From positions 1-64,000 of the forward strand of contig NZ_BJYJ01000005.1 in NCBI RefSeq assembly GCF_007991455.1: DNA of 64,000 nt, given 5' to 3'. Of the stretch, positions 1-64,000 are shown in pieces. A program made the translations under genes and the position numbers. Below the pieces are notes generated by a model, which made no database searches, had not been told where the DNA came from, and saw only the letters and a list, made by a program, of their open reading frames with translations. The DNA is from Chryseobacterium hagamense (GTDB lineage Bacteria > Bacteroidota > Bacteroidia > Flavobacteriales > Weeksellaceae). Within the stretch, counting starts at the first letter, position 1. Each line of letters starts with the position of its first letter.

Positions 1-118
1 GGGTAGGCCCGGCGCAGGCATCAGCAATGGCAAAGCGCAGGCGTGAGGAGTAGCAGTGGATAGCGGGATCAAGCTCCTGAAAAAAATCTTTCTGTAAAAA
101 GTGTGCTCTGGTGAAATA
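1..118 (-). repeat. GC-rich edge element, probable dispersed repeat
   Basis: The first 70 bases are far richer in G+C than the AT-rich flank that follows. Read on the minus strand they are open and give a peptide containing HCYSSRLRFAIADACAGPT. From memory, such short peptides recur in hypothetical ORFs of many Flavobacteriia, so this looks like the end of a dispersed repeat rather than a gene; that is inference. The element is cut by the window edge. The rest of the stretch up to 306 holds nothing I can support; a 60-residue minus-strand frame at 144-326 looks accidental. Confidence 0.35.
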
Positions 119-306
119 GCAGAAGTAAATTAAATGATGCCTCTCAAAATTCTGATGGTCTTACGACAGATAAGCCTATCATACTCTCTTTCCTATGGGA
201 AAACTCATTGATTGACTTTCTTTTTGCTACCAGCCCTCGATAAATAATGATGATGTGGATTTTAGTGTAAATCAAGGACCATTCAAATGTAAAACATTCT
301 TTAACT

Positions 307-741
307 TCAATCCCAGTCTGAAGCAATAAACTGCATACTGTTTCCCTGACGGTCTCTCAATATCAGAAAATGGCCTTCTATAAGGTAACGGTGCATCTTT
401 TTAAAGCTGATAAAAAACTCATCTTCAAATTCCATCTCCTGGCAGGCCGCCTGCGTCGAGCCAATGTCGGAAAATGTAACGGTTCCGCTCTTTTTAAATG
501 CTGCCGTAAAAATGGTTTTATTACAACCCAAAAAAGCAGTGCCTTTTATCTTACCATCTTGAACAGGGGCCGTGAGATTAATTTTAGCCTGATGGCTGAT
601 CAGATTTTCTTTTGTATAATCTTTAAAAGAAACCAGCATCCATTCCCTCGTAATCGGGTAACCGGAAATAGTAGCAGAAGAACAATTCAGCAATATTTGC
701 AGGCAAAAGATACTTAAAATAGCAGGCCCCATCCTTTTCAT
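307..741 (-). CDS. META (HslJ-like) domain lipoprotein
   Basis: A 144-residue predicted lipoprotein. The N-terminus is hydrophobic and ends in a lipobox (LLNC, Cys20), so the mature protein should be membrane anchored. Residues 32-140 fit a single META domain: an early REWMLVSF strand, the GCN motif near residue 74, then STQAACQEMEFEDEF, matching the family's conserved 'ACPxMxxExxF' segment, and a closing YLIEGHFLIL strand. HslJ in E. coli carries this domain and is linked to heat shock and novobiocin resistance; the function here is unknown. It is divergent from the S46 peptidase gene, 86 bp away. Confidence 0.75.
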   Translation of the reverse strand: MKRMGPAILSIFCLQILLNCSSATISGYPITREWMLVSFKDYTKENLISHQAKINLTAPVQDGKIKGTAFLGCNKTIFTAAFKKSGTVTFSDIGSTQAACQEMEFEDEFFISFKKMHRYLIEGHFLILRDRQGNSMQFIASDWD

Positions 742-827
742 AAACCCTTTAAACCCATTTTCGTACCATCCGGGACGCGGAACCGTAAAAATTTAGTAAA
801 TTAGCGACACAAAAATTATTTAATACA

Positions 828-3029
828 ATGAAAAGAATATTACTGCTATTCACTTTCCTTTTAAGCTTTGTCCAGATGCGGGCAGACGAGGGAATGTGGT
901 TGTTAATGCTCGTCAAAAGACTCAACGGGGTAGATATGCAAAAAGAAGGATTGCATCTTACCCCGGAAGAAATTTACTCGGTTAACAATTCAAGTCTTAA
1001 AGATGCTATTGTAAGTTTCGGAGGCTTCTGTACCGGGGAAATAGTATCCAATCAGGGTCTTATTTTTACCAATCACCACTGCGGTTACGGTGCCGTGGCG
1101 GCAGCTTCAACTCCGGAGAAAGATTACCTGAAAAACGGGTTCTGGGCAATGAAGCAAAAAGATGAATTCAATGCAAAAGATCTTTACGTAAGGTTTTTGG
1201 TAAGAATGGATGATGCTACCCAGAGAATCAACTCCAAACTGAATAACAATATGTCCGCTGCAGAGCGTAAGGCCGTGATCGACGCTGAAACAAAAGCGAT
1301 CCAGTCTGAAAACTCTGAGAACGGGAAGTATACGGTTGTGGTAAGGGATTTCTTTAACGGAAACGAGTTCTATTATTTTGTATACCAGGATTACAAAGAC
1401 ATCCGGTTGGTAGGAGCTCCGCCTTCCGCTTTAGGTAAGTTCGGCGGAGATACCGATAACTGGGAGTGGCCAAGACACACGGCAGATTTTACGGTTTTCA
1501 GAGTGTATGCCGATGCAGCAGGAAACCCTGCAGAATTTTCTCCAAGCAATGTTCCCCTGAAGCCTAAGCATTTCCTGCCGGTTTCCCTTAAAGGGGTTAA
1601 GCCGGGCGATTTCTCTATGATCTTAGGGTATCCGGGAAGAACCAACCGTTATCTGACTTCTTATGGAATCCAGCAAATGGTAAACAAAGACTATCCGGCG
1701 TGGGTAGAGGCTTCAAAGCTTGCCATGGATGTGATGAAGAAGTATATGGACAAAGATAAAGGGACCCAGCTCAATTATGCTTCCCAATACGCATCCGTAG
1801 CCAACTACTGGAAAAACAGACAGGGAACCATTGATGCCGTTATTAAGAACGGAACCATTGCAGACAAGCAAAAAGAGGAAGAGCGTTTCAAGACATGGGC
1901 GGTGCAGCCGGCTAATGTAGCAGAAAATGAGAATGTACTGGAGGACATCGGGATCTATTACAAGCAGACTTCGGACCGTAATGTGGAAAGGATGTATATG
2001 ACCCAGCTTTCAAGAAATTCCAAATATTTCACTCTGGCTCTGCAGGTAGGAAGTTTGCTTCAGGCTTATGCTAAGCAGGATATGGCCGGAAGGCTGGCTA
2101 TGAAGCCGAAAGTGGATGCCGCTCTGAAAAGCGCTTACGAAAACATCAATACCAAGCTGGAAGGCGAGATGATGAATTCGATGGTTAATCTTTACAAAAC
2201 CAGAGTAAACAAGGATGTGGCTTCCGAAACCATTATGGGACTGGATGCCAACAATCTTTCCAATATCGCTTATTCTTCCATTTTTGCCAACAAGACGTCG
2301 GCAACGAATTTCGTGCTGAATCCTGATGCCTTAAAACTGGATGCCGATCCGCTTTGGAAGATTGCGAACGGAATCGTAGCCGACCAAAGAGCTTCTGCCG
2401 AAAGATTTGTGAAAATCGATGATAATTTTGCGAAAAACAACAGGCTGTTCTTAGCAGGACTGATGAAGGCAATGCCTGAGAAAAAGTTCTATCCGGATGC
2501 AAACTCCACTATGAGATTAACATATGGAACTGTAGATAAATTACCGATCAGATCAGACCGTAACTATTTCGGAGTTACCGATAACTATTATACCGATATG
2601 ACCGGCCTTGTAGGAAAATACAAGAAAGGAGACGAAGAGTTTGATCTTCCGCAAAGGGTAATCGATCTTTACAACCTGAAAGATTTCGGGCAGTATGCCG
2701 ATGCAAAAGGTTATATGCCGGTAAACTTCCTCTCCAATAATGATATTACCGGTGGTAACTCAGGTTCTCCGGTAATCGATGCCGACGGAAACCTGATCGG
2801 GATCGCTTTCGACGGAAACAGCGAAGCGTTAAGCGGAGACATCGTTTTCGAACCGGAATGGCAGAAAACCATCAACGTAGACGTTCGTTTCGTGCTTTGG
2901 ACCATCGACAAATATGCCGGTGCCCGAAGATTGATCGATGAACTACAGCTGGTAAAAGACGAAAATACGCCAGCCGATACCAAAACAAAAATGCCTAAGG
3001 CAACTCCTGCCAAAGGAAAAAAGAAATAA
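828..3029 (+). CDS. S46 family dipeptidyl-peptidase (DPP7-like)
   Basis: A 733-residue secreted serine peptidase of family S46, which removes dipeptides from the N-terminus of oligopeptides in the periplasm of Bacteroidetes. A signal peptide covers about residues 1-19 (cut after MRA). The chymotrypsin-fold catalytic residues are visible: His84 in TNHHCGYGAV and Ser645 in TGGNSGSPV. Eighteen residues after the serine lies Gly663 (FDGN). At this position Gly is typical of DPP7 (hydrophobic P1), while DPP11 (Asp/Glu P1) has Arg, so I infer DPP7 specificity. Length fits the family (about 710-730). The C-terminus is Lys-rich. It is monocistronic, with a strong terminator after it. Confidence 0.93.
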   Translation: MKRILLLFTFLLSFVQMRADEGMWLLMLVKRLNGVDMQKEGLHLTPEEIYSVNNSSLKDAIVSFGGFCTGEIVSNQGLIFTNHHCGYGAVAAASTPEKDYLKNGFWAMKQKDEFNAKDLYVRFLVRMDDATQRINSKLNNNMSAAERKAVIDAETKAIQSENSENGKYTVVVRDFFNGNEFYYFVYQDYKDIRLVGAPPSALGKFGGDTDNWEWPRHTADFTVFRVYADAAGNPAEFSPSNVPLKPKHFLPVSLKGVKPGDFSMILGYPGRTNRYLTSYGIQQMVNKDYPAWVEASKLAMDVMKKYMDKDKGTQLNYASQYASVANYWKNRQGTIDAVIKNGTIADKQKEEERFKTWAVQPANVAENENVLEDIGIYYKQTSDRNVERMYMTQLSRNSKYFTLALQVGSLLQAYAKQDMAGRLAMKPKVDAALKSAYENINTKLEGEMMNSMVNLYKTRVNKDVASETIMGLDANNLSNIAYSSIFANKTSATNFVLNPDALKLDADPLWKIANGIVADQRASAERFVKIDDNFAKNNRLFLAGLMKAMPEKKFYPDANSTMRLTYGTVDKLPIRSDRNYFGVTDNYYTDMTGLVGKYKKGDEEFDLPQRVIDLYNLKDFGQYADAKGYMPVNFLSNNDITGGNSGSPVIDADGNLIGIAFDGNSEALSGDIVFEPEWQKTINVDVRFVLWTIDKYAGARRLIDELQLVKDENTPADTKTKMPKATPAKGKKK

Positions 3030-3051
3030 TCTTTATCAATATTTATAAGAG

Positions 3052-3080
3052 CCGCGAAAGTTTTCTTTCGCGGTTTTTTT
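3052..3080 (+). terminator. Rho-independent terminator of the S46 peptidase gene
   Basis: Perfect 9-bp stem CCGCGAAAG/CTTTCGCGG with a TTTT loop, followed by a run of seven T, 22 bp after the stop codon. Confidence 0.9.
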
Positions 3081-3282
3081 ATTGATAAAATTGTACTGAT
3101 TTTAGTATATATATATTAAAATTCAATTTATGTAAAATGCCAATGATATAAGACCAATTATGAAACAGCACTATCCAGTTTAAAGCAGTCATCACGCAAA
3201 ACAGAATAATAAAGCTGCTTTCAAAGAATTTTTATTTTCCAAGGAGCAACTGCTCAACAAAAAACATCAAATAAAACCAAAA

Positions 3283-3622
3283 CGCTCTCTGATGTTAAAA
3301 TCGGGTACCACTGCAGTCTGACAAAATGAAATCAGAATTTTATATTTTAGGCTTAACGTAAGACATGCGAAACAGCTGGGAACATAATTCGCCTGCGGAG
3401 TTTCGGTTTATTTAGGAGAAAACAAAGAATAGCAGACTATCGAAATCGTTGATGATATTGTCTTCATTTTATCGAAAACCCGGAAGCAAAAGTTTTGTTT
3501 GACAAAAATGAGCCACCCTCATAAAAAGTATGGCTTCAAGGATTGAAGAAGCTGAGAAACCGGAAACCGAAGAAAACCTTGAAGCTGAAATGCTCACAAT
3601 GATTATATCTGGCAAAAAAGAA
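3283..3622 (+). pseudogene. Decayed DUF1905/YdeI (OmpD-associated) family gene
   Basis: No intact ORF exists here, but reading across all three frames gives ordered pieces of one protein: RSLMLKSG, FYILGLT, KQLG, VSVYLGENKE, QTIEIVDDIVFIL, ENPEAKVLFDK, MSHPHKK, then RIEEAEKPETEENLEAEMLTMI and SGKKEFNE (this last pair is one frame with a one-residue gap). This order matches the DUF1905 domain followed by the YdeI-type domain (typically 'ENPEAKxxF.. SPSHKK.. IEEAKKPETR.. GKK'). At least three in-frame stops and several frameshifts separate the pieces, so the gene is dead. The 5' part, before about 3283, is not recognisable. Surrounding bases 3081-3282 hold nothing else I can support. Confidence 0.7.
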
Positions 3623-3623
3623 T

Positions 3624-3989
3624 TTAATGAAGGTTTGTATATTTCAGCTCTGCAGTCAGGAATTGCCGGGCTCCCCCGTTAATCACCGTAATTGAATCTT
3701 CATTATGATGAACGGTAACGCCCAAATCATTTATAATTTCTTTAAAATACCCTTTCTCAATATGTGCCGAAATAATATTCTGCTGCCATAAAAACTGAGC
3801 CGACTGGTCTTTGTCATTTTTTATCATCAATACTTTCGAATCATTTTTTAAACCTGAAAATTCAATGCTTACCACAGCACTTTCGTAAGGAGCAAAGCTT
3901 TTAGATAGTAGGTTATTTACCCTATCCTGTTTTGGATGACGGACAAATATTTCTGCAGATGTTTTCATATAAACGGATGTTTTCCGCAA
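3624..3989 (-). CDS. Hypothetical protein
   Basis: A 121-residue frame (114 residues if it starts at the second Met, MKTSAEIF, which I find more likely). No signal peptide or membrane segment. The composition is ordinary for a soluble alpha/beta protein and includes a run of plausible strands (ESAVVSIEFSGL, SKVLMIKND, DSITVINGG). I do not recognise a family. It lies tail to tail with the decayed YdeI-type gene and could itself be a remnant of something larger. Confidence 0.5.
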   Translation of the reverse strand: MRKTSVYMKTSAEIFVRHPKQDRVNNLLSKSFAPYESAVVSIEFSGLKNDSKVLMIKNDKDQSAQFLWQQNIISAHIEKGYFKEIINDLGVTVHHNEDSITVINGGARQFLTAELKYTNLH

Positions 3990-4182
3990 ATATGAAATCT
4001 TAATGCGACAAAACTCGACGTATTATATTTTAATTTCTAAAAAGATTGAACCGGATTGGTTAATTATGAATTTTGCTCTGTAAGTCAATTTTGCTTTTCA
4101 AGTGAATCGTTAATCGGGGAAAAATATAAAATTGCTAGCGGAGCGGACCGATCTGCAGGAATTCACCATTCAACATCTGCCT

Positions 4183-5718
4183 TTACGCATTCCAGAATTC
4201 CCGGTCCAGGCTTCGGTACTGAATGGCTTCCGAAACATGGTGGGATAAGATGTTTTCAGATTCTTCGAGGTCGGCAATGGTGCGGGCAACTTTCAGGATC
4301 CGGTCATAAGCGCGGGCGGAAAGATTAAGTTTTTCCATAGCTGTTTTAATCAGGCTGAAAGACGATTCATCCAGCTGACAGAATTTTTCAAGTTCTTTCG
4401 GGCCGATCTGCGCATTATAACTTATTTTTAAGTCTTTATAACGCTCTCTCTGGATCTCACGGGCAACCAGAACCCTTTTCCGGATATCTTCGCTTTTTTC
4501 CCCCTTACGGCGTTCTGCCAGCTGCTCGAATTCCACCTTCTGCACTTCAATGTGAATGTCAATCCGGTCGAGGAGCGGCCCGGACAATTTACTCATATAC
4601 CTTTGCATTTCGAAAGTGGAGGATGTATTATTGGGATCGTCTGGGAAGAATCCGCTTGGACTTGGGTTCATGGAAGCCACCAGCATAAAACTGGCGGGAT
4701 AATTTACCGTAAACCGTGCTCTGGAAATGGTGACCTCGCGGTCTTCCAGCGGCTGGCGCATCACTTCGAGAACGGTTCTTTTGAATTCGGGCATTTCATC
4801 CAGAAACAGGACACCGTTGTGAGCCAGTGAAATTTCGCCGGGCTGGGGATAACTTCCTCCCCCTACCAGGGCCACATCGGAGATGGTGTGGTGAGGAGAG
4901 CGGAAAGGGCGGACGGTCATCAGGGAAGTTTCCGTTCCCATTTTTCCGGCTACCGAATGGATTTTGGTTGTTTCCAGCGCTTCTTTTAAGGTAAGTGGCG
5001 GCAAAATGCTCGGTACCCTTTTTGCGAGCATCGTTTTTCCGCTTCCGGGCGGTCCGATCAGGATGATGTTGTGTCCTCCCGCAGCGGCGACTTCCATCGC
5101 TCTCTTGGCGGTTTCCTGGCCTTTTACTTCGGAAAAGTCGAAAGGGAAATCGTTGATCTTTTCCTGAAATTCCTTCCGGGTATCGATTTCGATCTTCGGA
5201 AGCGGTTTTCCTTCGTTGAAAAAGTCGATGACCTCTTTGATATTTTCTGCCGCATAGACCTCCAGGCTGTTGACAATAGCTGCTTCGCGGGTATTCTGCT
5301 TCGGAAGGATAATCCCTTTAAACCCTTCCTCACGCGCCTGGATCGCAATCGGCAATACCCCTTTAACCGGCTGTAAGGTTCCATCCAGGGAAAGTTCCCC
5401 CATGATGATGTATTCATGGATATTTTCGGCCAGGATCTGATCCGAGGCGGCCAGGATCCCGATGGCAATGCTCACGTCATACGCCGCGCCTTCTTTCCGG
5501 AGGTCGGCAGGCGCCATATTGATGGTAATTTTCTTACCGGGAATTTTAAAGCCCACATTTTTAAGGGCGGCAGAAATCCGGTAACTGCTTTCCTTGATGG
5601 CATTATCGGGAAGGCCTACCAGATGATAGCCTACACCGCGGGTATCTACATTGACTTCAATGGTAATGGTCTGTGCCGCAACGCCATGGATGGCACTTCC
5701 GTAAACTTTGATCAGCAT
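4183..5718 (-). CDS. comM: YifB/ComM family Mg-chelatase-like AAA+ ATPase
   Basis: A 511-residue cytoplasmic ATPase of the YifB/ComM family. In Haemophilus and Vibrio, ComM is a hexameric helicase that promotes branch migration during natural transformation; the role in Bacteroidetes is untested. The N-terminal Lon-like subdomain (about 1-170) is followed by the AAA+ core: Walker A GPPGSGKT at 222-229, Walker B GVLFLDEMPEF near 302-312, and the C-terminal Mg-chelatase domain (about 410-505) with LSARAYDRILKVARTIADLE. Length is usual for the family. The start is the ATG giving MLIKVYGSA, which is the conserved N-terminus. No partner gene lies beside it. Confidence 0.95.
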   Translation of the reverse strand: MLIKVYGSAIHGVAAQTITIEVNVDTRGVGYHLVGLPDNAIKESSYRISAALKNVGFKIPGKKITINMAPADLRKEGAAYDVSIAIGILAASDQILAENIHEYIIMGELSLDGTLQPVKGVLPIAIQAREEGFKGIILPKQNTREAAIVNSLEVYAAENIKEVIDFFNEGKPLPKIEIDTRKEFQEKINDFPFDFSEVKGQETAKRAMEVAAAGGHNIILIGPPGSGKTMLAKRVPSILPPLTLKEALETTKIHSVAGKMGTETSLMTVRPFRSPHHTISDVALVGGGSYPQPGEISLAHNGVLFLDEMPEFKRTVLEVMRQPLEDREVTISRARFTVNYPASFMLVASMNPSPSGFFPDDPNNTSSTFEMQRYMSKLSGPLLDRIDIHIEVQKVEFEQLAERRKGEKSEDIRKRVLVAREIQRERYKDLKISYNAQIGPKELEKFCQLDESSFSLIKTAMEKLNLSARAYDRILKVARTIADLEESENILSHHVSEAIQYRSLDREFWNA

Positions 5719-5876
5719 TTTTTCGTGTTTGCCGTAAATGTAGAAAATTTATAATTAACGGATTTTGTTTCAACATTCATTGAATATTTAAATCCTTTTA
5801 AAAATTTTAATTCTTTTATTAATGAAATAATAATTTTTAAAACAAAAAATTTAAAAGGCATAATGATTTCCTGAAA

Positions 5877-6104
5877 GTGAATTTTTTGGATTATTTTTAT
5901 TTAAATCAGAATCGGAAACCCCCTACATTAACGCGAACTCGAAGAAGGATCTGGATTAATAGGCTGGAAGCAGGAAGCCGGATGCCGGAAGTTGATCTTG
6001 TCAGGATAGGAAAGGCTTTGATTTTGAAACCAAGTATTTTTTTCACTCCACCAAAGAGTGTTCTTATTTCATCTTCAATGCCTGATTTATATTGTTTTTA
6101 AAGT
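5877..6104 (+). pseudogene. Possible remnant of a helix-turn-helix (XRE-type) gene
   Basis: A 74-codon frame with no good start. Its middle part, WINRLEAGSRMPEVDLVRIG then KALILKPSIFF, resembles the C-terminal half of a Cro/CI-type helix-turn-helix domain ('ISRIEsGKRxPsldtLxrIakALgvkpseff'). The region before it does not read as a recognition helix in any one frame, so this is at best a broken remnant. The remaining gap from 5719 to 6357 is very AT-rich and shows no other gene. Confidence 0.28.
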
Positions 6105-6357
6105 CCCGAAGGGATGGCTTACTACCGGATAAGATGAAGTCCTGTCTGGTGTGTGACTGTTTATTTGTTCTGCCAGGAGGAATTCCATTTAAAATCCTGA
6201 CTAAATCAGTTTAAATTTTATTTTTGAATTAAGCAAAAATAGCTGAATATAATTTCAATACGGTCGAATTCACGTTACATTACTAAGTCCATAATCTACC
6301 AGTATTTTCATAGGCAAAATAAAAAGTGATAAGGCACATCCTTAAAAATTGGGTTTG

Positions 6358-6398
6358 TAAAAAAATAAAAAACGGCCGTTTCCTCAGAAACGGCCGTT
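6358..6398 (-). terminator. Terminator of the suf operon
   Basis: Stem AACGGCCGTTTC/GAAACGGCCGTT (6371-6382 and 6387-6398) with a CTCA loop. On the minus strand it is followed by a T-rich tract. It lies 22 bp past the sufD stop codon. Confidence 0.9.
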
Positions 6399-6420
6399 CA
6401 TATTTATCAACTATATAGTG

Positions 6421-7752
6421 TTAAAATTCTATATCTACTTCTAATTTCTCTGCCAGAACCTTTGAGATTTTTTCTTTTAAAGGCTCGATATCGATATTCT
6501 GCATCGCATCATTGGCAAACGCATAAAGCAACAGAGCCTGCGCTTTTTTCTTGGAAATTCCTCTTGCCCGAAGGTAGAAAAGGGCATCTTCATTCAGCTG
6601 CCCGACGGTACAGCCGTGTGAGCATTTTACATCGTCAGCAAAAATCTCCAGCTGCGGCTTCGTATCGATTTTAGCACCTTCGCTAAGGAGCACATTGTTG
6701 TTTTGCTGGTAAGCATTCGTTTTCTGCGCTATTTTATCCACAAATACCTTCCCGTTGAAAACCCCGTGGGAATTCCCGTTAAAAATCCCTTTGTAGTTCT
6801 GATAGCTTTCGCAGTTCGGCTGGTTGTGATGAACCGCCGTATGGTGATCTACCAGCTGGTCCTTCCCAATGATCGTAATTCCGTTCATGAATGAATTGAT
6901 ATTCGATCCGTTCTGAATGAAATCCAGGTTGTTTCTCACCAGTTTGCCTCCGAAAGAGAATGTATTTACGGTCGTTAAACTGTCTTTTTCCTGTTTTGCA
7001 AAGGTATTGTCAATCAGATAAGAAGTATCGTTGTCATTCTGGAGTTTATGCCAGTCTGCCTTTGCATTTGGATAAGTGAAAATTTCAGTTACCGAATTGG
7101 TCAATACATAAGTGCTGTCAAAATTATGATGGCTTTCGATAATTTCCACTTTGGCACCTTCATCGACAATTAATAAATTCCTTGTATTGTAGAAGGTATT
7201 TTCTTCCTGATTCTGGGAAATATAAAAAATATGGATCGGTTTTTCAATGACCACATTTTTAGGGACCTTCAGGAAAAAACCATACTTGCAGTAGGCCTGG
7301 TTCAGATTGGTAAAGGCTGATTGATCAGAAGCAATCGTATTGAAATACTGATCGAAAACATCCCTATGCTTTTCATCATTCAAAGCATAATTAAAGGAAA
7401 GGAATTCAACGTTTTCAATAGAAACCTTGGATAATTCTTTGCGAAGCTTACCGTTTACGAAAGTAATCCAGTCGAAGTTTTCTTCACCCAGGTGCAGCTG
7501 ATCCAGTTGTTCTTTGGTAATATTATGGTTTTCTTTCGGGAAAAAGTTGTATGCTTTTTCAGTGATTTCCTTTAAGCTGGTATATTTATATTCTTCGTCT
7601 TTCTTTGTAGGAAAACCAATGCTTTCAAATCTTTGCAGTGCTGCTTTCCGGTCTTCATCCAAAAATCGGTGACGAAGACTCTCCAGGAATTCATTATGGT
7701 TTTCTATAATTTGTTCTTTTAAAGTCATAATTTTGATGCTTTCGCTACTCAT
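6421..7752 (-). CDS. sufD: Fe-S cluster assembly protein SufD
   Basis: A 443-residue SufD, the partner of SufB in the SufBC2D scaffold that builds Fe-S clusters. It carries the C-terminal SufBD core (beta-helix) with the family's late signature: DDVKCSHGCTVGQLNEDALFY splits as 'DDVKCSHG' and 'GQLNEDALFYLRARG'. The N-terminal helical part shows FPTKKDEEYKYTSL, typical of flavobacterial SufD. The start could be the first ATG (MSSESIK) or the ATG eight codons on (MTLKEQI). It is the last gene of the suf operon and is followed directly by the terminator. Confidence 0.95.
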   Translation of the reverse strand: MSSESIKIMTLKEQIIENHNEFLESLRHRFLDEDRKAALQRFESIGFPTKKDEEYKYTSLKEITEKAYNFFPKENHNITKEQLDQLHLGEENFDWITFVNGKLRKELSKVSIENVEFLSFNYALNDEKHRDVFDQYFNTIASDQSAFTNLNQAYCKYGFFLKVPKNVVIEKPIHIFYISQNQEENTFYNTRNLLIVDEGAKVEIIESHHNFDSTYVLTNSVTEIFTYPNAKADWHKLQNDNDTSYLIDNTFAKQEKDSLTTVNTFSFGGKLVRNNLDFIQNGSNINSFMNGITIIGKDQLVDHHTAVHHNQPNCESYQNYKGIFNGNSHGVFNGKVFVDKIAQKTNAYQQNNNVLLSEGAKIDTKPQLEIFADDVKCSHGCTVGQLNEDALFYLRARGISKKKAQALLLYAFANDAMQNIDIEPLKEKISKVLAEKLEVDIEF

Positions 7753-7792
7753 TTTTAATTATGTTTTTCTAATTAAGTGAAACATCGTATCA

Positions 7793-8206
7793 CTAATTTA
7801 GTTGTAATGATTTAGACCTCTTAAATCCCCAAATTCCTAAAATCATGAAAAGTATGTAAAACAAAGCCATTCCGTAATATCCTCCTAAAAAACGACTTAC
7901 AGGAATCCAGGAAATTATCAAATTTAAAATAAATAATGTAATCCAAACAGATACAAAAGAATATATACTTAAAATGATCTTTGATTTAACAATCGAGATA
8001 TTTTCAATTCTTTTATCCAGTATCCGAAATCCAATCATTGCCGGACCTGAAAAAATAAATCCCAAAAGTAAAAGCTTTAAAATAAAAGGATCAAAAATTT
8101 TGTTAAATTTAAAAAAACAAAATTTAATTAATAATCCAAGTACAGGAACCAAATTAGTGAAAAGCCAAACCTTAATGGGGTATTTCATTATCAAATTTGA
8201 ATACAT
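7793..8206 (-). CDS. Small polytopic membrane protein inserted in the suf operon
   Basis: A 137-residue protein with about four hydrophobic segments (near residues 11-30, 43-60, 78-100 and 108-127) and a basic C-terminus. I do not recognise a family. It sits between sufC and sufD, which are normally adjacent, with 36 bp to sufC and 40 bp to sufD, so it should be co-transcribed. Nothing in it suggests a role in Fe-S assembly. It is one of three extra ORFs in the operon and may be a passenger. Confidence 0.6.
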   Translation of the reverse strand: MYSNLIMKYPIKVWLFTNLVPVLGLLIKFCFFKFNKIFDPFILKLLLLGFIFSGPAMIGFRILDKRIENISIVKSKIILSIYSFVSVWITLFILNLIISWIPVSRFLGGYYGMALFYILFMILGIWGFKRSKSLQLN

Positions 8207-8242
8207 TCAATATTTAATTGATGAGGAATTAAGTATATAAAC

Positions 8243-8989
8243 TTAATTTAGAAGCCAGTCATAGCCCTTTTCCTCAAGTTCTAAAGCAAGGGATTTATCA
8301 CCTGTTTTGATGATTTTTCCGTTGGCTAAAACATGAACGAAATCAGGCTGGATATAATTCAGCAGTCGCTGATAGTGGGTAATCAGAAGCACTGCATTTC
8401 CTTCGTTTTTAAAAGCATTTACCCCATCTGCCACGATTCTCAAGGCATCGATATCCAGTCCGGAATCGGTTTCATCAAGAATGGCCAGTTTCGGGTTAAG
8501 CATCATCATCTGGAAGATCTCGTTTCTCTTCTTTTCACCTCCTGAAAAGCCTTCGTTCAGTGATCTTGAAAGGAAATCTTTTTTAATGCCCAGCTTTTCG
8601 GATTTCTCACGGATCATCGCCAGCATTTCCTTGGCAGGCATTTCTCCGAATCCGTTGGCTTTTCTGTTTTCATTCATCGCCGCTTTGATGAAGTTGGTTA
8701 CGGAAACCCCCGGAATTTCCACCGGATACTGGAAAGAAAGGAAAATCCCTTTATGTGCTCTTTCCTCAGGCGCATCTTCAATAATATTTTCGCCGCTGAA
8801 AATGATTTCACCGTCCGTTACTTCATACTCCTCCTTTCCTGCGATCACAGAGGACAGGGTAGATTTACCGGCCCCGTTCGGTCCCATAATGGCGTGAACT
8901 TCGCCCGGCTTTATTTCAAGATTAATTCCTTTTAAAATTTCTTTGTCGCCGTCTTCAATTTTGGCGTGTAAGTTTTTTATCTCTAACAT
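8243..8989 (-). CDS. sufC: Fe-S cluster assembly ATPase SufC
   Basis: A 248-residue ABC-type ATPase without a membrane domain, which powers the SufBC2D scaffold. Walker A GPNGAGKST is at residues 36-44, the Q-loop FQYP near 87-90, the ABC signature FSGGEKKR at 148-155, and Walker B LAILDETDSGLD at 168-179. ETDSGLD is the SufC version of the D-loop region. Length matches E. coli SufC (248). It would normally follow sufB closely, but here 714 bp holding a GxxExxY gene separate them. Confidence 0.97.
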   Translation of the reverse strand: MLEIKNLHAKIEDGDKEILKGINLEIKPGEVHAIMGPNGAGKSTLSSVIAGKEEYEVTDGEIIFSGENIIEDAPEERAHKGIFLSFQYPVEIPGVSVTNFIKAAMNENRKANGFGEMPAKEMLAMIREKSEKLGIKKDFLSRSLNEGFSGGEKKRNEIFQMMMLNPKLAILDETDSGLDIDALRIVADGVNAFKNEGNAVLLITHYQRLLNYIQPDFVHVLANGKIIKTGDKSLALELEEKGYDWLLN

Positions 8990-9091
8990 ATATTTTAGTT
9001 TATCGCAAGGTTAGACTTTGAGTATATCCTCTGTAACACTAAACAACCATTACAAAGGCATTAACGCCGGCGAATGAAATACTATTTTTAT

Positions 9092-9700
9092 TTTAAACAT
9101 TAAGAATTTAAGCAATTTTTAATGTATTATTTTCTTTAAGGAAATCAATAAATTGATTTTAATTAAGATCAGTTAAGGTGTTTCTGTTTTTAACTTCATC
9201 AATATTAATTATTCCGGGAGTTTAGTGAAATATTCATTGACTAAAGGAATCATCGATTTCGAAATATTATCCGTATAAAAATTAATCAAGAGACCTTGAG
9301 GCTTTCTCAATATTTTCATGTAAATCATCAGTTGTGCCTGATGAACGGGTAATAGACTTTCTACCGTTTTGATTTCAATAATAACTGTATCATTCACCAG
9401 TAAATCAATCTTTAGCGGAGTTTCAATTTCAATTTTTCCATAATTGATTTTGGTACTGATCTGTTGATTTACTATAAATCCCTTCTCTTTTAATTCATAT
9501 GCCAAACACATTTCATAAACACTTTCCAATAAGCCAGGCCCAAGTTCTTTATGAACTTTAATTGCGCAACCTATAATATCATAGGAAAGCTGTGTTATTT
9601 GTGTTTTTGTCATCTTAATTTTCTTTACAAGAATTGATTTATCAATTCCTTAACTTTTACGCATTAAGAATTTAAAAACCCTAATTTCTTAATGTTTAAA
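9092..9700. mobile_element. Inverted-repeat-bounded unit carrying the GxxExxY gene
   Basis: A perfect 15-bp inverted repeat, TTTAAACATTAAGAA at 9092-9106 and TTCTTAATGTTTAAA at 9686-9700, brackets the GxxExxY gene. Inside the right end a second copy, CATTAAGAATTTAA at 9662-9675, is also a direct repeat of 9098-9111. Both ends can form short hairpins (CATTAA with TTAATG). The unit is about 609 bp and lies exactly in the sufB-sufC gap. There is no transposase. Whether this is a mobile cassette or two copies of a dispersed AT-rich repeat cannot be told from one genome. Confidence 0.45.
9209..9613 (-). CDS. GxxExxY family protein (PD-(D/E)XK-like)
   Basis: A 134-residue protein of the GxxExxY family. 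The naming motif is visible as GLLESVY (G27, E30, Y33) in the typical context VHKELGPGLLESVYEMCLAYEL. A nuclease-like PD-(D/E)XK core follows: PLKIDLLVND, then VIIEIKTVESL, then HQAQLMIYMKIL and GLLINF. The family is common as scattered single genes in Bacteroidetes and its function is not established. Here it splits sufB from sufC and lies inside an inverted repeat, so it looks like an inserted cassette rather than an Fe-S assembly factor. Confidence 0.85.
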   Translation of the reverse strand: MTKTQITQLSYDIIGCAIKVHKELGPGLLESVYEMCLAYELKEKGFIVNQQISTKINYGKIEIETPLKIDLLVNDTVIIEIKTVESLLPVHQAQLMIYMKILRKPQGLLINFYTDNISKSMIPLVNEYFTKLPE

Positions 9701-9703
9701 CAT

Positions 9704-11152
9704 CTATCCTACAGAACCCTCCAAAGAAATCTCCAGTAATTTCTGGGCTTCAATGGCAAATTCCATCGGTAGTTTATTTAAAACTTCTTTGCTGAAACCA
9801 TTCACGATCAAAGCAATGGCTCTTTCCGTGTCGATTCCCCTCTGGTTGCAGTAGAAGATCTGGTCTTCCCCGATTTTTGAAGTGGTTGCCTCATGCTCCA
9901 GCTGGGCAGAAGGATCCTTGATCTCAATATAAGGGAATGTGTGGGCACCGCATTCGTTACCCATCAGCAGGGAATCACACTGTGAGAAATTTCGTGCTCC
10001 TTTTGCAGAAGGCATTACTTTTACCTGTCCACGATAGGAGTTCTGTGATTTTCCGGCAGAGATTCCTTTGGAAATAATCGTTGATTTCGTATTCTTCCCG
10101 ATATGGATCATCTTGGTTCCCGTGTCGGCATACTGATGATTGTTGGTTACGGCAATAGAGTAGAATTCACCGATTGATCCGTCTCCTTTTAAGATACACG
10201 AAGGGTATTTCCAGGTTACGGCAGAACCGGTTTCCACCTGAGTCCAGGAAATTTTTGCGTTTCTCTCGCAAAGCCCTCTCTTCGTCACAAAATTGAAAAC
10301 CCCGCCTTTTCCTTCTTCATTCCCCGGATACCAGTTCTGAACGGTTGAATATTTAATTTCGGCATCATCCATCGCAATCAGTTCCACGACGGCAGCGTGA
10401 AGCTGGTTTTCGTCTCTTGACGGTGCCGTGCAGCCTTCAAGGTAAGAAACATAACTTCCTTCATCGGCAATCACCAGCGTTCTTTCAAACTGTCCGGTAC
10501 CGGCCTGGTTGATACGGAAATAAGTAGAAAGCTCCATCGGGCATCTTACACCTTTCGGGATATAGCAGAAACTTCCGTCGGAGAATACCGCGGAGTTCAG
10601 GGCTGCATAAAAATTATCGCCTCTCGGAACCACTTTTCCGAGATATTTTCTTACCAGGTCAGGATGGTTCTTGATCGCTTCGGAAATCGAGCAGAAGATG
10701 ATTCCTTTTTCCATCAGGGTATCCTGGAAGGTGGTCTTCACGGAAACAGAATCTATTACAATATCCACGGCGACACCGGAAAGTCTTTTCTGCTCTTCAA
10801 TGTTAATGCCCAGTTTTGCAAATGTTGCCAGCAGTTCAGGATCTACTTCATCCAGGCTTTCCAGTTCGGGCTTGGCTTTTGGGGCAGCATAATATTTAAT
10901 AGCCTGGAAATCCGGCTTTTCATATTTAATGTTGGCCCATTCGGGTTCCGTCATTTTCAGCCAGATCCTGAAAGACTCCAGACGCCATTCGGTCATCCAT
11001 TCCGGCTCTTCTTTTTTAGCAGAGATGGCCCGGACGATATCTTCGTTCAAACCGGTCGGGAAGTCTTCGTAATCGATTTTGGTTTCCCAGCCGAATTCGT
11101 ATTTTTTATTTTCTAGATCAACTCTTAGATCGTCTTCAGTATATTTATTCAT
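9704..11152 (-). CDS. sufB: Fe-S cluster assembly scaffold SufB
   Basis: A 482-residue SufB, the main scaffold subunit on which the Fe-S cluster is formed. The N-terminal helical part is followed by the SufBD beta-helix core, with family blocks [37 protein letters not shown] and [20 protein letters not shown], the last carrying conserved cysteines near the C-terminus. Length is as expected (about 480). The start is the ATG giving MNKYTEDDL. Upstream lies a decayed four-helix-bundle gene, and downstream the inverted-repeat unit. Confidence 0.97.
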
Positions 11153-11241
11153 ATTTAATATTCAAAAATTCAAAATCCGAAATTCAAAATTTTGCTTCTC
11201 CGAATTAATTTAATTATCATTTATATTTTGAGCCTTTAAGA

Positions 11242-11598
11242 TCACTGTTTTGCAAGTAAAATATAAAGCCTCCTATTTTTCCTGCTTAAATCCGTCGTTT
11301 TATTTCTTAAAACTTCAAATTTTTCATTTGAAATAAAATTTCTATCTAAAACCCTGTCCAACTGGGATATTTTCTCCACAAGATGCTTTGGAAATATATA
11401 AGAGTTGTATAATTCTTTATTGCCGTTTCCTTCAAACCTCTCAGCAATAATATCCATTATTAAGTCTGAAAATCGATCCATCAATCTGATTGGCCAGACG
11501 AAAAATATTTTTAAGACCGGAATTTTCGATAATATCATTACAAAGTTCTCTCGAAAGTTACCGGATTTCCAAATCTCTGAACTCTTATACGTTGCCAA
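11242..11598 (-). pseudogene. Frameshifted four-helix-bundle (23S rRNA-intervening-sequence type) gene
   Basis: The 118-codon frame is not an intact gene. Its parts match the four-helix-bundle family (TIGR02436 type) only in pieces: SSEIWK at the start, AERFEGNGNKEL (usual 'AEGFERNGNKEF'), LDRNFISNEKFEVLRNKTTDLSRK at the end in two blocks. The missing middle appears in other frames: RELCNDIIENSGLK and FRLANQIDGSI in one, YISKASCGE in another. I count at least four frameshifts. AT-rich ATTCAAAA-type repeats lie on both sides (11159-11190 and 11605-11634) in roughly opposite orientation. It sits between sufA and sufB. Confidence 0.75.
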
Positions 11599-11628
11599 TA
11601 CCGAGTTTTAAATTTTAAATATTGAATT

Positions 11629-11958
11629 TTAAAGAGAAAAACTTTCACCGCATCCGCACGTCCTGGATGCATTCGGATTGTTAAAAACAAATCCTTTTCC
11701 GTTTAATCCTCCCGAATATTCAAGAGTTGTTCCTGCCAAATAGAGGATGGATTTTTTATCTACAACAATTTTGATGTTATTGTCTTCAAAAATTTGATCA
11801 GTGTCTGTTTTTTGGTTGTCAAACTTTAAAACATATTCTAAACCAGAACATCCTCCGCTTTTTACCCCCACTCTTACAAAGTCTTCTACCGGGTTAAAGC
11901 CTTCTTCTGTCATCAGCTGAATTGCTTTTGCCTTCGCTTGATCTGATACTTTTATCAT
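11629..11958 (-). CDS. sufA: HesB/IscA-type Fe-S carrier (SufA-like)
   Basis: A 109-residue A-type Fe-S carrier that accepts clusters from the SufBCD scaffold and passes them to apo-proteins. The three ligand cysteines are present: Cys37 in SGGCSGLEY, and Cys101 and Cys103 in the C-terminal TCGCGESF. Length is usual for the family. It is the first gene of the suf operon, with a good promoter just upstream. Naming it sufA rests on position; erpA/iscA-type names are equally possible by sequence. Confidence 0.92.
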   Translation of the reverse strand: MIKVSDQAKAKAIQLMTEEGFNPVEDFVRVGVKSGGCSGLEYVLKFDNQKTDTDQIFEDNNIKIVVDKKSILYLAGTTLEYSGGLNGKGFVFNNPNASRTCGCGESFSL

Positions 11959-11986
11959 TGTATTTATTTAGAATGATTTAATAATG

Positions 11987-12018
11987 CAAAAATACGAACT
12001 AATTTCCGCAATCTCAAA
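11987..12018 (-). promoter_or_regulatory. Promoter of the suf operon
   Basis: On the minus strand a -33 TTTG (12015-12018) is followed after 20 bp by TATTTTTG (11987-11994), a full match to the Bacteroidetes -7 TAnnTTTG. It lies 29 bp ahead of the sufA start codon. Confidence 0.75.
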
Positions 12019-12131
12019 TCGAAGATGTCTATTTTAATGATTCTCTTCTTTATACCGTTCGTTTTTATCTTAAGTGATTGTTAAAAGTCCTTAAAATTCA
12101 TGTCCGGAGCCTTTGGTATACGTTTTTGATT

Positions 12132-12139
12132 TAACTTTG
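12132..12139 (+). promoter_or_regulatory. -7 box before the GLPGLI pair
   Basis: TAACTTTG matches TAnnTTTG and lies 33 bp ahead of the first GLPGLI start codon. A TTTG at 12112-12115 is only 16 bp upstream, shorter than the usual 19-20. Confidence 0.5.
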
Positions 12140-12172
12140 AAATACATTTTTTATCTATAAAGAAAATGAACA

Positions 12173-13096
12173 GTGAAACAAAAATTACTTGGTTTTTTGG
12201 TGTTGTTTTTTACAACATTTTCCTACGCTCAGACAACGAGGTATATTTATGAAACATCTGTGAATCCGGATTCAATTAACCTGGTAAGTATGAAGACGGA
12301 ACGCACTTTTTTGGATGTAAAAGGAAACCATTCCTTGTTTATCAGTGAAAACAAACTGATCAGGGATTCTCTTACCGCTTCTTTTAAACCGGAAGAAAAA
12401 GAAACCCGGAAAAAAGAGGAAAAAGATTTTTCCAAAGCGGGAAACAGGAAACATTTCGAGCCTACTTTCTTTGAATATTTTATCATTAAAAATATTCCTG
12501 AACAGAAGATATATTATTATGACCGGGTAGGAGGAAAACAGATTTATTATGCAGAAGAAAAGCCTGTACAATGGGAAATAACCCAGGAAGCGGAAAAGCA
12601 GAACGGCCATCAGGCCCAGAAAGCAACAGTCCATTTCGGGGGAAGAACCTGGACTGCCTGGTTTACGAAAGAGATTGCCGTTTCCGACGGGCCTTACAAG
12701 TTTTCGGGACTGCCGGGACTGATTGTTAGGCTGGAAGATGATAGAGGGGATTATAAATTTGATTTGGTTAAAAAAATAATCCTTAAAAATTCATTTGAAG
12801 AACCCGTATATTCTGATGCAAAACAAAGTACAAAAGTTGGTTTTCATCGCGATAAAGCGGCTTTGGAACTGGAATTGATGAAAAACAGAAAGTCTGTGAC
12901 AGGAAATAATGGAACCGGAATGCAGAATTTCGGAATGGGCGGAATGAATGGGAATATAGGCGGCATGCAGGGAGGTGGCCATCACGGAAGCCGGAGCGGC
13001 GGGATGGATGCCGGAAATAATTTTCCAATACAAAGCCCAGGAACTATAAATGTTCCTTCTGATATAGGAAGCCGGAATCCAATTGAATTACAATAA
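12173..13096 (+). CDS. GLPGLI family protein
   Basis: A 307-residue secreted protein of the GLPGLI family, a Bacteroidetes group of unknown function named after the motif seen here in FSGLPGLIVRLEDD (near residue 182). The start is a GTG; a signal peptide ends near TFSYAQ. A WTAWFTKEI block precedes the motif, as usual. The C-terminal third is low complexity (Gly, Met, Asn, His: GMGGMNGNIGGMQGGGHHG) and the protein ends NPIELQ, the same six residues as its downstream neighbour. The two genes are 12 bp apart and surely arose by tandem duplication. Confidence 0.9.
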   Translation: MKQKLLGFLVLFFTTFSYAQTTRYIYETSVNPDSINLVSMKTERTFLDVKGNHSLFISENKLIRDSLTASFKPEEKETRKKEEKDFSKAGNRKHFEPTFFEYFIIKNIPEQKIYYYDRVGGKQIYYAEEKPVQWEITQEAEKQNGHQAQKATVHFGGRTWTAWFTKEIAVSDGPYKFSGLPGLIVRLEDDRGDYKFDLVKKIILKNSFEEPVYSDAKQSTKVGFHRDKAALELELMKNRKSVTGNNGTGMQNFGMGGMNGNIGGMQGGGHHGSRSGGMDAGNNFPIQSPGTINVPSDIGSRNPIELQ

Positions 13097-13108
13097 AATA
13101 TAATAGAA

Positions 13109-13951
13109 ATGAAAAAATTAGCAATCATTGCTTTGGCGTTATTCATACAGACGGCCTTCGCACAGGTGAATAGGTTTGTATACCAGGTGACGATGAAACC
13201 GGATGCATCAAACAAAAGCGATGTAAAAACCGAAAATGCCTATCTGGATATTTCCCCGGAAAAATCGGTGTTCTATTCCGAAAACAGGATCAAGCGGGAT
13301 TCTGTGATGCAGGCAACTTTCCAAAGCGGAGGTGCCCGGAGCTTCAACAGGGAGCAGATGCAAGGCCTGCGCTCAAACATCAATTACTCCGTCGAAAAAG
13401 ATAAAAAAAGCCAGAAAATGACTTTTAAAGACCGGATCGGAAGGGATGTCTATACGTATGAGGAAGACCGCCCGCTTAACTGGAAAATATTGTCGGAAAC
13501 GACGAAGATCGGAGATTATAAAGTCCAGAAAGCGGAAACGGATTTCGGCGGCAGGAAATGGACGGCGTGGTTCACCACAGATCTGCCATATCAGGACGGC
13601 CCGTATAAATTCGGAGGACTTCCCGGGCTTATCGTAAAGGCAGAAGATGATAAAGGCGATTATTCCTTCGATTTAATGAAGAACTATAAAATCGATGATT
13701 TCCCTGCCATGAACCAGTTCGGAAATACCATTAAGGTAAAAAGGGGAGATTATGTAAAACAACAGAAAAAATTTCAGGAAGATCCGATGTCTTTCATGAC
13801 ACAGGGTGGCGGTACACAGATAAGAATCGGCGGTGATGGTGGTCCCCGTGGTGGCGGTGGCGGTAATCCTCCGGCTGATTTCAGAAAGAGAATGGAGGAG
13901 AGGGTGAAAGATGAAGCGAAGAAAAACAGCAACCCGATAGAATTGCAATAA
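13109..13951 (+). CDS. GLPGLI family protein (tandem paralogue)
   Basis: A 280-residue GLPGLI-family protein with a signal peptide (cut after IQTAFA) and the motif FGGLPGLIVKAEDDKGDY. It shares with the gene before it the WTAWFT block, the 'QDGPYKF' lead-in (there SDGPYKF), a Gly-rich stretch near the C-terminus (GGDGGPRGGGGGNPP) and the terminal NPIELQ. The shared, exposed C-terminus suggests a common sorting or binding need, but no T9SS domain is present. Second gene of a two-gene operon that ends in a strong hairpin. Confidence 0.9.
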   Translation: MKKLAIIALALFIQTAFAQVNRFVYQVTMKPDASNKSDVKTENAYLDISPEKSVFYSENRIKRDSVMQATFQSGGARSFNREQMQGLRSNINYSVEKDKKSQKMTFKDRIGRDVYTYEEDRPLNWKILSETTKIGDYKVQKAETDFGGRKWTAWFTTDLPYQDGPYKFGGLPGLIVKAEDDKGDYSFDLMKNYKIDDFPAMNQFGNTIKVKRGDYVKQQKKFQEDPMSFMTQGGGTQIRIGGDGGPRGGGGGNPPADFRKRMEERVKDEAKKNSNPIELQ

Positions 13952-13990
13952 AAATATAATCCTGAAGAATTTCTTCAGGATTATATTTTT
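13951..13990. terminator. Bidirectional terminator between GLPGLI genes and a frameshifted gene
   Basis: Perfect 18-bp arms (13951-13968 and 13972-13989) around a 3-base loop, with core ATCCTGAAGA/TCTTCAGGAT and A/T runs on both sides. It serves the plus-strand GLPGLI operon and overlaps the stop codon of the minus-strand gene. Confidence 0.88.
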
Positions 13991-14279
13991 ACATGAGTTT
14001 TCTCTAAAATAATTTTGTTATAATATGCCAGCTCCGGAATAACGATGCAATTTTTATTAATAATTTTGATGTTATTCTTTGCCAGCAGCCTTTTTGTTTT
14101 TTCGGATAAAGGAAGCAGTCCAAAATGATAATATTTCATTTTCTTTTTATCATAATCCTGAACAGCTGCTTTTCTTATTCTGGAAAATTGCGAATCGTCT
14201 TTTTGATTACCGGATTGTTTTGGGCAAACACAAGACTGCATAAAAAACAAACCGTAATGATTAATATTTTATTTCTCAT
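13981..14279 (-). pseudogene. Small secreted protein gene with a frameshift after the signal peptide
   Basis: An ATG at 14279 opens a clear signal peptide, MRNKILIITVCFLCSLVFAQ, but this frame stops about 15 residues later. The rest of a plausible mature protein lies in another frame (SGNQKDDSQFSRIRKAAVQD, then YYHFGLLPLSEKTKRLLAKN and NCIVIPELAYY), open to the stop at 13981. Joining the frames near the run GCCCAAAAC (about 14215-14225) gives a secreted protein of about 98 residues. This is either a recent frameshift mutation or a sequencing error in a short homopolymer. I do not recognise a named family. Confidence 0.6.
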
Positions 14280-14324
14280 TGTGTAATTGTAGTATTATTT
14301 ATAAATGATCGGATAATAAATACA

Positions 14325-15176
14325 CTATTTCAAAAGCTGGTTGAATGTATCTCCTTGTCTTATATCGCCGGTTTCATATCCTTTCATAAACCATTCTTTA
14401 CGCTGTGCAGATGATCCGTGGGTAAAGCTTTCCTGATTTACATACCCCTGAGACCTTCTCTGGATATTGTCGTCTCCGACAGCTTCCGCCGCTTCAATCG
14501 CCGACTGGATGTCTCCCGGTTCCAGAATATGCTCTCTGCTGTCGGTCTGTTTTGCCCATACACCCGCGTAAAAATCTGCCTGAAGCTCTGTCGCTACTGA
14601 AACCCGATTCATTTCAGCTTCGGAATATCTGCCGCTTCTTCTCAGTTCATCCACTTTTTGCGTAGTCCCCAATAATGTTTGAACGTGATGTCCCATTTCA
14701 TGGGCCATAACATAAGCAATCGAAAATTCGGTAACTTTTGCACCGAAACGCGATTCAAGCTCCTTAAAGAAACTCATGTCCATGTATACCGACTGGTCTG
14801 CCGGACAATAAAATGGCCCCATGGCAGATTGTGCTACGCCGCAGCCCGACTGAGTTGTATCTTCAAAAAGAATTACTTTTGCCGGCTTGTACTGCATGCC
14901 GTTTTCTGCAAAAATTTTAGTCCAGGTTTCTTCGTTTTCGGCAGTTACCATCTTTACAAATTCACGGATTTTCAGCTCATTCTGGCTCAGTTCGCGCTGT
15001 TCGGTTCTGGCTGCGCCGGAACCTGCACCTGAAGAAAGAATGGAAGAGGGATCTCCTCCTAAGAAAAATATAATAGCAGCAATAATCAGTGTTCCCAGCC
15101 CGCCGCCTACCACGGCTCCACCGCCAAGCCCACGCCTGTCTTCCACATTATCGCTTCTGTCGTCAGTCCATCTCAT
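14325..15176 (-). CDS. Neutral zinc metallopeptidase (YpfJ/KPN_02809 family)
   Basis: A 283-residue membrane-anchored putative zinc peptidase. The N-terminus MRWTDDRSDNVEDRRG is typical of the YpfJ family and is followed by a Gly-rich turn and one membrane segment (about residues 23-40). The zinc site is visible as HEMGHH (His159, Glu160, His163) with the downstream Glu in TELQADFYAG (near 198). Conserved blocks CGVAQSAMGPFYCPAD and HGSSAQRKEWFMKGYETG also fit. The substrate is unknown for the family. It is divergent from the lipoprotein gene that follows. Confidence 0.92.
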   Translation of the reverse strand: MRWTDDRSDNVEDRRGLGGGAVVGGGLGTLIIAAIIFFLGGDPSSILSSGAGSGAARTEQRELSQNELKIREFVKMVTAENEETWTKIFAENGMQYKPAKVILFEDTTQSGCGVAQSAMGPFYCPADQSVYMDMSFFKELESRFGAKVTEFSIAYVMAHEMGHHVQTLLGTTQKVDELRRSGRYSEAEMNRVSVATELQADFYAGVWAKQTDSREHILEPGDIQSAIEAAEAVGDDNIQRRSQGYVNQESFTHGSSAQRKEWFMKGYETGDIRQGDTFNQLLK

Positions 15177-15228
15177 AGTCTAATTTTTTTATTACGTTAA
15201 ATTTAAAATTATTATCTTATTAAATAAT

Positions 15229-15236
15229 TACTTTTG
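15229..15236 (+). promoter_or_regulatory. -7 box that decides a start codon
   Basis: TACTTTTG matches TAnnTTTG. Its last base is the G of an upstream GTG at 15236, so transcription should begin after that codon and the next in-frame GTG (15254) is the better start for the lipoprotein gene. Confidence 0.55.
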
Positions 15237-15253
15237 TGAAAAATTATGCCAAA

Positions 15254-15580
15254 GTGAGAAGAATTAAACAAATCTCTTTCATGATCTTTTTAGCAGGTGT
15301 TTTTTCCTGCAACGAAAAAGAATACAGGGAAGATGAAGTCAACAGGATAGACAAGAAATCATCAATAGAAACGGAACTTTCAGTAGAGCATATCGATACG
15401 GCAGATGTGTTGGTGACCCGGCACAAAATCTGGAAGGATAAAAAGCTTTTTAAAGAAATTATAAAACGGGATACGATCCCGGCTCTTGGCGATACGCTGA
15501 TGGAATCTGAAGATAAGGACGGAGTTGTTCATAAGGACATCACAAAAAAGGATTACGAATTTTATATTACGGTACAATAA
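15254..15580 (+). CDS. Small lipoprotein
   Basis: A 108-residue predicted lipoprotein (longest frame begins at 15236). I prefer the GTG at 15254, giving MRRIKQISFMIFLAGVFSCN, because a -7 promoter box overlaps the earlier GTG. The lipobox is GVFSC. The mature part is charged, with repeated Lys/Asp, and has no recognisable domain. Its TGA-free stop overlaps the ATG of the next lipoprotein by one base (TAATGA), so translation is probably coupled. It is the first gene of a three-gene operon ending with an ATP-grasp enzyme. Confidence 0.75.
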   Translation: MRRIKQISFMIFLAGVFSCNEKEYREDEVNRIDKKSSIETELSVEHIDTADVLVTRHKIWKDKKLFKEIIKRDTIPALGDTLMESEDKDGVVHKDITKKDYEFYITVQ

Positions 15581-15912
15581 TGAAAAAGTCGGGTTCTGTA
15601 AAATTGCTTTTCGTAACGGGAATCCTGGCGGCCTGTTCGCAGGAGAAGCCCAAAGACGAGTGGAAGAATGAGAAAAAGGTCTATATGAGATCCGATACCA
15701 CGGCTTCCTATTCGAGGACACACGGTTTTATGCCTGGATTTTTCTGGTATCACGCATTCCGGCCCTATGGTGCATACCGCAACGGAGGCTACCACCGGAC
15801 GGGCTACTACAGTGATGCCATCAGTTCGAAATCGAATATCGGAAGAAGTTCTTATAAGGGAAGTGTAATCAGAGGCGGACTCGGAAGAAGCGGCTTCAGG
15901 GCATCATCATAA
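15580..15912 (+). CDS. YgiB-like lipoprotein
   Basis: A 110-residue lipoprotein (lipobox ILAAC, Cys19). The mature part is rich in Tyr, Gly, Arg and Ser (FRPYGAYRNGGYHRTGYY) and ends IRGGLGRSGFRASS. The RGGLG segment recalls the RGGFG motif near the C-terminus of E. coli YgiB, and in both cases the next gene is a glutathionylspermidine-synthase-like ATP-grasp protein (YgiC). I infer that this is the local YgiB counterpart; overall similarity is weak. Spacing to the next gene is 2 bp. Confidence 0.65.
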   Translation: MKKSGSVKLLFVTGILAACSQEKPKDEWKNEKKVYMRSDTTASYSRTHGFMPGFFWYHAFRPYGAYRNGGYHRTGYYSDAISSKSNIGRSSYKGSVIRGGLGRSGFRASS

Positions 15913-15914
15913 AT

Positions 15915-17045
15915 ATGAAAAGAACAGCATCACCCATCCGGAAAAACTGGGAAGAAAAGCTCGAAAATTTAGGCTTCGGCTACCATTCCCTGGAAGGACT
16001 TTACTGGGATGAAAGCCATTATTATGAATTCTCCATGCAAGAAGTGGATACGCTTGAAAAAGCCACTGCCGAATTGTGGCAGATGTGCCTGAAAGCGGTA
16101 GACTATATTATTGAGAAAAACCTCTGGGACCATTTCAGTATTCCCGAATGGTTCCGGAATTATATCGTCACCAGCTGGGAAGAAGACCATCCTTCGATCT
16201 ACGGGAGATTCGATTTCGGATTTGACGGGACCAACCTGAAACTGCTGGAGTTCAACGCCGATACGCCGACTTCACTGTATGAAGCCTCCGTGATCCAATG
16301 GTACTGGCTGCAGGAATTATTTCCCGAGAAAGACCAGTTCAACTCCATTCATGAAAAGCTGGTAGACTACTGGAAGTACCTCACCCAATATATGAACCCG
16401 CGTTATATTCATTTCGCTTCATTGACGAATATTGAAGACGTTACGAATGTGGAATACCTTCGCGACTGTGCAACGCAGGCGGGCTTCGAGACGGAATTTA
16501 TTCCCATTCAGGACATCGGCTGGGCGGAAGAGATCAGAGAATTTATTGCCGGAGACGGTTCCGTAATGGATTATATTTTCAAGCTGTATCCTTACGAATG
16601 GATCCTACAGGACGGCTTTGGGGAAAAACTGGTTGAAAACGGGTTCCGTTCCCAATGGATCGAGCCGGCCTGGAAGGTGCTGCTTTCCTCAAAAGCCATT
16701 TTGCCTGTCCTCTGGGAAATGTATCCGGGTCATCCGTATCTGCTGCCTGCTTATTTTGAACAGAAAGGCCTGAAAGATTTCGCTAAAAAACCGGTCTATT
16801 CCAGGGAAGGCGCGAATATCATTCTGTATAAGAACGGCAAACCCGTAGAAGAAAATTTCGGAGCCTATGGCAAAGAAGGCTTTATTTACCAGCAGTTGTT
16901 TGACCTTCCGGATTTCGATGGGAATTACCCCGTAGTCGGAAGCTGGGTGATCGGTCAGGAAGCTGCCGGCATCGGTATCAGGGAAAGTGTTCACCGGATT
17001 ACCAATAACCAGAGCCGTTTCGTTCCGCATTTAATCAGCGGTTAA
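15915..17045 (+). CDS. Glutathionylspermidine synthase family ATP-grasp protein (YgiC-like)
   Basis: A 376-residue cytoplasmic ATP-grasp amide ligase of the GSP_synth family. It matches the ligase half of E. coli Gsp, without the amidase half, like YgiC/YjfC. Typical blocks are YGRFDFGFDG, LKLLEFNADTPTSLYEASV, WEMYPGHPYLLPAYFE and YGKEGFIYQQ, and near the C-terminus GSWVIGQEAAGIGIRES. YgiC does not appear to make glutathionylspermidine in E. coli, so the substrate here is open; the adjacent small lipoprotein is a candidate. Its end overlaps the convergent sulfatase gene by 11 bp. Confidence 0.88.
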   Translation: MKRTASPIRKNWEEKLENLGFGYHSLEGLYWDESHYYEFSMQEVDTLEKATAELWQMCLKAVDYIIEKNLWDHFSIPEWFRNYIVTSWEEDHPSIYGRFDFGFDGTNLKLLEFNADTPTSLYEASVIQWYWLQELFPEKDQFNSIHEKLVDYWKYLTQYMNPRYIHFASLTNIEDVTNVEYLRDCATQAGFETEFIPIQDIGWAEEIREFIAGDGSVMDYIFKLYPYEWILQDGFGEKLVENGFRSQWIEPAWKVLLSSKAILPVLWEMYPGHPYLLPAYFEQKGLKDFAKKPVYSREGANIILYKNGKPVEENFGAYGKEGFIYQQLFDLPDFDGNYPVVGSWVIGQEAAGIGIRESVHRITNNQSRFVPHLISG

Positions 17046-19119
17046 GCTTATTGTTTTTCAGCCAGTACGAAGTCGACTGATACGCTGAGATGGTTGCATT
17101 TATCAGGGTTTTATTCTGATCTTTTTCTTTCAGCGGATTTTCGTCAAAATAAAGATTGAATTCGGGAGAGAGATTGTTTTTCTGCTGAACCAATGCGTAC
17201 TGCTTCACTTTCCGTACCGGGGAGATAATCGTTAAATGGTTGTCGCTGATAAGACCAAGGTCTTCGTAGGTCGCTACATAGGCCTTGGGCTGGAATTGTC
17301 TGGTCATCACATCCTGGCCTAAGAATTTCGACTGGTATTTAAAGTTCAGGAGGCCGAAGAGGGTAGGCATTACATCAATCTGGGACATGGTCTGGGTAAA
17401 CTTCTGCGGCCGGATAAATCCTTCCGAGAAAATCATTGCCGGAATCCGGTATTTGTCCATCGGAAGCTCGGTGTCGCCTGCGCTGGAAGCACAGTGGTCG
17501 GCAATAATCACAAATACGGTATTCCTGTACCAGCTTTGCTGCTTAGCCATTTCAAAGAATTTTCTCAGGGCGTAATCCGTGTACTTCACGCCGCCCTCAC
17601 GGGATTTCGCGTCGCCCGGAATATCAATTTTTCCATTCGGGTAGGTAAATGGCCGGTGGTTGGAAACCGTCATCCAATGGTTGAAGAACGGCTTGCCGGA
17701 TCTTGCTTCCGCATTCATGGTACTGATGGCTTTTCTGGCCATATCTTCATCTGCTACACCCCAGACATTGGCAAAGGTAATCTCTTCCGGAGTAAAGTTG
17801 TTCCGGTCTACGATGTCATAGCCGTTCCCTTTATAGAAATCCTCCATATTGTCGAAATAGCTGTAGCCACCGTATAAAAATTTCACGTCATAGCCTTTCG
17901 ATTTAAAGACGCTGCCCGTGGTAAATTTATTTTTATTGTTTTCTCTTTTAATAATGCTTTCCCCGGCCGTCGGCGGAATACATAAGGTGAGTGCTTCAAG
18001 CCCGCGCACCGTTCTGTTTCCGGTAGCATAAAGGTTGGTGAATATCAGTGATTGATCGGCCAGGCTGTCCAGGAATGGCGTAATTTTCTGCGTATTCCCA
18101 TAATGGGCCAGAAAATCTGCAGATAAGCTTTCAATCGAGATCAAAACGACATTCTTTTTCAGTTCAGGTGCTGCCGGAATGATATTTCTCTGCAACACAG
18201 GCGGAGTAAACTGGCTTAAAAAGCTTTTTTCTGCCTGCTGCTGATTGATCTCAGGGTAAAACTGGAAATAATCAAGCTCATTGTGGGTAAATGCCCAATA
18301 GAATTTCGGCAACCCGTTGGCCTGGATTTCTTCTCCGAAAACATTGTTACTTTTGATTTTTGTGGTGAAATTCAGACCCAGCAGGCTTATTCCGCATAAA
18401 ACCAGATAGGAACCCATCAGAATGGTTTTCTGCTTCAGGTTGGGAAGGTCCGACAATTCGGTTTTTGTTCTCCGGTAAATAAGAACCGTAATGGTAAGGG
18501 TTACTGCGGCAATCGCCAGGAATAGAGGAATCACGGGATAACTTTCCATGATGTTTCCGATGACTTCATTGGTATAGATGAGGTAATCGACGGCAATAAA
18601 ATTATATCTCAGTCCGAATTCATTATAAAAGAAATATTCGCTTACCGCATTGAAAACAATGAGCAGTACATACAGGAAAAGAGTGACGAAATAGAGGCTG
18701 TTTCTTATCTGCAGCCGCCTTTCCGGAAGGAAAAACATTAAGGCAAAGAAAATAATTTTCAGGCCTATAAATGTCAGTGCAATTTCAGCTATCGATCCTC
18801 CGTATTGTTTAAAGATATTGTTCGGGATCAGAAGGATATACAGAAACAACAGAATAAGCAAACTTAATATGATCTGTCCATAAGGTTTCTGGTATTTTGA
18901 ATTCGATAAAAATAGAAAATACAAAGCAAGAAAAGGGCAGGTGATAACGAAAACCAGCACATCATTCAGCACCCCGGTCAGCAGGATTTTCAGAATTTCA
19001 AAAATGCCGAAACTTGCCGTGGTAATCGGGTGAAATAAAAAAACGATTCTTGTGATCAGGGAAATGGTGAGGTATAGAGCCCCTAGATAAAGGAAGGGCC
19101 TGATTTTCTGAGCAAACAT
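17035..19119 (-). CDS. LTA synthase-like membrane sulfatase
   Basis: A 694-residue inner-membrane protein of the LTA synthase/MdoB alkaline-phosphatase superfamily. About five membrane segments fill residues 1-240; the extracytoplasmic sulfatase domain follows. Visible motifs are SIESLSADFLAHYG (metal-binding Glu), the nucleophile Thr370 in GNRTVRGLEA, and VIIADHCASS (metal-binding Asp/His). Gram-negative relatives transfer phosphoglycerol or phosphoethanolamine groups to glycans or lipids; the acceptor is unknown. A -7 box TACTTTTG lies at 19146-19153. No terminator separates it from the convergent ATP-grasp gene, and the two 3' ends overlap. Confidence 0.9.
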   Translation of the reverse strand: MFAQKIRPFLYLGALYLTISLITRIVFLFHPITTASFGIFEILKILLTGVLNDVLVFVITCPFLALYFLFLSNSKYQKPYGQIILSLLILLFLYILLIPNNIFKQYGGSIAEIALTFIGLKIIFFALMFFLPERRLQIRNSLYFVTLFLYVLLIVFNAVSEYFFYNEFGLRYNFIAVDYLIYTNEVIGNIMESYPVIPLFLAIAAVTLTITVLIYRRTKTELSDLPNLKQKTILMGSYLVLCGISLLGLNFTTKIKSNNVFGEEIQANGLPKFYWAFTHNELDYFQFYPEINQQQAEKSFLSQFTPPVLQRNIIPAAPELKKNVVLISIESLSADFLAHYGNTQKITPFLDSLADQSLIFTNLYATGNRTVRGLEALTLCIPPTAGESIIKRENNKNKFTTGSVFKSKGYDVKFLYGGYSYFDNMEDFYKGNGYDIVDRNNFTPEEITFANVWGVADEDMARKAISTMNAEARSGKPFFNHWMTVSNHRPFTYPNGKIDIPGDAKSREGGVKYTDYALRKFFEMAKQQSWYRNTVFVIIADHCASSAGDTELPMDKYRIPAMIFSEGFIRPQKFTQTMSQIDVMPTLFGLLNFKYQSKFLGQDVMTRQFQPKAYVATYEDLGLISDNHLTIISPVRKVKQYALVQQKNNLSPEFNLYFDENPLKEKDQNKTLINATISAYQSTSYWLKNNKLNR

Positions 19120-19284
19120 CTGTGTAAACTGAATATTAATTTCTACAAAAGTAAGAATAAGAGATTATTTTTTGACCGATATTTTCAAAATCTCATAAAA
19201 ATTAGAAACTTTATAAATGGTTAAAAAAAGATTAAAAAATTAATATTTTAAAAGGCTGATTTGGATGTTTTTTTATGGTATGAA

Positions 19285-19315
19285 TAAATAAAAGGGGACT
19301 GCTTTTGTAGTCCCC
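19285..19315 (-). terminator. Terminator after ribH
   Basis: Stem GGGGACT/AGTCCCC (19294-19300 and 19309-19315) followed on the minus strand by a T-rich run. Confidence 0.88.
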
Positions 19316-19342
19316 GATATGGTAAAAGTAAAAATTGCTGGA

Positions 19343-19861
19343 TCAGGAATGGCCAAAACCGATATTTCCTTTTTTAGCGGAAAGGTTTTTTCTGAAGTCG
19401 ATCATTCTCAGGGCCGTAACGGCTGCCTCGACGCCTTTGTTTCCAAGATCCCCGCCGCTTCTTGCCATCGACTGTTCCTTGGTATCATCCGTTAAGACAC
19501 AGAAAATTGTCGGGGTATCGGTTAAAATATTACAGTCCTTGATTCCTTGGGCCACTGCAGAACAGACGTAATCGAAGTGAGGAGTCTCACCACGGATCAC
19601 ACATCCGATGGAAATTACCGCGTCGAATTTACGTTCCTTGCACAGCTGCATGCTTGCATAGCTCAGTTCAAAAGCGCCAGGAACCGGAAAGAGTCTGATG
19701 TTTTCAGGTTTTACGCCTTCCTTCTGAAGGATTTCCAGGGCTGCGTCACGAAGATTGTAGGTTACAAAATCATTCCACTCAGAAAAAACAATGCCGATAG
19801 AAAACTCATCGGCATTGGTTATATGAAGTGGCTTGTAATCGGAAAGATTAACTGTTGCCAT
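19343..19861 (-). CDS. ribH: 6,7-dimethyl-8-ribityllumazine synthase
   Basis: A 172-residue lumazine synthase, the penultimate enzyme of riboflavin synthesis, joining the pyrimidinedione with 3,4-dihydroxybutanone phosphate. Active-site segments are clear: FSEWN (near 26-30), PGAFELSYA (61-69), and IRGETPHFDYVC with the catalytic His95. Length is close to the family's 150-170. It starts 3 bp after the TPR gene and is co-transcribed with it. No other rib genes lie in the window. Confidence 0.97.
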   Translation of the reverse strand: MATVNLSDYKPLHITNADEFSIGIVFSEWNDFVTYNLRDAALEILQKEGVKPENIRLFPVPGAFELSYASMQLCKERKFDAVISIGCVIRGETPHFDYVCSAVAQGIKDCNILTDTPTIFCVLTDDTKEQSMARSGGDLGNKGVEAAVTALRMIDFRKNLSAKKGNIGFGHS

Positions 19862-19864
19862 TAT

Positions 19865-20560
19865 TTAGTAATATTTAGTCATTTCGATATAAGAATCAGA
19901 CATTCCGTTGTCGTAATCCTGGTATTTTTCATCAATCGTTGCAAAATACTTTTTCGCTTCTGCATTTTTCTTTAATCCTAAAGCTACGATCCCTGCTTTT
20001 CTTGTGAAATAATAAGTGGTATAAGGATCATCTGAAGCCGATGCTGCTTTATCAAGAAGCTGCAATGCTTCATCGTTTTTGTTCAGTCCCGATTTCGCAT
20101 CTGCCATCGCGCCGTATTTCATTGCCATCAACGTTTTGTTATCAGATGAAAAATTATCAAGAAGATCGTAAGCTTCCTGGAATTTTCCTTCTTTAAATTT
20201 CAATAAACCGGCATTGTAGGCAGAAAGCTCGCCTACCGCTGTCCCGGAATATTCGTTATACGTTCCCAGGAATCCCGGATTCGCCGCTGAATTACCGCCC
20301 AACGCTTCTTTATTTTTTCCTTCAGCAAGATTTTTCTGAGCTGCCAGGAAACCTTTTACGGCTTCCACATTTTTAGGAGCTACTACAAATTGCTTGTACC
20401 CGAAGAAACCCAGTACACCCAGAACCAGTATTCCGAAAATAACTGCCAGAGGCTTTGAATATTTTTCAATGAATCTTTCCGTGTTTAAAGCTTCTCTGTC
20501 AAGATCTTTAAAAAACTCAACCGTTTCTTTACCCTCTTGCTCGTTTGTAAGTTTTGCCAT
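19865..20560 (-). CDS. TPR membrane protein (YfgM-like)
   Basis: A 231-residue protein with one membrane segment (about 38-58, PLAVIFGILVLGVLGFFGY) after a short charged N-terminus, then a mostly helical extracytoplasmic part with tetratricopeptide-like repeats (LSAYNAGLLKFKEGKFQEAY near 140-160, and later repeats at about 170-215). This is the layout of YfgM/PpiD-associated proteins, which assist periplasmic folding at the translocon; the assignment is by architecture. It is the promoter-proximal gene of a two-gene operon with ribH. Confidence 0.82.
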   Translation of the reverse strand: MAKLTNEQEGKETVEFFKDLDREALNTERFIEKYSKPLAVIFGILVLGVLGFFGYKQFVVAPKNVEAVKGFLAAQKNLAEGKNKEALGGNSAANPGFLGTYNEYSGTAVGELSAYNAGLLKFKEGKFQEAYDLLDNFSSDNKTLMAMKYGAMADAKSGLNKNDEALQLLDKAASASDDPYTTYYFTRKAGIVALGLKKNAEAKKYFATIDEKYQDYDNGMSDSYIEMTKYY

Positions 20561-20581
20561 AAATTATTAAAAATTGAAATG

Positions 20582-20613
20582 CAAATTTAATTGTTTCTGA
20601 ATGATTTACAAAA
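20582..20613 (-). promoter_or_regulatory. Promoter of the TPR-ribH operon
   Basis: On the minus strand TTTTG (20609-20613) is followed after 19 bp by TAAATTTG (20582-20589), an excellent match to the Bacteroidetes housekeeping promoter. Confidence 0.75.
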
Positions 20614-20686
20614 TACTTTCTGCGGATTATTGACGAAATATTACGAATTGTAAATTATACGCTGCCGGACGGTAAGGTTTTGTCAG

Positions 20687-20724
20687 AAAAAATGCTTCAT
20701 GAAAGATTTCACAAAGCATTTTTA
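20687..20724 (-). terminator. Terminator after apt
   Basis: Imperfect hairpin with outer arms AAATGCTT (20690-20697) and AAGCATTT (20714-20721), T-run on the minus strand, about 20 bp past the apt stop. Confidence 0.7.
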
Positions 20725-20742
20725 TATTGATTTTTGAAAAGT

Positions 20743-21279
20743 TTAGTATTCCAGGATATGATAGACTTCCGCATTGAACTTTTTCAGTTTCTCTTCCCCT
20801 TTCAGGCCGGTAAGGGCAATCAGAAAGCTGAACTGTGCTACGGTGGCGCCTTGCTTTTCTACCAGTCTGGCCGCCGCTTCGGTGGTACCGCCGGTAGCCA
20901 GAAGGTCGTCGTGGATCAGCACTTTCTGTCCGGCCTTTATCTGTCCCTCACGCGTCTCAATTACTGCACTTCCGTATTCAAGGTCATATTTTTCTGAAAT
21001 CACCGGTGGCGGCAGCTTGCCTGCCTTACGGATCAGGATGAACGGAACTTCCAGGGCGACTGCGATGGCAATCCCGAAAAGATAGCCTCGGCTCTCGATT
21101 CCGCATACGGCATCTACTTTTCCTCTGCTTGCTGCAGCCAGATCTGCAATTACCTCTTCATATAGTTTCGAATCCAGGAAAATGGGGGAGATGTCTTTGA
21201 ACTGAATTCCCGGAATCGGAAAGTCAGGGATGTTTTCAATGGTTTTTTCCAGTTTCCTGATTAATTCTTGTGATGCCAT
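20743..21279 (-). CDS. apt: Adenine phosphoribosyltransferase
   Basis: A 178-residue purine-salvage enzyme that makes AMP from adenine and PRPP. The N-terminal hood (FPIPGIQFKDISPIF), the adenine loop (GIESRGYLFG) and the PRPP-binding loop VLIHDDLLATGGTTEAA (near 121-137) are all intact. Length is typical. It follows the lipoprotein gene by 8 bp on the same strand, so the two are probably co-transcribed although no functional tie is evident. Confidence 0.97.
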   Translation of the reverse strand: MASQELIRKLEKTIENIPDFPIPGIQFKDISPIFLDSKLYEEVIADLAAASRGKVDAVCGIESRGYLFGIAIAVALEVPFILIRKAGKLPPPVISEKYDLEYGSAVIETREGQIKAGQKVLIHDDLLATGGTTEAAARLVEKQGATVAQFSFLIALTGLKGEEKLKKFNAEVYHILEY

Positions 21280-21287
21280 GTCTGTTT

Positions 21288-22493
21288 TTATGGATTGATT
21301 CTGTAGCTGGAAATCTTCCAGTCTCCGTTTACATTTTTAAGCCCGAAGGTTACTTTCAGGGCGGTAGTCTTACCGCTCTTGTCCGTGACGTCATACGTTG
21401 CATTTACACTTGCTGAATTCGCGTTTGAAGCATTGGTGGTCATATTTTTTACGCTGACATTCTTTATTGAACCGAAACCTGACGTAGGATTGGCAAAAGA
21501 TTCATAGCTGCCCCAGGTCGGGTTGCTTGCGGCATTATAAGCCGCTTTCAGGTTCTGTGCGCTTACGTTGTTCAGAAATCCTGCTACCGTAGTTTTAGGA
21601 TCAGCGGTTGGTTGCTTTGGCGCAGCCGGTACCGTAGCCGGACCTGTGGCGTTAGGATCGGCAGAAACAGAAGGAACCGTTGCATTCGGATTGTTCGGAT
21701 CAATTACGGCCGGGTCTTCCGGTACAGCCAGAGAATCCACTTTCGGTGCAGCCGGAACTTTCAGAAGGTCAGGATTTACGTCCAGTCCTACTTTTGTCAT
21801 TTTGAATGTCTTCGCGGTCGTTTTTACCGAAACCGTGATATCAATCTTGTTATCCATGACCTTTGCAGCCGGAATGGAAGAGAATTTTAAATTGAACCCT
21901 TTGAAATTGTTATCCTGCATCAGGTTTTTTGCCGTCAAAAGTTTGACACCGTTGCTGAATACTTCTAGAGTGGCTTCAAGACCGGCTCCCGTGAAGGATA
22001 CGGGCTTTCCTGTATTATCTACCAGTCGCGGTACGATCTGAATGGAGGTCGGCGCACCAAGTCCGTCATCGCCGGCAGGCCGGGTGGTAATGCTTAGCGA
22101 GTTTGCTTTTACGTCGTTCGGATCGGTTTCTTTCGCCGCTTCACTTCCGAAAATATTCATTTCACCTAAAGAAGGCGGAGCGGTACTGGCCCATTCGATC
22201 CCGTTTTTCTGCGCCACCTGGTCGGCCATCGTCATAATTTCAGGAACTTTTTTCCCGTCGATCAGCTGGCCGAGCGCTTTCAGTTCGGCAACATCGCCGT
22301 CTGCCTCCACACCGAAAGTCTTCAGAATATACAAGGCTTCATTGAATTTAATCTGCTGAATCGTCGGCAGACTGGCCGTCATATCATTGATACTCGACTG
22401 TAAAGTCTTGGTCGTGGTAGCATCTACATGATCTTTTTTGCATGCTGTAAATAACAACAGACTGAAGATGAGTAGAAAAGAAAACTTTTTCAT
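21288..22493 (-). CDS. Large lipoprotein with Pro/Ala-rich linker
   Basis: A 401-residue lipoprotein (lipobox LFTAC, Cys18 from MKKFSFLL). A longer frame starts at 22511, but a -7 box (TATTTTTG, 22511-22518) covers that codon, so 22493 is preferred. The middle (about residues 245-310) is a low-complexity linker of Pro, Ala, Asn, Val and Asp (DPNNPNATVPSVSADPNA). The last 100 residues (TVAGFLNNVSAQNLKAAY to GDWKISSYRINP) look like an NTF2/SnoaL-type fold with a closing 'GDWKI' strand; this is inference. No family is recognised for the N-terminal half. Confidence 0.75.
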   Translation of the reverse strand: MKKFSFLLIFSLLLFTACKKDHVDATTTKTLQSSINDMTASLPTIQQIKFNEALYILKTFGVEADGDVAELKALGQLIDGKKVPEIMTMADQVAQKNGIEWASTAPPSLGEMNIFGSEAAKETDPNDVKANSLSITTRPAGDDGLGAPTSIQIVPRLVDNTGKPVSFTGAGLEATLEVFSNGVKLLTAKNLMQDNNFKGFNLKFSSIPAAKVMDNKIDITVSVKTTAKTFKMTKVGLDVNPDLLKVPAAPKVDSLAVPEDPAVIDPNNPNATVPSVSADPNATGPATVPAAPKQPTADPKTTVAGFLNNVSAQNLKAAYNAASNPTWGSYESFANPTSGFGSIKNVSVKNMTTNASNANSASVNATYDVTDKSGKTTALKVTFGLKNVNGDWKISSYRINP

Positions 22494-22510
22494 TTTTTTT
22501 CCGTTTAGCA

Positions 22511-22518
22511 CAAAAATA
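22511..22518 (-). promoter_or_regulatory. -7 box before the lipoprotein-apt operon
   Basis: TATTTTTG on the minus strand, 17 bp ahead of the preferred ATG at 22493. No clear -33 TTG is present. Confidence 0.5.
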
Positions 22519-22543
22519 ATAAAACCTTTATTAATAGAGGATT

Positions 22544-23560
22544 TTATTTTTTGTTTTGTTTCTCTTTCAGATCATCTTTGAAAAATGAGCTGAAAACAGA
22601 CTGCATATTCGGAAATGTAGGATCTTCCCAATAATTTGAAGTGTAGCGGCTGCTGTTTTGGTCGAACCTGGCTTTTTCACCATCATTCTCATTGCCGAAT
22701 TCAAGTTCCGTAGGATAAAAATTGGTGTATGTAACCACCGCATTGTATTCCGGCTCGCTTTTGTGTTTCATCTTCAGGAATCCGATTTCATTGTATTCCA
22801 TAAGGTCTCTCAGCTGTTTTGTGGAATTCTGAGTATAGGCGATATTAAGAATCGATCTGACGTCGAAAAGCCGGTATCCGAAAAAAGCAAATTCTTTTTC
22901 CTGAAGAGCTTCTCCTGTAATTTCAATTTCATCTTTGTTTGTGCCCTTCAGTTCTTTCAGCACTGTATTTTTCATTTTCTGGTAATTATTGATATTTCCG
23001 ACATCTTTAAGCTTCGGAACTTTTAAAAACATTCCATAATCCCAGGAAGAAAGTTTTTTACGGTCCATTTCTGCATTTTCCAGCCCGAAGACCCTGTACT
23101 GTTCGATCCGCGTATCTTTCAGCTTTTTGGTCTTGTTGTCGAAAATGTAGGTAGCAATTCCATCCGCGTAAGAATTCAGTTTGTTATTCAACGTGACATA
23201 AGTATTGAAGTTTCCTTTTACAAAAACATATTTTGCGGGTTTGTCATTTTTGATGATTACTGCTTCGATGTCTTTAATGCGGTCATTGATTTTAATTACT
23301 TCCTTATCAAAATCCGAATAGGATAAGGTAGCTACGGAAATGTTATCATAGATCAATTGGAATTTCTCCTGTTCAGGCTTTATAAGCTGTTTATCGATTT
23401 TACCGTCAATATCTGAGAAAGCCACAATGCTCCCGTCTTTTCCGAAAACTGAAACTTTGGGTAAAGGCTTACTGGTTTTTTCAGAGATAAAAGTGATACT
23501 CTGGGCATTGAAAATAGGCAATAATGAAACATAAAAAAATAAAAAGAGAATTTTCTTCAT
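22544..23560 (-). CDS. Secreted protein with a carboxypeptidase-regulatory-like N-terminus
   Basis: A 338-residue exported protein (signal peptide ends near IFNAQ). Residues 20-110 (ITFISEKTSKPLPKVSVFGKD, then SIVAFSDIDGKID) resemble the CarboxypepD_reg-like beta-sandwich found at the start of many Bacteroidetes surface proteins. The remainder is unrecognised but has the strands and spacing seen in DUF-type envelope proteins. It is single, between the apt operon and the terminator of the act operon. Confidence 0.7.
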   Translation of the reverse strand: MKKILFLFFYVSLLPIFNAQSITFISEKTSKPLPKVSVFGKDGSIVAFSDIDGKIDKQLIKPEQEKFQLIYDNISVATLSYSDFDKEVIKINDRIKDIEAVIIKNDKPAKYVFVKGNFNTYVTLNNKLNSYADGIATYIFDNKTKKLKDTRIEQYRVFGLENAEMDRKKLSSWDYGMFLKVPKLKDVGNINNYQKMKNTVLKELKGTNKDEIEITGEALQEKEFAFFGYRLFDVRSILNIAYTQNSTKQLRDLMEYNEIGFLKMKHKSEPEYNAVVTYTNFYPTELEFGNENDGEKARFDQNSSRYTSNYWEDPTFPNMQSVFSSFFKDDLKEKQNKK

Positions 23561-23663
23561 GGTATTCTGGTTGAATTACGGGTTATAAAAAAATTAGTTC
23601 TTAATAGTAAGACAATAAAAATGGAAAAAAGTTACACTGCCGGTCTAAGTTTTTTCATAAGGG

Positions 23664-23697
23664 AATAAAAAAAGACTGATCATAATGACCAGTCTTT
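23664..23697 (-). terminator. Terminator of the act operon
   Basis: Imperfect hairpin AAAGACTG...CAGTCTTT (arms near 23671-23678 and 23690-23697) followed on the minus strand by seven T; 26 bp past the actF stop. Confidence 0.8.
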
Positions 23698-23722
23698 AGT
23701 TTTATCTTGTAATCAGTTGTCC

Positions 23723-25054
23723 TTAGAAAGGATACTCATAGATTTCAGATTCGTGTAAGTAAGGGTTTCCTGTAGGGATAAGCTTCAGTTTGGAGAGTGC
23801 AGAAAGCACGGTAAACATAAATAATCCGACTACAAAAAGAATGGCTCCAAGAATCAGCATGAACACTTCAGGTGTTTTCCAGTAAGGTCCTACGGTTCCC
23901 GGCATTACCATATTGAAGTAATCCAGGATGTGCCCGCAGATCACCACGATGGCCATGATGGTTACCACTTTATAATTTCTCTTGATGCTGCTGCTTACCA
24001 ATACCAATAAAGGTAATAAGAAGTTGATGATCAGCATCGGTAAGAAAGTAGGAGAGTAATGCTGGAATCTTCCGAAGAAGTAGTTTACCTCTTCCGGGAT
24101 GTTCGCATACCAGTACAGCATGAATTGTGCAAACCAGGTATATGTCCAAAGCATACTTGTAGCAAATAAGAATACTCCCAGATCATGCAAATGGTTATCG
24201 TTGAATTGCGGAAGGAATCCGTTTTTCTTAAGATAAACACTTAATAAAATGATTACTGCGATACCGCTCGACAGGCAGCTTACCATAGAATACCAGATAT
24301 ACATGGTAGAGTACCAGTGCGGGTCGATAGACATCAACCAGTCCCAGGCCCAGGCTGCAGAAGCAAATCCGAAGAATGCAATATATCCTACTGCCCATCG
24401 GTAAAGCATCTGGTATTCGGTTCTTGAATTGGTCTCGTCAACTTTTTTAGACTGAGCTTTCAGTTTCCATGAGAAGAAAGAAGCACCCAATACATAAATG
24501 AATGTTCTTACGGCATAGAAAGGAATATTTAAGAAAATTCTCTTTTCAAACAGGATCACATCGAAATGTGCTGAGTTAGGATCGGTAAGTTCCGGATCCA
24601 TCCAGTGGAAAAGATGTCCCTGGTGAGTAATGTTCAACAGCATCAGGATAATCAGGATTGCCCCTCCGTAAGGAATGTAAGAAGCAATTGCTTCCATTAC
24701 CCGGGTAATAATGATCGGCCATCCTGCGTGGGCAGCGTGCTGAATAGAATAAAAGAACAGTACGCAGCAGCTTACGCCGAAGAAAAATACAGCTACAAAA
24801 TGTATGGCCGCTAAAGGCTGGTTGTGTACCTGAAGTTCAGCGTGCTCAAGATGAGCCGCATGATCCTGAGGACCTACCATTTCACTTGAGTGTGTAGGCG
24901 CATTATGACCTGAAGCATGTACCGCTTCCATCATCTGTTCTATTTTCTCCGTAGAAATTCCTCTATTTAAAAAGAAACCGATACCAAACAGAACTAAACC
25001 TACAACAAGAAGGATTATAGAAGTTGATTTTAATTTTGGTGAAAAACTATACAT
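23723..25054 (-). CDS. actF: Alternative complex III subunit ActF
   Basis: A 443-residue polytopic membrane protein with about ten hydrophobic segments, the ActF subunit (quinol:cytochrome c oxidoreductase quinone-binding subunit 2). ActF resembles ActC (NrfD/PsrC type) and helps form the membrane arm of alternative complex III. A His-rich loop (HASGHNAPTHSSEM, then DHAAHLEHAE) lies between the first two membrane segments. It is the last gene of the actABCDEF operon. In many Flavobacteria cytochrome oxidase genes follow; here a terminator follows instead. Confidence 0.92.
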   Translation of the reverse strand: MYSFSPKLKSTSIILLVVGLVLFGIGFFLNRGISTEKIEQMMEAVHASGHNAPTHSSEMVGPQDHAAHLEHAELQVHNQPLAAIHFVAVFFFGVSCCVLFFYSIQHAAHAGWPIIITRVMEAIASYIPYGGAILIILMLLNITHQGHLFHWMDPELTDPNSAHFDVILFEKRIFLNIPFYAVRTFIYVLGASFFSWKLKAQSKKVDETNSRTEYQMLYRWAVGYIAFFGFASAAWAWDWLMSIDPHWYSTMYIWYSMVSCLSSGIAVIILLSVYLKKNGFLPQFNDNHLHDLGVFLFATSMLWTYTWFAQFMLYWYANIPEEVNYFFGRFQHYSPTFLPMLIINFLLPLLVLVSSSIKRNYKVVTIMAIVVICGHILDYFNMVMPGTVGPYWKTPEVFMLILGAILFVVGLFMFTVLSALSKLKLIPTGNPYLHESEIYEYPF

Positions 25055-25062
25055 TTCTTTTC

Positions 25063-25797
25063 TTATTTTTTAGTTTCGGTAGTCATTTCTGGTTTCGCAG
25101 CAGCAGTGGCCGGGGCAGCAGATGCCGTGGCCGGTGTAGCCGTAGCGGTTGCAGCAGCAGGTGCGGCAGTACCTTTCTTGAAGGCATTGATCACATACAT
25201 GGCTACTCTCCATCGGTCTCCTGCATTCAATTGTCCTGCATAAGATCCCATTGCGTTTCTACCGTTTGTTATTACATAATGAACAGACCCTACGGTAATC
25301 TCTCTGTCAGCATAGTTCGGTACACCGGAGAAAGCTCCGGATTGTACGATCGGTCCCTGTCCGTCTCCGCCAACTCCGTGACATGCGCCACAGGTTTTCT
25401 CGAAAAGGTTTTTCCCTCTTTCAAGATCCTTTGCTGCATTCGCAGGATTCAAAGGAGAAGCGGTGATGGTTTTGGATGCATCATAGCCGGCATTATACTG
25501 ATCCGGTGTTTTAGGAAGCAAAGCTTCTTCAAATACGCCGTCTTTGTTCTGTGCAACGGATCCTTCTACAGGAGTAAGCCCTGTAGCTCCGTTATTTCTT
25601 ACGAAAGCGGGGATTTCATTTTCATGATCCGAATAAGCATCCTGAGCTTTCATCAAAGGGTCATAAGCAACCGGGAAATACATGTCCGGGAAATAAACCA
25701 GCGGTGTATTGTCTTTCGGTCCGCAAGAGTTAAGTAAAACGGTTGTTAAACCTAAAACTGCTGTAATTCTTAGTACATTCTTTTTCATTTTAAGCAT
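25063..25797 (-). CDS. actE: Alternative complex III monoheme cytochrome c ActE
   Basis: A 244-residue lipoprotein cytochrome c (lipobox LLNSC, Cys25). One heme site, CGACHG (Cys136, Cys139, His140), lies in a class I cytochrome c domain, with a distal Met likely in NAMGSYAGQL. The C-terminus is an Ala/Thr/Pro-rich tail. ActE is the heme subunit that passes electrons on from the complex. Two start codons are possible (MLK or MKK three codons later); the first overlaps the end of actD by 8 bp. Confidence 0.93.
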   Translation of the reverse strand: MLKMKKNVLRITAVLGLTTVLLNSCGPKDNTPLVYFPDMYFPVAYDPLMKAQDAYSDHENEIPAFVRNNGATGLTPVEGSVAQNKDGVFEEALLPKTPDQYNAGYDASKTITASPLNPANAAKDLERGKNLFEKTCGACHGVGGDGQGPIVQSGAFSGVPNYADREITVGSVHYVITNGRNAMGSYAGQLNAGDRWRVAMYVINAFKKGTAAPAAATATATPATASAAPATAAAKPEMTTETKK

Positions 25798-26311
25798 CTT
25801 TAACCGTTATTTCTTCAACTCCCGTTTCAATAAGCAACTGCTTTACGGACTCTACATCCTCAGTTACGAATTCCATCATGAATTTATCGTCCGTTGTTCT
25901 CGGATCCGGGTTTTGTGCCGGTGCTCCCGGATACATTTTGTTTCTTACAAGGAAAGTCAATGACATCATGTGGGCCGCGCAGAATACCATAAGTTCGAAC
26001 ATCGGTACTACGAATGCCGGCATATTGTGTCCCCAGTCGAAAGCCGGTTTACCACCGATATTCTGCGGCCAGTCGTGATTCATTACATACCAGGTTAAAG
26101 TAGCTCCGATCGTTACTCCGTAAAGAGCGTAAAGAAAGGCGGCATCGGAAATTCTTGTTTTCTTCAAACCTAAAGCTTTGTCTAGCCCGTGAACCGGAAA
26201 CGGAGTATATACTTCGTTGATTGCGATTCCTTTATCGTTGAATGCCTTAACGCCGTTCATCAAATCGTCGTCGTCGGCATAAAGTCCGTATACAATTTTA
26301 GTGGTGCTCAT
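25790..26311 (-). CDS. actD: Alternative complex III subunit ActD (DUF3341)
   Basis: A 173-residue membrane subunit of the DUF3341/ActD family with two membrane segments (about 65-85 and 105-125) and a typical start MSTTKIVYGLYADDDDLMNG. A longer frame begins at 26338, but that start lacks conservation and lies deep inside actC. With the ATG at 26311 the overlap with actC is 14 bp. Its motif PFPVHGLDKALG is characteristic. It has no cofactor of its own. Confidence 0.92.
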   Translation of the reverse strand: MSTTKIVYGLYADDDDLMNGVKAFNDKGIAINEVYTPFPVHGLDKALGLKKTRISDAAFLYALYGVTIGATLTWYVMNHDWPQNIGGKPAFDWGHNMPAFVVPMFELMVFCAAHMMSLTFLVRNKMYPGAPAQNPDPRTTDDKFMMEFVTEDVESVKQLLIETGVEEITVKDA

Positions 26312-27695
26312 CTCCTTCTTTTGCTTTATAAGTTTCACCTGAGATTTTCAAAATCGATTTTAATTCGGCCTGTGCGATTACAGGGAATGTTCTTGCGTAT
26401 AATAAGAATAATACGGAGAAGAACCCGATTGTTCCTAAATATACACCTACATCAATGATCGTCGGCTTAAACATCGTCCAAGATCCAGGTAAGTAATCTC
26501 TTGAAAGGTTAATAACGATGATGTCAAAACGCTCGAACCACATCCCGATGTTGATGATCAGTGCAATAATGAAAGTTGCAATGATGTTGGTTCTCACTTT
26601 CTTGAACCAGAAGAATGCAGGGATAATCAAGTTACACGTAATCAATGCCCAGAATGCCCACCAGTAAGGACCTACGGCAGCACCCGGAGAAAGATAGGTG
26701 AAGTCTTCGAATCTTGATCCCGAATACCATCCGATGAAATATTCCGTAGCATAAGCTACAGTTACCATACCACCGGTTAAGATGATTACGATGTTCATGA
26801 TTTCGATGTGATACATGGTGATGTAATCTTCCAGGTGACATACTTTTCTTGCGATCAGCAACAGCGTCTGTACCATGGCGAATCCTGAGAAGATCGCTCC
26901 GGCAACGAAGTAAGGAGGATAGATCGTCGAGTGCCATCCTTTAATTACCGACGTGGCGAAGTCAAAAGATACCGTGGTGTGTACCGAGAATACAAGTGGT
27001 GTAGCCAAACCTGCAAGAACCAAAGAAAGTTCTTCGAATCGCTGCCAGTGTTTTGCTTTACCTCCCCAACCGAAGGCCAGGAATGTATAGATCTTTTTAG
27101 TCCATGGTGTTTTTGCTCTGTCTCTGATCATTGCAAAGTCAGGAATCAATCCCATGAACCAGAATACTGTAGATACTGAGAAATACGTGGAGATCGCAAA
27201 TACGTCCCAAAGTAGAGGAGAGTTGAAGTTCCCCCAAAGAGAACCGAACTGGTTCGGTAAAGGGAATACCCAATATCCTACCCAAACTCTACCCATGTGG
27301 ATTACCGGGAAGATGGCCGCCTGTACTACCGCGAAAATCGTCATCGCTTCCGCAGAACGGTTTACAGACATTCTCCAACGCTGTCTAAATAATAATAATA
27401 CCGCTGAGATTAGTGTTCCGGCGTGACCGATACCTACCCACCATACAAAGTTAGTGATATCCCAACCCCAGTTAATAGTTCTGTTAAGTCCCCATGCTCC
27501 AATACCTGTTCCGATGGTATACGCGATACACCCGAATCCATAGATGAATAGAACCAGGGCTGCATACAGTGATACCCACCATAATTTGCCTGCTCTTTCT
27601 TCGATAGGTCGTGCGATATCTTCCGTAATATCGTGATAAGTTTTGTGACCAATAATTAGAGGTTCCCTTATCGGAGCTTCGTAATGTCCTGACAT
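26298..27695 (-). CDS. actC: Alternative complex III quinone-binding subunit ActC (NrfD/PsrC family)
   Basis: A 465-residue polytopic membrane protein of the NrfD/PsrC family, with about ten membrane segments. It carries the quinol site of alternative complex III. The conserved segments VWWVGIGHAGTLISAVLLL and HMGRVWVGYWVFPLPNQ are visible, and so are the two similar four-helix bundles expected of the family. Second membrane subunit is ActF. It follows actB by 25 bp. Confidence 0.95.
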   Translation of the reverse strand: MSGHYEAPIREPLIIGHKTYHDITEDIARPIEERAGKLWWVSLYAALVLFIYGFGCIAYTIGTGIGAWGLNRTINWGWDITNFVWWVGIGHAGTLISAVLLLFRQRWRMSVNRSAEAMTIFAVVQAAIFPVIHMGRVWVGYWVFPLPNQFGSLWGNFNSPLLWDVFAISTYFSVSTVFWFMGLIPDFAMIRDRAKTPWTKKIYTFLAFGWGGKAKHWQRFEELSLVLAGLATPLVFSVHTTVSFDFATSVIKGWHSTIYPPYFVAGAIFSGFAMVQTLLLIARKVCHLEDYITMYHIEIMNIVIILTGGMVTVAYATEYFIGWYSGSRFEDFTYLSPGAAVGPYWWAFWALITCNLIIPAFFWFKKVRTNIIATFIIALIINIGMWFERFDIIVINLSRDYLPGSWTMFKPTIIDVGVYLGTIGFFSVLFLLYARTFPVIAQAELKSILKISGETYKAKEGDEHH

Positions 27696-27720
27696 TTTTT
27701 ACCTATTTATTATTTAAACT

Positions 27721-30700
27721 TTATTTTTCTACTCTGTTTCTTACTTTGGTGTGATAGAACACGTTTGGTTTGGTTCCGATCTCTTCAAGTAAATAGTATC
27801 TTCTGTTATCAGCGTATAATTTTCTGATTTCAGATTCTTTGTCATTCATATCTCCGAACTGGATGGATCCTGTAGTACAAGCTTTTGAACATGCTGTCTG
27901 GAATTCTCCGTCTTTTACAATTCTGCCCTCTTTCTTAGCTTCAAGAATCGTGGTCTGGGTCATTTGGATACATAATGAACATTTCTCCATTACCCCTCTT
28001 GTTCTTACGACAACATCCGGATTCAGTACCATTCTTCCAAGGTCGTTATTCATGTTGAAATCGAACTTGTCATTCAGGTTATAGGTAAACCAGTTGAAAC
28101 GTCTTACTTTATAAGGACAGTTGTTCGCACAATATCTTGTACCGATACATCTGTTGTAAGCCATGTGGTTCTGCCCCTGCTTACCGTGTGACGTTGCCGC
28201 TACCGGACATACCGTTTCACAAGGTGCATGGTTACAGTGCTGGCACATAACCGGCTGGAAGATCACGTCAGGATTATCTGCCGGGTGGTTCAGTGCACCG
28301 CCTTCCTTATTGAAAGCTGTTCCGTACAATTCCGGAACGGCCATTCCTTCTTTTAATCCTTCATATACTTCTACTTTCTGTCTTGCAGAATAATAACGGT
28401 CGATTCTTAGCCAGTACATATCCCTGGACATTCTGATCTCTTCTTTACCTACAACAGGAACGTTGTTCTCCGCCTGGCAGGCAATGATACAAGATCCGCA
28501 ACCGGTACATGAGTTCAGGTCGATTGACATATTGAAGTGAGGACCGTCGGTATCATCAAAAGCATCCCAAAGGTCGATTTTTCTTGCAGGAAGCGCTCCG
28601 CTGATGGTGTGGTACTCCAAAGGCCTGTTCCATCCTTTGTGTTCGTCGTCGAATGCTACGTTTAAGAAATCAGCCAAAGGAACTTCCTTTGCAATTTCGT
28701 AACGTCCCATCAGGGTATTCTGAAGCTGGATTCCGGCAAATTCGTGGTCTTCACCCGTTTTTTCAATTTTAACGTTGGAAATCGCCAGATTGGAACCGTC
28801 GAATAAAGGATAAGCGTTTACCCCTGTATCTGCCGTTGCTCCTGAGTTTTTCTTACCGTAACCAAGCGCAAGACCCAATGAGCCTTCTGCCTGTCCCGGC
28901 TGAACAAATACGGGAACATCTTTGATAGTCACTCCGTTTACCGTAAGGTTAACGATAGATCCGTCAAGCTGCATTCTCGCGTTAAGGTCGTTGTCGATCC
29001 CTAATCTTTCGGCATCTTTCGGAGACATCGTCAGGTAGTTATCCCACGACATTCTTGTGATCGGATCCGGTAATTCCTGCAACCAAGGGTTGTTGGCCTG
29101 TGTACCGTCTCCCATTGCCGTTTTCGTGTACAATACCAATTCCAGATCGGAAGGTTTGAACCCGCTTACTTCGGCAACAGCCTGGGCTCCGTTTCCTCCG
29201 GCATAAGACAACATCGTTGTATTATTCGAAGTATTGATCCCGTTATATAATGCTTTATTGAAAGAGGTGGCTCCTAAGATAGAGGTTGCACTTGCTTTTA
29301 AATAATCATAATAGTTGTTGGCAGCATTGTTTTTACCGTTTTTCCAAACCAAAAGAGATTCTTCGATCTGTCTTGATTTGTAAATTTTCTGGATGGTTGG
29401 CTGCATTAATGAATAGACACCGCTCTGAGGCTCGATATCTCCCCATGATTCAAGCCAGTTGGCTACAGGGATTACCGCTTTCGCAGCTTTGTACATTTCA
29501 TTTTTCTTATCGGCAACGGCGATTACATAAGGAACTTTACTTAAGGATTTTTTGAAATCTTCTCCTTTGTAATAAGAATAAATCGGGTCTACGTTGTTTG
29601 CGATCAATACGCCAACCTGACCTGCATTTACCCATCCCAGGAATTCCTGGAATCTTGCCTTGTCGAAATCTTTAAGGAAGTTGGCTTTTCCGGTGAAAGC
29701 TACCGATCCTAATTTCTGGTTGATTAAGTGGGCTAAAACCTGAGCGCCTTTGGAACCGTCAGCAAAGACAACTGCTTTGCTTCCTTTGGTCTGAAGTTCT
29801 TTTGCGATATCATTCGCTGTTTTATCGGAAGAACCGCCGCCAACGATAGCATTATATACTTCAACCAAAGTCTTGTTCACCTGGCTCGGCTTCAGTCTGA
29901 TTCTTTCATCAGAGTTAGCTCCTGTAAGAGACATATTGGATTCCACCTGAACGTGTCTCAACATAGCGGCTCCCGGCTTTCTGGCTGCAGCGTAAGAAGA
30001 TTCAAGACCTCCTCCGTTGTAGTCTCCTAAGAAGTCTGCCTGGAAAGAAACAACCAGTTCAGTTCCCTTAAGGTCATAAACAGGCAATGCTCTTGTTCCG
30101 AAAACCTCCTGGGCTGCATCCAATCCTGCAGCATAAGGATATGCATCGTAAGTTACTAATTCAGCAGTAGGATATTTTGCTTTAAATTCAGCGAACAGTT
30201 TTTTGAATGTTGGGGAAGCAAAAGAATGGGAGAGCAATACGATTCTTTTACCGGCTGCTTTGGCTTCTTCCAGTCCTTTGATTACAAAACTGTCGACTTT
30301 GTCGAAAGTTTCGTCTTTTCCTTCAAATTTAGGCTGCTTTACTTTATCATTGTCGTAAAGAGAAAGTACGCTGGCCTGAGCCCTGGCGTTGGTTTTCCCT
30401 AAATCGCCCGCTGCCGGGTTCGGTTCTATTTTGATCGGTCTTCCTTCTCTTGTCTTTACCAGGACGCTTGCAAAATCGAATCCGTCGAAATAGGTTGAAG
30501 CGTAATAGTTAGGAATCCCCGGAATGATATCATGCGGCTTTACCACATAAGGAATCGTTTTGATTACCGGAGCTTCACAGGCAGCCAGGGTTACGGCTGC
30601 TGTAGAAAACCCTAATAGTTTTAAGAAATCTCTTCTTGAAGTACCGGAACCGTTCTTTTCCGCGTCTTCAAGGAAATCTTCTACAGGAATTTCTTCCTGG

Positions 30701-30783
30701 AACTCTTTTTGAGCCAACTTATTGTTTAAAGCCGGATTTTTAAGTTCGTGAATACTTCTAAATTGTATTTTGTTTGAAGCCAT
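27721..30783 (-). CDS. actB: Alternative complex III Fe-S subunit ActB (molybdopterin oxidoreductase-like)
   Basis: A 1020-residue periplasmic subunit fused from a molybdopterin-oxidoreductase-like part (about 80-730) and a ferredoxin part (about 770-1000). A twin-arginine-like signal SRRDFLK (Arg50-Arg51) lies inside the protein after a 48-residue leader, followed by a lipobox-like LAAC; this is the 'TAT-variant' seen in the family. Fe-S ligands are in CTGCGSCIIACQAEN, CQHCNHAPCETVCP, CIGTRYCANNCPYK and CSLCIQ. The upper domain has lost the cofactor site in known ActB proteins. It is followed by actC. Confidence 0.95.
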   Translation of the reverse strand: MASNKIQFRSIHELKNPALNNKLAQKEFQEEIPVEDFLEDAEKNGSGTSRRDFLKLLGFSTAAVTLAACEAPVIKTIPYVVKPHDIIPGIPNYYASTYFDGFDFASVLVKTREGRPIKIEPNPAAGDLGKTNARAQASVLSLYDNDKVKQPKFEGKDETFDKVDSFVIKGLEEAKAAGKRIVLLSHSFASPTFKKLFAEFKAKYPTAELVTYDAYPYAAGLDAAQEVFGTRALPVYDLKGTELVVSFQADFLGDYNGGGLESSYAAARKPGAAMLRHVQVESNMSLTGANSDERIRLKPSQVNKTLVEVYNAIVGGGSSDKTANDIAKELQTKGSKAVVFADGSKGAQVLAHLINQKLGSVAFTGKANFLKDFDKARFQEFLGWVNAGQVGVLIANNVDPIYSYYKGEDFKKSLSKVPYVIAVADKKNEMYKAAKAVIPVANWLESWGDIEPQSGVYSLMQPTIQKIYKSRQIEESLLVWKNGKNNAANNYYDYLKASATSILGATSFNKALYNGINTSNNTTMLSYAGGNGAQAVAEVSGFKPSDLELVLYTKTAMGDGTQANNPWLQELPDPITRMSWDNYLTMSPKDAERLGIDNDLNARMQLDGSIVNLTVNGVTIKDVPVFVQPGQAEGSLGLALGYGKKNSGATADTGVNAYPLFDGSNLAISNVKIEKTGEDHEFAGIQLQNTLMGRYEIAKEVPLADFLNVAFDDEHKGWNRPLEYHTISGALPARKIDLWDAFDDTDGPHFNMSIDLNSCTGCGSCIIACQAENNVPVVGKEEIRMSRDMYWLRIDRYYSARQKVEVYEGLKEGMAVPELYGTAFNKEGGALNHPADNPDVIFQPVMCQHCNHAPCETVCPVAATSHGKQGQNHMAYNRCIGTRYCANNCPYKVRRFNWFTYNLNDKFDFNMNNDLGRMVLNPDVVVRTRGVMEKCSLCIQMTQTTILEAKKEGRIVKDGEFQTACSKACTTGSIQFGDMNDKESEIRKLYADNRRYYLLEEIGTKPNVFYHTKVRNRVEK

Positions 30784-30806
30784 TTGATACTTCTAATTTT
30801 TAGTTA

Positions 30807-32174
30807 TTAATAATGACATTTACCACACTCAATACCTCCAATTGCATCTACTGTAATCTTACCACCGTCTTTAGGGTACTGCTTTTTCAGCTTGTCGTGT
30901 AGATTCTTGAAGTATTCTTTATTATAACCGTTGTTCATGTCAACTTCTGTTGTTCTGTGGCATTCGATACACCATCCCATTGTAAAGTCGTTCGCCATCT
31001 GTACAACGTTCATGGTATCGATTTTTCCGTGACAGGCCTTACATACCACATCGATTTTGTTGTTAGGATTCTTTTTGTTGAAAGAATTGATGATTGCCTG
31101 TTCTCCTGCTACAACGTGCTGTGCGTGGTTGAAGTATACAAAGTCCGGCATGTTGTGGATTCTTGTCCATTCAACCGGCTGTGTTTTTCCGGTGTACTGT
31201 TGTTTGGCAGGATCCCAGCCCGTAGCTGCATAGATTTTCTGGATTTCTCCGTCGTAGAATGCTTTGTCTTTTCCTGGCTCCATGTAGTGCTCGGCATTGT
31301 ATTCGGAAATCGTCCGGTGACAGTTCATACAAACGTTCATGGAAGGGATTTCAGATACTTTTCCGTATTTGGCACTGGAGTGACAAAGCTGACAGTCGAT
31401 TTTCTGTTCTCCTGCGTGGATTTTGTGTGAGAAATAGATGGGCTGTTCCGGTTTGTAACCTTTGTAAACCCCGATCCACATCAGCCAGTTCCATACACCA
31501 TAAGCCGCTAAAATGGCCAGAATGGCAATAAGTCCTTTTCCGATATAGTGGTATTTCTCGTAGATTTCACTGAATGATTTTACCCTTGATTCGTTAAGTC
31601 CGGCAAGATCCTCAGACTGTCCGAGTTTTACCAATTGTCTCAGTTTAACCAGAATCCAGACTAGAAGACCTGCAATTGCTAAAAGGGAAATGATGACAAC
31701 GTTGGTTGTGGTAGAGCTTTGCGGAGCTGCATTTGCCGTTCCGGCAGCAGTAGCATCCTTCGCAGCATCCGTTTTTGCCGGTTCTGCTACCGGCGGATTA
31801 GTGGTGTAAGCCAGGATGTCGTCAATGTCCTTATCGCTAAGATTTGGAAAGACCTGCATCTCCGTCTTGTTGAACTTCTCAAAAATTTCATTGGCATACT
31901 TGTCTCCGGAAGCCCTGAGCTCCTTGTTGTTTTTGATCCACTTGTGAAGCCAGTCCTTGTCTACGCCACCTTCTGTCTTTACCCGCTCTACAACGCCCTT
32001 TAAGGGAGGTCCTACAACTTGTTTGTCTAGTGCGTGACATGCAGTACAATTCGCTTTGAAAAGCTTTTCACCATTCTTAGGATCGCCGTCCTGCCCGTAA
32101 ATTGAAGCACTGGTTGATAGCAATAAGCCTATTGCGATCAACGTTTGTCTATAATGCTTTCTCCAACTAATCAT
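30807..32174 (-). CDS. actA: Alternative complex III multiheme cytochrome ActA
   Basis: A 455-residue multiheme cytochrome with six CxxCH sites: CTACH (Cys43) in an N-terminal monoheme domain, then CQLCH, CMNCH, CKACH, CIECH and CGKCH in the C-terminal pentaheme domain. Two membrane segments lie between (about 155-175 and 212-235). The signal peptide ends near SIYGQ. The pentaheme part is canonical ActA; the N-terminal cytochrome domain plus linker (Pro/Ala-rich, 128-150) is an added module. First gene of the act operon; a -7 box TATTTTTG lies at 32221-32228. Confidence 0.94.
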   Translation of the reverse strand: MISWRKHYRQTLIAIGLLLSTSASIYGQDGDPKNGEKLFKANCTACHALDKQVVGPPLKGVVERVKTEGGVDKDWLHKWIKNNKELRASGDKYANEIFEKFNKTEMQVFPNLSDKDIDDILAYTTNPPVAEPAKTDAAKDATAAGTANAAPQSSTTTNVVIISLLAIAGLLVWILVKLRQLVKLGQSEDLAGLNESRVKSFSEIYEKYHYIGKGLIAILAILAAYGVWNWLMWIGVYKGYKPEQPIYFSHKIHAGEQKIDCQLCHSSAKYGKVSEIPSMNVCMNCHRTISEYNAEHYMEPGKDKAFYDGEIQKIYAATGWDPAKQQYTGKTQPVEWTRIHNMPDFVYFNHAQHVVAGEQAIINSFNKKNPNNKIDVVCKACHGKIDTMNVVQMANDFTMGWCIECHRTTEVDMNNGYNKEYFKNLHDKLKKQYPKDGGKITVDAIGGIECGKCHY

Positions 32175-32220
32175 TTAAATTATCTTATGTTAGTAAATAT
32201 TGAACATTCAATCAATCCCG

Positions 32221-32228
32221 CAAAAATA
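32221..32228 (-). promoter_or_regulatory. -7 box of the act operon
   Basis: TATTTTTG on the minus strand, 47 bp ahead of actA. No clear -33 TTG. Confidence 0.5.
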
Positions 32229-32312
32229 ATATTTTTAACAGGAATTTAACGGTATATAGAAAGGGGAAAATGTCATTTGCGTTTAATTTGTAACTATTCT
32301 AAATAACTGGAT

Positions 32313-32343
32313 TTGGTATAATTTTTTTATTTGCCTAAATTTG
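32313..32343 (+). promoter_or_regulatory. Promoter of the SPOR-domain gene
   Basis: TTG (32313-32315), 20 bp, TAAATTTG (32336-32343): full Bacteroidetes promoter, 15 bp before the start codon. Confidence 0.72.
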
Positions 32344-32358
32344 CGCAAACAACTTTAA

Positions 32359-32898
32359 ATGAAAAATTTGATTAAAATATTTTCGATCCTGATGATGCTG
32401 TCTTTTTACAGTATTGACGCACAACAGGTTGTAAAAAAGGATACCCTGGCCGGCACGGAATTGACGATGACCATGGATTCCAGGGTAAATGCCGCCCTTG
32501 AAAGTATTGAGGATAAATGTTCAAAGAGCTCTGCTTCAATAGCTTCCAGAGACGTTGATGACGATTATGTACCTGCAAAACCAACTAAAATCTATGTTCC
32601 GAGCCGGGAACTGACCAATGCGGAAATCTGCAGGAAAAATCCAAGAATTCTAGGATATAAAATCCAGATCACCGTTGTGAAGAGCAATGAAGAAGCAAAT
32701 GAAGTAAAAGCTTATTTCAGAAAACGGTTTCCCAATCTGAAAGTAGAGACGGATGCTTCTTTACGCCCGAATTATAAAATCCTTGCGGGAAGTTATTTTA
32801 CCAAGCAGAGTGCCGCTTCCGACCTGTCCAGGATCAAAGAGTATTTTAAATCTGCAATGGCCGTTCAGTACAGGATTTTCTGCGCTGAAGCGAAATAA
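32359..32898 (+). CDS. SPOR domain protein
   Basis: A 179-residue exported protein with a signal peptide (cut near YSIDAQ). Residues about 98-178 form a SPOR-type repeat: LGYKIQITVVKSNEEANEVK then YKILAGSYFTKQSAASDLSR, the usual 'yvqvGsF.. a..l...' pattern. SPOR domains bind septal peptidoglycan stripped of side chains, so the protein probably acts in the cell wall. It is single, with a strong promoter and terminator of its own. Confidence 0.85.
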   Translation: MKNLIKIFSILMMLSFYSIDAQQVVKKDTLAGTELTMTMDSRVNAALESIEDKCSKSSASIASRDVDDDYVPAKPTKIYVPSRELTNAEICRKNPRILGYKIQITVVKSNEEANEVKAYFRKRFPNLKVETDASLRPNYKILAGSYFTKQSAASDLSRIKEYFKSAMAVQYRIFCAEAK

Positions 32899-32916
32899 TT
32901 TAATATAAAATAAATA

Positions 32917-32948
32917 AAAAAAGCTGAGAGATTTTCTCAGCTTTTTTG
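32917..32948 (+). terminator. Terminator after the SPOR-domain gene
   Basis: Stem AAAAGCTGAGA/TCTCAGCTTTT with a short loop and a T-run, 20 bp past the stop codon. Confidence 0.9.
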
Positions 32949-33099
32949 TTTGGAGTTTTATTGAATTTTCTGATTTTATTTAGCGTGAGCTCGGCCGTAT
33001 CAATATCATCTTCAGTCGATTATTTAATTCAAGAATAAAAATGAGACTGATTTTTTCGGGATTTTAATTAATACACGGTTTATGCTTCTGACAGGATTT

Positions 33100-33450
33100 T
33101 ATCCTATCCTGTACTAAGCCGTCTTTTCAGGACTTTAAAACAAGAGAAATCCGTCCCTGATTGAAAAAAAAGCGGTTATTCAGTATTGAATCAAAACTTC
33201 TCTGATAAAGCGATAACATTTCAGTTTGATGATCAGGATCTTTGATCCTATGTCTGACAAAAGAAACTTCCGGCATCCAGCTTCCGTCTTCCAGTCTTTA
33301 TTTACGGTTTGTACCTCGATTCACGTTATTTTACTGAAAATGTGAAATATAGCTATTTGTTGTCTCCACGACAGCAGAGGGTGATTGACCGGATCGAATT
33401 TAATAAAAGGTCTTTAAAAACCAAAAGAATTCCGTCATCCTCAGATAGTT
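33100..33450 (+). pseudogene. Possible decayed gene of unknown family
   Basis: Between the SPOR-domain terminator and the next gene lie about 450 bp with no intact ORF. Fragments with protein-like composition follow each other across frames: NQNFSDKAITFQFDDQDL (about 33187-33243), then FIYGLYLDSRYFTENVKYSY and LSPRQQRVIDRIEF (about 33295-33410). They are separated by stops and no start is seen. This could be a dead gene, but I do not recognise it and chance open frames are not excluded. Confidence 0.25.
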
Positions 33451-34674
33451 ATTAATCATAAGGTAGGCGAATAAAATACAGAACGCGGCGGTTAGAAAGG
33501 ACAGGGTCTTAGGAGATTGTCTGTAGCTGTAAAACAGCCATCCCAAAAGTAACGGATACACAAACGCAAAGTGCCCGCCGTAAATAAAAGCCGTATGAAG
33601 TCCGAATCTCATCAGGCAGTGAATGAGGATATCCACAACGAAAGAAATCATCAGCACCTGAGCTGCCTTATTCCTGAAATTTTTCACATAACTCCATATG
33701 ATCAGAGCCAGCAATGCAGTGATGAAAACATAGGGAATCCAGGAATTATAGACATCCATGATAATGCCTTTGTAACGATAGCCGTTCATGTTATGCTTAT
33801 CACGGATGATAAAGTTAGAAAACAGCACGTTCCCTCCAAAAAAGTAGGAAAGAATCATATCCCATGTTGGCGTAGCATTTACGTTTGAGAACTTTTCGTA
33901 TTGCTCATTGGTTTTGCTGAATATATTTTCATATTTGAAATCGATCCGGTTTAAATAGAGCAGGATAAAACAAATACAGGTGAAAATCACCCTGAATGCC
34001 GCATTGGCAAATTTTTTCCAGCTTTTAAAAAGACCTTTTTCAAAAGCAACGGGAATAAAGACTTTCACGATATTGGTAACCGTGAGTCCGCCGATGGTAA
34101 TTCCTGAAAATGCCAGGGCGAGCGCAGGTATTTTTTGTTCCCTTTTCAGTTTTATCGCAGCATAATGATGGAACAGAGTCAGAAGGAAAAGGGTATAGGT
34201 AAAGTTTTCGGGAGTGAAGGACAGAAGAACCGTTGTTGAAAATCCCCCGAAAAACAGGATCAGCGGAATGCTGAAGATCAATGGCAGGCCAATGATGTTT
34301 TTCAGGTATTTGAAGACCTGGAGAATGCTCATGCTGACGGCAAGGTTGCTGAGCCAGGCCAGGGCAAAACGGAAATTGCCATCCATTTTCCCGTCTGAAA
34401 ATAACAGGGCCAGTTCGCGGATCCAGTTGAAAAAATAATAGGAAAGGGGATGTCTCTCGAAACTGCCTCCCGTCATGACGATGGATTTATTGTCAAAGCT
34501 GAAATAGGCATCCCAGGGAATCCGGCCGTCAAAAATAATCTTATGGTGAATGGCGATATACGATCCCAGATATCCGTAGACGACGAGAAAGAAAAGAAAA
34601 ACGATCAGTTCAATACCGGTCGACGGAAAAATCAGTTTAAGAAAATGGACGAATTTTGTTTTGAACTTTGACAC
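33400..34674 (-). CDS. Polytopic inner-membrane protein
   Basis: About 424 residues with roughly ten membrane segments and a short periplasmic stretch between the first two (IHHKIIFDGRIPWDAYFSFD, then ERHPLSYYFFNWI). The layout, first helix then a loop with conserved Arg/His/Pro, recalls glycosyltransferase-type polytopic enzymes and uncharacterised DUF6080-like proteins; this is weak. The longest frame starts with a TTG at 34692, but a -7 box TACTTTTG (34690-34697) overlaps it, so I favour the GTG at 34674 (MSKFKTKF). Confidence 0.7.
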   Translation of the reverse strand: MSKFKTKFVHFLKLIFPSTGIELIVFLFFLVVYGYLGSYIAIHHKIIFDGRIPWDAYFSFDNKSIVMTGGSFERHPLSYYFFNWIRELALLFSDGKMDGNFRFALAWLSNLAVSMSILQVFKYLKNIIGLPLIFSIPLILFFGGFSTTVLLSFTPENFTYTLFLLTLFHHYAAIKLKREQKIPALALAFSGITIGGLTVTNIVKVFIPVAFEKGLFKSWKKFANAAFRVIFTCICFILLYLNRIDFKYENIFSKTNEQYEKFSNVNATPTWDMILSYFFGGNVLFSNFIIRDKHNMNGYRYKGIIMDVYNSWIPYVFITALLALIIWSYVKNFRNKAAQVLMISFVVDILIHCLMRFGLHTAFIYGGHFAFVYPLLLGWLFYSYRQSPKTLSFLTAAFCILFAYLMINNYLRMTEFFWFLKTFY

Positions 34675-34689
34675 GTTAGGATCTTTTTG

Positions 34690-34697
34690 CAAAAGTA
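34690..34697 (-). promoter_or_regulatory. -7 box that decides the start of the membrane protein
   Basis: TACTTTTG on the minus strand overlaps the first possible TTG codon; transcription should start near 34684. Confidence 0.5.
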
Positions 34698-34730
34698 AAA
34701 ATAAAACCCGTCAGAAATGACGGGTTTTTA
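34698..34730 (-). terminator. Terminator after selO
   Basis: Stem AAACCCGTCA/TGACGGGTTT (34704-34713 and 34718-34727) with GAAA loop and T-rich tail on the minus strand. Confidence 0.8.
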
Positions 34731-34856
34731 TAATATGCACAAGATTCAATACAATTGCCGGGAAATACTCTGATAATAATCAATCCGGGATCTTACACGA
34801 CCGGATCCGGTCGTAGAAATGATACAAAGCGGATGCTTTTATTTAAAAATATCTTC

Positions 34857-36398
34857 TTAAGAACTGCATGAAAGGGTAGAACATCCTGAAATATCATCGT
34901 AGCCGGACGGCCTTTTCGAAGAAAATTCAGGATAAAGTTCCTGATAAGGATGTTCCAGTGCCCGGGTTAACTTCTCCAGCATTTCCGTTTTTCCTGCATT
35001 AATTTCTTCAATACATTGATAAAGCAGATAATTTCTCAGGATAAATTTCGGATTCGTTCTGGCCATTAATTCCAGGGATTTCTCGCGGGAGATGATATTT
35101 TTTTCCAGTCTGTGCTGATAATTTTCTATAAACTCCTGAAGCCTGGTGAGGTCTTCATCATTCAGAAAAGTGTAGGATGCATTTTCAAACTGTTTTTTAA
35201 GCTCTGTCGATTCATCGTAATTTTCGAGCCGGTTGAAAAATAAAGTATAATCCAATTGGAGATCCTGCATCAGACCCTGCCAAGAGGTGAAAAACTTTTC
35301 ATCGCTTGTCAGCAGCTGGTCGAAACCGAATTTTCTGCATAGCATCCGGTCATGGGTTTCCCAGAAATAGCTTCCGTAGTCGTTCAGGATTTCTTCCAGG
35401 AATTTTTCATCTTTGATCAGCGGATGAAGCGCATTGGCCAGCTGCCAGAGGTTCCATTGTGAAACCTGTCCCTGTTTTCCGAATGCGTATCTCCGTCCCG
35501 GGAGGTCGGTGGTATTAGGGGTAAAATTTAAATCGTATTCGTCCATCATGGAGTAAGGTCCGTAGTCGATGGTCAGCCCCAGAACCGACATATTGTCCGT
35601 ATTCATCACGCCATGGACAAAACCTACGCGATACCATTCCACCATCAGGTCAGCCGTTCTCCTGCATACCTTTTCAAAAAAGTCCTTGTATTTCTGTTCT
35701 CCTTCCGAGGTGATTTCTTTATAATAATTTTCAATGGTAAAATCAGCGAGTTCATGTAACGTTTTGTATTCCTGCTGGGCTGACATCAATTCGAAATGGC
35801 CGAAACGAAGAAAGCTTTCGGCAGTTCTGATGACCACTGCACCTTTTTCCAATTCGGGATTTCCATTGTACATCATATCCCTTACCACTTCTTCTCCGGT
35901 AAAAGCAAGGCTTAAAGCACGGGTCGTGGGAATCCCCAGATGAAACATGGCTTCGCTCATCAGGTATTCTCTGACGGACGACCGCAATACGGCCCTTCCG
36001 TCAGCATGCCTCGAATAGGGGGTGGCCCCGGCACCTTTCCACTGGATTTCATTTCTTTCTCCCGAATCACCGGTAATTTCACCGGCAAGGATGGCCCGCC
36101 CGTCGCCCAGCTGTCCGGCCCAGTTTCCGAACTGATGTCCGGCATAAGCAGTAGCATAGGTCTTTATATTTTCAGGAAGCTGATTGCCGACTAAAAAGTT
36201 TAAATCTGTTTCGGTGAAGGTGCCCAGCCCGATTTCCTCCGATAATTTCCTGTTAAAAGCAATCAGTCGGGGTTGGTCGAAACCGGCAGGAGCAATGGTG
36301 GAAAAAAGGACTTTCGGTGTATTCCGCTGCATCGGGTTTCCCGAAAAATCTCCCGGGAACTTTTTTATAAAGGGTTGTATAATGTTTTCAATATTCAT
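34857..36398 (-). CDS. selO: Protein adenylyltransferase SelO
   Basis: A 513-residue pseudokinase-fold enzyme of the SelO/YdiU family that transfers AMP to Ser/Thr/Tyr of target proteins. Active-site blocks are intact: GQLGDGRAILAGEI, KGAGATPYSRHADGRAVLRS, MNTDNMSVLGLTIDYGPY (catalytic Asp in NTDN and metal Asp in DYGP). The C-terminus GCSTLSCSS carries the redox cysteine of the family; eukaryotic SelO has selenocysteine near this position. Length is usual. A -7-like TACCTTTG lies at 36403-36410, very close to the start. Confidence 0.95.
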   Translation of the reverse strand: MNIENIIQPFIKKFPGDFSGNPMQRNTPKVLFSTIAPAGFDQPRLIAFNRKLSEEIGLGTFTETDLNFLVGNQLPENIKTYATAYAGHQFGNWAGQLGDGRAILAGEITGDSGERNEIQWKGAGATPYSRHADGRAVLRSSVREYLMSEAMFHLGIPTTRALSLAFTGEEVVRDMMYNGNPELEKGAVVIRTAESFLRFGHFELMSAQQEYKTLHELADFTIENYYKEITSEGEQKYKDFFEKVCRRTADLMVEWYRVGFVHGVMNTDNMSVLGLTIDYGPYSMMDEYDLNFTPNTTDLPGRRYAFGKQGQVSQWNLWQLANALHPLIKDEKFLEEILNDYGSYFWETHDRMLCRKFGFDQLLTSDEKFFTSWQGLMQDLQLDYTLFFNRLENYDESTELKKQFENASYTFLNDEDLTRLQEFIENYQHRLEKNIISREKSLELMARTNPKFILRNYLLYQCIEEINAGKTEMLEKLTRALEHPYQELYPEFSSKRPSGYDDISGCSTLSCSS

Positions 36399-36411
36399 CT
36401 TTCAAAGGTAT

Positions 36412-36446
36412 AAATTAAAAAGAAAAGACCTTCCAAATCATTGAAA
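36412..36446 (-). terminator. Terminator of the ricT-gldH-PBP operon
   Basis: Stem AAAAGACCTT/AAGGTCTTTT (near 36423-36432 and 36445-36454) with an A/T-rich tail on the minus strand; it lies 20-50 bp past the PBP gene. Confidence 0.75.
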
Positions 36447-36472
36447 GGTCTTTTGTATTTCTAAAAAAGAAT

Positions 36473-38851
36473 CTATTTATTATTAAAGTCAATATCTTCT
36501 CCGGTATTCAGATTTTCATTGACGTTTTCTTCTTTCTTTCCGGAACTTTTCGGTCCGCCCGGATCAGCCGGTTTCGGATTTTTGATTTCGTCCAGCGTCT
36601 GCAGGCTGCCGTCGTCTCCGTATCCCGAACGCAATCCGTTAAGATTCGAGCATCCGTCTTTCCATTCCGAAGGTTTCACGAATTTATCATCCGGTGAAAT
36701 TTTAAGGCTTTTATCGGCCCATACCTTTTTCATGTAGATGGCCCATATCGGTAATGCCATTTTAGCTCCCTGGCCTTCTCCCGTTCCGAAGAAGTGGGTG
36801 GCCCGGTCTTCCCATCCGACCCATGCTCCCGTTGCCAGCTTAGGAACGATTCCCATAAACCATCCGTCGGAGTTGTTCTGCGTGGTTCCGGTTTTACCGG
36901 CAATCTCGATATCTTTAGAAATTCCTTTTCTGCCGAGTTCCCCTGAAGCCGTTCCGTATTGGGCTACCCCTTTCATCAGCTCGATCATGGTGTAGGCATA
37001 CAGCGGATTCATAACTTCTTTCGGTTCTACATTCACTTCTTTGATTACCCTGCTGTTGGCATCTTCGATCCTCCAGATCATCTCCGGCTTATTGTAGTTT
37101 CCGTAGTTGGCAAAAGTACTGTAGGCGCCCACCATTTCATAAATCGTAATGTCGGATGCCCCCAGTGCCATCGGCAGGCTGGTGGAAATTTCTTCGGTTA
37201 CCCCAAGGTCCCGTGCGGTCTGGATGACACTCTGTGTACCGGTCATTTCAGCCAGACGAAGCGCTACCGGGTTTTGTGAATGAGCCAGGGCATCTTTCAG
37301 AGTAAGCATGCCTCCTCTTCCCGGAACATGATAGGTTCCTTTGTTGAAGCTTGCATTGGATATGGTGGAACAGGGCGTAAGGCCTAATTTCATAATTGCT
37401 GTTGCATAAACGAAAGGCTTAAAGGTAGAACCTACCTGTCTTTTTCCCTGTTTGATGTGATCGTACTGGAAATGCTGCCAATCGATACCGCCTACCCAGG
37501 CTTTGATTTCCCCGGTTCCGGGAACCATAGACATCAGACCTGCCTGTGCTACTTTTTTATGCCATCTGATGGAATCCCATGGCGACATTTCTACTTCTTC
37601 TTCTCCGGCCCATGTAAATCTTGACGTCTTAATGGGCTTTTTAAATTCCATTAAAATAGAGTCTTCCGGAACATTTGCGGCTTTAAGTTGCTTATAACGG
37701 CCGGTTCTTCTCATTGCCTGCATCATCAGGTCATTCGCCTGTTTATCGTTAAGAAAATAGAACGGCCAGTTTTTCCGGCCTCTCTGTTCGGCATCAAATC
37801 TTTTCTGAAGATCGGTTAAGTGTTCTCTGATCGCATCTTCTGCATACTTCTGCATTCTGGAATCCAGCGTTACGTATATTTTAAGCCCGTCTTTGTAAAG
37901 ATTCAGTTTCTTCCCCGTATCTTTTTCATAATCGTCAAGATATTTGTCGATTTCCTTTTTCAGATAAAACTTATAGTATGCTGAATAATCGTCGTTGATA
38001 TTTTTAATCGGATGGTAATCTACTTTAATAGGGGTTGCAACAGCTTTATCGAAAGTAGCCTGATCCAGATATCCTGTTTTAAGCATTTGATCCAGTACGA
38101 CATCCCTTCTGGTTTTTGCCCGTTCAGGATTTCTCATCGGATTGTTTTTCACCGGATTTTCGAGCATGGCTACAAACATGGCAGCTTCCGGTAAAGTAAG
38201 TTCAGAGGTTTTTTTGTTGAAATAGATTTTTGAGGCCATTTCAATACCATTGGCATTGTATAGGAAATCAAACTTGTTGAAATACAAAGTAATGATTTCT
38301 TCTTTGGTATATCTTTTTTCAAGACTTACCGCTACGACCCATTCTTTCAGTTTCTGAAATGCCCTTTGGATTTTATTCTGAGAAGCCCCATTGGTAAAAA
38401 GCAATTTTGCTAATTGCTGGGTAATGGTTGAACCACCACCACGTCCTCCGCCATATACAACCGCTCTTGCTACTGACTGTAAATCAATTCCGGAGTGTTC
38501 TTTGAAACGCTCGTCTTCTTTTGCCTGTAAAGCATAAATCAGATAAGGCGGAAGGTCTTTATAAATAATGGGTTGCGTCTTTTCTTTCTCGAATTTTCCC
38601 AGCAGCACCCCATCGGAAGAATAAATCTGTGAGGCGACATAAATATCCGGGTTTTCAAGCTCTTTTACATCCGGCATTTCCCCGATAAAGCCCTGGGATA
38701 CCGCGAAGAAAAGTCCTGAAATACCTAAAACGACAGCAAAAAATCCGATCCAGATAAATTTTACCCATCTTTTCCAGGCAGTATTTCTCTTTTTTGGAGG
38801 AAGAGGGAAGGTTTTCCCTTTGTTTCCTGTGTTCTGTTTGTTCACGTCCAT
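36473..38851 (-). CDS. Class A penicillin-binding protein (PBP1A type)
   Basis: A 792-residue bifunctional peptidoglycan synthase. One membrane segment (about 32-52) is followed by the GT51 glycosyltransferase, with KEDERFKEHSGID (catalytic Glu112) and GGSTITQQLAKLLF, then the transpeptidase: SxxK as STFK (Ser475, Lys478), SQN in HSQNPVA, and KTGTT. The C-terminus is a Pro/Gly/Asn-rich, probably disordered tail. Six bases separate it from gldH, so it is the last gene of the ricT-gldH-PBP operon. Confidence 0.96.
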   Translation of the reverse strand: MDVNKQNTGNKGKTFPLPPKKRNTAWKRWVKFIWIGFFAVVLGISGLFFAVSQGFIGEMPDVKELENPDIYVASQIYSSDGVLLGKFEKEKTQPIIYKDLPPYLIYALQAKEDERFKEHSGIDLQSVARAVVYGGGRGGGSTITQQLAKLLFTNGASQNKIQRAFQKLKEWVVAVSLEKRYTKEEIITLYFNKFDFLYNANGIEMASKIYFNKKTSELTLPEAAMFVAMLENPVKNNPMRNPERAKTRRDVVLDQMLKTGYLDQATFDKAVATPIKVDYHPIKNINDDYSAYYKFYLKKEIDKYLDDYEKDTGKKLNLYKDGLKIYVTLDSRMQKYAEDAIREHLTDLQKRFDAEQRGRKNWPFYFLNDKQANDLMMQAMRRTGRYKQLKAANVPEDSILMEFKKPIKTSRFTWAGEEEVEMSPWDSIRWHKKVAQAGLMSMVPGTGEIKAWVGGIDWQHFQYDHIKQGKRQVGSTFKPFVYATAIMKLGLTPCSTISNASFNKGTYHVPGRGGMLTLKDALAHSQNPVALRLAEMTGTQSVIQTARDLGVTEEISTSLPMALGASDITIYEMVGAYSTFANYGNYNKPEMIWRIEDANSRVIKEVNVEPKEVMNPLYAYTMIELMKGVAQYGTASGELGRKGISKDIEIAGKTGTTQNNSDGWFMGIVPKLATGAWVGWEDRATHFFGTGEGQGAKMALPIWAIYMKKVWADKSLKISPDDKFVKPSEWKDGCSNLNGLRSGYGDDGSLQTLDEIKNPKPADPGGPKSSGKKEENVNENLNTGEDIDFNNK

Positions 38852-38857
38852 TGATGA

Positions 38858-39322
38858 TTACGGTTTAGCCGTTTCTATTTTTACTCCAATATCTTCAATT
38901 CCCGGAAGGATATCATTTCTCATCGCCTGGGTAAGGCCGATTTCATATTTTCCTCTGGCCGGAAATTTATAATTCAGTTTGTACTGAAACAACGTTTCCT
39001 TGGTATCGCCGAATCCCGTGCCGAGCCATTCACCGTTAGGTTTCGCCAATACATAATTTAACGTATCGGTTTGCTTCTTCTTGCTCTGAAGATCGGTGAA
39101 ATTCACGATAAACCTGATGTTGCTGTAAGGATAATCGTTGTTGTTTCTTACAACAAATATAATATTTTTAGGATTTTGCGGATCTGAAATTTCAAGATTA
39201 AATTTTTGTTCACTTTTCTTATTCCACTTGTTGTCAACAGACTTCATAAAGACTTCGCCTTCCGAAGAAGAATGGCAGCTGACGAAGAGGATAAGAGTAC
39301 ATAATCCTAAAATATTACGCAT
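38858..39322 (-). CDS. gldH: Gliding motility lipoprotein GldH
   Basis: A 154-residue lipoprotein (lipobox LFVSC, Cys16). GldH is needed for gliding in Flavobacterium johnsoniae and is conserved in the phylum; its exact role is open. The body fits GldH, with FNLEISDPQNPKNIIFVVRN and YPYSNIRFIVNF. A longer frame begins at 39409, but the ATG at 39322 starts the signal peptide directly (MRNILGLCTLIL). It overlaps the end of ricT by 8 bp, which suggests coupled translation. Confidence 0.92.
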   Translation of the reverse strand: MRNILGLCTLILFVSCHSSSEGEVFMKSVDNKWNKKSEQKFNLEISDPQNPKNIIFVVRNNNDYPYSNIRFIVNFTDLQSKKKQTDTLNYVLAKPNGEWLGTGFGDTKETLFQYKLNYKFPARGKYEIGLTQAMRNDILPGIEDIGVKIETAKP

Positions 39323-40745
39323 TGTTGTCTTTTTTTGGAGGAAACTTCTTTTTAAATTTCTTTTTGTTCGAGTTGGTTTTCTTTTCAGCTTCAGAACCTG
39401 GCGCTGCATCTACCTTTTCCATCTGAGGTTTTGGCTGCTGAGACTGTTGAGGCCGCTGTGTTCTTGGCTGGCTGTTGGCATTGCCTTTTGGATTCTGGTT
39501 CTGTTGCGGCCTTTCCTGCCTCTGAGGACGCTCGGACCTTTCGTTTCTTTCAGGACGTTCCTGTCTTTCAGGCCTGTTGTTGTTTCTCTTCTGGCCCTGC
39601 TGATTCTGGCTGTTGTTGTTTGGCCGGTTCTGGTTTTTATTCCGGTTGTTCCGGTTTTTCTTCTCGAAACGGTCAACGTTGTTTTCCTGAATCAGATCGA
39701 TGCTGGCCAAAGGAATGTCCGGCTGTTTCAGTTCTTCCAGAGGAAGTATCTTTTCACCGCGTTTGTTTTTGGAGATGAATTTTTTTACCAGATCAATATC
39801 AAAGTCATACCAGGCAATAGAACTGTCTACATAGGCAAACCACATTTTCTTTTTGAAAACATCGATTTTAATGCAGAAAGCCCGCCCTTTTTCCGTGTCC
39901 AGCGTCGTTGAAGAAGACGGGAAATGGCTTAAGGCATCCAGGTAGCTGTCCAGTTCATAATTAAGGCAGCATTTCAGCTTTCCGCATTGTCCGGCAAGCT
40001 TCTGAGGGTTGATGCTTAACTGCTGGTATCTGGCTACATTCGTATTTACCGATCTGAAATCCGTAAGCCAGGTCGAGCAGCAGAGCTCCCTCCCGCAGGA
40101 TCCGATACCGCCTACTTTTGCCGCTTCCTGGCGGAAACCGATTTGCTTCATGTCGATTTTCGTACGGAATGCCCCTGCGTATTCCTTGATCAGCTGCCTG
40201 AAATCCACACGGCTTTCAGCAGTATAATAAAAGGTAACTTTAGAAGCATCTCCCTGGTACTCAATGTCTGTAATTTTCATTTCAAGACCCAGCCGGTGAG
40301 CGATCTTCCGCGCTTCTATCTTAATGGTATCTTCTTTTTTTCTTGCCTCCTGCCAGACCTCCAGGTCTTTCTGGTTGGATTGCCTGTATATTTTTAGTGC
40401 CGATTCTTCAGAACATTTTTTCTTTTTCATCTGAATTTTCACTAATTCTCCGGTGAGACTTACCACACCTACATCGTGTCCGGGACTCGATTCTACTGTT
40501 ACTACGCTACCTATATGTAAAGGAATATTATTTACATTTTTATAAAATGATTTTCTGTCATTTTTGAATCTGACTTCCACAAAATCGCATCGGTTCGGTG
40601 CGGGATTGTTGATGTCAGAAAGCCAGTCGAAAACACTTAATTTATAACTATTACCACAGGTATTTACATTTTCACAGCCATTCGCGGTCTTCTTGGGTCC
40701 GCAAGAATGTGCCGAATCGCCGGATGTTTTACATCCACAACTCAT
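39315..40745 (-). CDS. ricT: RicT/YaaT family PSP1-domain protein with disordered tail
   Basis: A 476-residue protein. The N-terminal 320 residues match RicT (YaaT, PSP1 domain), which in Bacillus forms an Fe-S-containing complex affecting RNA maturation. Cysteines are abundant: MSCGCKTSGDSAHSC at the start, then GSCGRELCCSTWL and QCGKLKCCLNYELD in the core. The last 130 residues are a low-complexity tail rich in Asn, Gln, Arg, Pro and Glu (RPERQERPERNERSERPQRQ), presumably disordered and RNA-binding. A -7 box TAAATTTG lies at 40766-40773. First gene of the operon with gldH. Confidence 0.9.
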   Translation of the reverse strand: MSCGCKTSGDSAHSCGPKKTANGCENVNTCGNSYKLSVFDWLSDINNPAPNRCDFVEVRFKNDRKSFYKNVNNIPLHIGSVVTVESSPGHDVGVVSLTGELVKIQMKKKKCSEESALKIYRQSNQKDLEVWQEARKKEDTIKIEARKIAHRLGLEMKITDIEYQGDASKVTFYYTAESRVDFRQLIKEYAGAFRTKIDMKQIGFRQEAAKVGGIGSCGRELCCSTWLTDFRSVNTNVARYQQLSINPQKLAGQCGKLKCCLNYELDSYLDALSHFPSSSTTLDTEKGRAFCIKIDVFKKKMWFAYVDSSIAWYDFDIDLVKKFISKNKRGEKILPLEELKQPDIPLASIDLIQENNVDRFEKKNRNNRNKNQNRPNNNSQNQQGQKRNNNRPERQERPERNERSERPQRQERPQQNQNPKGNANSQPRTQRPQQSQQPKPQMEKVDAAPGSEAEKKTNSNKKKFKKKFPPKKDNNA

Positions 40746-40991
40746 ATAATGATATATTTAATTTGCAAATTTATGATTTTTATCTTAACGAGGTCTAAAA
40801 TAATCAAATAATCGGGAAACGTGATGTTTAATGTTAAACGGATTGCCGGCTGGATGATTCTGTTTTTATTAAGTGTTTAATAATGATCGTTTTATAGGAG
40901 TTATAAATCATTTGTTATTTTAAACATAATTTTCTTTTAAGATAACGTTTAAAATTTTATGATTTATTAACAGGTGTAACTAAAATAATTT

Positions 40992-40999
40992 TATATTTG
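40992..40999 (+). promoter_or_regulatory. -7 box of the FadL-SGNH operon
   Basis: TATATTTG fits TAnnTTTG and lies 18 bp before the porin start codon. No clear TTG at -33. The rest of the 271-bp gap shared with ricT is AT-rich and holds nothing else. Confidence 0.5.
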
Positions 41000-41017
41000 G
41001 GTATATAATAATAGTCT

Positions 41018-42250
41018 ATGAAAAAAATATTAGTATCAACTGCATTACTGGCAGGCGTTCTATCTTACGCAGGAGGCTTCAGGGTATCTCTGCAGGGGGT
41101 GAAACAATTGGCCATGGCACATACCAGTGCGCATGCTGAAGATGCGAGTGTAACGTTTTTCAACCCTGCGGGGATGTCGTTCATTCCTTCAAAGCTGAGC
41201 ATCGTGGCAGGAGGATTCGGAGCAAGCAATAAAGTGACCTTCCAGAACACGAATACTTTGCAGAGTACAGAAACGGATAATCCGATGGGTACTCCTATTT
41301 ATGCGGCAATTGCTTACAGGCCGATCGAAAAACTATCCGTTGGTTTCAGCTTTTCCACGCCTTTCGGAAGCACCATCGAGTGGCCAAGCGATTGGGAGGG
41401 GAAAGAAATGGTTCAGCGTCTTGAGCTCAAGAGTTTCTATTTCCAGCCGATGGTTTCCTATAAATTCAACGACTGGCTGGCATTCGGGGCTAGCTATATT
41501 TATGCTAAGGGAAGCGTAAACTGGGACAAGGCGGTAACGCAGTTCGGAGGACAGCTTAACCTCGACAGTAAGGCAAGCGGACACGGATACGGCTTCGGGT
41601 TTTATTTCAGACCGGATCCTAAACTTGATGTGAGTGTGGCTTACCGTTCACCGGTTGATATGAAGGCCAAAGACGGAACCGCTACCTTTAAGTTTCCTAC
41701 CAATTCCATCTACCCGCTGTTGGGATTGGATACCTCAGGAAAAGACAGCTTTACCGCAACTTTACCGCTGGTGGAAGAATATACGGTCGGGTTAACCTAT
41801 AAAGTAACACCGAAATGGTTGGTTTCTGCAGATTTCAACTATCACGGATGGTCCAGATATACCCAGCTGACCCTGGACTTCGGCAGTGCGCCGGTTGGAA
41901 ACCAGGCAGATCCTACAGTTTCTGTTTCGCCGAAGAATTTCAGGAATTCCAAGACCTTCAGATTGGGAACCCAATATGCCTTTACCGATATGATCTACGG
42001 ACGTCTGGGTGCTTACTATGATGAATCCCCTTACTCCGACGAACATTTCATTCCGGAAACGCCTTCTTTCAATACGTATGTTGTAACCGGAGGGGTTGGG
42101 TTCAAACTGAAACAGTTCGGTGTTGATGTAGCCGGAGGCTATGCCATGCCACAGGCAAGAAATGTAAACAACAAAAACCTCGGGTTCTACGGACAGGCTA
42201 AAGCTACCGCATTCTATTTAGGCCTTGGTTTATCTTACAATCCATTTTAA
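41018..42250 (+). CDS. FadL/OmpP1/TodX family outer-membrane transporter
   Basis: A 410-residue outer-membrane beta-barrel of the FadL family, which takes up long-chain fatty acids or other hydrophobic compounds. A signal peptide ends near LSYAGG. The N-terminal hatch segment GFRVSLQGVKQLAMAHTSAH, then SVTFFNPAGMSF, is the family hallmark, and the protein ends in an aromatic residue after alternating strands (LGLGLSYNPF), as expected for a barrel. It is followed at once by an SGNH hydrolase lipoprotein, which fits a combined lipid hydrolysis and uptake role; this is inference. Confidence 0.93.
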   Translation: MKKILVSTALLAGVLSYAGGFRVSLQGVKQLAMAHTSAHAEDASVTFFNPAGMSFIPSKLSIVAGGFGASNKVTFQNTNTLQSTETDNPMGTPIYAAIAYRPIEKLSVGFSFSTPFGSTIEWPSDWEGKEMVQRLELKSFYFQPMVSYKFNDWLAFGASYIYAKGSVNWDKAVTQFGGQLNLDSKASGHGYGFGFYFRPDPKLDVSVAYRSPVDMKAKDGTATFKFPTNSIYPLLGLDTSGKDSFTATLPLVEEYTVGLTYKVTPKWLVSADFNYHGWSRYTQLTLDFGSAPVGNQADPTVSVSPKNFRNSKTFRLGTQYAFTDMIYGRLGAYYDESPYSDEHFIPETPSFNTYVVTGGVGFKLKQFGVDVAGGYAMPQARNVNNKNLGFYGQAKATAFYLGLGLSYNPF

Positions 42251-42259
42251 TTGAAGACT

Positions 42260-43792
42260 ATGAAAAAATTTATAATTTCTACATTCGCTATTTCCGCACT
42301 GCTGTTTACAACGGGCTGCGAAGATGAATTTGATAACGATGTAAACGATGTGGTGGTAACGAAAGGCGAAGCAGATTTCTCCAATTATATTTCCATCGGG
42401 AACTCCCTGACTTCAGGATACAGGGACGGAGCCCTTTACCAGGACGGGCAGAACGAATCTTATCCGAACATTATTGCCGGCCAGATGAAACTTGCCGGAG
42501 GAAATGATTTCGTACAGCCGCTGATGGCAGATAACAATGGCGGATTGGTATTGCTGGGAAATACGATTCAGGGAACGAAACTTTATATTAAGTCATTTAC
42601 AAACGGTTCTCCGGATATTGCCAATGTTTCGGCGACCCCTACAACCAATGTGCTTACCAAAATTACCGGGAAGCTGAATAACTTCGGGGTTCCGGGGGCA
42701 AAATCCTTCCATCTGGTTGCTCCGGGATATGGGAATACCTCAGGGATTTTACTGGGAACGGCGAATCCTTATTATGTAAGATTCTCCACGAGTGCCACTT
42801 CTACCGTTGTTGATGATGCGGTACTGCAGAAACCTACGTTTTTCTCTTACTGGATCGGAAACAATGATGTATTGAGCTATGCTACTACCGGAGGATCAGG
42901 GATCAACCAAACCGGCAATACCAATGCAGCGGTTTATGGAGCTAATGATATTTCAGATCCTAATGTGGTGGCAGGTGCCATCAAGGCAGGTCTTGATAAA
43001 TTAAAAGCAGGAGGTGCTACAAAAGGGGTTATTGCAAACATTCCTTACGTAACATCCATTCCGTTTTTCACAACGGTACCTTATAATCCTTTGACTCCAA
43101 CATTGCTGGGTTCAAATATTACGGCCTTAAACACCAATATTTACGGTCCTTTGAAGCAGGTGCTTACCGCTTTGGGGGCAGGGTCCAGGCTTAATCTGCT
43201 TTCTGCAACCTCTGCAAATCCTGTTTTAATTAAAGATGCAACGCTGACCGATTATAATGATCAGATCAGAGCTGCACTTACTCCGGCCATCGGTCTGGCA
43301 GCGGCTACGGCCTATGGTCAGATTTACGGTCAGGCAAGACAGGCGACTGCTGATGATTTTGTGCTTCTGACGACCAGGGCAGTAATCGGAACTACAGCTA
43401 CGGGAGTTCCTGCAGGATTGAATGTATACGGAATTTCTTACCCTTTACAGAACCAGCATATTTTAACGAAAACCGAAGCAGCTACAGTAAAAACAGCCGT
43501 TGATGCTTATAATTCGTCCATTAAAGGGCTGGCAGATGCTTACGGCCTGGCTTTCGTAGATGCCAATAAAAAAATGGTGGAACTGAACGGACAGTCCGGA
43601 ATTTCATGGGATGGGGTAAAGTATTCCGCAAAATTCGTAACCGGAGGAACATTCTCACTGGATGGGGTACACCTTACCGGAAGAGGATATGCCTTAATTG
43701 CCAATGAATTTATCAAAGCAATTAATGATAAGTACAAATCTACTTTACCACAGGTAAACCCGAACAATTATTCAGGAGTTAAATTCCCTTAA
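42260..43792 (+). CDS. SGNH/GDSL-family lipoprotein hydrolase
   Basis: A 510-residue lipoprotein (lipobox LFTTGC, Cys20). The frame extends to a TTG at 42251, but the ATG at 42260 starts the signal peptide. The SGNH hydrolase core shows the nucleophile block ISIGNSLTSGY (Ser49, GNSL instead of GDSL), the Asn block WIGNNDVL, and the acid/base pair in LDGVHLTGRG (Asp468, His471). Long Ala/Gly/Thr-rich inserts lie between blocks. Likely an esterase or lipase at the outer membrane. Nine bases separate it from the porin gene. Confidence 0.9.
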   Translation: MKKFIISTFAISALLFTTGCEDEFDNDVNDVVVTKGEADFSNYISIGNSLTSGYRDGALYQDGQNESYPNIIAGQMKLAGGNDFVQPLMADNNGGLVLLGNTIQGTKLYIKSFTNGSPDIANVSATPTTNVLTKITGKLNNFGVPGAKSFHLVAPGYGNTSGILLGTANPYYVRFSTSATSTVVDDAVLQKPTFFSYWIGNNDVLSYATTGGSGINQTGNTNAAVYGANDISDPNVVAGAIKAGLDKLKAGGATKGVIANIPYVTSIPFFTTVPYNPLTPTLLGSNITALNTNIYGPLKQVLTALGAGSRLNLLSATSANPVLIKDATLTDYNDQIRAALTPAIGLAAATAYGQIYGQARQATADDFVLLTTRAVIGTTATGVPAGLNVYGISYPLQNQHILTKTEAATVKTAVDAYNSSIKGLADAYGLAFVDANKKMVELNGQSGISWDGVKYSAKFVTGGTFSLDGVHLTGRGYALIANEFIKAINDKYKSTLPQVNPNNYSGVKFP

Positions 43793-43815
43793 TAACAGGT
43801 AAAATAAAAACTTAG

Positions 43816-43849
43816 AAGCCACAGGAGTAATTCTTGTGGTTTTTTTTTA
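43816..43849 (+). terminator. Terminator after the SGNH gene
   Basis: Hairpin CCACA...TGTGG (43819-43823 and 43835-43839, extended by weaker pairs) followed by nine T. Confidence 0.8.
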
Positions 43850-43855
43850 AATTTG
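43848..43855 (+). promoter_or_regulatory. -7 box of prs
   Basis: TAAATTTG, 20 bp before the prs start codon; it overlaps the end of the preceding T-run. Confidence 0.5.
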
Positions 43856-43875
43856 CAAATCTTTAAAAAGTAAAA

Positions 43876-44814
43876 ATGGCCGATCAGTTAAGTTATCTAT
43901 TTTGCACAAGGACCAGCAGGGACCTGGCAGAAAAAATTGCCCAATATTATGGGAAGGAACTAGGGAAAATCAACTTTCAGACGTTCAGCGACGGGGAATT
44001 CGAGCCTGTTCTGGACGAATCCGTAAGAGGAGGAAGGGTTTTCCTGATTGCATCCACCTTCCCGCCGGCAGACAATTTATTAGAGCTTCTTCTCATTATT
44101 GATGCCGCGAAAAGAGCTTCTGCCAAAAGCATTACCGTAGTGCTTCCTTATTTCGGACTGGCAAGACAGGACCGGAAAGACAAACCGAGAGCGCCGATCG
44201 GTGCCAAATTGGTTGCCAATCTCCTGACTGCAGCCGGTGCCACAAGAATCATGACCATGGATCTTCACGCAGACCAGATTCAGGGATTCTTCGAAATTCC
44301 GGTAGATCATTTATATGCATCCACTATTTTCGTAGACTACATCAGGGATCTGAACCTGGAAAACCTTACCATTGCTTCTCCGGATATGGGTGGTGCTAAA
44401 AGAGCGAAAAACTATGCAGGCCACCTGGGGGCAGATGTGGTAATTGCCTACAAGGAAAGAAAAAAAGCAAATGTAGTGGAAGAAATGTTCCTGATCGGAG
44501 ACGTGGTGGGAAAAAATGTAATCCTCATCGACGACATGATTGATACGGCGGGAACGCTCTGCAAAGCGGCAGACATCCTGATGGAAAAAGGAGCAAAATC
44601 CGTAAGAGCGATGGCTACACACGGCGTACTTTCAGGCAAAGCCTATGACAATATTGAAAACTCAAAATTGCTGGAAGTGATTGTAACTGACTCAATTCCT
44701 GTGAAAAATAATTTGTCATCTAAAATAAAAGTGCTATCTTGCGCCCCATTATTTGCAGACGTTATGAAGATGGTCCATGAGCACCAATCGATTAGCAGTA
44801 AATTTATTATCTAA
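43876..44814 (+). CDS. prs: Ribose-phosphate pyrophosphokinase
   Basis: A 312-residue PRPP synthase, which makes PRPP from ribose 5-phosphate and ATP for purine, pyrimidine, His, Trp and NAD synthesis. The N-terminal FSDGEFEPVLDESVRG, the flexible loop with RQDRKDKPRAPIG, the metal site MTMDLHADQIQGFF, and the PRPP loop VILIDDMIDTAGT are all present. Length matches the family (about 310-315). Co-directional with rplY 56 bp later. Confidence 0.98.
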   Translation: MADQLSYLFCTRTSRDLAEKIAQYYGKELGKINFQTFSDGEFEPVLDESVRGGRVFLIASTFPPADNLLELLLIIDAAKRASAKSITVVLPYFGLARQDRKDKPRAPIGAKLVANLLTAAGATRIMTMDLHADQIQGFFEIPVDHLYASTIFVDYIRDLNLENLTIASPDMGGAKRAKNYAGHLGADVVIAYKERKKANVVEEMFLIGDVVGKNVILIDDMIDTAGTLCKAADILMEKGAKSVRAMATHGVLSGKAYDNIENSKLLEVIVTDSIPVKNNLSSKIKVLSCAPLFADVMKMVHEHQSISSKFII

Positions 44815-44870
44815 TTGATAATTAAATGTTTGCAAATTAAATTTTGAAACAATTTTTTAAATTTTTATAA

Positions 44871-45515
44871 ATGAAATCTATTACAATTCAAGGTACAAAA
44901 AGAGAAAGCGTGGGCAAAAAGTCTACAAAAGCTTTACGTGATGCTGAATTAGTTCCTTGTGTTGTTTACGGAGGTGGAGCTCCTTTGAACTTCTCTGCTA
45001 CAGAGAAATCTTTCAAAGGTTTGGTGTACACTCCTGAAGCACACACGGTATCTATTGAGGTTGATGGTCAGACAATCCCGGCTGTTCTTCAGGATATTCA
45101 GTTTCACCCGATTACAGATAAAATCCTTCATGCTGATTTCTATCAGCTGGCAGAAGACAAGCCTGTAGTTATGGAAGTTCCTGTAAGAATTACAGGTCGT
45201 TCCAAAGGTGTTGTTTCCGGTGGTGTTCTTCGTCAGTCTTTCAGAAAACTGAAAGTAAAAGCAATCCCTGCTAACTTACCGGACGAAATCGTTGTGGATG
45301 TTACGCCGTTAAGAATCGGTAACAAACTTTATGTAGGAGGTATCAAAGCGGAAGGATACTCTTTCATGCATCCTGACAACGCAGTAGTAGTTGCTGTGAA
45401 GATGTCTAGAAATGCAATGAAAGGAGGTGCAGCAGCAATGGATGATGAAGATGAAGAAGAAGTTGCAGCAGAAGAAGGAGCAGCTCCGGCAGCTGACGAA
45501 ACTGCAGCAGAATAA
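44871..45515 (+). CDS. rplY: 50S ribosomal protein L25 (Ctc type)
   Basis: A 214-residue L25/TL5/Ctc protein that binds 5S rRNA. The N-terminal L25 domain (1-90, starting [20 protein letters not shown]) is followed by the C-terminal TL5-type beta domain (95-185) and a strongly acidic tail rich in Glu, Ala and Asp, such as [13 protein letters not shown]. prs followed by rplY is a common bacterial gene pair. The length fits the long (Ctc) form. Confidence 0.97.
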
Positions 45516-45540
45516 GAATTTCTTATCTAAAAATATGGAA

Positions 45541-45569
45541 ACCTGTCAATTTTTGGCAGGTTTTTTTGT
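45541..45569 (+). terminator. Terminator after rplY
   Basis: Stem ACCTGTCA/TGGCAGGT with an ATTTT loop and seven T, 25 bp past the stop codon. Confidence 0.9.
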
Positions 45570-45610
45570 TAAAAATAGAAAGAAAATTAATGAACCTGAT
45601 TAATTTTAAA

Positions 45611-45646
45611 AATCTTTATATTCTTTTAAATCTTTATATTCTTTTA
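45611..45646. repeat. Perfect 18-bp tandem duplication
   Basis: AATCTTTATATTCTTTTA occurs twice in direct contact (45611-45628 and 45629-45646). A related AATCTTTATGATCTTTGTG follows at 45691. This resembles the AT-rich 'CTTT-GT' repeats seen around fumC. Confidence 0.7.
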
Positions 45647-45721
45647 TAAGCAGAACGGCTTTGTGAAACGTCAAAACAAGTAGTATTAAAAAATCTTTAT
45701 GATCTTTGTGTTCGAAATTAA

Positions 45722-45880
45722 ATTAATAATTCTCACCAAAAAAACATCCTTCTTCCGGTATTTAGTACCAAAGGATTTACATTGAATCCATTGAATCTTT
45801 CTATTGGTATCCAGTTTATTGCTAACAACCGTCAGTTTCCTTTTGGAAAAAAAGCCGTAAATTTGAAGAGTTCTAAATAA
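45722..45880 (+). pseudogene. 3' remnant of an unknown gene
   Basis: A 52-codon open frame without a start codon ends in a normal-looking C-terminus: QKNILLPVFSTKGFTLNPLN, then SIGIQFIANNRQFPFGKK and AVNLKSSK, stop. Its composition is coding-like and the alternating hydrophobic pattern (LSIGIQFIANN) recalls the last strand of a barrel. Everything upstream is repeat-like AT-rich DNA, so only the tail of a gene seems to remain. The family is unknown. Confidence 0.4.
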
Positions 45881-45906
45881 GAGCGTTTTAATTTAAAATT
45901 TAATAA

Positions 45907-47127
45907 ATGTTTGACATTCAGGAAATCAGAAGTCAGTTTTCTATATTAAACCGCAAGGTGAACGGTAAGCCGTTGGTTTACCTGGACAATGCAGCAACTT
46001 CCCAAAAACCGGATTCGGTACTGAAGGTTTGGGATGCCTATTACAAAGAGCTTAATGCGAATGTACACCGGGGAATCCATACTTTAAGCCAGCTGGCCAC
46101 GGAAGAAATGGAACTTTCCAGAAGAAAGATCCAGAAATTCATCAATGCAAAATACGATTTTGAAGTCATCTTTACCAAAGGGACGACCGAAGGATTGAAC
46201 CTTATCTCTTATATTTTAACCCGGAAATTAAAAAAGGATGACGAGATCATCATTTCTTATCTGGAGCACCACTCTAATATTGTACCGTGGCAACTCCTCT
46301 GCGAAAGGACGGGAGCCAGATTGAAAGTAATCCCGATGGATGAAAACGGAGTTCTTCAGATGGACGTTTTCGATACGTTGTTGAATGAAAGAACAAAGAT
46401 CGTTTCCATGAATCAGGTCTCCAATGCCTTGGGAGTGATCAATCCGGTAGAAGAGATTATCGCAAAAACGCGTAAGAATACCGATGCGTATATCGTGATC
46501 GACGGCGCTCAGTCGGTACCGCACTTCACCATTGATGTCCAGGCAATGGACTGTGACTTTTTTGTGTTTTCCGGCCATAAGATGTATGCCCCGATGGGAA
46601 CGGGGATTTTATATGGGAAACAGGAAATTCTTGAAGAACTGCCGCCGTTCCACGGAGGCGGGGAAATGATTGCCACCTGCTCTTTTGAAGAAACTACCTA
46701 TGCCGGATTACCGTTCAAGTATGAAGCGGGAACCCCGAACGTCGGTGGAAATATTGCGCTGGGTGCTGCCGTGGACTTTATCCTGGAAACGGGACACGAA
46801 AACATCAGAACCCATGAAAATGCCTTGCTGGAATATGCCCAGAGACAGCTTCTGGAAATTGAAGGATTAAAAGTGTATGGTGAGAAAGCAAACCGGACGG
46901 GGGTTGTTTCCTTCAATCTGGAAGGCATCGGAATCGCCTCGGACGTAGGGATGATTCTTGATAAACTGGGAATCGCAGTGCGAACAGGCCACCACTGTAC
47001 CCAGCCGATCATGAACTTCTTTAACATTGCAGGAACTGTACGCGCGAGCTTTGCCGTCTATAATACTTTTAATGAAATTGATGTATTGGTGGAAGGTGTG
47101 AAAAAAGCACAAAAGATGCTTGGTTAA
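45907..47127 (+). CDS. sufS: Cysteine desulfurase SufS
   Basis: A 406-residue PLP enzyme of the group II (SufS/CsdA) desulfurases, which supplies sulfur for Fe-S assembly. PLP Lys225 lies in FSGHKMYAPMGTG and the catalytic Cys364 in RTGHHCTQP; the preceding motifs YLDNAATSQKP and HRGIHTLS are canonical. In most genomes sufS sits next to sufBCD, but here it is some 34 kb from that operon and has no SufE/SufU gene beside it. Confidence 0.96.
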   Translation: MFDIQEIRSQFSILNRKVNGKPLVYLDNAATSQKPDSVLKVWDAYYKELNANVHRGIHTLSQLATEEMELSRRKIQKFINAKYDFEVIFTKGTTEGLNLISYILTRKLKKDDEIIISYLEHHSNIVPWQLLCERTGARLKVIPMDENGVLQMDVFDTLLNERTKIVSMNQVSNALGVINPVEEIIAKTRKNTDAYIVIDGAQSVPHFTIDVQAMDCDFFVFSGHKMYAPMGTGILYGKQEILEELPPFHGGGEMIATCSFEETTYAGLPFKYEAGTPNVGGNIALGAAVDFILETGHENIRTHENALLEYAQRQLLEIEGLKVYGEKANRTGVVSFNLEGIGIASDVGMILDKLGIAVRTGHHCTQPIMNFFNIAGTVRASFAVYNTFNEIDVLVEGVKKAQKMLG

Positions 47128-47152
47128 GAATAGTATTAAATATCATATCAGC

Positions 47153-47179
47153 GGTCAGGATTTTTTTCTGGCCTTTTTT
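47153..47179 (+). terminator. Terminator after sufS
   Basis: Hairpin GGTCAGG/TCTGGCC (47153-47159 and 47167-47173, with G-T pairs) followed by six T. Confidence 0.75.
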
Positions 47180-47222
47180 ATTTTAATAATTATTTAAAAT
47201 GCTGGTTTTCAATTTATTATTT

Positions 47223-47230
47223 TAATTTTG
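47223..47230 (+). promoter_or_regulatory. -7 box of the ECF sigma operon
   Basis: TAATTTTG matches TAnnTTTG; the leader would be about 75 bases. Confidence 0.4.
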
Positions 47231-47310
47231 TGGTTTAAATAAATAAAATTTTTCCGGATACTGTAACCTTTTCGGTTTTTCACTGTCTTACTATTAGAAA
47301 CAAAATAATT

Positions 47311-47871
47311 ATGAAGCTTCTGTTTGGAAATAAAAAAGATGATTTGCTGAACCGCCTGAAAAAGCAGGAGCCGGCAGCACAGAAAATTTTTTATGATCAG
47401 CATGTGAAAAAGTTCCTGAGCATCAGCAGGAGTTATATTACCGATCTATACCAGGCGGAAGACTGCGTTATCAAAGCATTCTGCAAGATCTTTAAAAACA
47501 TGGAAAGCTTCAGGAATGAGGGGAGTTTCGAAGGCTGGGCAAGAAGAATCGTGGTAAATGAATGCCTTAATTTTATCAAGAGCCACAAAACGGTTTTTTA
47601 CCTGGATGATATCAATCCGGCATATCTTGAAGAAATGTACGAAGAAGACCTGAGTTTTAATTTCAATGCCCAGGAGTTGCTGGACCAGCTTCCGGATGCT
47701 TACCGGATGGTCTTTAACCTGTATGTTTTTGAAGACTATTCGCACCAGGAAATCGCGGATGCCCTACAAATCTCCACGGCCGTCAGCAAAACCCAGCTGT
47801 TCCGGGCTAAAGAAAAAATGAGAAAAATTTATTTCGAACAACAAAAAACACTGCAAAATGAAAACTATTAG
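47311..47871 (+). CDS. ECF-type RNA polymerase sigma factor
   Basis: A 186-residue sigma-70 family factor with region 2 (about 20-95: DLYQAEDCVIKAFCKIFKN, then GSFEGWARRIVVNECLNF) and region 4 (about 120-180: LPDAYRMVFNLYVFEDYSHQ, EIADALQISTAVSKTQLFRA). There is no region 3, as in ECF factors. Its last 14 bases overlap the start of the next gene, which encodes a single-pass membrane protein, the usual anti-sigma arrangement. Confidence 0.93.
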   Translation: MKLLFGNKKDDLLNRLKKQEPAAQKIFYDQHVKKFLSISRSYITDLYQAEDCVIKAFCKIFKNMESFRNEGSFEGWARRIVVNECLNFIKSHKTVFYLDDINPAYLEEMYEEDLSFNFNAQELLDQLPDAYRMVFNLYVFEDYSHQEIADALQISTAVSKTQLFRAKEKMRKIYFEQQKTLQNENY

Positions 47872-48487
47872 AAACACTATAGAACAGCAGATCAAACAAC
47901 AGATCGAAGCAAGGGAAATCGCTCCTTCAAGGGATCTGTGGTCTGAAATAAAAAGCCAATCCACAGCAGGCATGCCGAAACCGTCCTACAACTGGCTTTT
48001 GATAGCGGCCTGCTTTATTTTAACGTTTAGCTTAGGGGCGGTGCTCTTTTTTAACCAGGAAAGAAAGCCTGGCGCAACATCCGAACATATCGTTCAGACC
48101 ATTACAAAGCCTGCCACCCGGAGTGCTGCAGAACCTATTGCCCGGGAACAGCATACAGGATCAATTGCTGAAAACCGCAGGCAGGATACGGCTACGGAAA
48201 ATATTTCAGCAGGAATGAAAAGTGAGGCGCAGGAAAAGGAAATCAAAGCATCTGCCGGACAGGAAGAAGTGCCTGTTATCAGACAGAATTCAGCGCAGAT
48301 CATATCGGAAATTTCAAGCATGGATCCGGGAAAAACCATGGCACAGGCAGATTCTGCCAAGCTACCGGTGACAAAGAAGCGGTATGTAGATCCTTCCACG
48401 CTGCTTTTTTCGGTGGAGCACAAAGATGTCATTGAGAAGACCAAAGGAAAAAGCAATGTCGCTACAATCGACCTGAACGGAAACTAA
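47858..48487 (+). CDS. Putative anti-sigma factor (single-pass membrane protein)
   Basis: A 209-residue protein with a short cytoplasmic head (1-45), one membrane segment (about 45-65, WLLIAACFILTFSLGAVLFF) and a long extracytoplasmic part rich in Ala, Glu, Ser and Thr. It overlaps the sigma gene by 14 bp. Sequence similarity to named anti-sigma families is not obvious, so the role is inferred from topology and overlap. Confidence 0.7.
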   Translation: MKTIRNTIEQQIKQQIEAREIAPSRDLWSEIKSQSTAGMPKPSYNWLLIAACFILTFSLGAVLFFNQERKPGATSEHIVQTITKPATRSAAEPIAREQHTGSIAENRRQDTATENISAGMKSEAQEKEIKASAGQEEVPVIRQNSAQIISEISSMDPGKTMAQADSAKLPVTKKRYVDPSTLLFSVEHKDVIEKTKGKSNVATIDLNGN

Positions 48488-48519
48488 CCCTTTATTTTTT
48501 AACAATTAAAACGTATAAT

Positions 48520-49557
48520 ATGATCAAGAAATTTATCATGATGGGCTTCGTATGCCTTTTATCTACAGCAGCAAATGCACAGAGAAAACCGGTTCTGAAC
48601 CTTCAGCCGAAAGAAGATACCGGCGTAAGCCCGATCGTAAAAGAAAAAGTAGATGATTATGCAAAAAAAATCGATGTCATTATCCAGGAAGAGAAAAAAA
48701 TGATGGAGGCGGAACTCAAGGAGCTTCAGGCGAAAAACCTGGATAAAACAGAATTTGATAAACAAAAGGCGTTGGTAGCTGACCGTTATTCTGAAAAGAT
48801 AGATCAGCGGATTGAAGCGCTGGGATTCGATATGGATGCCGTGATCCAGAAACAGGTCCGCTTTTCCCTTCTGAATTCAGATGTAACCTCCAATGAGGAG
48901 CTGAAGGAGAAACTTCTGAAAAAATTCAGGCCTACAAAAGATCTTTCTCCCTATATTTCTTACGGAATCATGAACCTTACGAATGACAGGCCGGACAATG
49001 CCCTGGATCATAATCTGCGCTATGCCGGAAACTTTGAATTTGGTTTTAAATTCAATTACCAGTTCGGCAGAACAAGCCCATGGGGATTGATCTCCGGAAT
49101 CGGTTTTTCGTGGCGGACACTGAGCATTGACAACAATATGTTTGTTGCAAAAGATTCCAATTCCAATGTATACCTGGAAAATTATGATAAAGGTTTGAGC
49201 AAAAGCAAGCTGAGAACCGGCTATATTATGGTTCCGCTGGGAGTGCAATATAATTTTTCAAAGCTGAAAAATGCCGGGATGGATGTTCAGTATCTGGATT
49301 ATTCCAAAGGCTTCAGAGTAGGAGCAAATGTCTACGGAGGGGTAAAAATGTCGACCAACAACATCATCAAAGGTGAAGGAGTCAGCAACCGGGAGCGCGG
49401 CGATTATCAGGTGAGCCCATTCATTTACGGAGGACAGTTCACTGTTTCTTATAACGATTTCAGCATTTTTGTAAAGAAAGATTTCGGAAATTTCTTTAAA
49501 AACACAACTTTTGAAAACGATAAAGCCTTGATCTTCGGAGTAGCGCTTTGGTGGTAA
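48520..49557 (+). CDS. Outer-membrane beta-barrel protein
   Basis: A 345-residue exported protein (signal peptide ends near AANAQ). Residues 35-125 are helical and charged, with coiled-coil character (KIDVIIQEEKKMMEAELKEL). From about residue 145 come alternating strands with Gly/Tyr-rich turns typical of porT-like barrels (ISGIGFSWRTL, GYIMVPLGVQYNF, GANVYGGVKMS), ending ALIFGVALWW. It is the third gene of the sigma operon and likely its target. Confidence 0.8.
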   Translation: MIKKFIMMGFVCLLSTAANAQRKPVLNLQPKEDTGVSPIVKEKVDDYAKKIDVIIQEEKKMMEAELKELQAKNLDKTEFDKQKALVADRYSEKIDQRIEALGFDMDAVIQKQVRFSLLNSDVTSNEELKEKLLKKFRPTKDLSPYISYGIMNLTNDRPDNALDHNLRYAGNFEFGFKFNYQFGRTSPWGLISGIGFSWRTLSIDNNMFVAKDSNSNVYLENYDKGLSKSKLRTGYIMVPLGVQYNFSKLKNAGMDVQYLDYSKGFRVGANVYGGVKMSTNNIIKGEGVSNRERGDYQVSPFIYGGQFTVSYNDFSIFVKKDFGNFFKNTTFENDKALIFGVALWW

Positions 49558-49587
49558 AAGGGTCTGATTCTTCATATTTAAATGATA

Positions 49588-49620
49588 AACGCCGGAAAAA
49601 TTTCTTTTCCGGCGTTTTTT
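49588..49620 (+). terminator. Terminator of the sigma operon
   Basis: 13-bp perfect arms AAACGCCGGAAAA/TTTTCCGGCGTTT (49588-49600 and 49605-49617) followed by T. Confidence 0.9.
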
Positions 49621-49770
49621 ATAATTGATGTGAGTTTTATTATACGACAAAGGTTGAAGAAGATATCCTTAGTTTCAAAGTTTCCAAAAAATTAAAAATC
49701 AAAGATTTTTAAAGACTTTTGAGTACTTTTTTAAGCATAAAGTATTCAGATTCTTTGATCAGGCATGAAT

Positions 49771-49792
49771 ATCTTTTGTCTCTTTTGTGGTT
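49771..49792. repeat. 'CTTTTGT' repeat downstream of fumC
   Basis: ATCTTTTGTCTCTTTTGTGGTT. Its inverted counterpart at 51250-51271 lies on the other side of fumC and matches at 19 of 22 positions. The 49621-49834 gap holds nothing else that I can support. Confidence 0.6.
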
Positions 49793-49834
49793 AAAATTTT
49801 AAGTAGGTTTATATTAATTATTTAATCTGATTTA

Positions 49835-51229
49835 TTATTTCAGGCTTCCCACCATATCCTCAGGTTTCACCCACTCATCAAACTGTTCAGCAGTCAGAAG
49901 GCCGAGATTTACGGCTTCCTCTTTTAAAGTGGTTCCGTTTTTGTGAGCTGTCTTTGCTATTTTAGCGGCATTTTCATATCCGATATGGGTATTCAGGGCG
50001 GTAACCAGCATTAAAGATTTATCCACAAGCTCTTTGATTCTTTCATGATTCGGTTCAATGCCTGCGGCGCAGTGGTCGTTGAAGGAAATACAGGCATCGG
50101 CAATCAGCTGGGCCGACTGCAGGAAGTTGTATGCCATCACCGGCTTGAAAACATTCAGTTCATAATTCCCCTGGGTTCCGGCGAATGAAATCGTCGTGTC
50201 GTTTCCTAATACCTGCGCGCAGACCATGGTCATGGCTTCATTCTGCGTCGGATTCACTTTCCCCGGCATGATGGAAGATCCGGGTTCATTTTCCGGAATG
50301 TGGATTTCCCCGATTCCGGAACGCGGACCGGAAGCCAGCAAACGGATGTCCTGAGCAATCTTAAAAAGGGAAACCGCCAGTTGTTTCAGAGCCCCGTGGG
50401 ATTCCACAAGGGCATCATGGGCAGCCAGCGCCTCGAATTTGTTTTCTGCCGTTACAAAAGGGAGTCCGGTAAATGTGGAAATATATTCCGCTACTTTTAC
50501 GTCATAGCCCTTAGGTGTATTTAAACCTGTTCCCACTGCGGTTCCTCCTAAAGCCAGTTCAGAAAGGTGAGGTAGTGTATTTTTTAATGCTTTAATCCCG
50601 TAATTCAGTTGGGCTACGTACCCGGAGAATTCCTGTCCTAAGGTCAATGGGGTAGCATCCATCAGGTGGGTTCTTCCGATTTTCACGATGTCTTTGAAAG
50701 CCTGAGATTTCTGAGCCAGGGTATCCCGTAATTTTTCAACTGCAGGAACCGTCACTTCCGTCACTTTCTTATAAGCGGCGATGTGCATGGCAGTAGGGTA
50801 GGTATCGTTGGACGACTGGGATTTATTAACGTCATCATTCGGGTGAACTTCTGCTTTTTCTCCCAATGTACCGCCGTTGTTTACATGTGACCGGTTGGAG
50901 ATGACTTCGTTCACATTCATATTCGACTGGGTTCCGGATCCGGTCTGCCAGATCACCAGAGGGAACTGGTCATTCAGTTTTCCTTCCAGGATTTCATCAC
51001 ATACTTTGGCGATCATGTCTCTTTTTTCTGCCGGCAGGACGCCCAGGTCCGTATTGGTAAAAGCAGCGGCTTTCTTTAAATACGCAAAAGCTTCGATGAT
51101 TTCATGCGGCATGGAGCCTTCGGGTCCGATTTTGAAATTGTTTCTGGAACGTTCGGTCTGCGCGCCCCAGAATTTGTCGGCAGGAACCCGCACTTCACCC
51201 ATGGTGTCTTTTTCTATTCTGTAATTCAT
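49835..51229 (-). CDS. fumC: Class II fumarate hydratase
   Basis: A 464-residue Fe-independent fumarase of the fumarase/aspartase superfamily, interconverting fumarate and malate in the TCA cycle. The signature loop [11 protein letters not shown] is intact, with [18 protein letters not shown] and [14 protein letters not shown] as the other two active-site regions. Length is as for E. coli FumC (467). It is divergent from a class I fumarase 318 bp away, a rare pairing. Confidence 0.97.
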
Positions 51230-51249
51230 TGTGTGGATAGATTTAATTT

Positions 51250-51271
51250 AACCACAAAAAGAACAAAAGAT
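51250..51271. repeat. 'AACCACAAAA' repeat upstream of fumC
   Basis: AACCACAAAAAGAACAAAAGAT, the inverted counterpart of 49771-49792. A further 'CTTTTGCGGCTTTTGCGG' copy lies at 51394-51415 in the same fumarase intergenic gap. Such runs are dispersed in Chryseobacterium-like genomes (from memory). Confidence 0.6.
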
Positions 51272-51496
51272 TCAGCTTGAATTTTAAGATTGATAATAAA
51301 ACCGGTAAAGTTCACAAAAATTAAAATCGGAGATTTTAAAAATTCATGTACTCTTCCGGATACTATTTCATTAAACTTAAAAAAAAGAAAAAAACTTTTG
51401 CGGCTTTTGCGGTTTAAAAAGTTTTCCTAAAGTTAATCATTGCCTCAAACATTCGCAATTTATAATCATTATAAATATCATTTCAGGTCGCTGATT

Positions 51497-51530
51497 TTGC
51501 TCATGCTTTTTTCGCGATGTTTTATTTTTG
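51497..51530 (+). promoter_or_regulatory. Promoter of the class I fumarase gene
   Basis: TTG at 51497-51499 and TATTTTTG at 51523-51530; spacing is 23 bp, slightly long. The box lies inside the longest open frame, which shows that the frame's first 36 codons are not translated. Confidence 0.55.
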
Positions 51531-51547
51531 CAGCCAAAGAAAAGAGA

Positions 51548-53155
51548 ATGGAATTTAGATATCAGGATCCGTACCCGATTCAGAAGGATGATACGGTATA
51601 TAAGAAACTTACTTCAGACTATGTAAAGGTTGAACAATTGGGAGACCGCGAAATTTTAATCGTCGATCCCAAAGGGCTGGAATTACTGGCGGAAGAGGCG
51701 ATGGCAGACGTTTCTTTCATGCTCCGTTCTTCTCACCTGGAAAGCCTGAGAAGAATTATTGATGATCCTGAAGCAACGGATAACGACCGTTTTGTGGCCT
51801 ACAATCTGTTGCAGAACGCAGCGGTGGCGGCAGAAGGGGCTTTACCTTCCTGCCAGGATACCGGAACGGCGATCGTGATGGGTAAAAAAGGGGAGAACGT
51901 GTATACAGGAGTGGATGACGGTGAATATCTGAGCAAAGGAATCTACAATACCTACCAGAAAAGAAACTTAAGGTATTCGCAGGTAGTACCTTTGACGATG
52001 TTTGATGAAAAGAATTCCGGTTCCAACCTTCCGGCACAGATTGATATTTATGCGAAGAAAGGAGATTATTACGACTTTTTATTCTTAACGAAAGGCGGAG
52101 GCTCAGCCAACAAGACCTTTCTGTATCAGAAGACCAAATCATTACTGAATGAAAAATCGCTGGAAGAATTCATTAAAGAAAAAATTTCAGATCTGGGCAC
52201 TGCGGCTTGTCCGCCTTACCACCTGGCTTTGGTCATCGGAGGGACTTCCGCTGAAGCGAACCTGGCTGCGGTAAAAAAAGCATCCGCAAAATATTACGAT
52301 AACCTTCCGACGGAAGGAAATGAAGCGGGACAGGCTTTCAGAGACCTGGAATGGGAGGCAAAAGTACAGAAGATCTGCCAGGAAAGTGCCATCGGGGCAC
52401 AGTTCGGAGGAAAGTACCTGACGCATGACGTCCGGGTAATCAGGCTTCCGCGTCACGCAGCCTCCTGCCCTGTGGGAATGGGGGTTTCCTGTTCGGCAGA
52501 CCGGAACATCAAAGGAAAGATTACCCGAGACGGAATTTTCCTGGAGCAGCTTGAAGAAAATCCGAAAAGGTTCCTGCCGGCAACACCGCCGCACCTGGAA
52601 GAAGCTGTAGAGATCGACCTGAACAAGCCGATGCCGGAAATATTAGCCGAACTTTCCAAATACCCGATCAAGACCCGGCTCAAACTGAACGGAACACTGA
52701 TTGTAGCACGGGATATTGCCCATGCAAAAATCAAGGAAATCCTAGACAGCGGGCAGCCGATGCCGGAATATTTCAAAAATCATCCGATTTATTACGCAGG
52801 GCCTGCAAAAACACCGGATGGTATGGCATCAGGAAGTTTCGGGCCTACTACAGCAGGAAGAATGGACGTATATGTGGACGAATTCCAGAGCCACGGCGGA
52901 AGCATGATCATGCTGGCGAAAGGGAACAGAAGCAAGGATGTTACCAATGCCTGCGGGAAATACGGCGGGTTCTATTTAGGTTCTATCGGAGGTCCGGCTG
53001 CCATCCTGGCGAAAGACAATATCCTTTCCGTTGAGGTGGTGGATTTCCCTGAACTGGGGATGGAAGCAGTACGGAAGATCGAAGTGAAGGATTTCCCGGC
53101 ATTCATCATTACGGATGATAAAGGGAATGATTTTTTTGCAAACCTCGCGCATTAG
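51548..53155 (+). CDS. Class I fumarate hydratase (4Fe-4S)
   Basis: A 535-residue class I fumarase (FumA/FumB type), a [4Fe-4S] enzyme of the TCA cycle. The frame opens at 51440 but the promoter box at 51523-51530 and the conserved N-terminus [10 protein letters not shown] place the start at 51548. Candidate cluster cysteines lie in [10 protein letters not shown], in [16 protein letters not shown], and in [15 protein letters not shown]; the C-terminal beta domain (about 370-535) has [14 protein letters not shown] and [21 protein letters not shown] second, unrelated fumarase lies just upstream in the opposite direction. Confidence 0.95.
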
Positions 53156-53198
53156 TTAGTTTAAAATCAAAATAAATAATAAAATAGGACGCTTATCT

Positions 53199-53231
53199 TT
53201 TGTGTAAAAAAATAAAAAGTCCTATTTTTGC
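53199..53231 (+). promoter_or_regulatory. Promoter of the His-rich membrane protein gene
   Basis: TTTTG (53199-53203), 20 bp, TATTTTTG (53224-53231): full match to the Bacteroidetes promoter, 18 bp before the start codon. Confidence 0.72.
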
Positions 53232-53249
53232 CTAAAATCTTTAAGAAAA

Positions 53250-53558
53250 ATGATAACGATTTTATCAGCATTTTGGCCGTTTTATCAGTTCCTTTGGACC
53301 GTATTTTTCATCATTATGTTCCTTGTGGGGTTCTGGTGTATCTTCATGTTCTTCGGATTTGTTATCCCGTTATGGCTAACGGAAGGTCTGAAAGAGTACT
53401 TCGGAAAAGTAAAGCCTTTCAATCCCGAAGACATCAGAAGCAAAATGGTGTATGAGCAGGAAGGTGTAGAGGTGATTTACAACGAGCCAAAAGGCCACGG
53501 TCCGTTTATTCATGATCATGGTCATGGCCACGACGTTCACGGAAAAGGACATCATTAA
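53250..53558 (+). CDS. Small membrane protein with His-rich C-terminus
   Basis: A 102-residue protein with a long hydrophobic region (about residues 6-44, one or two membrane segments, rich in Phe and Trp) and a soluble tail ending HDHGHGHDVHGKGHH, which contains nine His in the last 17 residues. The tail may bind metal. I do not recognise a family. It has its own promoter and a terminator shared with the convergent AraC-type regulator. Confidence 0.7.
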   Translation: MITILSAFWPFYQFLWTVFFIIMFLVGFWCIFMFFGFVIPLWLTEGLKEYFGKVKPFNPEDIRSKMVYEQEGVEVIYNEPKGHGPFIHDHGHGHDVHGKGHH

Positions 53559-53621
53559 TGATTGTCATTGCTTTTTCACCTAAATTCTGAAAGAGCAATA
53601 TCAAAGCAAAACAACATATAT

Positions 53622-53651
53622 GAAAACCACTTAATTTTTTAAGTGGTTTTT
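53622..53651. terminator. Bidirectional terminator
   Basis: Perfect arms AAAACCACTTA/TAAGTGGTTTT around a short loop, with T-runs on both strands. It covers the stop codon of the AraC-type gene. Confidence 0.85.
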
Positions 53652-54520
53652 TTGGTTGAATGACCCATTCTAAGTTTTTCAGGTGAAACACTGAATTTTT
53701 TCTTGAAAGCCCGGGTGAAATTCTGTACATATTCATATCCGCATTCTATTGCGATTTCTTTAATCATAATTTCCTGATCCGTAATCATCTTTTTGGCCTT
53801 CAGCATTCTCAGTTCGGCCATATAATTACTTACCGTCCGGTGGTAATGTGCTTTAAATTCCTTCCGTATTTTGTTCTGGTTAATGCCGATCGATCTCCCG
53901 ATATCCTCTGCTTTTATATTTCGGCAGTAATTTTCATCTATAAATTTTTTAATCATTAAAGGGGTTTTCGGAATTTTGTCTGCTGTACTGTTTTCACTGA
54001 ACTGTTCAAAAATCAGGAACAGCAGCCTGATTATTTCAGCTTCAACAAATAATTTCTGAAGAATTCCTTTTTTGGAATAGCTGATAATCTCCTTTAGAAT
54101 GATGTGCATTTCCACGGTCATAAGAGGAGGCGTCTGCTGATGCAGGAACATATATTGGTTTTGCATCATGCCTTCCAGAATATCCGCATTTTCCTTATTT
54201 TCTTCCGGACGGATGAGGTTGGAAATATACGCATAGTTGATCTGGATATGAATGTATTTCAGAAGTTCACAGCGTTCTGACCAGAGTTCTGCCGTACTTT
54301 TTTTCCGGGAGTAATGCAGGATGTATTGGTTTTTATCAAATAAAAAATCCGTTCCGCAGTCCTCCGCTTCCAGAACGACATGACCGCTTAGGATAAAAAG
54401 CAGGTTAAAACTTGATTTACTTTCGGTTATCCTGGATTTTCCCGGATGCAAATCTTCTTGCAGATAAATCTTAATATTTTCTGAACCGAATAATAATCCT
54501 TTTACAGGTTGCTTCGTCAT
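53639..54520 (-). CDS. AraC family transcriptional regulator
   Basis: A 293-residue regulator. The C-terminal 95 residues form the double helix-turn-helix of AraC/XylS proteins: NIKAEDIGRSIGINQNKIRK, then IMIKEIAIECGYEYVQNFTR and FKKKFSVSPEKLR. The N-terminal part (1-190) is a ligand- or partner-binding domain, partly a cupin-like strand region (LLFILSGHVVLEAEDCG). It is divergent from the T9SS cargo gene at 54666, 145 bp away, and may control it. Confidence 0.9.
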   Translation of the reverse strand: MTKQPVKGLLFGSENIKIYLQEDLHPGKSRITESKSSFNLLFILSGHVVLEAEDCGTDFLFDKNQYILHYSRKKSTAELWSERCELLKYIHIQINYAYISNLIRPEENKENADILEGMMQNQYMFLHQQTPPLMTVEMHIILKEIISYSKKGILQKLFVEAEIIRLLFLIFEQFSENSTADKIPKTPLMIKKFIDENYCRNIKAEDIGRSIGINQNKIRKEFKAHYHRTVSNYMAELRMLKAKKMITDQEIMIKEIAIECGYEYVQNFTRAFKKKFSVSPEKLRMGHSTKKTT

Positions 54521-54612
54521 ACGGATGATTTTACAAATAGGTACAGTGGTTTCATCAACCGGACGGATAACAAAAAGTTCGTTAATGATAAGCCGGTGTT
54601 AAATATGTCTGA

Positions 54613-54620
54613 TACTTTTG
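54613..54620 (+). promoter_or_regulatory. -7 box of the FISUMP gene
   Basis: TACTTTTG, 45 bp before the start codon. No clear -33 TTG, as expected if an activator (the divergent AraC-type protein) is needed. Confidence 0.5.
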
Positions 54621-54665
54621 CGTAAAATTAATTATAATTTAGAATAAATAAAAATAAAATTACTC

Positions 54666-56738
54666 ATGATTGAAAGATTATATTTTATAACGCGTAAAAT
54701 CGGTGCCGGATTAGGGTTGCTGTTTGCAGCAGGAGGTTACGGATATGCTCAGCAATGGGAGACGGTAGGCGTGGCTGAAACTATATCTGCCGGCGGAACG
54801 GCCTATAATAATTTACACATCAGCAACGGGAAGTATTATGTTTCATATTACGATGTTCCGGCAGGCAAAGGTTCGGTACAGGTGTTCAATGGAACTTCAT
54901 GGTCTTATGCAGGAGGTACTGCAGGAATCACTACAGGTACGGCTACCTATAATTCCCTATCTGCGGATGGTCTGGGTAATCTGTATTATACCAACCAGAT
55001 CGGATGGCCCGGTGCCGGCATGGAAGTCCGTAAATTTGACGGAACCTCATGGAGCCGGCTCCCGGATGCTGTAAATACTGCCATCAATTATCATGCTTCG
55101 GCCGTTTCTCCTGCAAATACCCTGTTTACCTTTTCCGGACAGAACTCGGGAACCGTTCAGAGGTATGTAAACGGCGCATGGGAACAGGTAGGAAACAACG
55201 GCTTTTCCGGAGGAGCTGCTTTTGCGGAAATGGTAATCGGGAGTAACAATAAGGTCTATACCTGCAATATATCCGGAGGCGTAAAAGTATATGAAAATAC
55301 CACAACAGCCAACGCCTTCGATAGCTGGACTCTGGCAGGCGGAAGTATCGTAGACGCCTCATCCTCCGGGGAACAGTACAATTCGGATATTGTGATTGAT
55401 GCCGATAATAATCTCTATGTGGCTTATGTTTCCAATTCTGCCAACGGGCAGAAATTAAACGTTAAAAAGTTTAACGGGACAGCCTGGGTGCAGGTAGGCA
55501 ATGCCAATTTTTCCAGTGGCAGGGTGCAGCACGTCGCTATTGCCGTTACCCAGACGGGAACGCCTTACGTTGTAGCCAGCCGTTGGGAAAATGACGATTT
55601 CTCAAAAAATACGGTTTATAAACTTGATGAGCTGAGCCATACATGGGCACCATTCGGGGGAAGCTTTATCTCCGACGGACAGGCGGCGTATAATGATCTG
55701 GCTTATGATAGCATGAACAATTACCTTGTTCTTGCCTATTCGCAGAACGGAACAAAAGTAAAAAGGATTTCCCTAAGTCCGGTCTGTCATAATACGGATC
55801 CGGGAACCAATCCCGGAGATCTGGGTTGTGTAAAATTCAACTACAGAGGGCAGACGGTAAGTTATACTACGGTAAGGGCTGCAGACGGAAAAGTCTGGCT
55901 TCAGCAGAATCTGGGCAGCAGCCAAGTTGCCGTCTCTTTCGATGATGCCAATTCTTACGGGGATCTTTTCCAGTGGGGGAGGTGGGATGATGGTCATCAG
56001 GTGAGGAATTCCGCCGCAGCAGCGGCTCCTTCGGCAAACTCGCCGGACGGATTGGCCGGCACCAATGCTTTCATCATCGGCACTGGCAGCGCTTCCTGGT
56101 GGGCGACGAACGCGGGCAGTGATCAGTGGAATGCAGATTCCTCATCTGCAGTAACCTCAGCAGCAGGAGCAGATCCCTGTAAAGCGGCAGGTCAGGGGTG
56201 GAGGCTTCCTACTTCGGCAGAATGGGTAACTTTGGTTGGTGCGGAAGGAATCAGTAATCCGGCAACTGCTTATTCCAGTTCTCTGAAACTGCCGGCAGGA
56301 GGATACAGAAGCAATACTACCGGAGCCTTTACCTTCGTCGGGCAGCGCGGATATTTCTGGAGCTCCGGAACCGCCAATACGGGAGGCCGCTATTTATATA
56401 TCGGATCGGCGATCGTAACGCCGGCGTCCGGAGGCCCGAGAGGACAGGGGGAATCGGTAAGATGCATAAAAGATTTTTCAGCATTGGCCACTTCCGACAT
56501 CAGCCTTACTATAAAACCTGATCAGGTATATCCTAACCCCACCCATGGAATTTTATATATTAAATCGGATTCATCAATTGAGGCTGTACGCATAACAAAT
56601 GCATCAGGGCAGAAATTAGAGGCCCGGTTCTCAGAAAACCAGATCAATATGCAGGGGCTGCCGAAGGGAATATATATAATAGAAGTGAAATTAAAAGGAA
56701 AACAGCAGAGAATTTCTAAAAAAGTAATTAAGGATTAA
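54666..56738 (+). CDS. T9SS-secreted FISUMP-domain protein
   Basis: A 690-residue secreted protein. The signal peptide ends near GYGYAQ. Residues 30-370 form beta repeats with a recurring 'FNGT.W' pattern (VQVFNGTSW, VRKFDGTSW, VKKFNGTAW), probably a propeller. Residues about 395-600 are a Fibrobacter-succinogenes major paralogous (FISUMP) domain: VWLQQNLGSS, YGDLFQWGRW, GQGWRLPTSAEW, GYFWSSGT, VRCIKD. The last 75 residues are a T9SS type A sorting domain (VYPNPTHGILYIKS ... LPKGIYIIEVKLKGKQ). It should be exported across the outer membrane and attached to the surface. Confidence 0.92.
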   Translation: MIERLYFITRKIGAGLGLLFAAGGYGYAQQWETVGVAETISAGGTAYNNLHISNGKYYVSYYDVPAGKGSVQVFNGTSWSYAGGTAGITTGTATYNSLSADGLGNLYYTNQIGWPGAGMEVRKFDGTSWSRLPDAVNTAINYHASAVSPANTLFTFSGQNSGTVQRYVNGAWEQVGNNGFSGGAAFAEMVIGSNNKVYTCNISGGVKVYENTTTANAFDSWTLAGGSIVDASSSGEQYNSDIVIDADNNLYVAYVSNSANGQKLNVKKFNGTAWVQVGNANFSSGRVQHVAIAVTQTGTPYVVASRWENDDFSKNTVYKLDELSHTWAPFGGSFISDGQAAYNDLAYDSMNNYLVLAYSQNGTKVKRISLSPVCHNTDPGTNPGDLGCVKFNYRGQTVSYTTVRAADGKVWLQQNLGSSQVAVSFDDANSYGDLFQWGRWDDGHQVRNSAAAAAPSANSPDGLAGTNAFIIGTGSASWWATNAGSDQWNADSSSAVTSAAGADPCKAAGQGWRLPTSAEWVTLVGAEGISNPATAYSSSLKLPAGGYRSNTTGAFTFVGQRGYFWSSGTANTGGRYLYIGSAIVTPASGGPRGQGESVRCIKDFSALATSDISLTIKPDQVYPNPTHGILYIKSDSSIEAVRITNASGQKLEARFSENQINMQGLPKGIYIIEVKLKGKQQRISKKVIKD

Positions 56739-56763
56739 ATTTTTCGTTCATAATAGTTGATTG

Positions 56764-56796
56764 ACAGAAGGCTTTTTGAGGGCCTTCTGTTTTCTT
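56764..56796 (+). terminator. Terminator after the FISUMP gene
   Basis: Stem ACAGAAGGC/GCCTTCTGT (56764-56772 and 56782-56790) followed by T-rich sequence, 25 bp past the stop. Confidence 0.85.
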
Positions 56797-57010
56797 ATAT
56801 CTAAAATTGCTCCTGCTTTCGGTGCTGTAATTAAACTTCACCTCTAAGTGTTGTTTTTTTTTAGGTTCATTTTTATTAAATCGCTAGGGATATTTACAAT
56901 TCAAAGCATAGGATTTCAGCCAGTTAAATTGATTTTTTTAGTACGGAAATCAAAAAGTGATGAAAAATAAATTATCTTTATTCAACTGTACTAAAAAAAT
57001 TAGAAACGAT

Positions 57011-59848
57011 ATGAGAAAGTTTTACTCAGGTCTTTTATTGCTGATGGTCGCCTTTACATTTGGCCAGATCAGCTATACAATTGCACCGAACCCTTTTAAT
57101 GAAACGAATGCGGTTACCTTAACCGTTCCCGGAAATCAGATTGATGAAGCTGCCTGGGGTGTTTCAAACAACGCCATCTACATCTGGTCGTGGTCTCTGG
57201 ATACCAATTACCAGAACAGCCAGGATTGCCCTACCAACGGAAGCTGGAACAGTTCCAATGAACTGAATAGGCTTAATTATAACGCTGCAACCGATACGTA
57301 TTCCTTATCATTTACCCCAACTGCTTTTTACGGAAGAACAGGAATCGGGAGACTGGGATTTTTATTAAAAGATAAAACGGGAGCCCACCAGACATCTGAC
57401 AACTATGTGAATGTAGGAGTTTTAAACCTGACCCTAACCAATCCTGCGGCCAACAGCCTGACGGCGGTGAATACGGGAAATTCAATCAATATTACGGCAA
57501 CAACGAATGTAAACGCTACTTTCCAGCTGAAAGCTAACGGAACAGTAGTGAATTCAACATCTACGCCTGCTACTTCGTATGCCTACAGTTACACGGTAAC
57601 CCAGGATGCCAATATGGAACTGATTGCGACGGATGCCAATTCAACAGTCAAAAATTCAACATTTACCTTACAGGTTCCGCGAAATGTGGTTTCGCAGGCT
57701 ATTCCGGGCTGGATCAGACAGGGAATCAACTACAGCCCTACTGATAACACCAAAGTCGGGCTGGCTTTATATGCCCCGTTTAAAAACTTCGTTCATGTGA
57801 TCGGAAGTTTCAATAACTGGACGGTGAATGACGCTTATTTAATGAAGCGTGACACTGCCAATCCGGATCTGTACTGGATTGAGCTGAGCGGGCTTACACC
57901 ACAGCAACTCTATACGTTCCAGTACAGAACCAATGATCTGAGAAAGGTGGCGGATCCTTATTCCCCGCAAATCCTTTCATCTTATGACGATCAGTACATT
58001 GCTGCATCTACCTATCCTAATCTGCCGGCATTTCCTGCCGGTCAGGGCTTTGAAGTATCCATGTTTAAAACCGGACAGACACCATACAACTGGCAGATAA
58101 CCAACTTCCAGAGACCGGCGAAAGAAAATCTGGTGGTCTATGAATTGTTGCTGCGGGATTTTACGCAGGAAAAAAACTGGCAGTCGCTGATCAATAAGAT
58201 CGTATATCTAAAAGGATTGAACATCAATGCCATTGAACTGATGCCGATCATGGAGTTTGAAGGAAACCTGTCCTGGGGATATAATACTTCTTTCCATTAT
58301 GCACTGGACAAAGCCTATGGAACACCTGAAAAATTCAAGGAGTTTGTAGACCTTTGCCACCAGAACGGGATCGCCGTTATTCTGGATGTTGCTTTTAATC
58401 ACGCTACAGGACGTTCTCCGCTGGCCAGGCTATGGAATATCGATCCGGATGGAGACGGTTACGGAGATATTGCAGCCAACAACCCTTACTTTAACCAGGT
58501 TCCTAAACATTCCTATAACGTATTCAATGATTTTAACCATACCAGTGCTTCAACGAAATATTACGTTGAGAGGTGTCTTCAGCAATGGTTGACTGAGTAC
58601 CGCATCGATGGGTTCCGTTGGGATTTAACGAAAGGGTTTACCCAAAGCTGTTCTGAAAATGATGAATCCTGTACCAACGCCTATCAGCAGGACCGGGTGG
58701 ATATTTTAAAATATTATGCCGACCGGCAGTGGGCGCTTGATCCGAATTCTTATATGATCTTCGAACATCTGGGAACGGATGCAGAAGAGCAGCAATGGGC
58801 CAACTACAGGGTTGCCGAAGGAAAAGGCGTCATGCTGTGGAATAACCAGAACGGTTCTTATAACCAGAATACCATGGGGTATAAGGACAATAGCAATTAT
58901 GACAGGATGAACCATGCGCTTCACGGTTTTACCAATATGTCCGCTGTCGGTTACGGGGAAAGCCACGATGAGGAAAGGCTGATGTTCAAGAATCTGGCGT
59001 ATGGAGCGATAAACGGAAGTTATGATGTGAAAAATTTAAATACGGCCTTGGAACGGATGAAAACTTTCGGGGCAACCTTCTTTACGATCCCGGGGCCGAA
59101 AATGATCTGGCAGTTTGGGGAATTGGGGTATGAATTCAGCATCAACAGATGTCAGGACGGAACCATTAACAACGGATGCCGGACAGATCAGAAGCCGGTT
59201 GCATTTACGTTGAACTATGATACGAATACCAACAGGAAAGCAGTATATGATACCTGGGCAAAAATTATCAATTTCAGGAACCAGTATCCGGTTTTCAGAT
59301 CAAAAACCTATTCCATAGAATCCAATAATCTGGCAAATGATCCGAATGGACTGATTACCCGGATCTATGTGTATGATAATCTTTTAACCTTGGGAATGAA
59401 AAATGTAGTGGTACTGGCAAATTATTCCACAGCAGTTCAGAATGTCGTACCATACTTTCCTTATGCCGGGCAGTGGCAGAACCTGATGGATAATTCCGTG
59501 ACCAATATAACTTCCACAACGGCGCCGATCAGTCTTCAGCCGGGTGAGTTCAGGATTTTCGGAAACTATGCTGGAAGTTTATCCACATCGGACGTAAATG
59601 CGGAAAATAAACTTTCCCTGCAGATTGCGGATAACCCGGTGAAAAACGGAATGGCTCAGCTAATTTACCATAAAGTAAAAAACGGGGAGATTCAGATCTA
59701 TGATTTAAGCGGCAGAAGGATGGATGTATTCAGGCTTAGCGGGGAAAATGGTATTTATGAATTAAAGGCAAATTACCCGGCAGGAACGTATCTCGTTCAT
59801 TTAAAATCAGATACGGGAGTTGCTGTCCAGAAAATGATTGTGAAATAG
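57011..59848 (+). CDS. GH13 alpha-amylase family enzyme with T9SS sorting domain
   Basis: A 945-residue secreted glycoside hydrolase. The frame extends to 56957, but the ATG at 57011 starts the signal peptide (MRKFYSGLLLLMVAFTFGQ). An N-terminal beta region and a CBM48-like domain (about 225-345, VHVIGSFNNWTVND) precede the GH13 barrel. Catalytic residues are visible: Asp538 in DGFRWDLTKG, Glu585 in MIFEHLG, and His652-Asp653 in GESHDEERL; region I is DVAFNHATG. The last 75 residues are a T9SS type A domain. It likely attacks starch or glycogen at the cell surface. Confidence 0.93.
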   Translation: MRKFYSGLLLLMVAFTFGQISYTIAPNPFNETNAVTLTVPGNQIDEAAWGVSNNAIYIWSWSLDTNYQNSQDCPTNGSWNSSNELNRLNYNAATDTYSLSFTPTAFYGRTGIGRLGFLLKDKTGAHQTSDNYVNVGVLNLTLTNPAANSLTAVNTGNSINITATTNVNATFQLKANGTVVNSTSTPATSYAYSYTVTQDANMELIATDANSTVKNSTFTLQVPRNVVSQAIPGWIRQGINYSPTDNTKVGLALYAPFKNFVHVIGSFNNWTVNDAYLMKRDTANPDLYWIELSGLTPQQLYTFQYRTNDLRKVADPYSPQILSSYDDQYIAASTYPNLPAFPAGQGFEVSMFKTGQTPYNWQITNFQRPAKENLVVYELLLRDFTQEKNWQSLINKIVYLKGLNINAIELMPIMEFEGNLSWGYNTSFHYALDKAYGTPEKFKEFVDLCHQNGIAVILDVAFNHATGRSPLARLWNIDPDGDGYGDIAANNPYFNQVPKHSYNVFNDFNHTSASTKYYVERCLQQWLTEYRIDGFRWDLTKGFTQSCSENDESCTNAYQQDRVDILKYYADRQWALDPNSYMIFEHLGTDAEEQQWANYRVAEGKGVMLWNNQNGSYNQNTMGYKDNSNYDRMNHALHGFTNMSAVGYGESHDEERLMFKNLAYGAINGSYDVKNLNTALERMKTFGATFFTIPGPKMIWQFGELGYEFSINRCQDGTINNGCRTDQKPVAFTLNYDTNTNRKAVYDTWAKIINFRNQYPVFRSKTYSIESNNLANDPNGLITRIYVYDNLLTLGMKNVVVLANYSTAVQNVVPYFPYAGQWQNLMDNSVTNITSTTAPISLQPGEFRIFGNYAGSLSTSDVNAENKLSLQIADNPVKNGMAQLIYHKVKNGEIQIYDLSGRRMDVFRLSGENGIYELKANYPAGTYLVHLKSDTGVAVQKMIVK

Positions 59849-59850
59849 CC

Positions 59851-60159
59851 TGTGGATAAGTCTGTAGATTAAACAAAAAGGAGGTCATAACCATGACCTC
59901 CTTTTTGTTTGTCCATACTTTATCCCCGGTAAAAACACGGGTTATCCATGCAATATTAACGGGTTTTCCATAGGTTTTCCACATCTTTTTCCGCAACGGA
60001 ATTCAGGCTTATCCATACCTTATGAATATCTTATTTACTTGTTATCCATATTTTATTCACAACGGTAAAAATTTTTATTCAGATTATTTTCATGGTTACT
60101 GATATCCAATTCACAGCTTATTCATAGGAAATTCACAGGTTATCCACAACTTATTCACA
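59851..60159. other. Cluster of phased DnaA boxes, candidate oriC
   Basis: Ten DnaA-box-like 9-mers lie in 310 bp. Two are perfect TTATCCACA: 59851-59859 (minus strand) and 60140-60148. One- or two-mismatch copies start at 59942, 59964, 59975, 60009, 60042, 60053, 60118 and 60151, all on the plus strand. Three pairs are exactly 11 bp apart (59964/59975, 60042/60053, 60140/60151) and other steps are 22, 33, 34 and 65, so nearly all boxes face one side of the helix. An AT-rich stretch (60062-60100) lies among them. This is the pattern of a replication origin; no dnaA gene is in the window. Confidence 0.75.
59875..59906 (+). terminator. Terminator after the amylase gene
   Basis: 14-bp perfect arms (AAAAAGGAGGTCAT and its complement) around AACC, followed by T. 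It lies inside the DnaA-box region. Confidence 0.9.
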
Positions 60160-60424
60160 TTCTATCTGCGATACTTGCATAACAGCTGAGCAACCCCTGG
60201 AAAAAGATGAAGACTCTGTAGTATCCCCGCCTTTCTCTACGAACTGAGGGCCGGTGAAGCGCTATACCCGGATTTCCGGTAAGTGTAACCTGGTTCAGTG
60301 GATGGTAAGGTTAAATATTTCTTTCTGCCTAACGTCAAGAATTTTTTCAAAACGAAAAATATAATTGGTCTCTGTTTTACTCACAATCACAAACGATTAG
60401 TTTTACAATTGAATTAATAATCCG
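60160..60424. other. Gap between the DnaA-box cluster and prfA
   Basis: About 265 bp without a gene. The first half (to about 60310) is richer in G+C than the flanks and contains short hairpins such as CCGGATTTCCGG; the second half is AT-rich. I see no ORF or known RNA gene here. It may be part of the origin or carry an unrecognised RNA. Confidence 0.4.
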
Positions 60425-60432
60425 TATCTTTG
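60425..60432 (+). promoter_or_regulatory. -7 box of prfA
   Basis: TATCTTTG matches TAnnTTTG, 19 bp before the prfA start codon. Confidence 0.55.
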
Positions 60433-60451
60433 CCCCCACAAAATTTTCATA

Positions 60452-61537
60452 ATGGCTAAATCATTAATTCCGAAATTAGAAGCTATAAAACAGAGATATA
60501 ATGAGGTGGCCGACCTTATTATACAGCCTGATGTTATTTCAGACCAGAAAAGATATTCTTCTCTGAACAAAGAATATAGCGATTTGGGAAAAATTGTAAG
60601 AGTTTACGATCAATATAAAGGCGCTTTGGACACGATTGAAGAGTCTGACGAAATCATTGCTGACGGATCAGACAAAGAATTTGTGGAACTCGCTAAAATC
60701 GAAAAAAACGAAGCCCTGGAAAAAATTCCCGGACTGGAAGATGAATTAAAAGTATTGCTGATCCCGAAAGATCCTGCGGACGATAAAAACGTTATCGTGG
60801 AACTTCGTGCCGGGACCGGTGGTGATGAAGCGGCGATTTTTGTAGAAGATATTTACCGGATGTATTCCATGTACTTCAAGACGAAAGGCTGGAGACATGA
60901 AGTAACGGATTCCAACGAAGCGGCGAAAGGTTACAAGGAACTGATCATGAAAGTAGAAGGCGAAGGCGTTTACGGAATCATGAAATTCGAATCGGGGGTA
61001 CACCGGGTACAGCGTGTTCCGGAAACCGAATCCCAGGGAAGGGTCCATACTTCTGCTATAACGGTAGCGGTTCTTCCGGAAGCTGAAGAAGTGGATTTTG
61101 AACTGAATCCTGCAGATATCGAAATGCAGACTTCCAGATCGGGAGGAGCCGGAGGACAAAACGTAAATAAGGTAGAAACCAAAGTGCAGCTGACACACAA
61201 ACCTTCAGGATTGGTCGTGGTTTGCCAGCAGGCCCGTTCCCAGTTGGCCAACCGTGAACTGGCCATGGAAATGCTGAGGACCAAACTCTACGATATCGAA
61301 CTGCAGAAAGTACAGGGTGATATCGCGGCCCAGCGTAAATCGATGGTTTCCACCGGAGACCGTTCTGCAAAAATCAAAACCTACAACTATCCGCAGGGAA
61401 GAGTCACGGATCACAGGATCAACAAATCCATGTACAATCTGGATGCTTACATGAACGGTGACATTTCCGAAATGATTGATGCCGTCATCATGGCGGAAAA
61501 CGCTGAGAAAATGAAAGGCGAAGAAGAGAATTTATAA
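60452..61537 (+). CDS. prfA: Peptide chain release factor 1
   Basis: A 361-residue class I release factor that ends translation at UAA and UAG. The codon-recognition motif PxT is PET in [15 protein letters not shown], and the GGQ that triggers peptidyl-tRNA hydrolysis is Gly234-Gly235-Gln236 in [16 protein letters not shown]2 would have SPF in place of PxT. Length is as usual (about 360). It is the first gene after the candidate origin. Confidence 0.97.
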
Positions 61538-61562
61538 AATCTTTACATAAAATCTTTAGAAG

Positions 61563-61588
61563 GTCTCCGGATTCCCGGAGACTTTTTT
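61563..61588 (+). terminator. Terminator after prfA
   Basis: Stem GTCTCCGG/CCGGAGAC with an ATTC loop and six T. Confidence 0.9.
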
Positions 61589-61824
61589 AATTATAATAAA
61601 AACGGAAAATGTATTTCTAAACAAAACCATAAAACTATGGTCTTTCTGATGGTAAGTATTTTTAAGTGAGATAATTAAGTAGAGATTAAAATTTAATTTA
61701 TATGATCTCTGAATTTCCGTGTAAATAATGTGGTATTTTTAAATATAATAGGTATATTTATGAATAGTTCCGGATTAATCAGGAGCTGGGGAATAAATAA
61801 TACGCTAATTTGAATAATATACTT

Positions 61825-62490
61825 ATGAAAAACCTTAAAGCAGCCTTTCTGGTAATGCTTCTGTGCCTTGCGCAAAACTTACGGTCCCAAAACATTTTAC
61901 CACCTCAAAAAGTATTTAATCTCTATTTCAGTTCCTTTGTCAGATACAATGATGATTCATTAAAGGAACTTAACAGTTACCTTATTAATTTTTTAGGAAA
62001 AGAAAATACCCATAAGACGAGCCTTCAGGAATCCTATGAGCAGAAAGTGGAAAATTTAACCGACATTTTTCTTTCTAGTCTTTCTGCTGAGGTTTCTTCT
62101 GTCTGCAAAAACGAGGCCCGGGAATATTTCAAAGTACTGATCGGAAATTTTAAGAATGCCACCTATACCATTAAAGATATCAAAACAATATCCGATGAGC
62201 AGGTAAAGAATCAGGAAATTTCACAGGTAGATTATGAGGTAAGCTTTAAGGTTCCGTCTGTACCTTCGCAGATTAATATAGGGGATATTAAGAAAATCGG
62301 ATCCGGAGAAATGAAGAAATATCTTATTGATATGGCCAATCATCTGAAAAAAGCCGATAAAATGATATCAACCCGGCAGAAATTCAATCTTTATCAGGTA
62401 AAATACGGCACGGATACCTATTACTGGAACGGGGGCCCACAGGAAATGGCCTGGAAACTGAACGAATTTTATTTTAAAAATATAAATTAA
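61825..62490 (+). CDS. Secreted protein of unknown function
   Basis: A 221-residue exported protein. The frame extends to a TTG at 61810, but the ATG at 61825 starts the signal peptide (MKNLKAAFLVMLLCLAQN). The mature part is mainly helical and charged at the start (YNDDSLKELNSYLINFLGKE), with a strand-rich second half (YTIKDIKTISDEQ, SQVDYEVSFKVPS) that could be an NTF2-like or DUF-type domain. I do not recognise a family. The 61589-61824 gap upstream is AT-rich without other features. Confidence 0.7.
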   Translation: MKNLKAAFLVMLLCLAQNLRSQNILPPQKVFNLYFSSFVRYNDDSLKELNSYLINFLGKENTHKTSLQESYEQKVENLTDIFLSSLSAEVSSVCKNEAREYFKVLIGNFKNATYTIKDIKTISDEQVKNQEISQVDYEVSFKVPSVPSQINIGDIKKIGSGEMKKYLIDMANHLKKADKMISTRQKFNLYQVKYGTDTYYWNGGPQEMAWKLNEFYFKNIN

Positions 62491-62502
62491 TACCACCTCA
62501 GG

Positions 62503-62528
62503 GCTGCCCGTTCCGGCAGCTTTTTTTA
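62503..62528 (+). terminator. Terminator after the secreted protein gene
   Basis: Stem GCTGCC/GGCAGC (62503-62508 and 62515-62520) with a T-run. Confidence 0.85.
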
Positions 62529-62543
62529 TTTAAACAGAATCCT

Positions 62544-62551
62544 TATTTTTG
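62544..62551 (+). promoter_or_regulatory. -7 box of the prolyl oligopeptidase gene
   Basis: TATTTTTG, 15 bp before the start codon. Confidence 0.5.
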
Positions 62552-62566
62552 GGAAAATAGCTTACT

Positions 62567-64000
62567 ATGAAATTCAGATCCATATTATTAACGGCCGGAG
62601 TACTATCTTCCGCGACATTTTATGCACAAAAAATGACTTATCCAAAAGCAATAAAAGGAAACCATACCGATACCTATTTCGGAACCGCAGTGGCGGATCC
62701 GTTCAGAGACCTGGAGAATGATTCCGAGGCCACCCGCAGATGGGTAGACGAAGAAGTAAAGCACAGCCAGGAATATCTGGCTAAAATACCGTTCAGGGAT
62801 GAAATCCGTAATCAGCTGAGAGAAATCTGGAATTACGAAAAGATTTCTGCCCCGTTTAAGGAGGGCGATTATACCTATTATTATAAGAACGACGGGCTCC
62901 AGGCCCAGTCGGTGTTGTACAGAACCAGCAACAGAACCGGGCAGACGGAAGTTTTCCTGGATCCGAATAAATTTTCCGAAAAAGGAACCACATCGCTTTC
63001 CCAGCTGTCATTCAACAAAAAAGGAAATCTGGTAGCCTATTCCATTTCCGAAGGTGGCAGCGACTGGAATAAGATCATCATCCTGGATGCCGTTACCAAA
63101 AAACAGATCGATGAGACCCTGACCGATGTTAAATTCAGTGGAATTTCATGGCAGGGGGATGAAGGCTTTTATTATTCAAGCTACGACAAACCGAAAGAAG
63201 GAACCGTATTATCCGGAATGACGGATAAGCACAAAGTATACTTTCACAAGCTGGGAACAAAGCAGTCGGCAGATCAGCTGATCTTCGGTGGCGATAAGAC
63301 CCCGAGAAGATATCTGGGCGCCGGCGTATCTGAAGACCAGCGGTACCTGATCATTTCTGCTGCCAATGCCACCAACGGAAATGAACTGTACATCAAAGAT
63401 CTGAAAAACGGCAGTGATTTCATCCAGATCAATAAAGGGTTCGACATCAATGCAAGCATTGTGGATACGGACGGCGATAACCTTTACATCTTTACGGATA
63501 AGGATGCCCCGAATATGCGTCTGGTAAAAACCACTATTAAAAATCCGGCTCCTGAAACCTGGACAGACGTAATCCCGCAGACCGGTAATGTATTGGGCAT
63601 CACCACCGGAGGAGGCTATTTCTTTGCCACTTACATGGTCGATGCTATCGATCTGGTAAAACAATATGACAAAAACGGGAAACTGGTTAGGGAAATTACG
63701 CTTCCCGGCAAAGGAAATGTTTCAGGATTCGGCGGGAAGGAAAAAGAGAAAGAGCTTTACTTTTCATTCAGCAATTACATTACGCCGGGAACTACTTATA
63801 AGTTCAATGCCGATACCGGTAAATCCGAAGTTTACCAGAAACCGAAAGTGAAATTCAATCCGGACGATTATGTTTCCGAACAGGTCTTCTACACTTCAAA
63901 AGACGGAACGAAGATCCCGATGATGATCAATTATAAAAAAGGGACAAAGCTTAACGGCAAAAATCCGACGATCCTGTATTCGTATGGCGGATTCAATATC
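62567..64000 (+). CDS. Prolyl oligopeptidase (S9A), 3' end outside the window
   Basis: The first 478 codons of a secreted S9-family serine peptidase, open to the window edge. The signal peptide MKFRSILLTAGVLSSATFYA is followed by the N-terminal helix and propeller of prolyl oligopeptidase: YFGTAVADPFRDLEND, SEATRRWVDEE, then YYYKNDGLQAQSVLYR. The hydrolase domain begins near residue 440 (YTSKDGTKIPMMINYKKG, then PTILYSYGGFNI), but the Ser/Asp/His triad lies beyond 64000. It cleaves after proline in peptides. The full length should be about 700 residues. Confidence 0.93.
   Translation, partial: MKFRSILLTAGVLSSATFYAQKMTYPKAIKGNHTDTYFGTAVADPFRDLENDSEATRRWVDEEVKHSQEYLAKIPFRDEIRNQLREIWNYEKISAPFKEGDYTYYYKNDGLQAQSVLYRTSNRTGQTEVFLDPNKFSEKGTTSLSQLSFNKKGNLVAYSISEGGSDWNKIIILDAVTKKQIDETLTDVKFSGISWQGDEGFYYSSYDKPKEGTVLSGMTDKHKVYFHKLGTKQSADQLIFGGDKTPRRYLGAGVSEDQRYLIISAANATNGNELYIKDLKNGSDFIQINKGFDINASIVDTDGDNLYIFTDKDAPNMRLVKTTIKNPAPETWTDVIPQTGNVLGITTGGGYFFATYMVDAIDLVKQYDKNGKLVREITLPGKGNVSGFGGKEKEKELYFSFSNYITPGTTYKFNADTGKSEVYQKPKVKFNPDDYVSEQVFYTSKDGTKIPMMINYKKGTKLNGKNPTILYSYGGFNI

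Follow-up and report, generated by a model that had tools for sequence, protein, structure and literature searches.

The window analysed here is a 64-kb stretch of Chryseobacterium hagamense DNA in which one element of ∼309 bp lies between the gene of an alpha-amylase-type protein and prfA, which begins only ∼290 bp further on. Both neighbours had been named in the preliminary description and were confirmed by their Pfam domains (Table 1). The element consists of a perfect inverted DnaA box on the left, a perfect and a near-perfect box on the right, and ∼20 mostly weak sites between them, separated by 2-bp gaps. A terminator-like hairpin stands inside its left end. A hairpin-like sequence with different letters occupies the same spot in most copies of the array in other genomes, as judged by eye, and a similar sequence is also found 3' of the amylase gene in relatives without the array, so that on sequence grounds the hairpin probably belongs to the gene. 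The window gave no Rfam match at gathering scores, and a known RNA element was rejected. No dnaA gene is present, as had been described; it lies on another contig than the array, and the DnaA of this genome is canonical, with Pfam ATPase and helix-turn-helix domains and the residues GKDHSTVMYAC in domain IV.

Table 1. Features of the array locus and its neighbours (positions in the window)
Feature	Position	Strand	Description
Alpha-amylase-type protein with C-terminal sorting tail	56957..59848	+	Pfam Alpha-amylase, CBM_48 and Por_Secre_tail (the last match below its cut-off)
Left inverted perfect DnaA box	59851..59859	-	Just past the amylase stop codon; 9/9 bases invariant in 13/13 copies
Terminator-like hairpin, probably of the amylase gene	59880..59901	+	GGAGGTCAT..ATGACCTCC, then a T-run; between left box and tandem array
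Tandem array	59909..60159	+	23 slots, each a 9-bp DnaA-like site and a 2-bp gap; one +1 slip, one return
Right anchor	60140..60159	+	Perfect box TTATCCACA, 2-bp gap, TTATTCACA
prfA (peptide chain release factor 1)	60452..61537	+	Pfam PCRF and RF-1; downstream neighbour of the array

In total, we detected 15 DnaA-box-like 9-mers with at most two mismatches to TTATCCACA in the ∼310 bp from 59851 to 60159, 13 of them on the + strand and two on the - strand. Seven have at most one mismatch and two are perfect. The preliminary description had listed ten boxes, stepping by 22, 11, 34, 33, 11, 65, 22 and 11 bp; all of them were found in the sequence, with starts at 59851 on the - strand and at 59942, 59964, 59975, 60009, 60042, 60053, 60118, 60140 and 60151 on the + strand. 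The DNA of the array is 66 percent AT. Dinucleotide shuffling produced a mean of 1.9 boxes, and none of the 5000 shuffles reached 15 or matched the counts of seven and two at the stricter thresholds. Across the 64 kb, 311-bp windows hold a mean of 1.0 box (sd 1.2), the highest count elsewhere being six, where the adjoining amylase gene ends. The 13 boxes of the + strand all fall in two neighbouring registers of 11, which none of 200,000 random placements equalled. The shuffle and register tests thus rule out chance or AT-richness as the source of the array, in agreement with the earlier view that its order goes beyond base composition.

The boxes of the + strand share a single 11-bp grid, the register of which slips by +1 at 59987 and is restored by 60118. 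Thirteen of its 23 slots have at most two mismatches and the other ten have more, with only one perfect box within the grid. The resultant length is 0.96 at a pitch of 11.0 bp and 0.23 at the 10.5 bp of B-DNA. The sites therefore creep round the helix, and the notion that they lie on one face of it, put forward in the preliminary description, is true locally but fails for the array as a whole. Pairs of mismatch-free boxes 11 bp apart occur three times in the genome (4.67 Mb in 102 contigs), always in the array; when two mismatches are allowed there are 95 pairs, eight of them in the array, against 34 in a reversed control.

We searched for the array in 173 genomes of the genus and scored it as present where the match exceeded 200 bp. 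Of 30 genomes with E values up to 0.001, 13 pass this threshold, the genome of C. hagamense included, and the other 17 match over 25–57 bp; the resulting 13 of 173 is a lower bound, with four candidates scored per genome. In a family-level search of 246 genomes from 33 genera, long matches were found in this genus only, in four genomes. Among 80 amylase loci kept from named records, 74 have a full right flank, and box counts in the 340 bp 3' of the gene reached 12 each in C. mucoviscidosis VT16-26 and Chryseobacterium sp. JUb7 and ranged from 0 to 6 in the other 72. The array had no match in phage or plasmid collections, and a phage or plasmid source is not supported.

The geometry of the array is retained among its carriers. 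Twelve of the 13 copies are 306–309 bp long; the remaining one, in G074, has 298 bp, which is 11 bp below the 309-bp copies and keeps the register. The resultant length on the 11-bp grid is 0.83–0.97 across all 13 copies. Mean conservation is 0.83 in site columns versus 0.67 in gap columns (one-sided Mann–Whitney p 6e-8, columns taken as independent). At the right anchor 17 of the 18 site bases are invariant and the remaining one is shared by 12 of the 13 copies; conservation of the 35 bp just past it is 0.46, with gaps counted as loss. The constant length, the register and the higher conservation of sites than of gaps seem to reflect selection acting on the spacing. An ordered array of DnaA sites, as first described, fits the evidence.

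A pgk tree of 59 genomes places the 13 carriers within a group of 16 with a support of 0.93; the tree is of one gene, midpoint-rooted, with G041 dropped as its start motif was not found. Loss of the boxes in close relatives had been named in the preliminary description as evidence against its reading of the array as a candidate origin. The closest relatives keep the array, but G009, G034 and G045, inside the carrier group, are without it, and G009 and G034 have one and three weak boxes, respectively, 3' of the amylase gene. These absences mean either that cells can do without the array or that the tree lacks precision.

Twelve carriers, all but G038, were searched for the amylase gene. Eleven have it, each with the array 3' of the amylase stop codon; the gene upstream of the array in G114 did not register as an amylase. 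A further 21 relatives have the amylase and no array, with 0–4 boxes in the same 330 bp and none with at most one mismatch. In five of these (G008, G009, G028, G031 and G034) the amylase and a terminator-like hairpin are followed directly by prfA. The occurrence of the amylase in genomes without the array implies either that one lineage acquired the array when the amylase was already present or that the array was lost elsewhere. On the other side, the next gene 3' of the array is prfA in C. hagamense, whereas G013 has a gene for a TonB-dependent receptor, preceded by a SAM riboswitch, and G014 yet another gene. Open reading frames of at least 80 aa separate the array from prfA in G013, G014, G026, G003, G074 and G042. 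A SAM riboswitch was seen at two loci: between the array and the TonB-dependent receptor gene of G013 (L065:11673-11777) and 3' of the amylase in G007 (L140:14824-14928).

The persistence of the element beside varying downstream genes argues against a promoter role. A control element of prfA was rejected, as the left box lies 3.9–7.6 kb before prfA in G014, G003, G026 and G013. DnaA-dependent control of local transcription could also concern the 3' end of the amylase gene, for the left box sits between the amylase stop codon and the terminator-like hairpin, and DnaA acts as a transcription factor at some sites of Bacillus subtilis (PMC4447404). Such control, of the amylase end or of the next gene, nevertheless appears unlikely: there is no fixed downstream target, since the next gene differs between C. 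hagamense, G013 and G014, and the upstream gene of G114 is the exception noted above.

The preliminary description had read the array as a candidate chromosomal origin, with GC skew among the tests that it set. We determined cumulative skew in contiguous stretches of three complete relatives, of which G013 carries the array and G020 and G007 do not. The minima are located at 448,608 in G013 (540 kb contiguous), 3,392,410 in G020 (320 kb) and 2,470,923 in G007 (400 kb). The distance to the pgk start is 11.1, 11.5 and 13.3 kb, respectively, which puts the minima outside the rpiB–pgk gap itself. The array of G013, at 641.4 kb, is 193 kb away from the minimum at 448.6 kb and hence not at it. Cumulative G-C rises by ∼2000 between the two points, and G is in excess of C over the 20 kb to each side of the array. 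Of 20 stretches sampled over the G013 chromosome, most of those between 0.63 and 2.44 Mb have a positive skew and most of those from ∼2.64 Mb onwards, round to 0.24 Mb, a negative one, with some single 20-kb stretches running against the trend. In the same genome dnaA is found at 3.30 Mb.

A second box cluster, of the kind that the preliminary description had taken to count against an origin at the array, exists in front of pgk. No box cluster outranks the rpiB–pgk gap in the stretches of G020 and G007; in the 540 kb of G013 it comes second to the array, lies at 437 kb, 204 kb from the array, and holds 14 boxes per 400 bp versus 15 in the array. Boxes are frequent before pgk in all 28 genomes scored, seven array carriers among them: the 650 bp before the gene contain 8–15 sites (mean 11.7) and the 650 bp inside it 1–6 (mean 3.8), some of the former falling within the start of rpiB. 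These 28 come from 30 pgk loci, G008 having been dropped for want of the motif and G038 for its short locus; a further 30 loci were not included. The rpiB–pgk gap is thus a candidate oriC of Chryseobacterium. In C. hagamense the genes at this gap carry the Pfam domains PGK and LacAB_rpiB, and the gap with the start of rpiB (L110:734-1500; contig C4, ∼165.5–166.25 kb) contains 13–14 DnaA-like boxes and is likely the oriC of this genome. Its placing comes from the homology of the gap and not from skew, for which the profile of this assembly of 102 contigs is that of the window only. An oriC prediction for Elizabethkingia is given by coordinates, with no flanking genes named in the portion of the source at hand (PMC8994065).

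Ten genomes were searched for rRNA genes, three of which (G002, G065 and G107, with one, two and one genes) are uninformative. In all seven informative genomes (G013, G020, G007, G028, G032, G025 and G068) the rRNA genes point away from the bracket that holds pgk. The prfA region is inside the bracket in G013, G028 and G025 and outside in G020, G007 and G032, that is, outside in half of the six genomes placed. The array is 146–229 kb from pgk, on either side of it, in all six genomes with both on one contig; in the remaining seven of the 13 carriers the pair is on different contigs. Where prfA and pgk share a contig (16 genomes), they are 179–263 kb apart in 15 and 1.99 Mb apart in G002, and prfA too occurs on either side of pgk, a pattern that inversions centred on the origin would produce. 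Most likely, the chromosomal origin is ∼200,000 bases from the array (about 150–230 kb).

An origin at the array itself is consequently extremely unlikely. Its box density is that of an oriC, outranking the cluster before pgk in G013, its 2-bp spacing is the one described inside the oriC of Escherichia coli (PMC6070618), and the rRNA genes of G013, the sole array carrier among the informative genomes, allow both places. However, the skew minimum of G013 is near the pgk cluster and cumulative G-C is already rising before the array is reached, the boxes before pgk are kept in the seven carriers scored, the rRNA bracket takes in pgk in all seven informative genomes but leaves out prfA in three array-free relatives of the six placed, and the long match is missing from 160 of the 173 genomes, so that the array is not genus-wide. 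Origin finding by box density alone could pick the wrong place, as the array outscores the likely origin in G013. A second origin, conditional or dormant, would account for the strong end boxes, the array of weak sites and the AT-rich DNA, but it would sit where G013 has no skew minimum, and we regard it as very unlikely.

Judging from its sequence and position, the array is probably a DnaA-binding locus near oriC but distinct from it that titrates DnaA or lowers DnaA-ATP; here we infer DnaA binding, filament formation and an effect on initiation. DnaA would bind the strong end boxes and, with DnaA-ATP abundant, would spread over the weak sites at 2-bp gaps in a cooperative filament, much as it does on the weak-site arrays within E. 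coli oriC. A second copy of the locus would arise shortly after initiation, so that it would then remove DnaA-ATP or help to convert it, discouraging a second initiation. A passing remark in the preliminary description, that DnaA also binds such clusters at titration sites such as datA, fits the evidence.

Precedents have been described both for such filling and for such restraint. The weak sites of E. coli oriC, spaced by 2 bp, receive DnaA from strong boxes and fill cooperatively, and six of the eight prefer DnaA-ATP (PMC6070618); cooperative binding of Thermotoga maritima DnaA is best on boxes of the same direction 2 bp apart (PMC10316083). The E. coli datA locus restrains initiation and promotes DnaA-ATP hydrolysis, and the loss of all six box clusters of B. 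subtilis leads to early initiation, with no significant role in initiation control seen for the clusters singly (PMC5295017). A 2025 study reports DnaA titration on the chromosome of E. coli, where the density of boxes is high near oriC (PMC12371093). The cluster precedents from E. coli and B. subtilis, together with the oriC-like 2-bp grammar, favour a DnaA sink or a locus lowering DnaA-ATP.

The array corresponds to none of these systems in full. Like the B. subtilis DnaA-box clusters (DBCs), termed oriC-proximal, it is a group of boxes outside oriC (PMC5295017); the array itself is one element of ∼309 bp with a fixed 11-bp grid and mostly weak sites. It resembles datA in being a non-coding box locus away from oriC, datA lowering DnaA-ATP after initiation, but datA measures ∼1 kb, has five strong boxes and needs IHF (PMC5295017), in contrast to the weak sites and 2-bp gaps of the array. 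With the weak-site arrays of E. coli oriC it shares weak 9-mers at 2-bp gaps beside strong boxes; there the weak sites form two groups of four within oriC (PMC6070618), whereas the array has ∼20 in one direction outside it. Among the matches listed in the licensed literature, none reports a DnaA-box locus outside oriC for Chryseobacterium or Bacteroidota. If DnaA does fill the array, it would represent a titration-type replication brake in Bacteroidota with an anatomy for which we found no counterpart in that literature.

Two further roles have to be weighed for a box array apart from the origin. One is that of a DARS-like site, which would recharge DnaA with ATP and promote initiation. DARS carry few boxes, and an origin-proximal place combined with a long array of one direction would fit sequestration better. 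DARS are also DnaA-box loci outside oriC (PMC5295017); even so, we think a role of this type quite unlikely.

The other is that the phased array serves a different DNA-binding protein, for partition, nucleoid or chromosome-arm functions, with a site that resembles the DnaA box by coincidence. Iterons of 11 bp are also found in partition centromeres, such as parC of plasmid R1. We nonetheless give this little credence, considering the exact and nearly invariant DnaA box at both ends, the like boxes that fill the origin candidate before pgk, and the lack of matches in the phage and plasmid collections.

A separate box cluster, here called cluster A, was scored as present in 27 of the 124 genomes that gave hits to it, by matches of at least 177 bp, a lower bound with four candidates scored per genome; G076 has a cluster A-like group (L020) outside the long matches. 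The 27 genomes fall within a group of 33 on the pgk tree, with a support of 0.74, and do not overlap with the 13 array carriers, though either list may miss copies. Cluster A contains four to eight perfect boxes in 520 bp; in its members L004, L005, L020, L024 and L028 the boxes are at about 1300–1660, and a DinB-family gene adjoins them in L004, L005 and L028. Its distance to pgk is 660–750 kb in seven of the eight genomes compared, the eighth, G179, giving 3.1 Mb in contig coordinates. Like the array, it is a box cluster apart from the origin candidate and largely of one lineage; unlike the array, it has boxes in both directions and mostly off the 11-bp grid, and is farther from pgk.

We tentatively propose, as a possibility that is less probable than the general reading of a DnaA-binding locus, that the 23-slot array is the cooperative weak-site half of an origin moved outside oriC, where it would serve as a threshold sink for a DnaA-ATP filament, and that Chryseobacterium lineages use different loci of this sort (the array at ∼200 kb, cluster A at ∼700 kb), with the loci that control initiation being exchanged over time around an origin that keeps its place. 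This would be a new architecture for a replication-control locus. If DnaA fills the array, the two loci in separate lineages of one genus would allow a test of whether such brakes are interchangeable.

Other arrangements of DnaA boxes came to light in these searches. A 30-bp dyad, TTATCCACA-N12-TGTGGATAA, is identical upstream of a parA-like gene at all four loci examined: on contig C22 of C. hagamense (49300-49329; L227:1801-1830), at 1506 in L272 and L273, and at 1508 in L274. L227 contains parA and parB domains, and many other short matches in the cluster A search may be the same dyad. A DnaA-box dyad before parAB might tie the partition genes to DnaA. Three perfect boxes in tandem with an 11-bp pitch occur in L003, L016, L021, L025 and L026 (∼1490–1530), in genomes that also have cluster A; at L003 and L016, the two loci examined for open reading frames, they lie just 5' of a cysteine-synthase-like (PALP) gene. 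In C. hagamense, three perfect boxes 21 bp apart on contig C20 (48697-48747; L226:2198-2248) overlap the end of an HxlR-family regulator gene.
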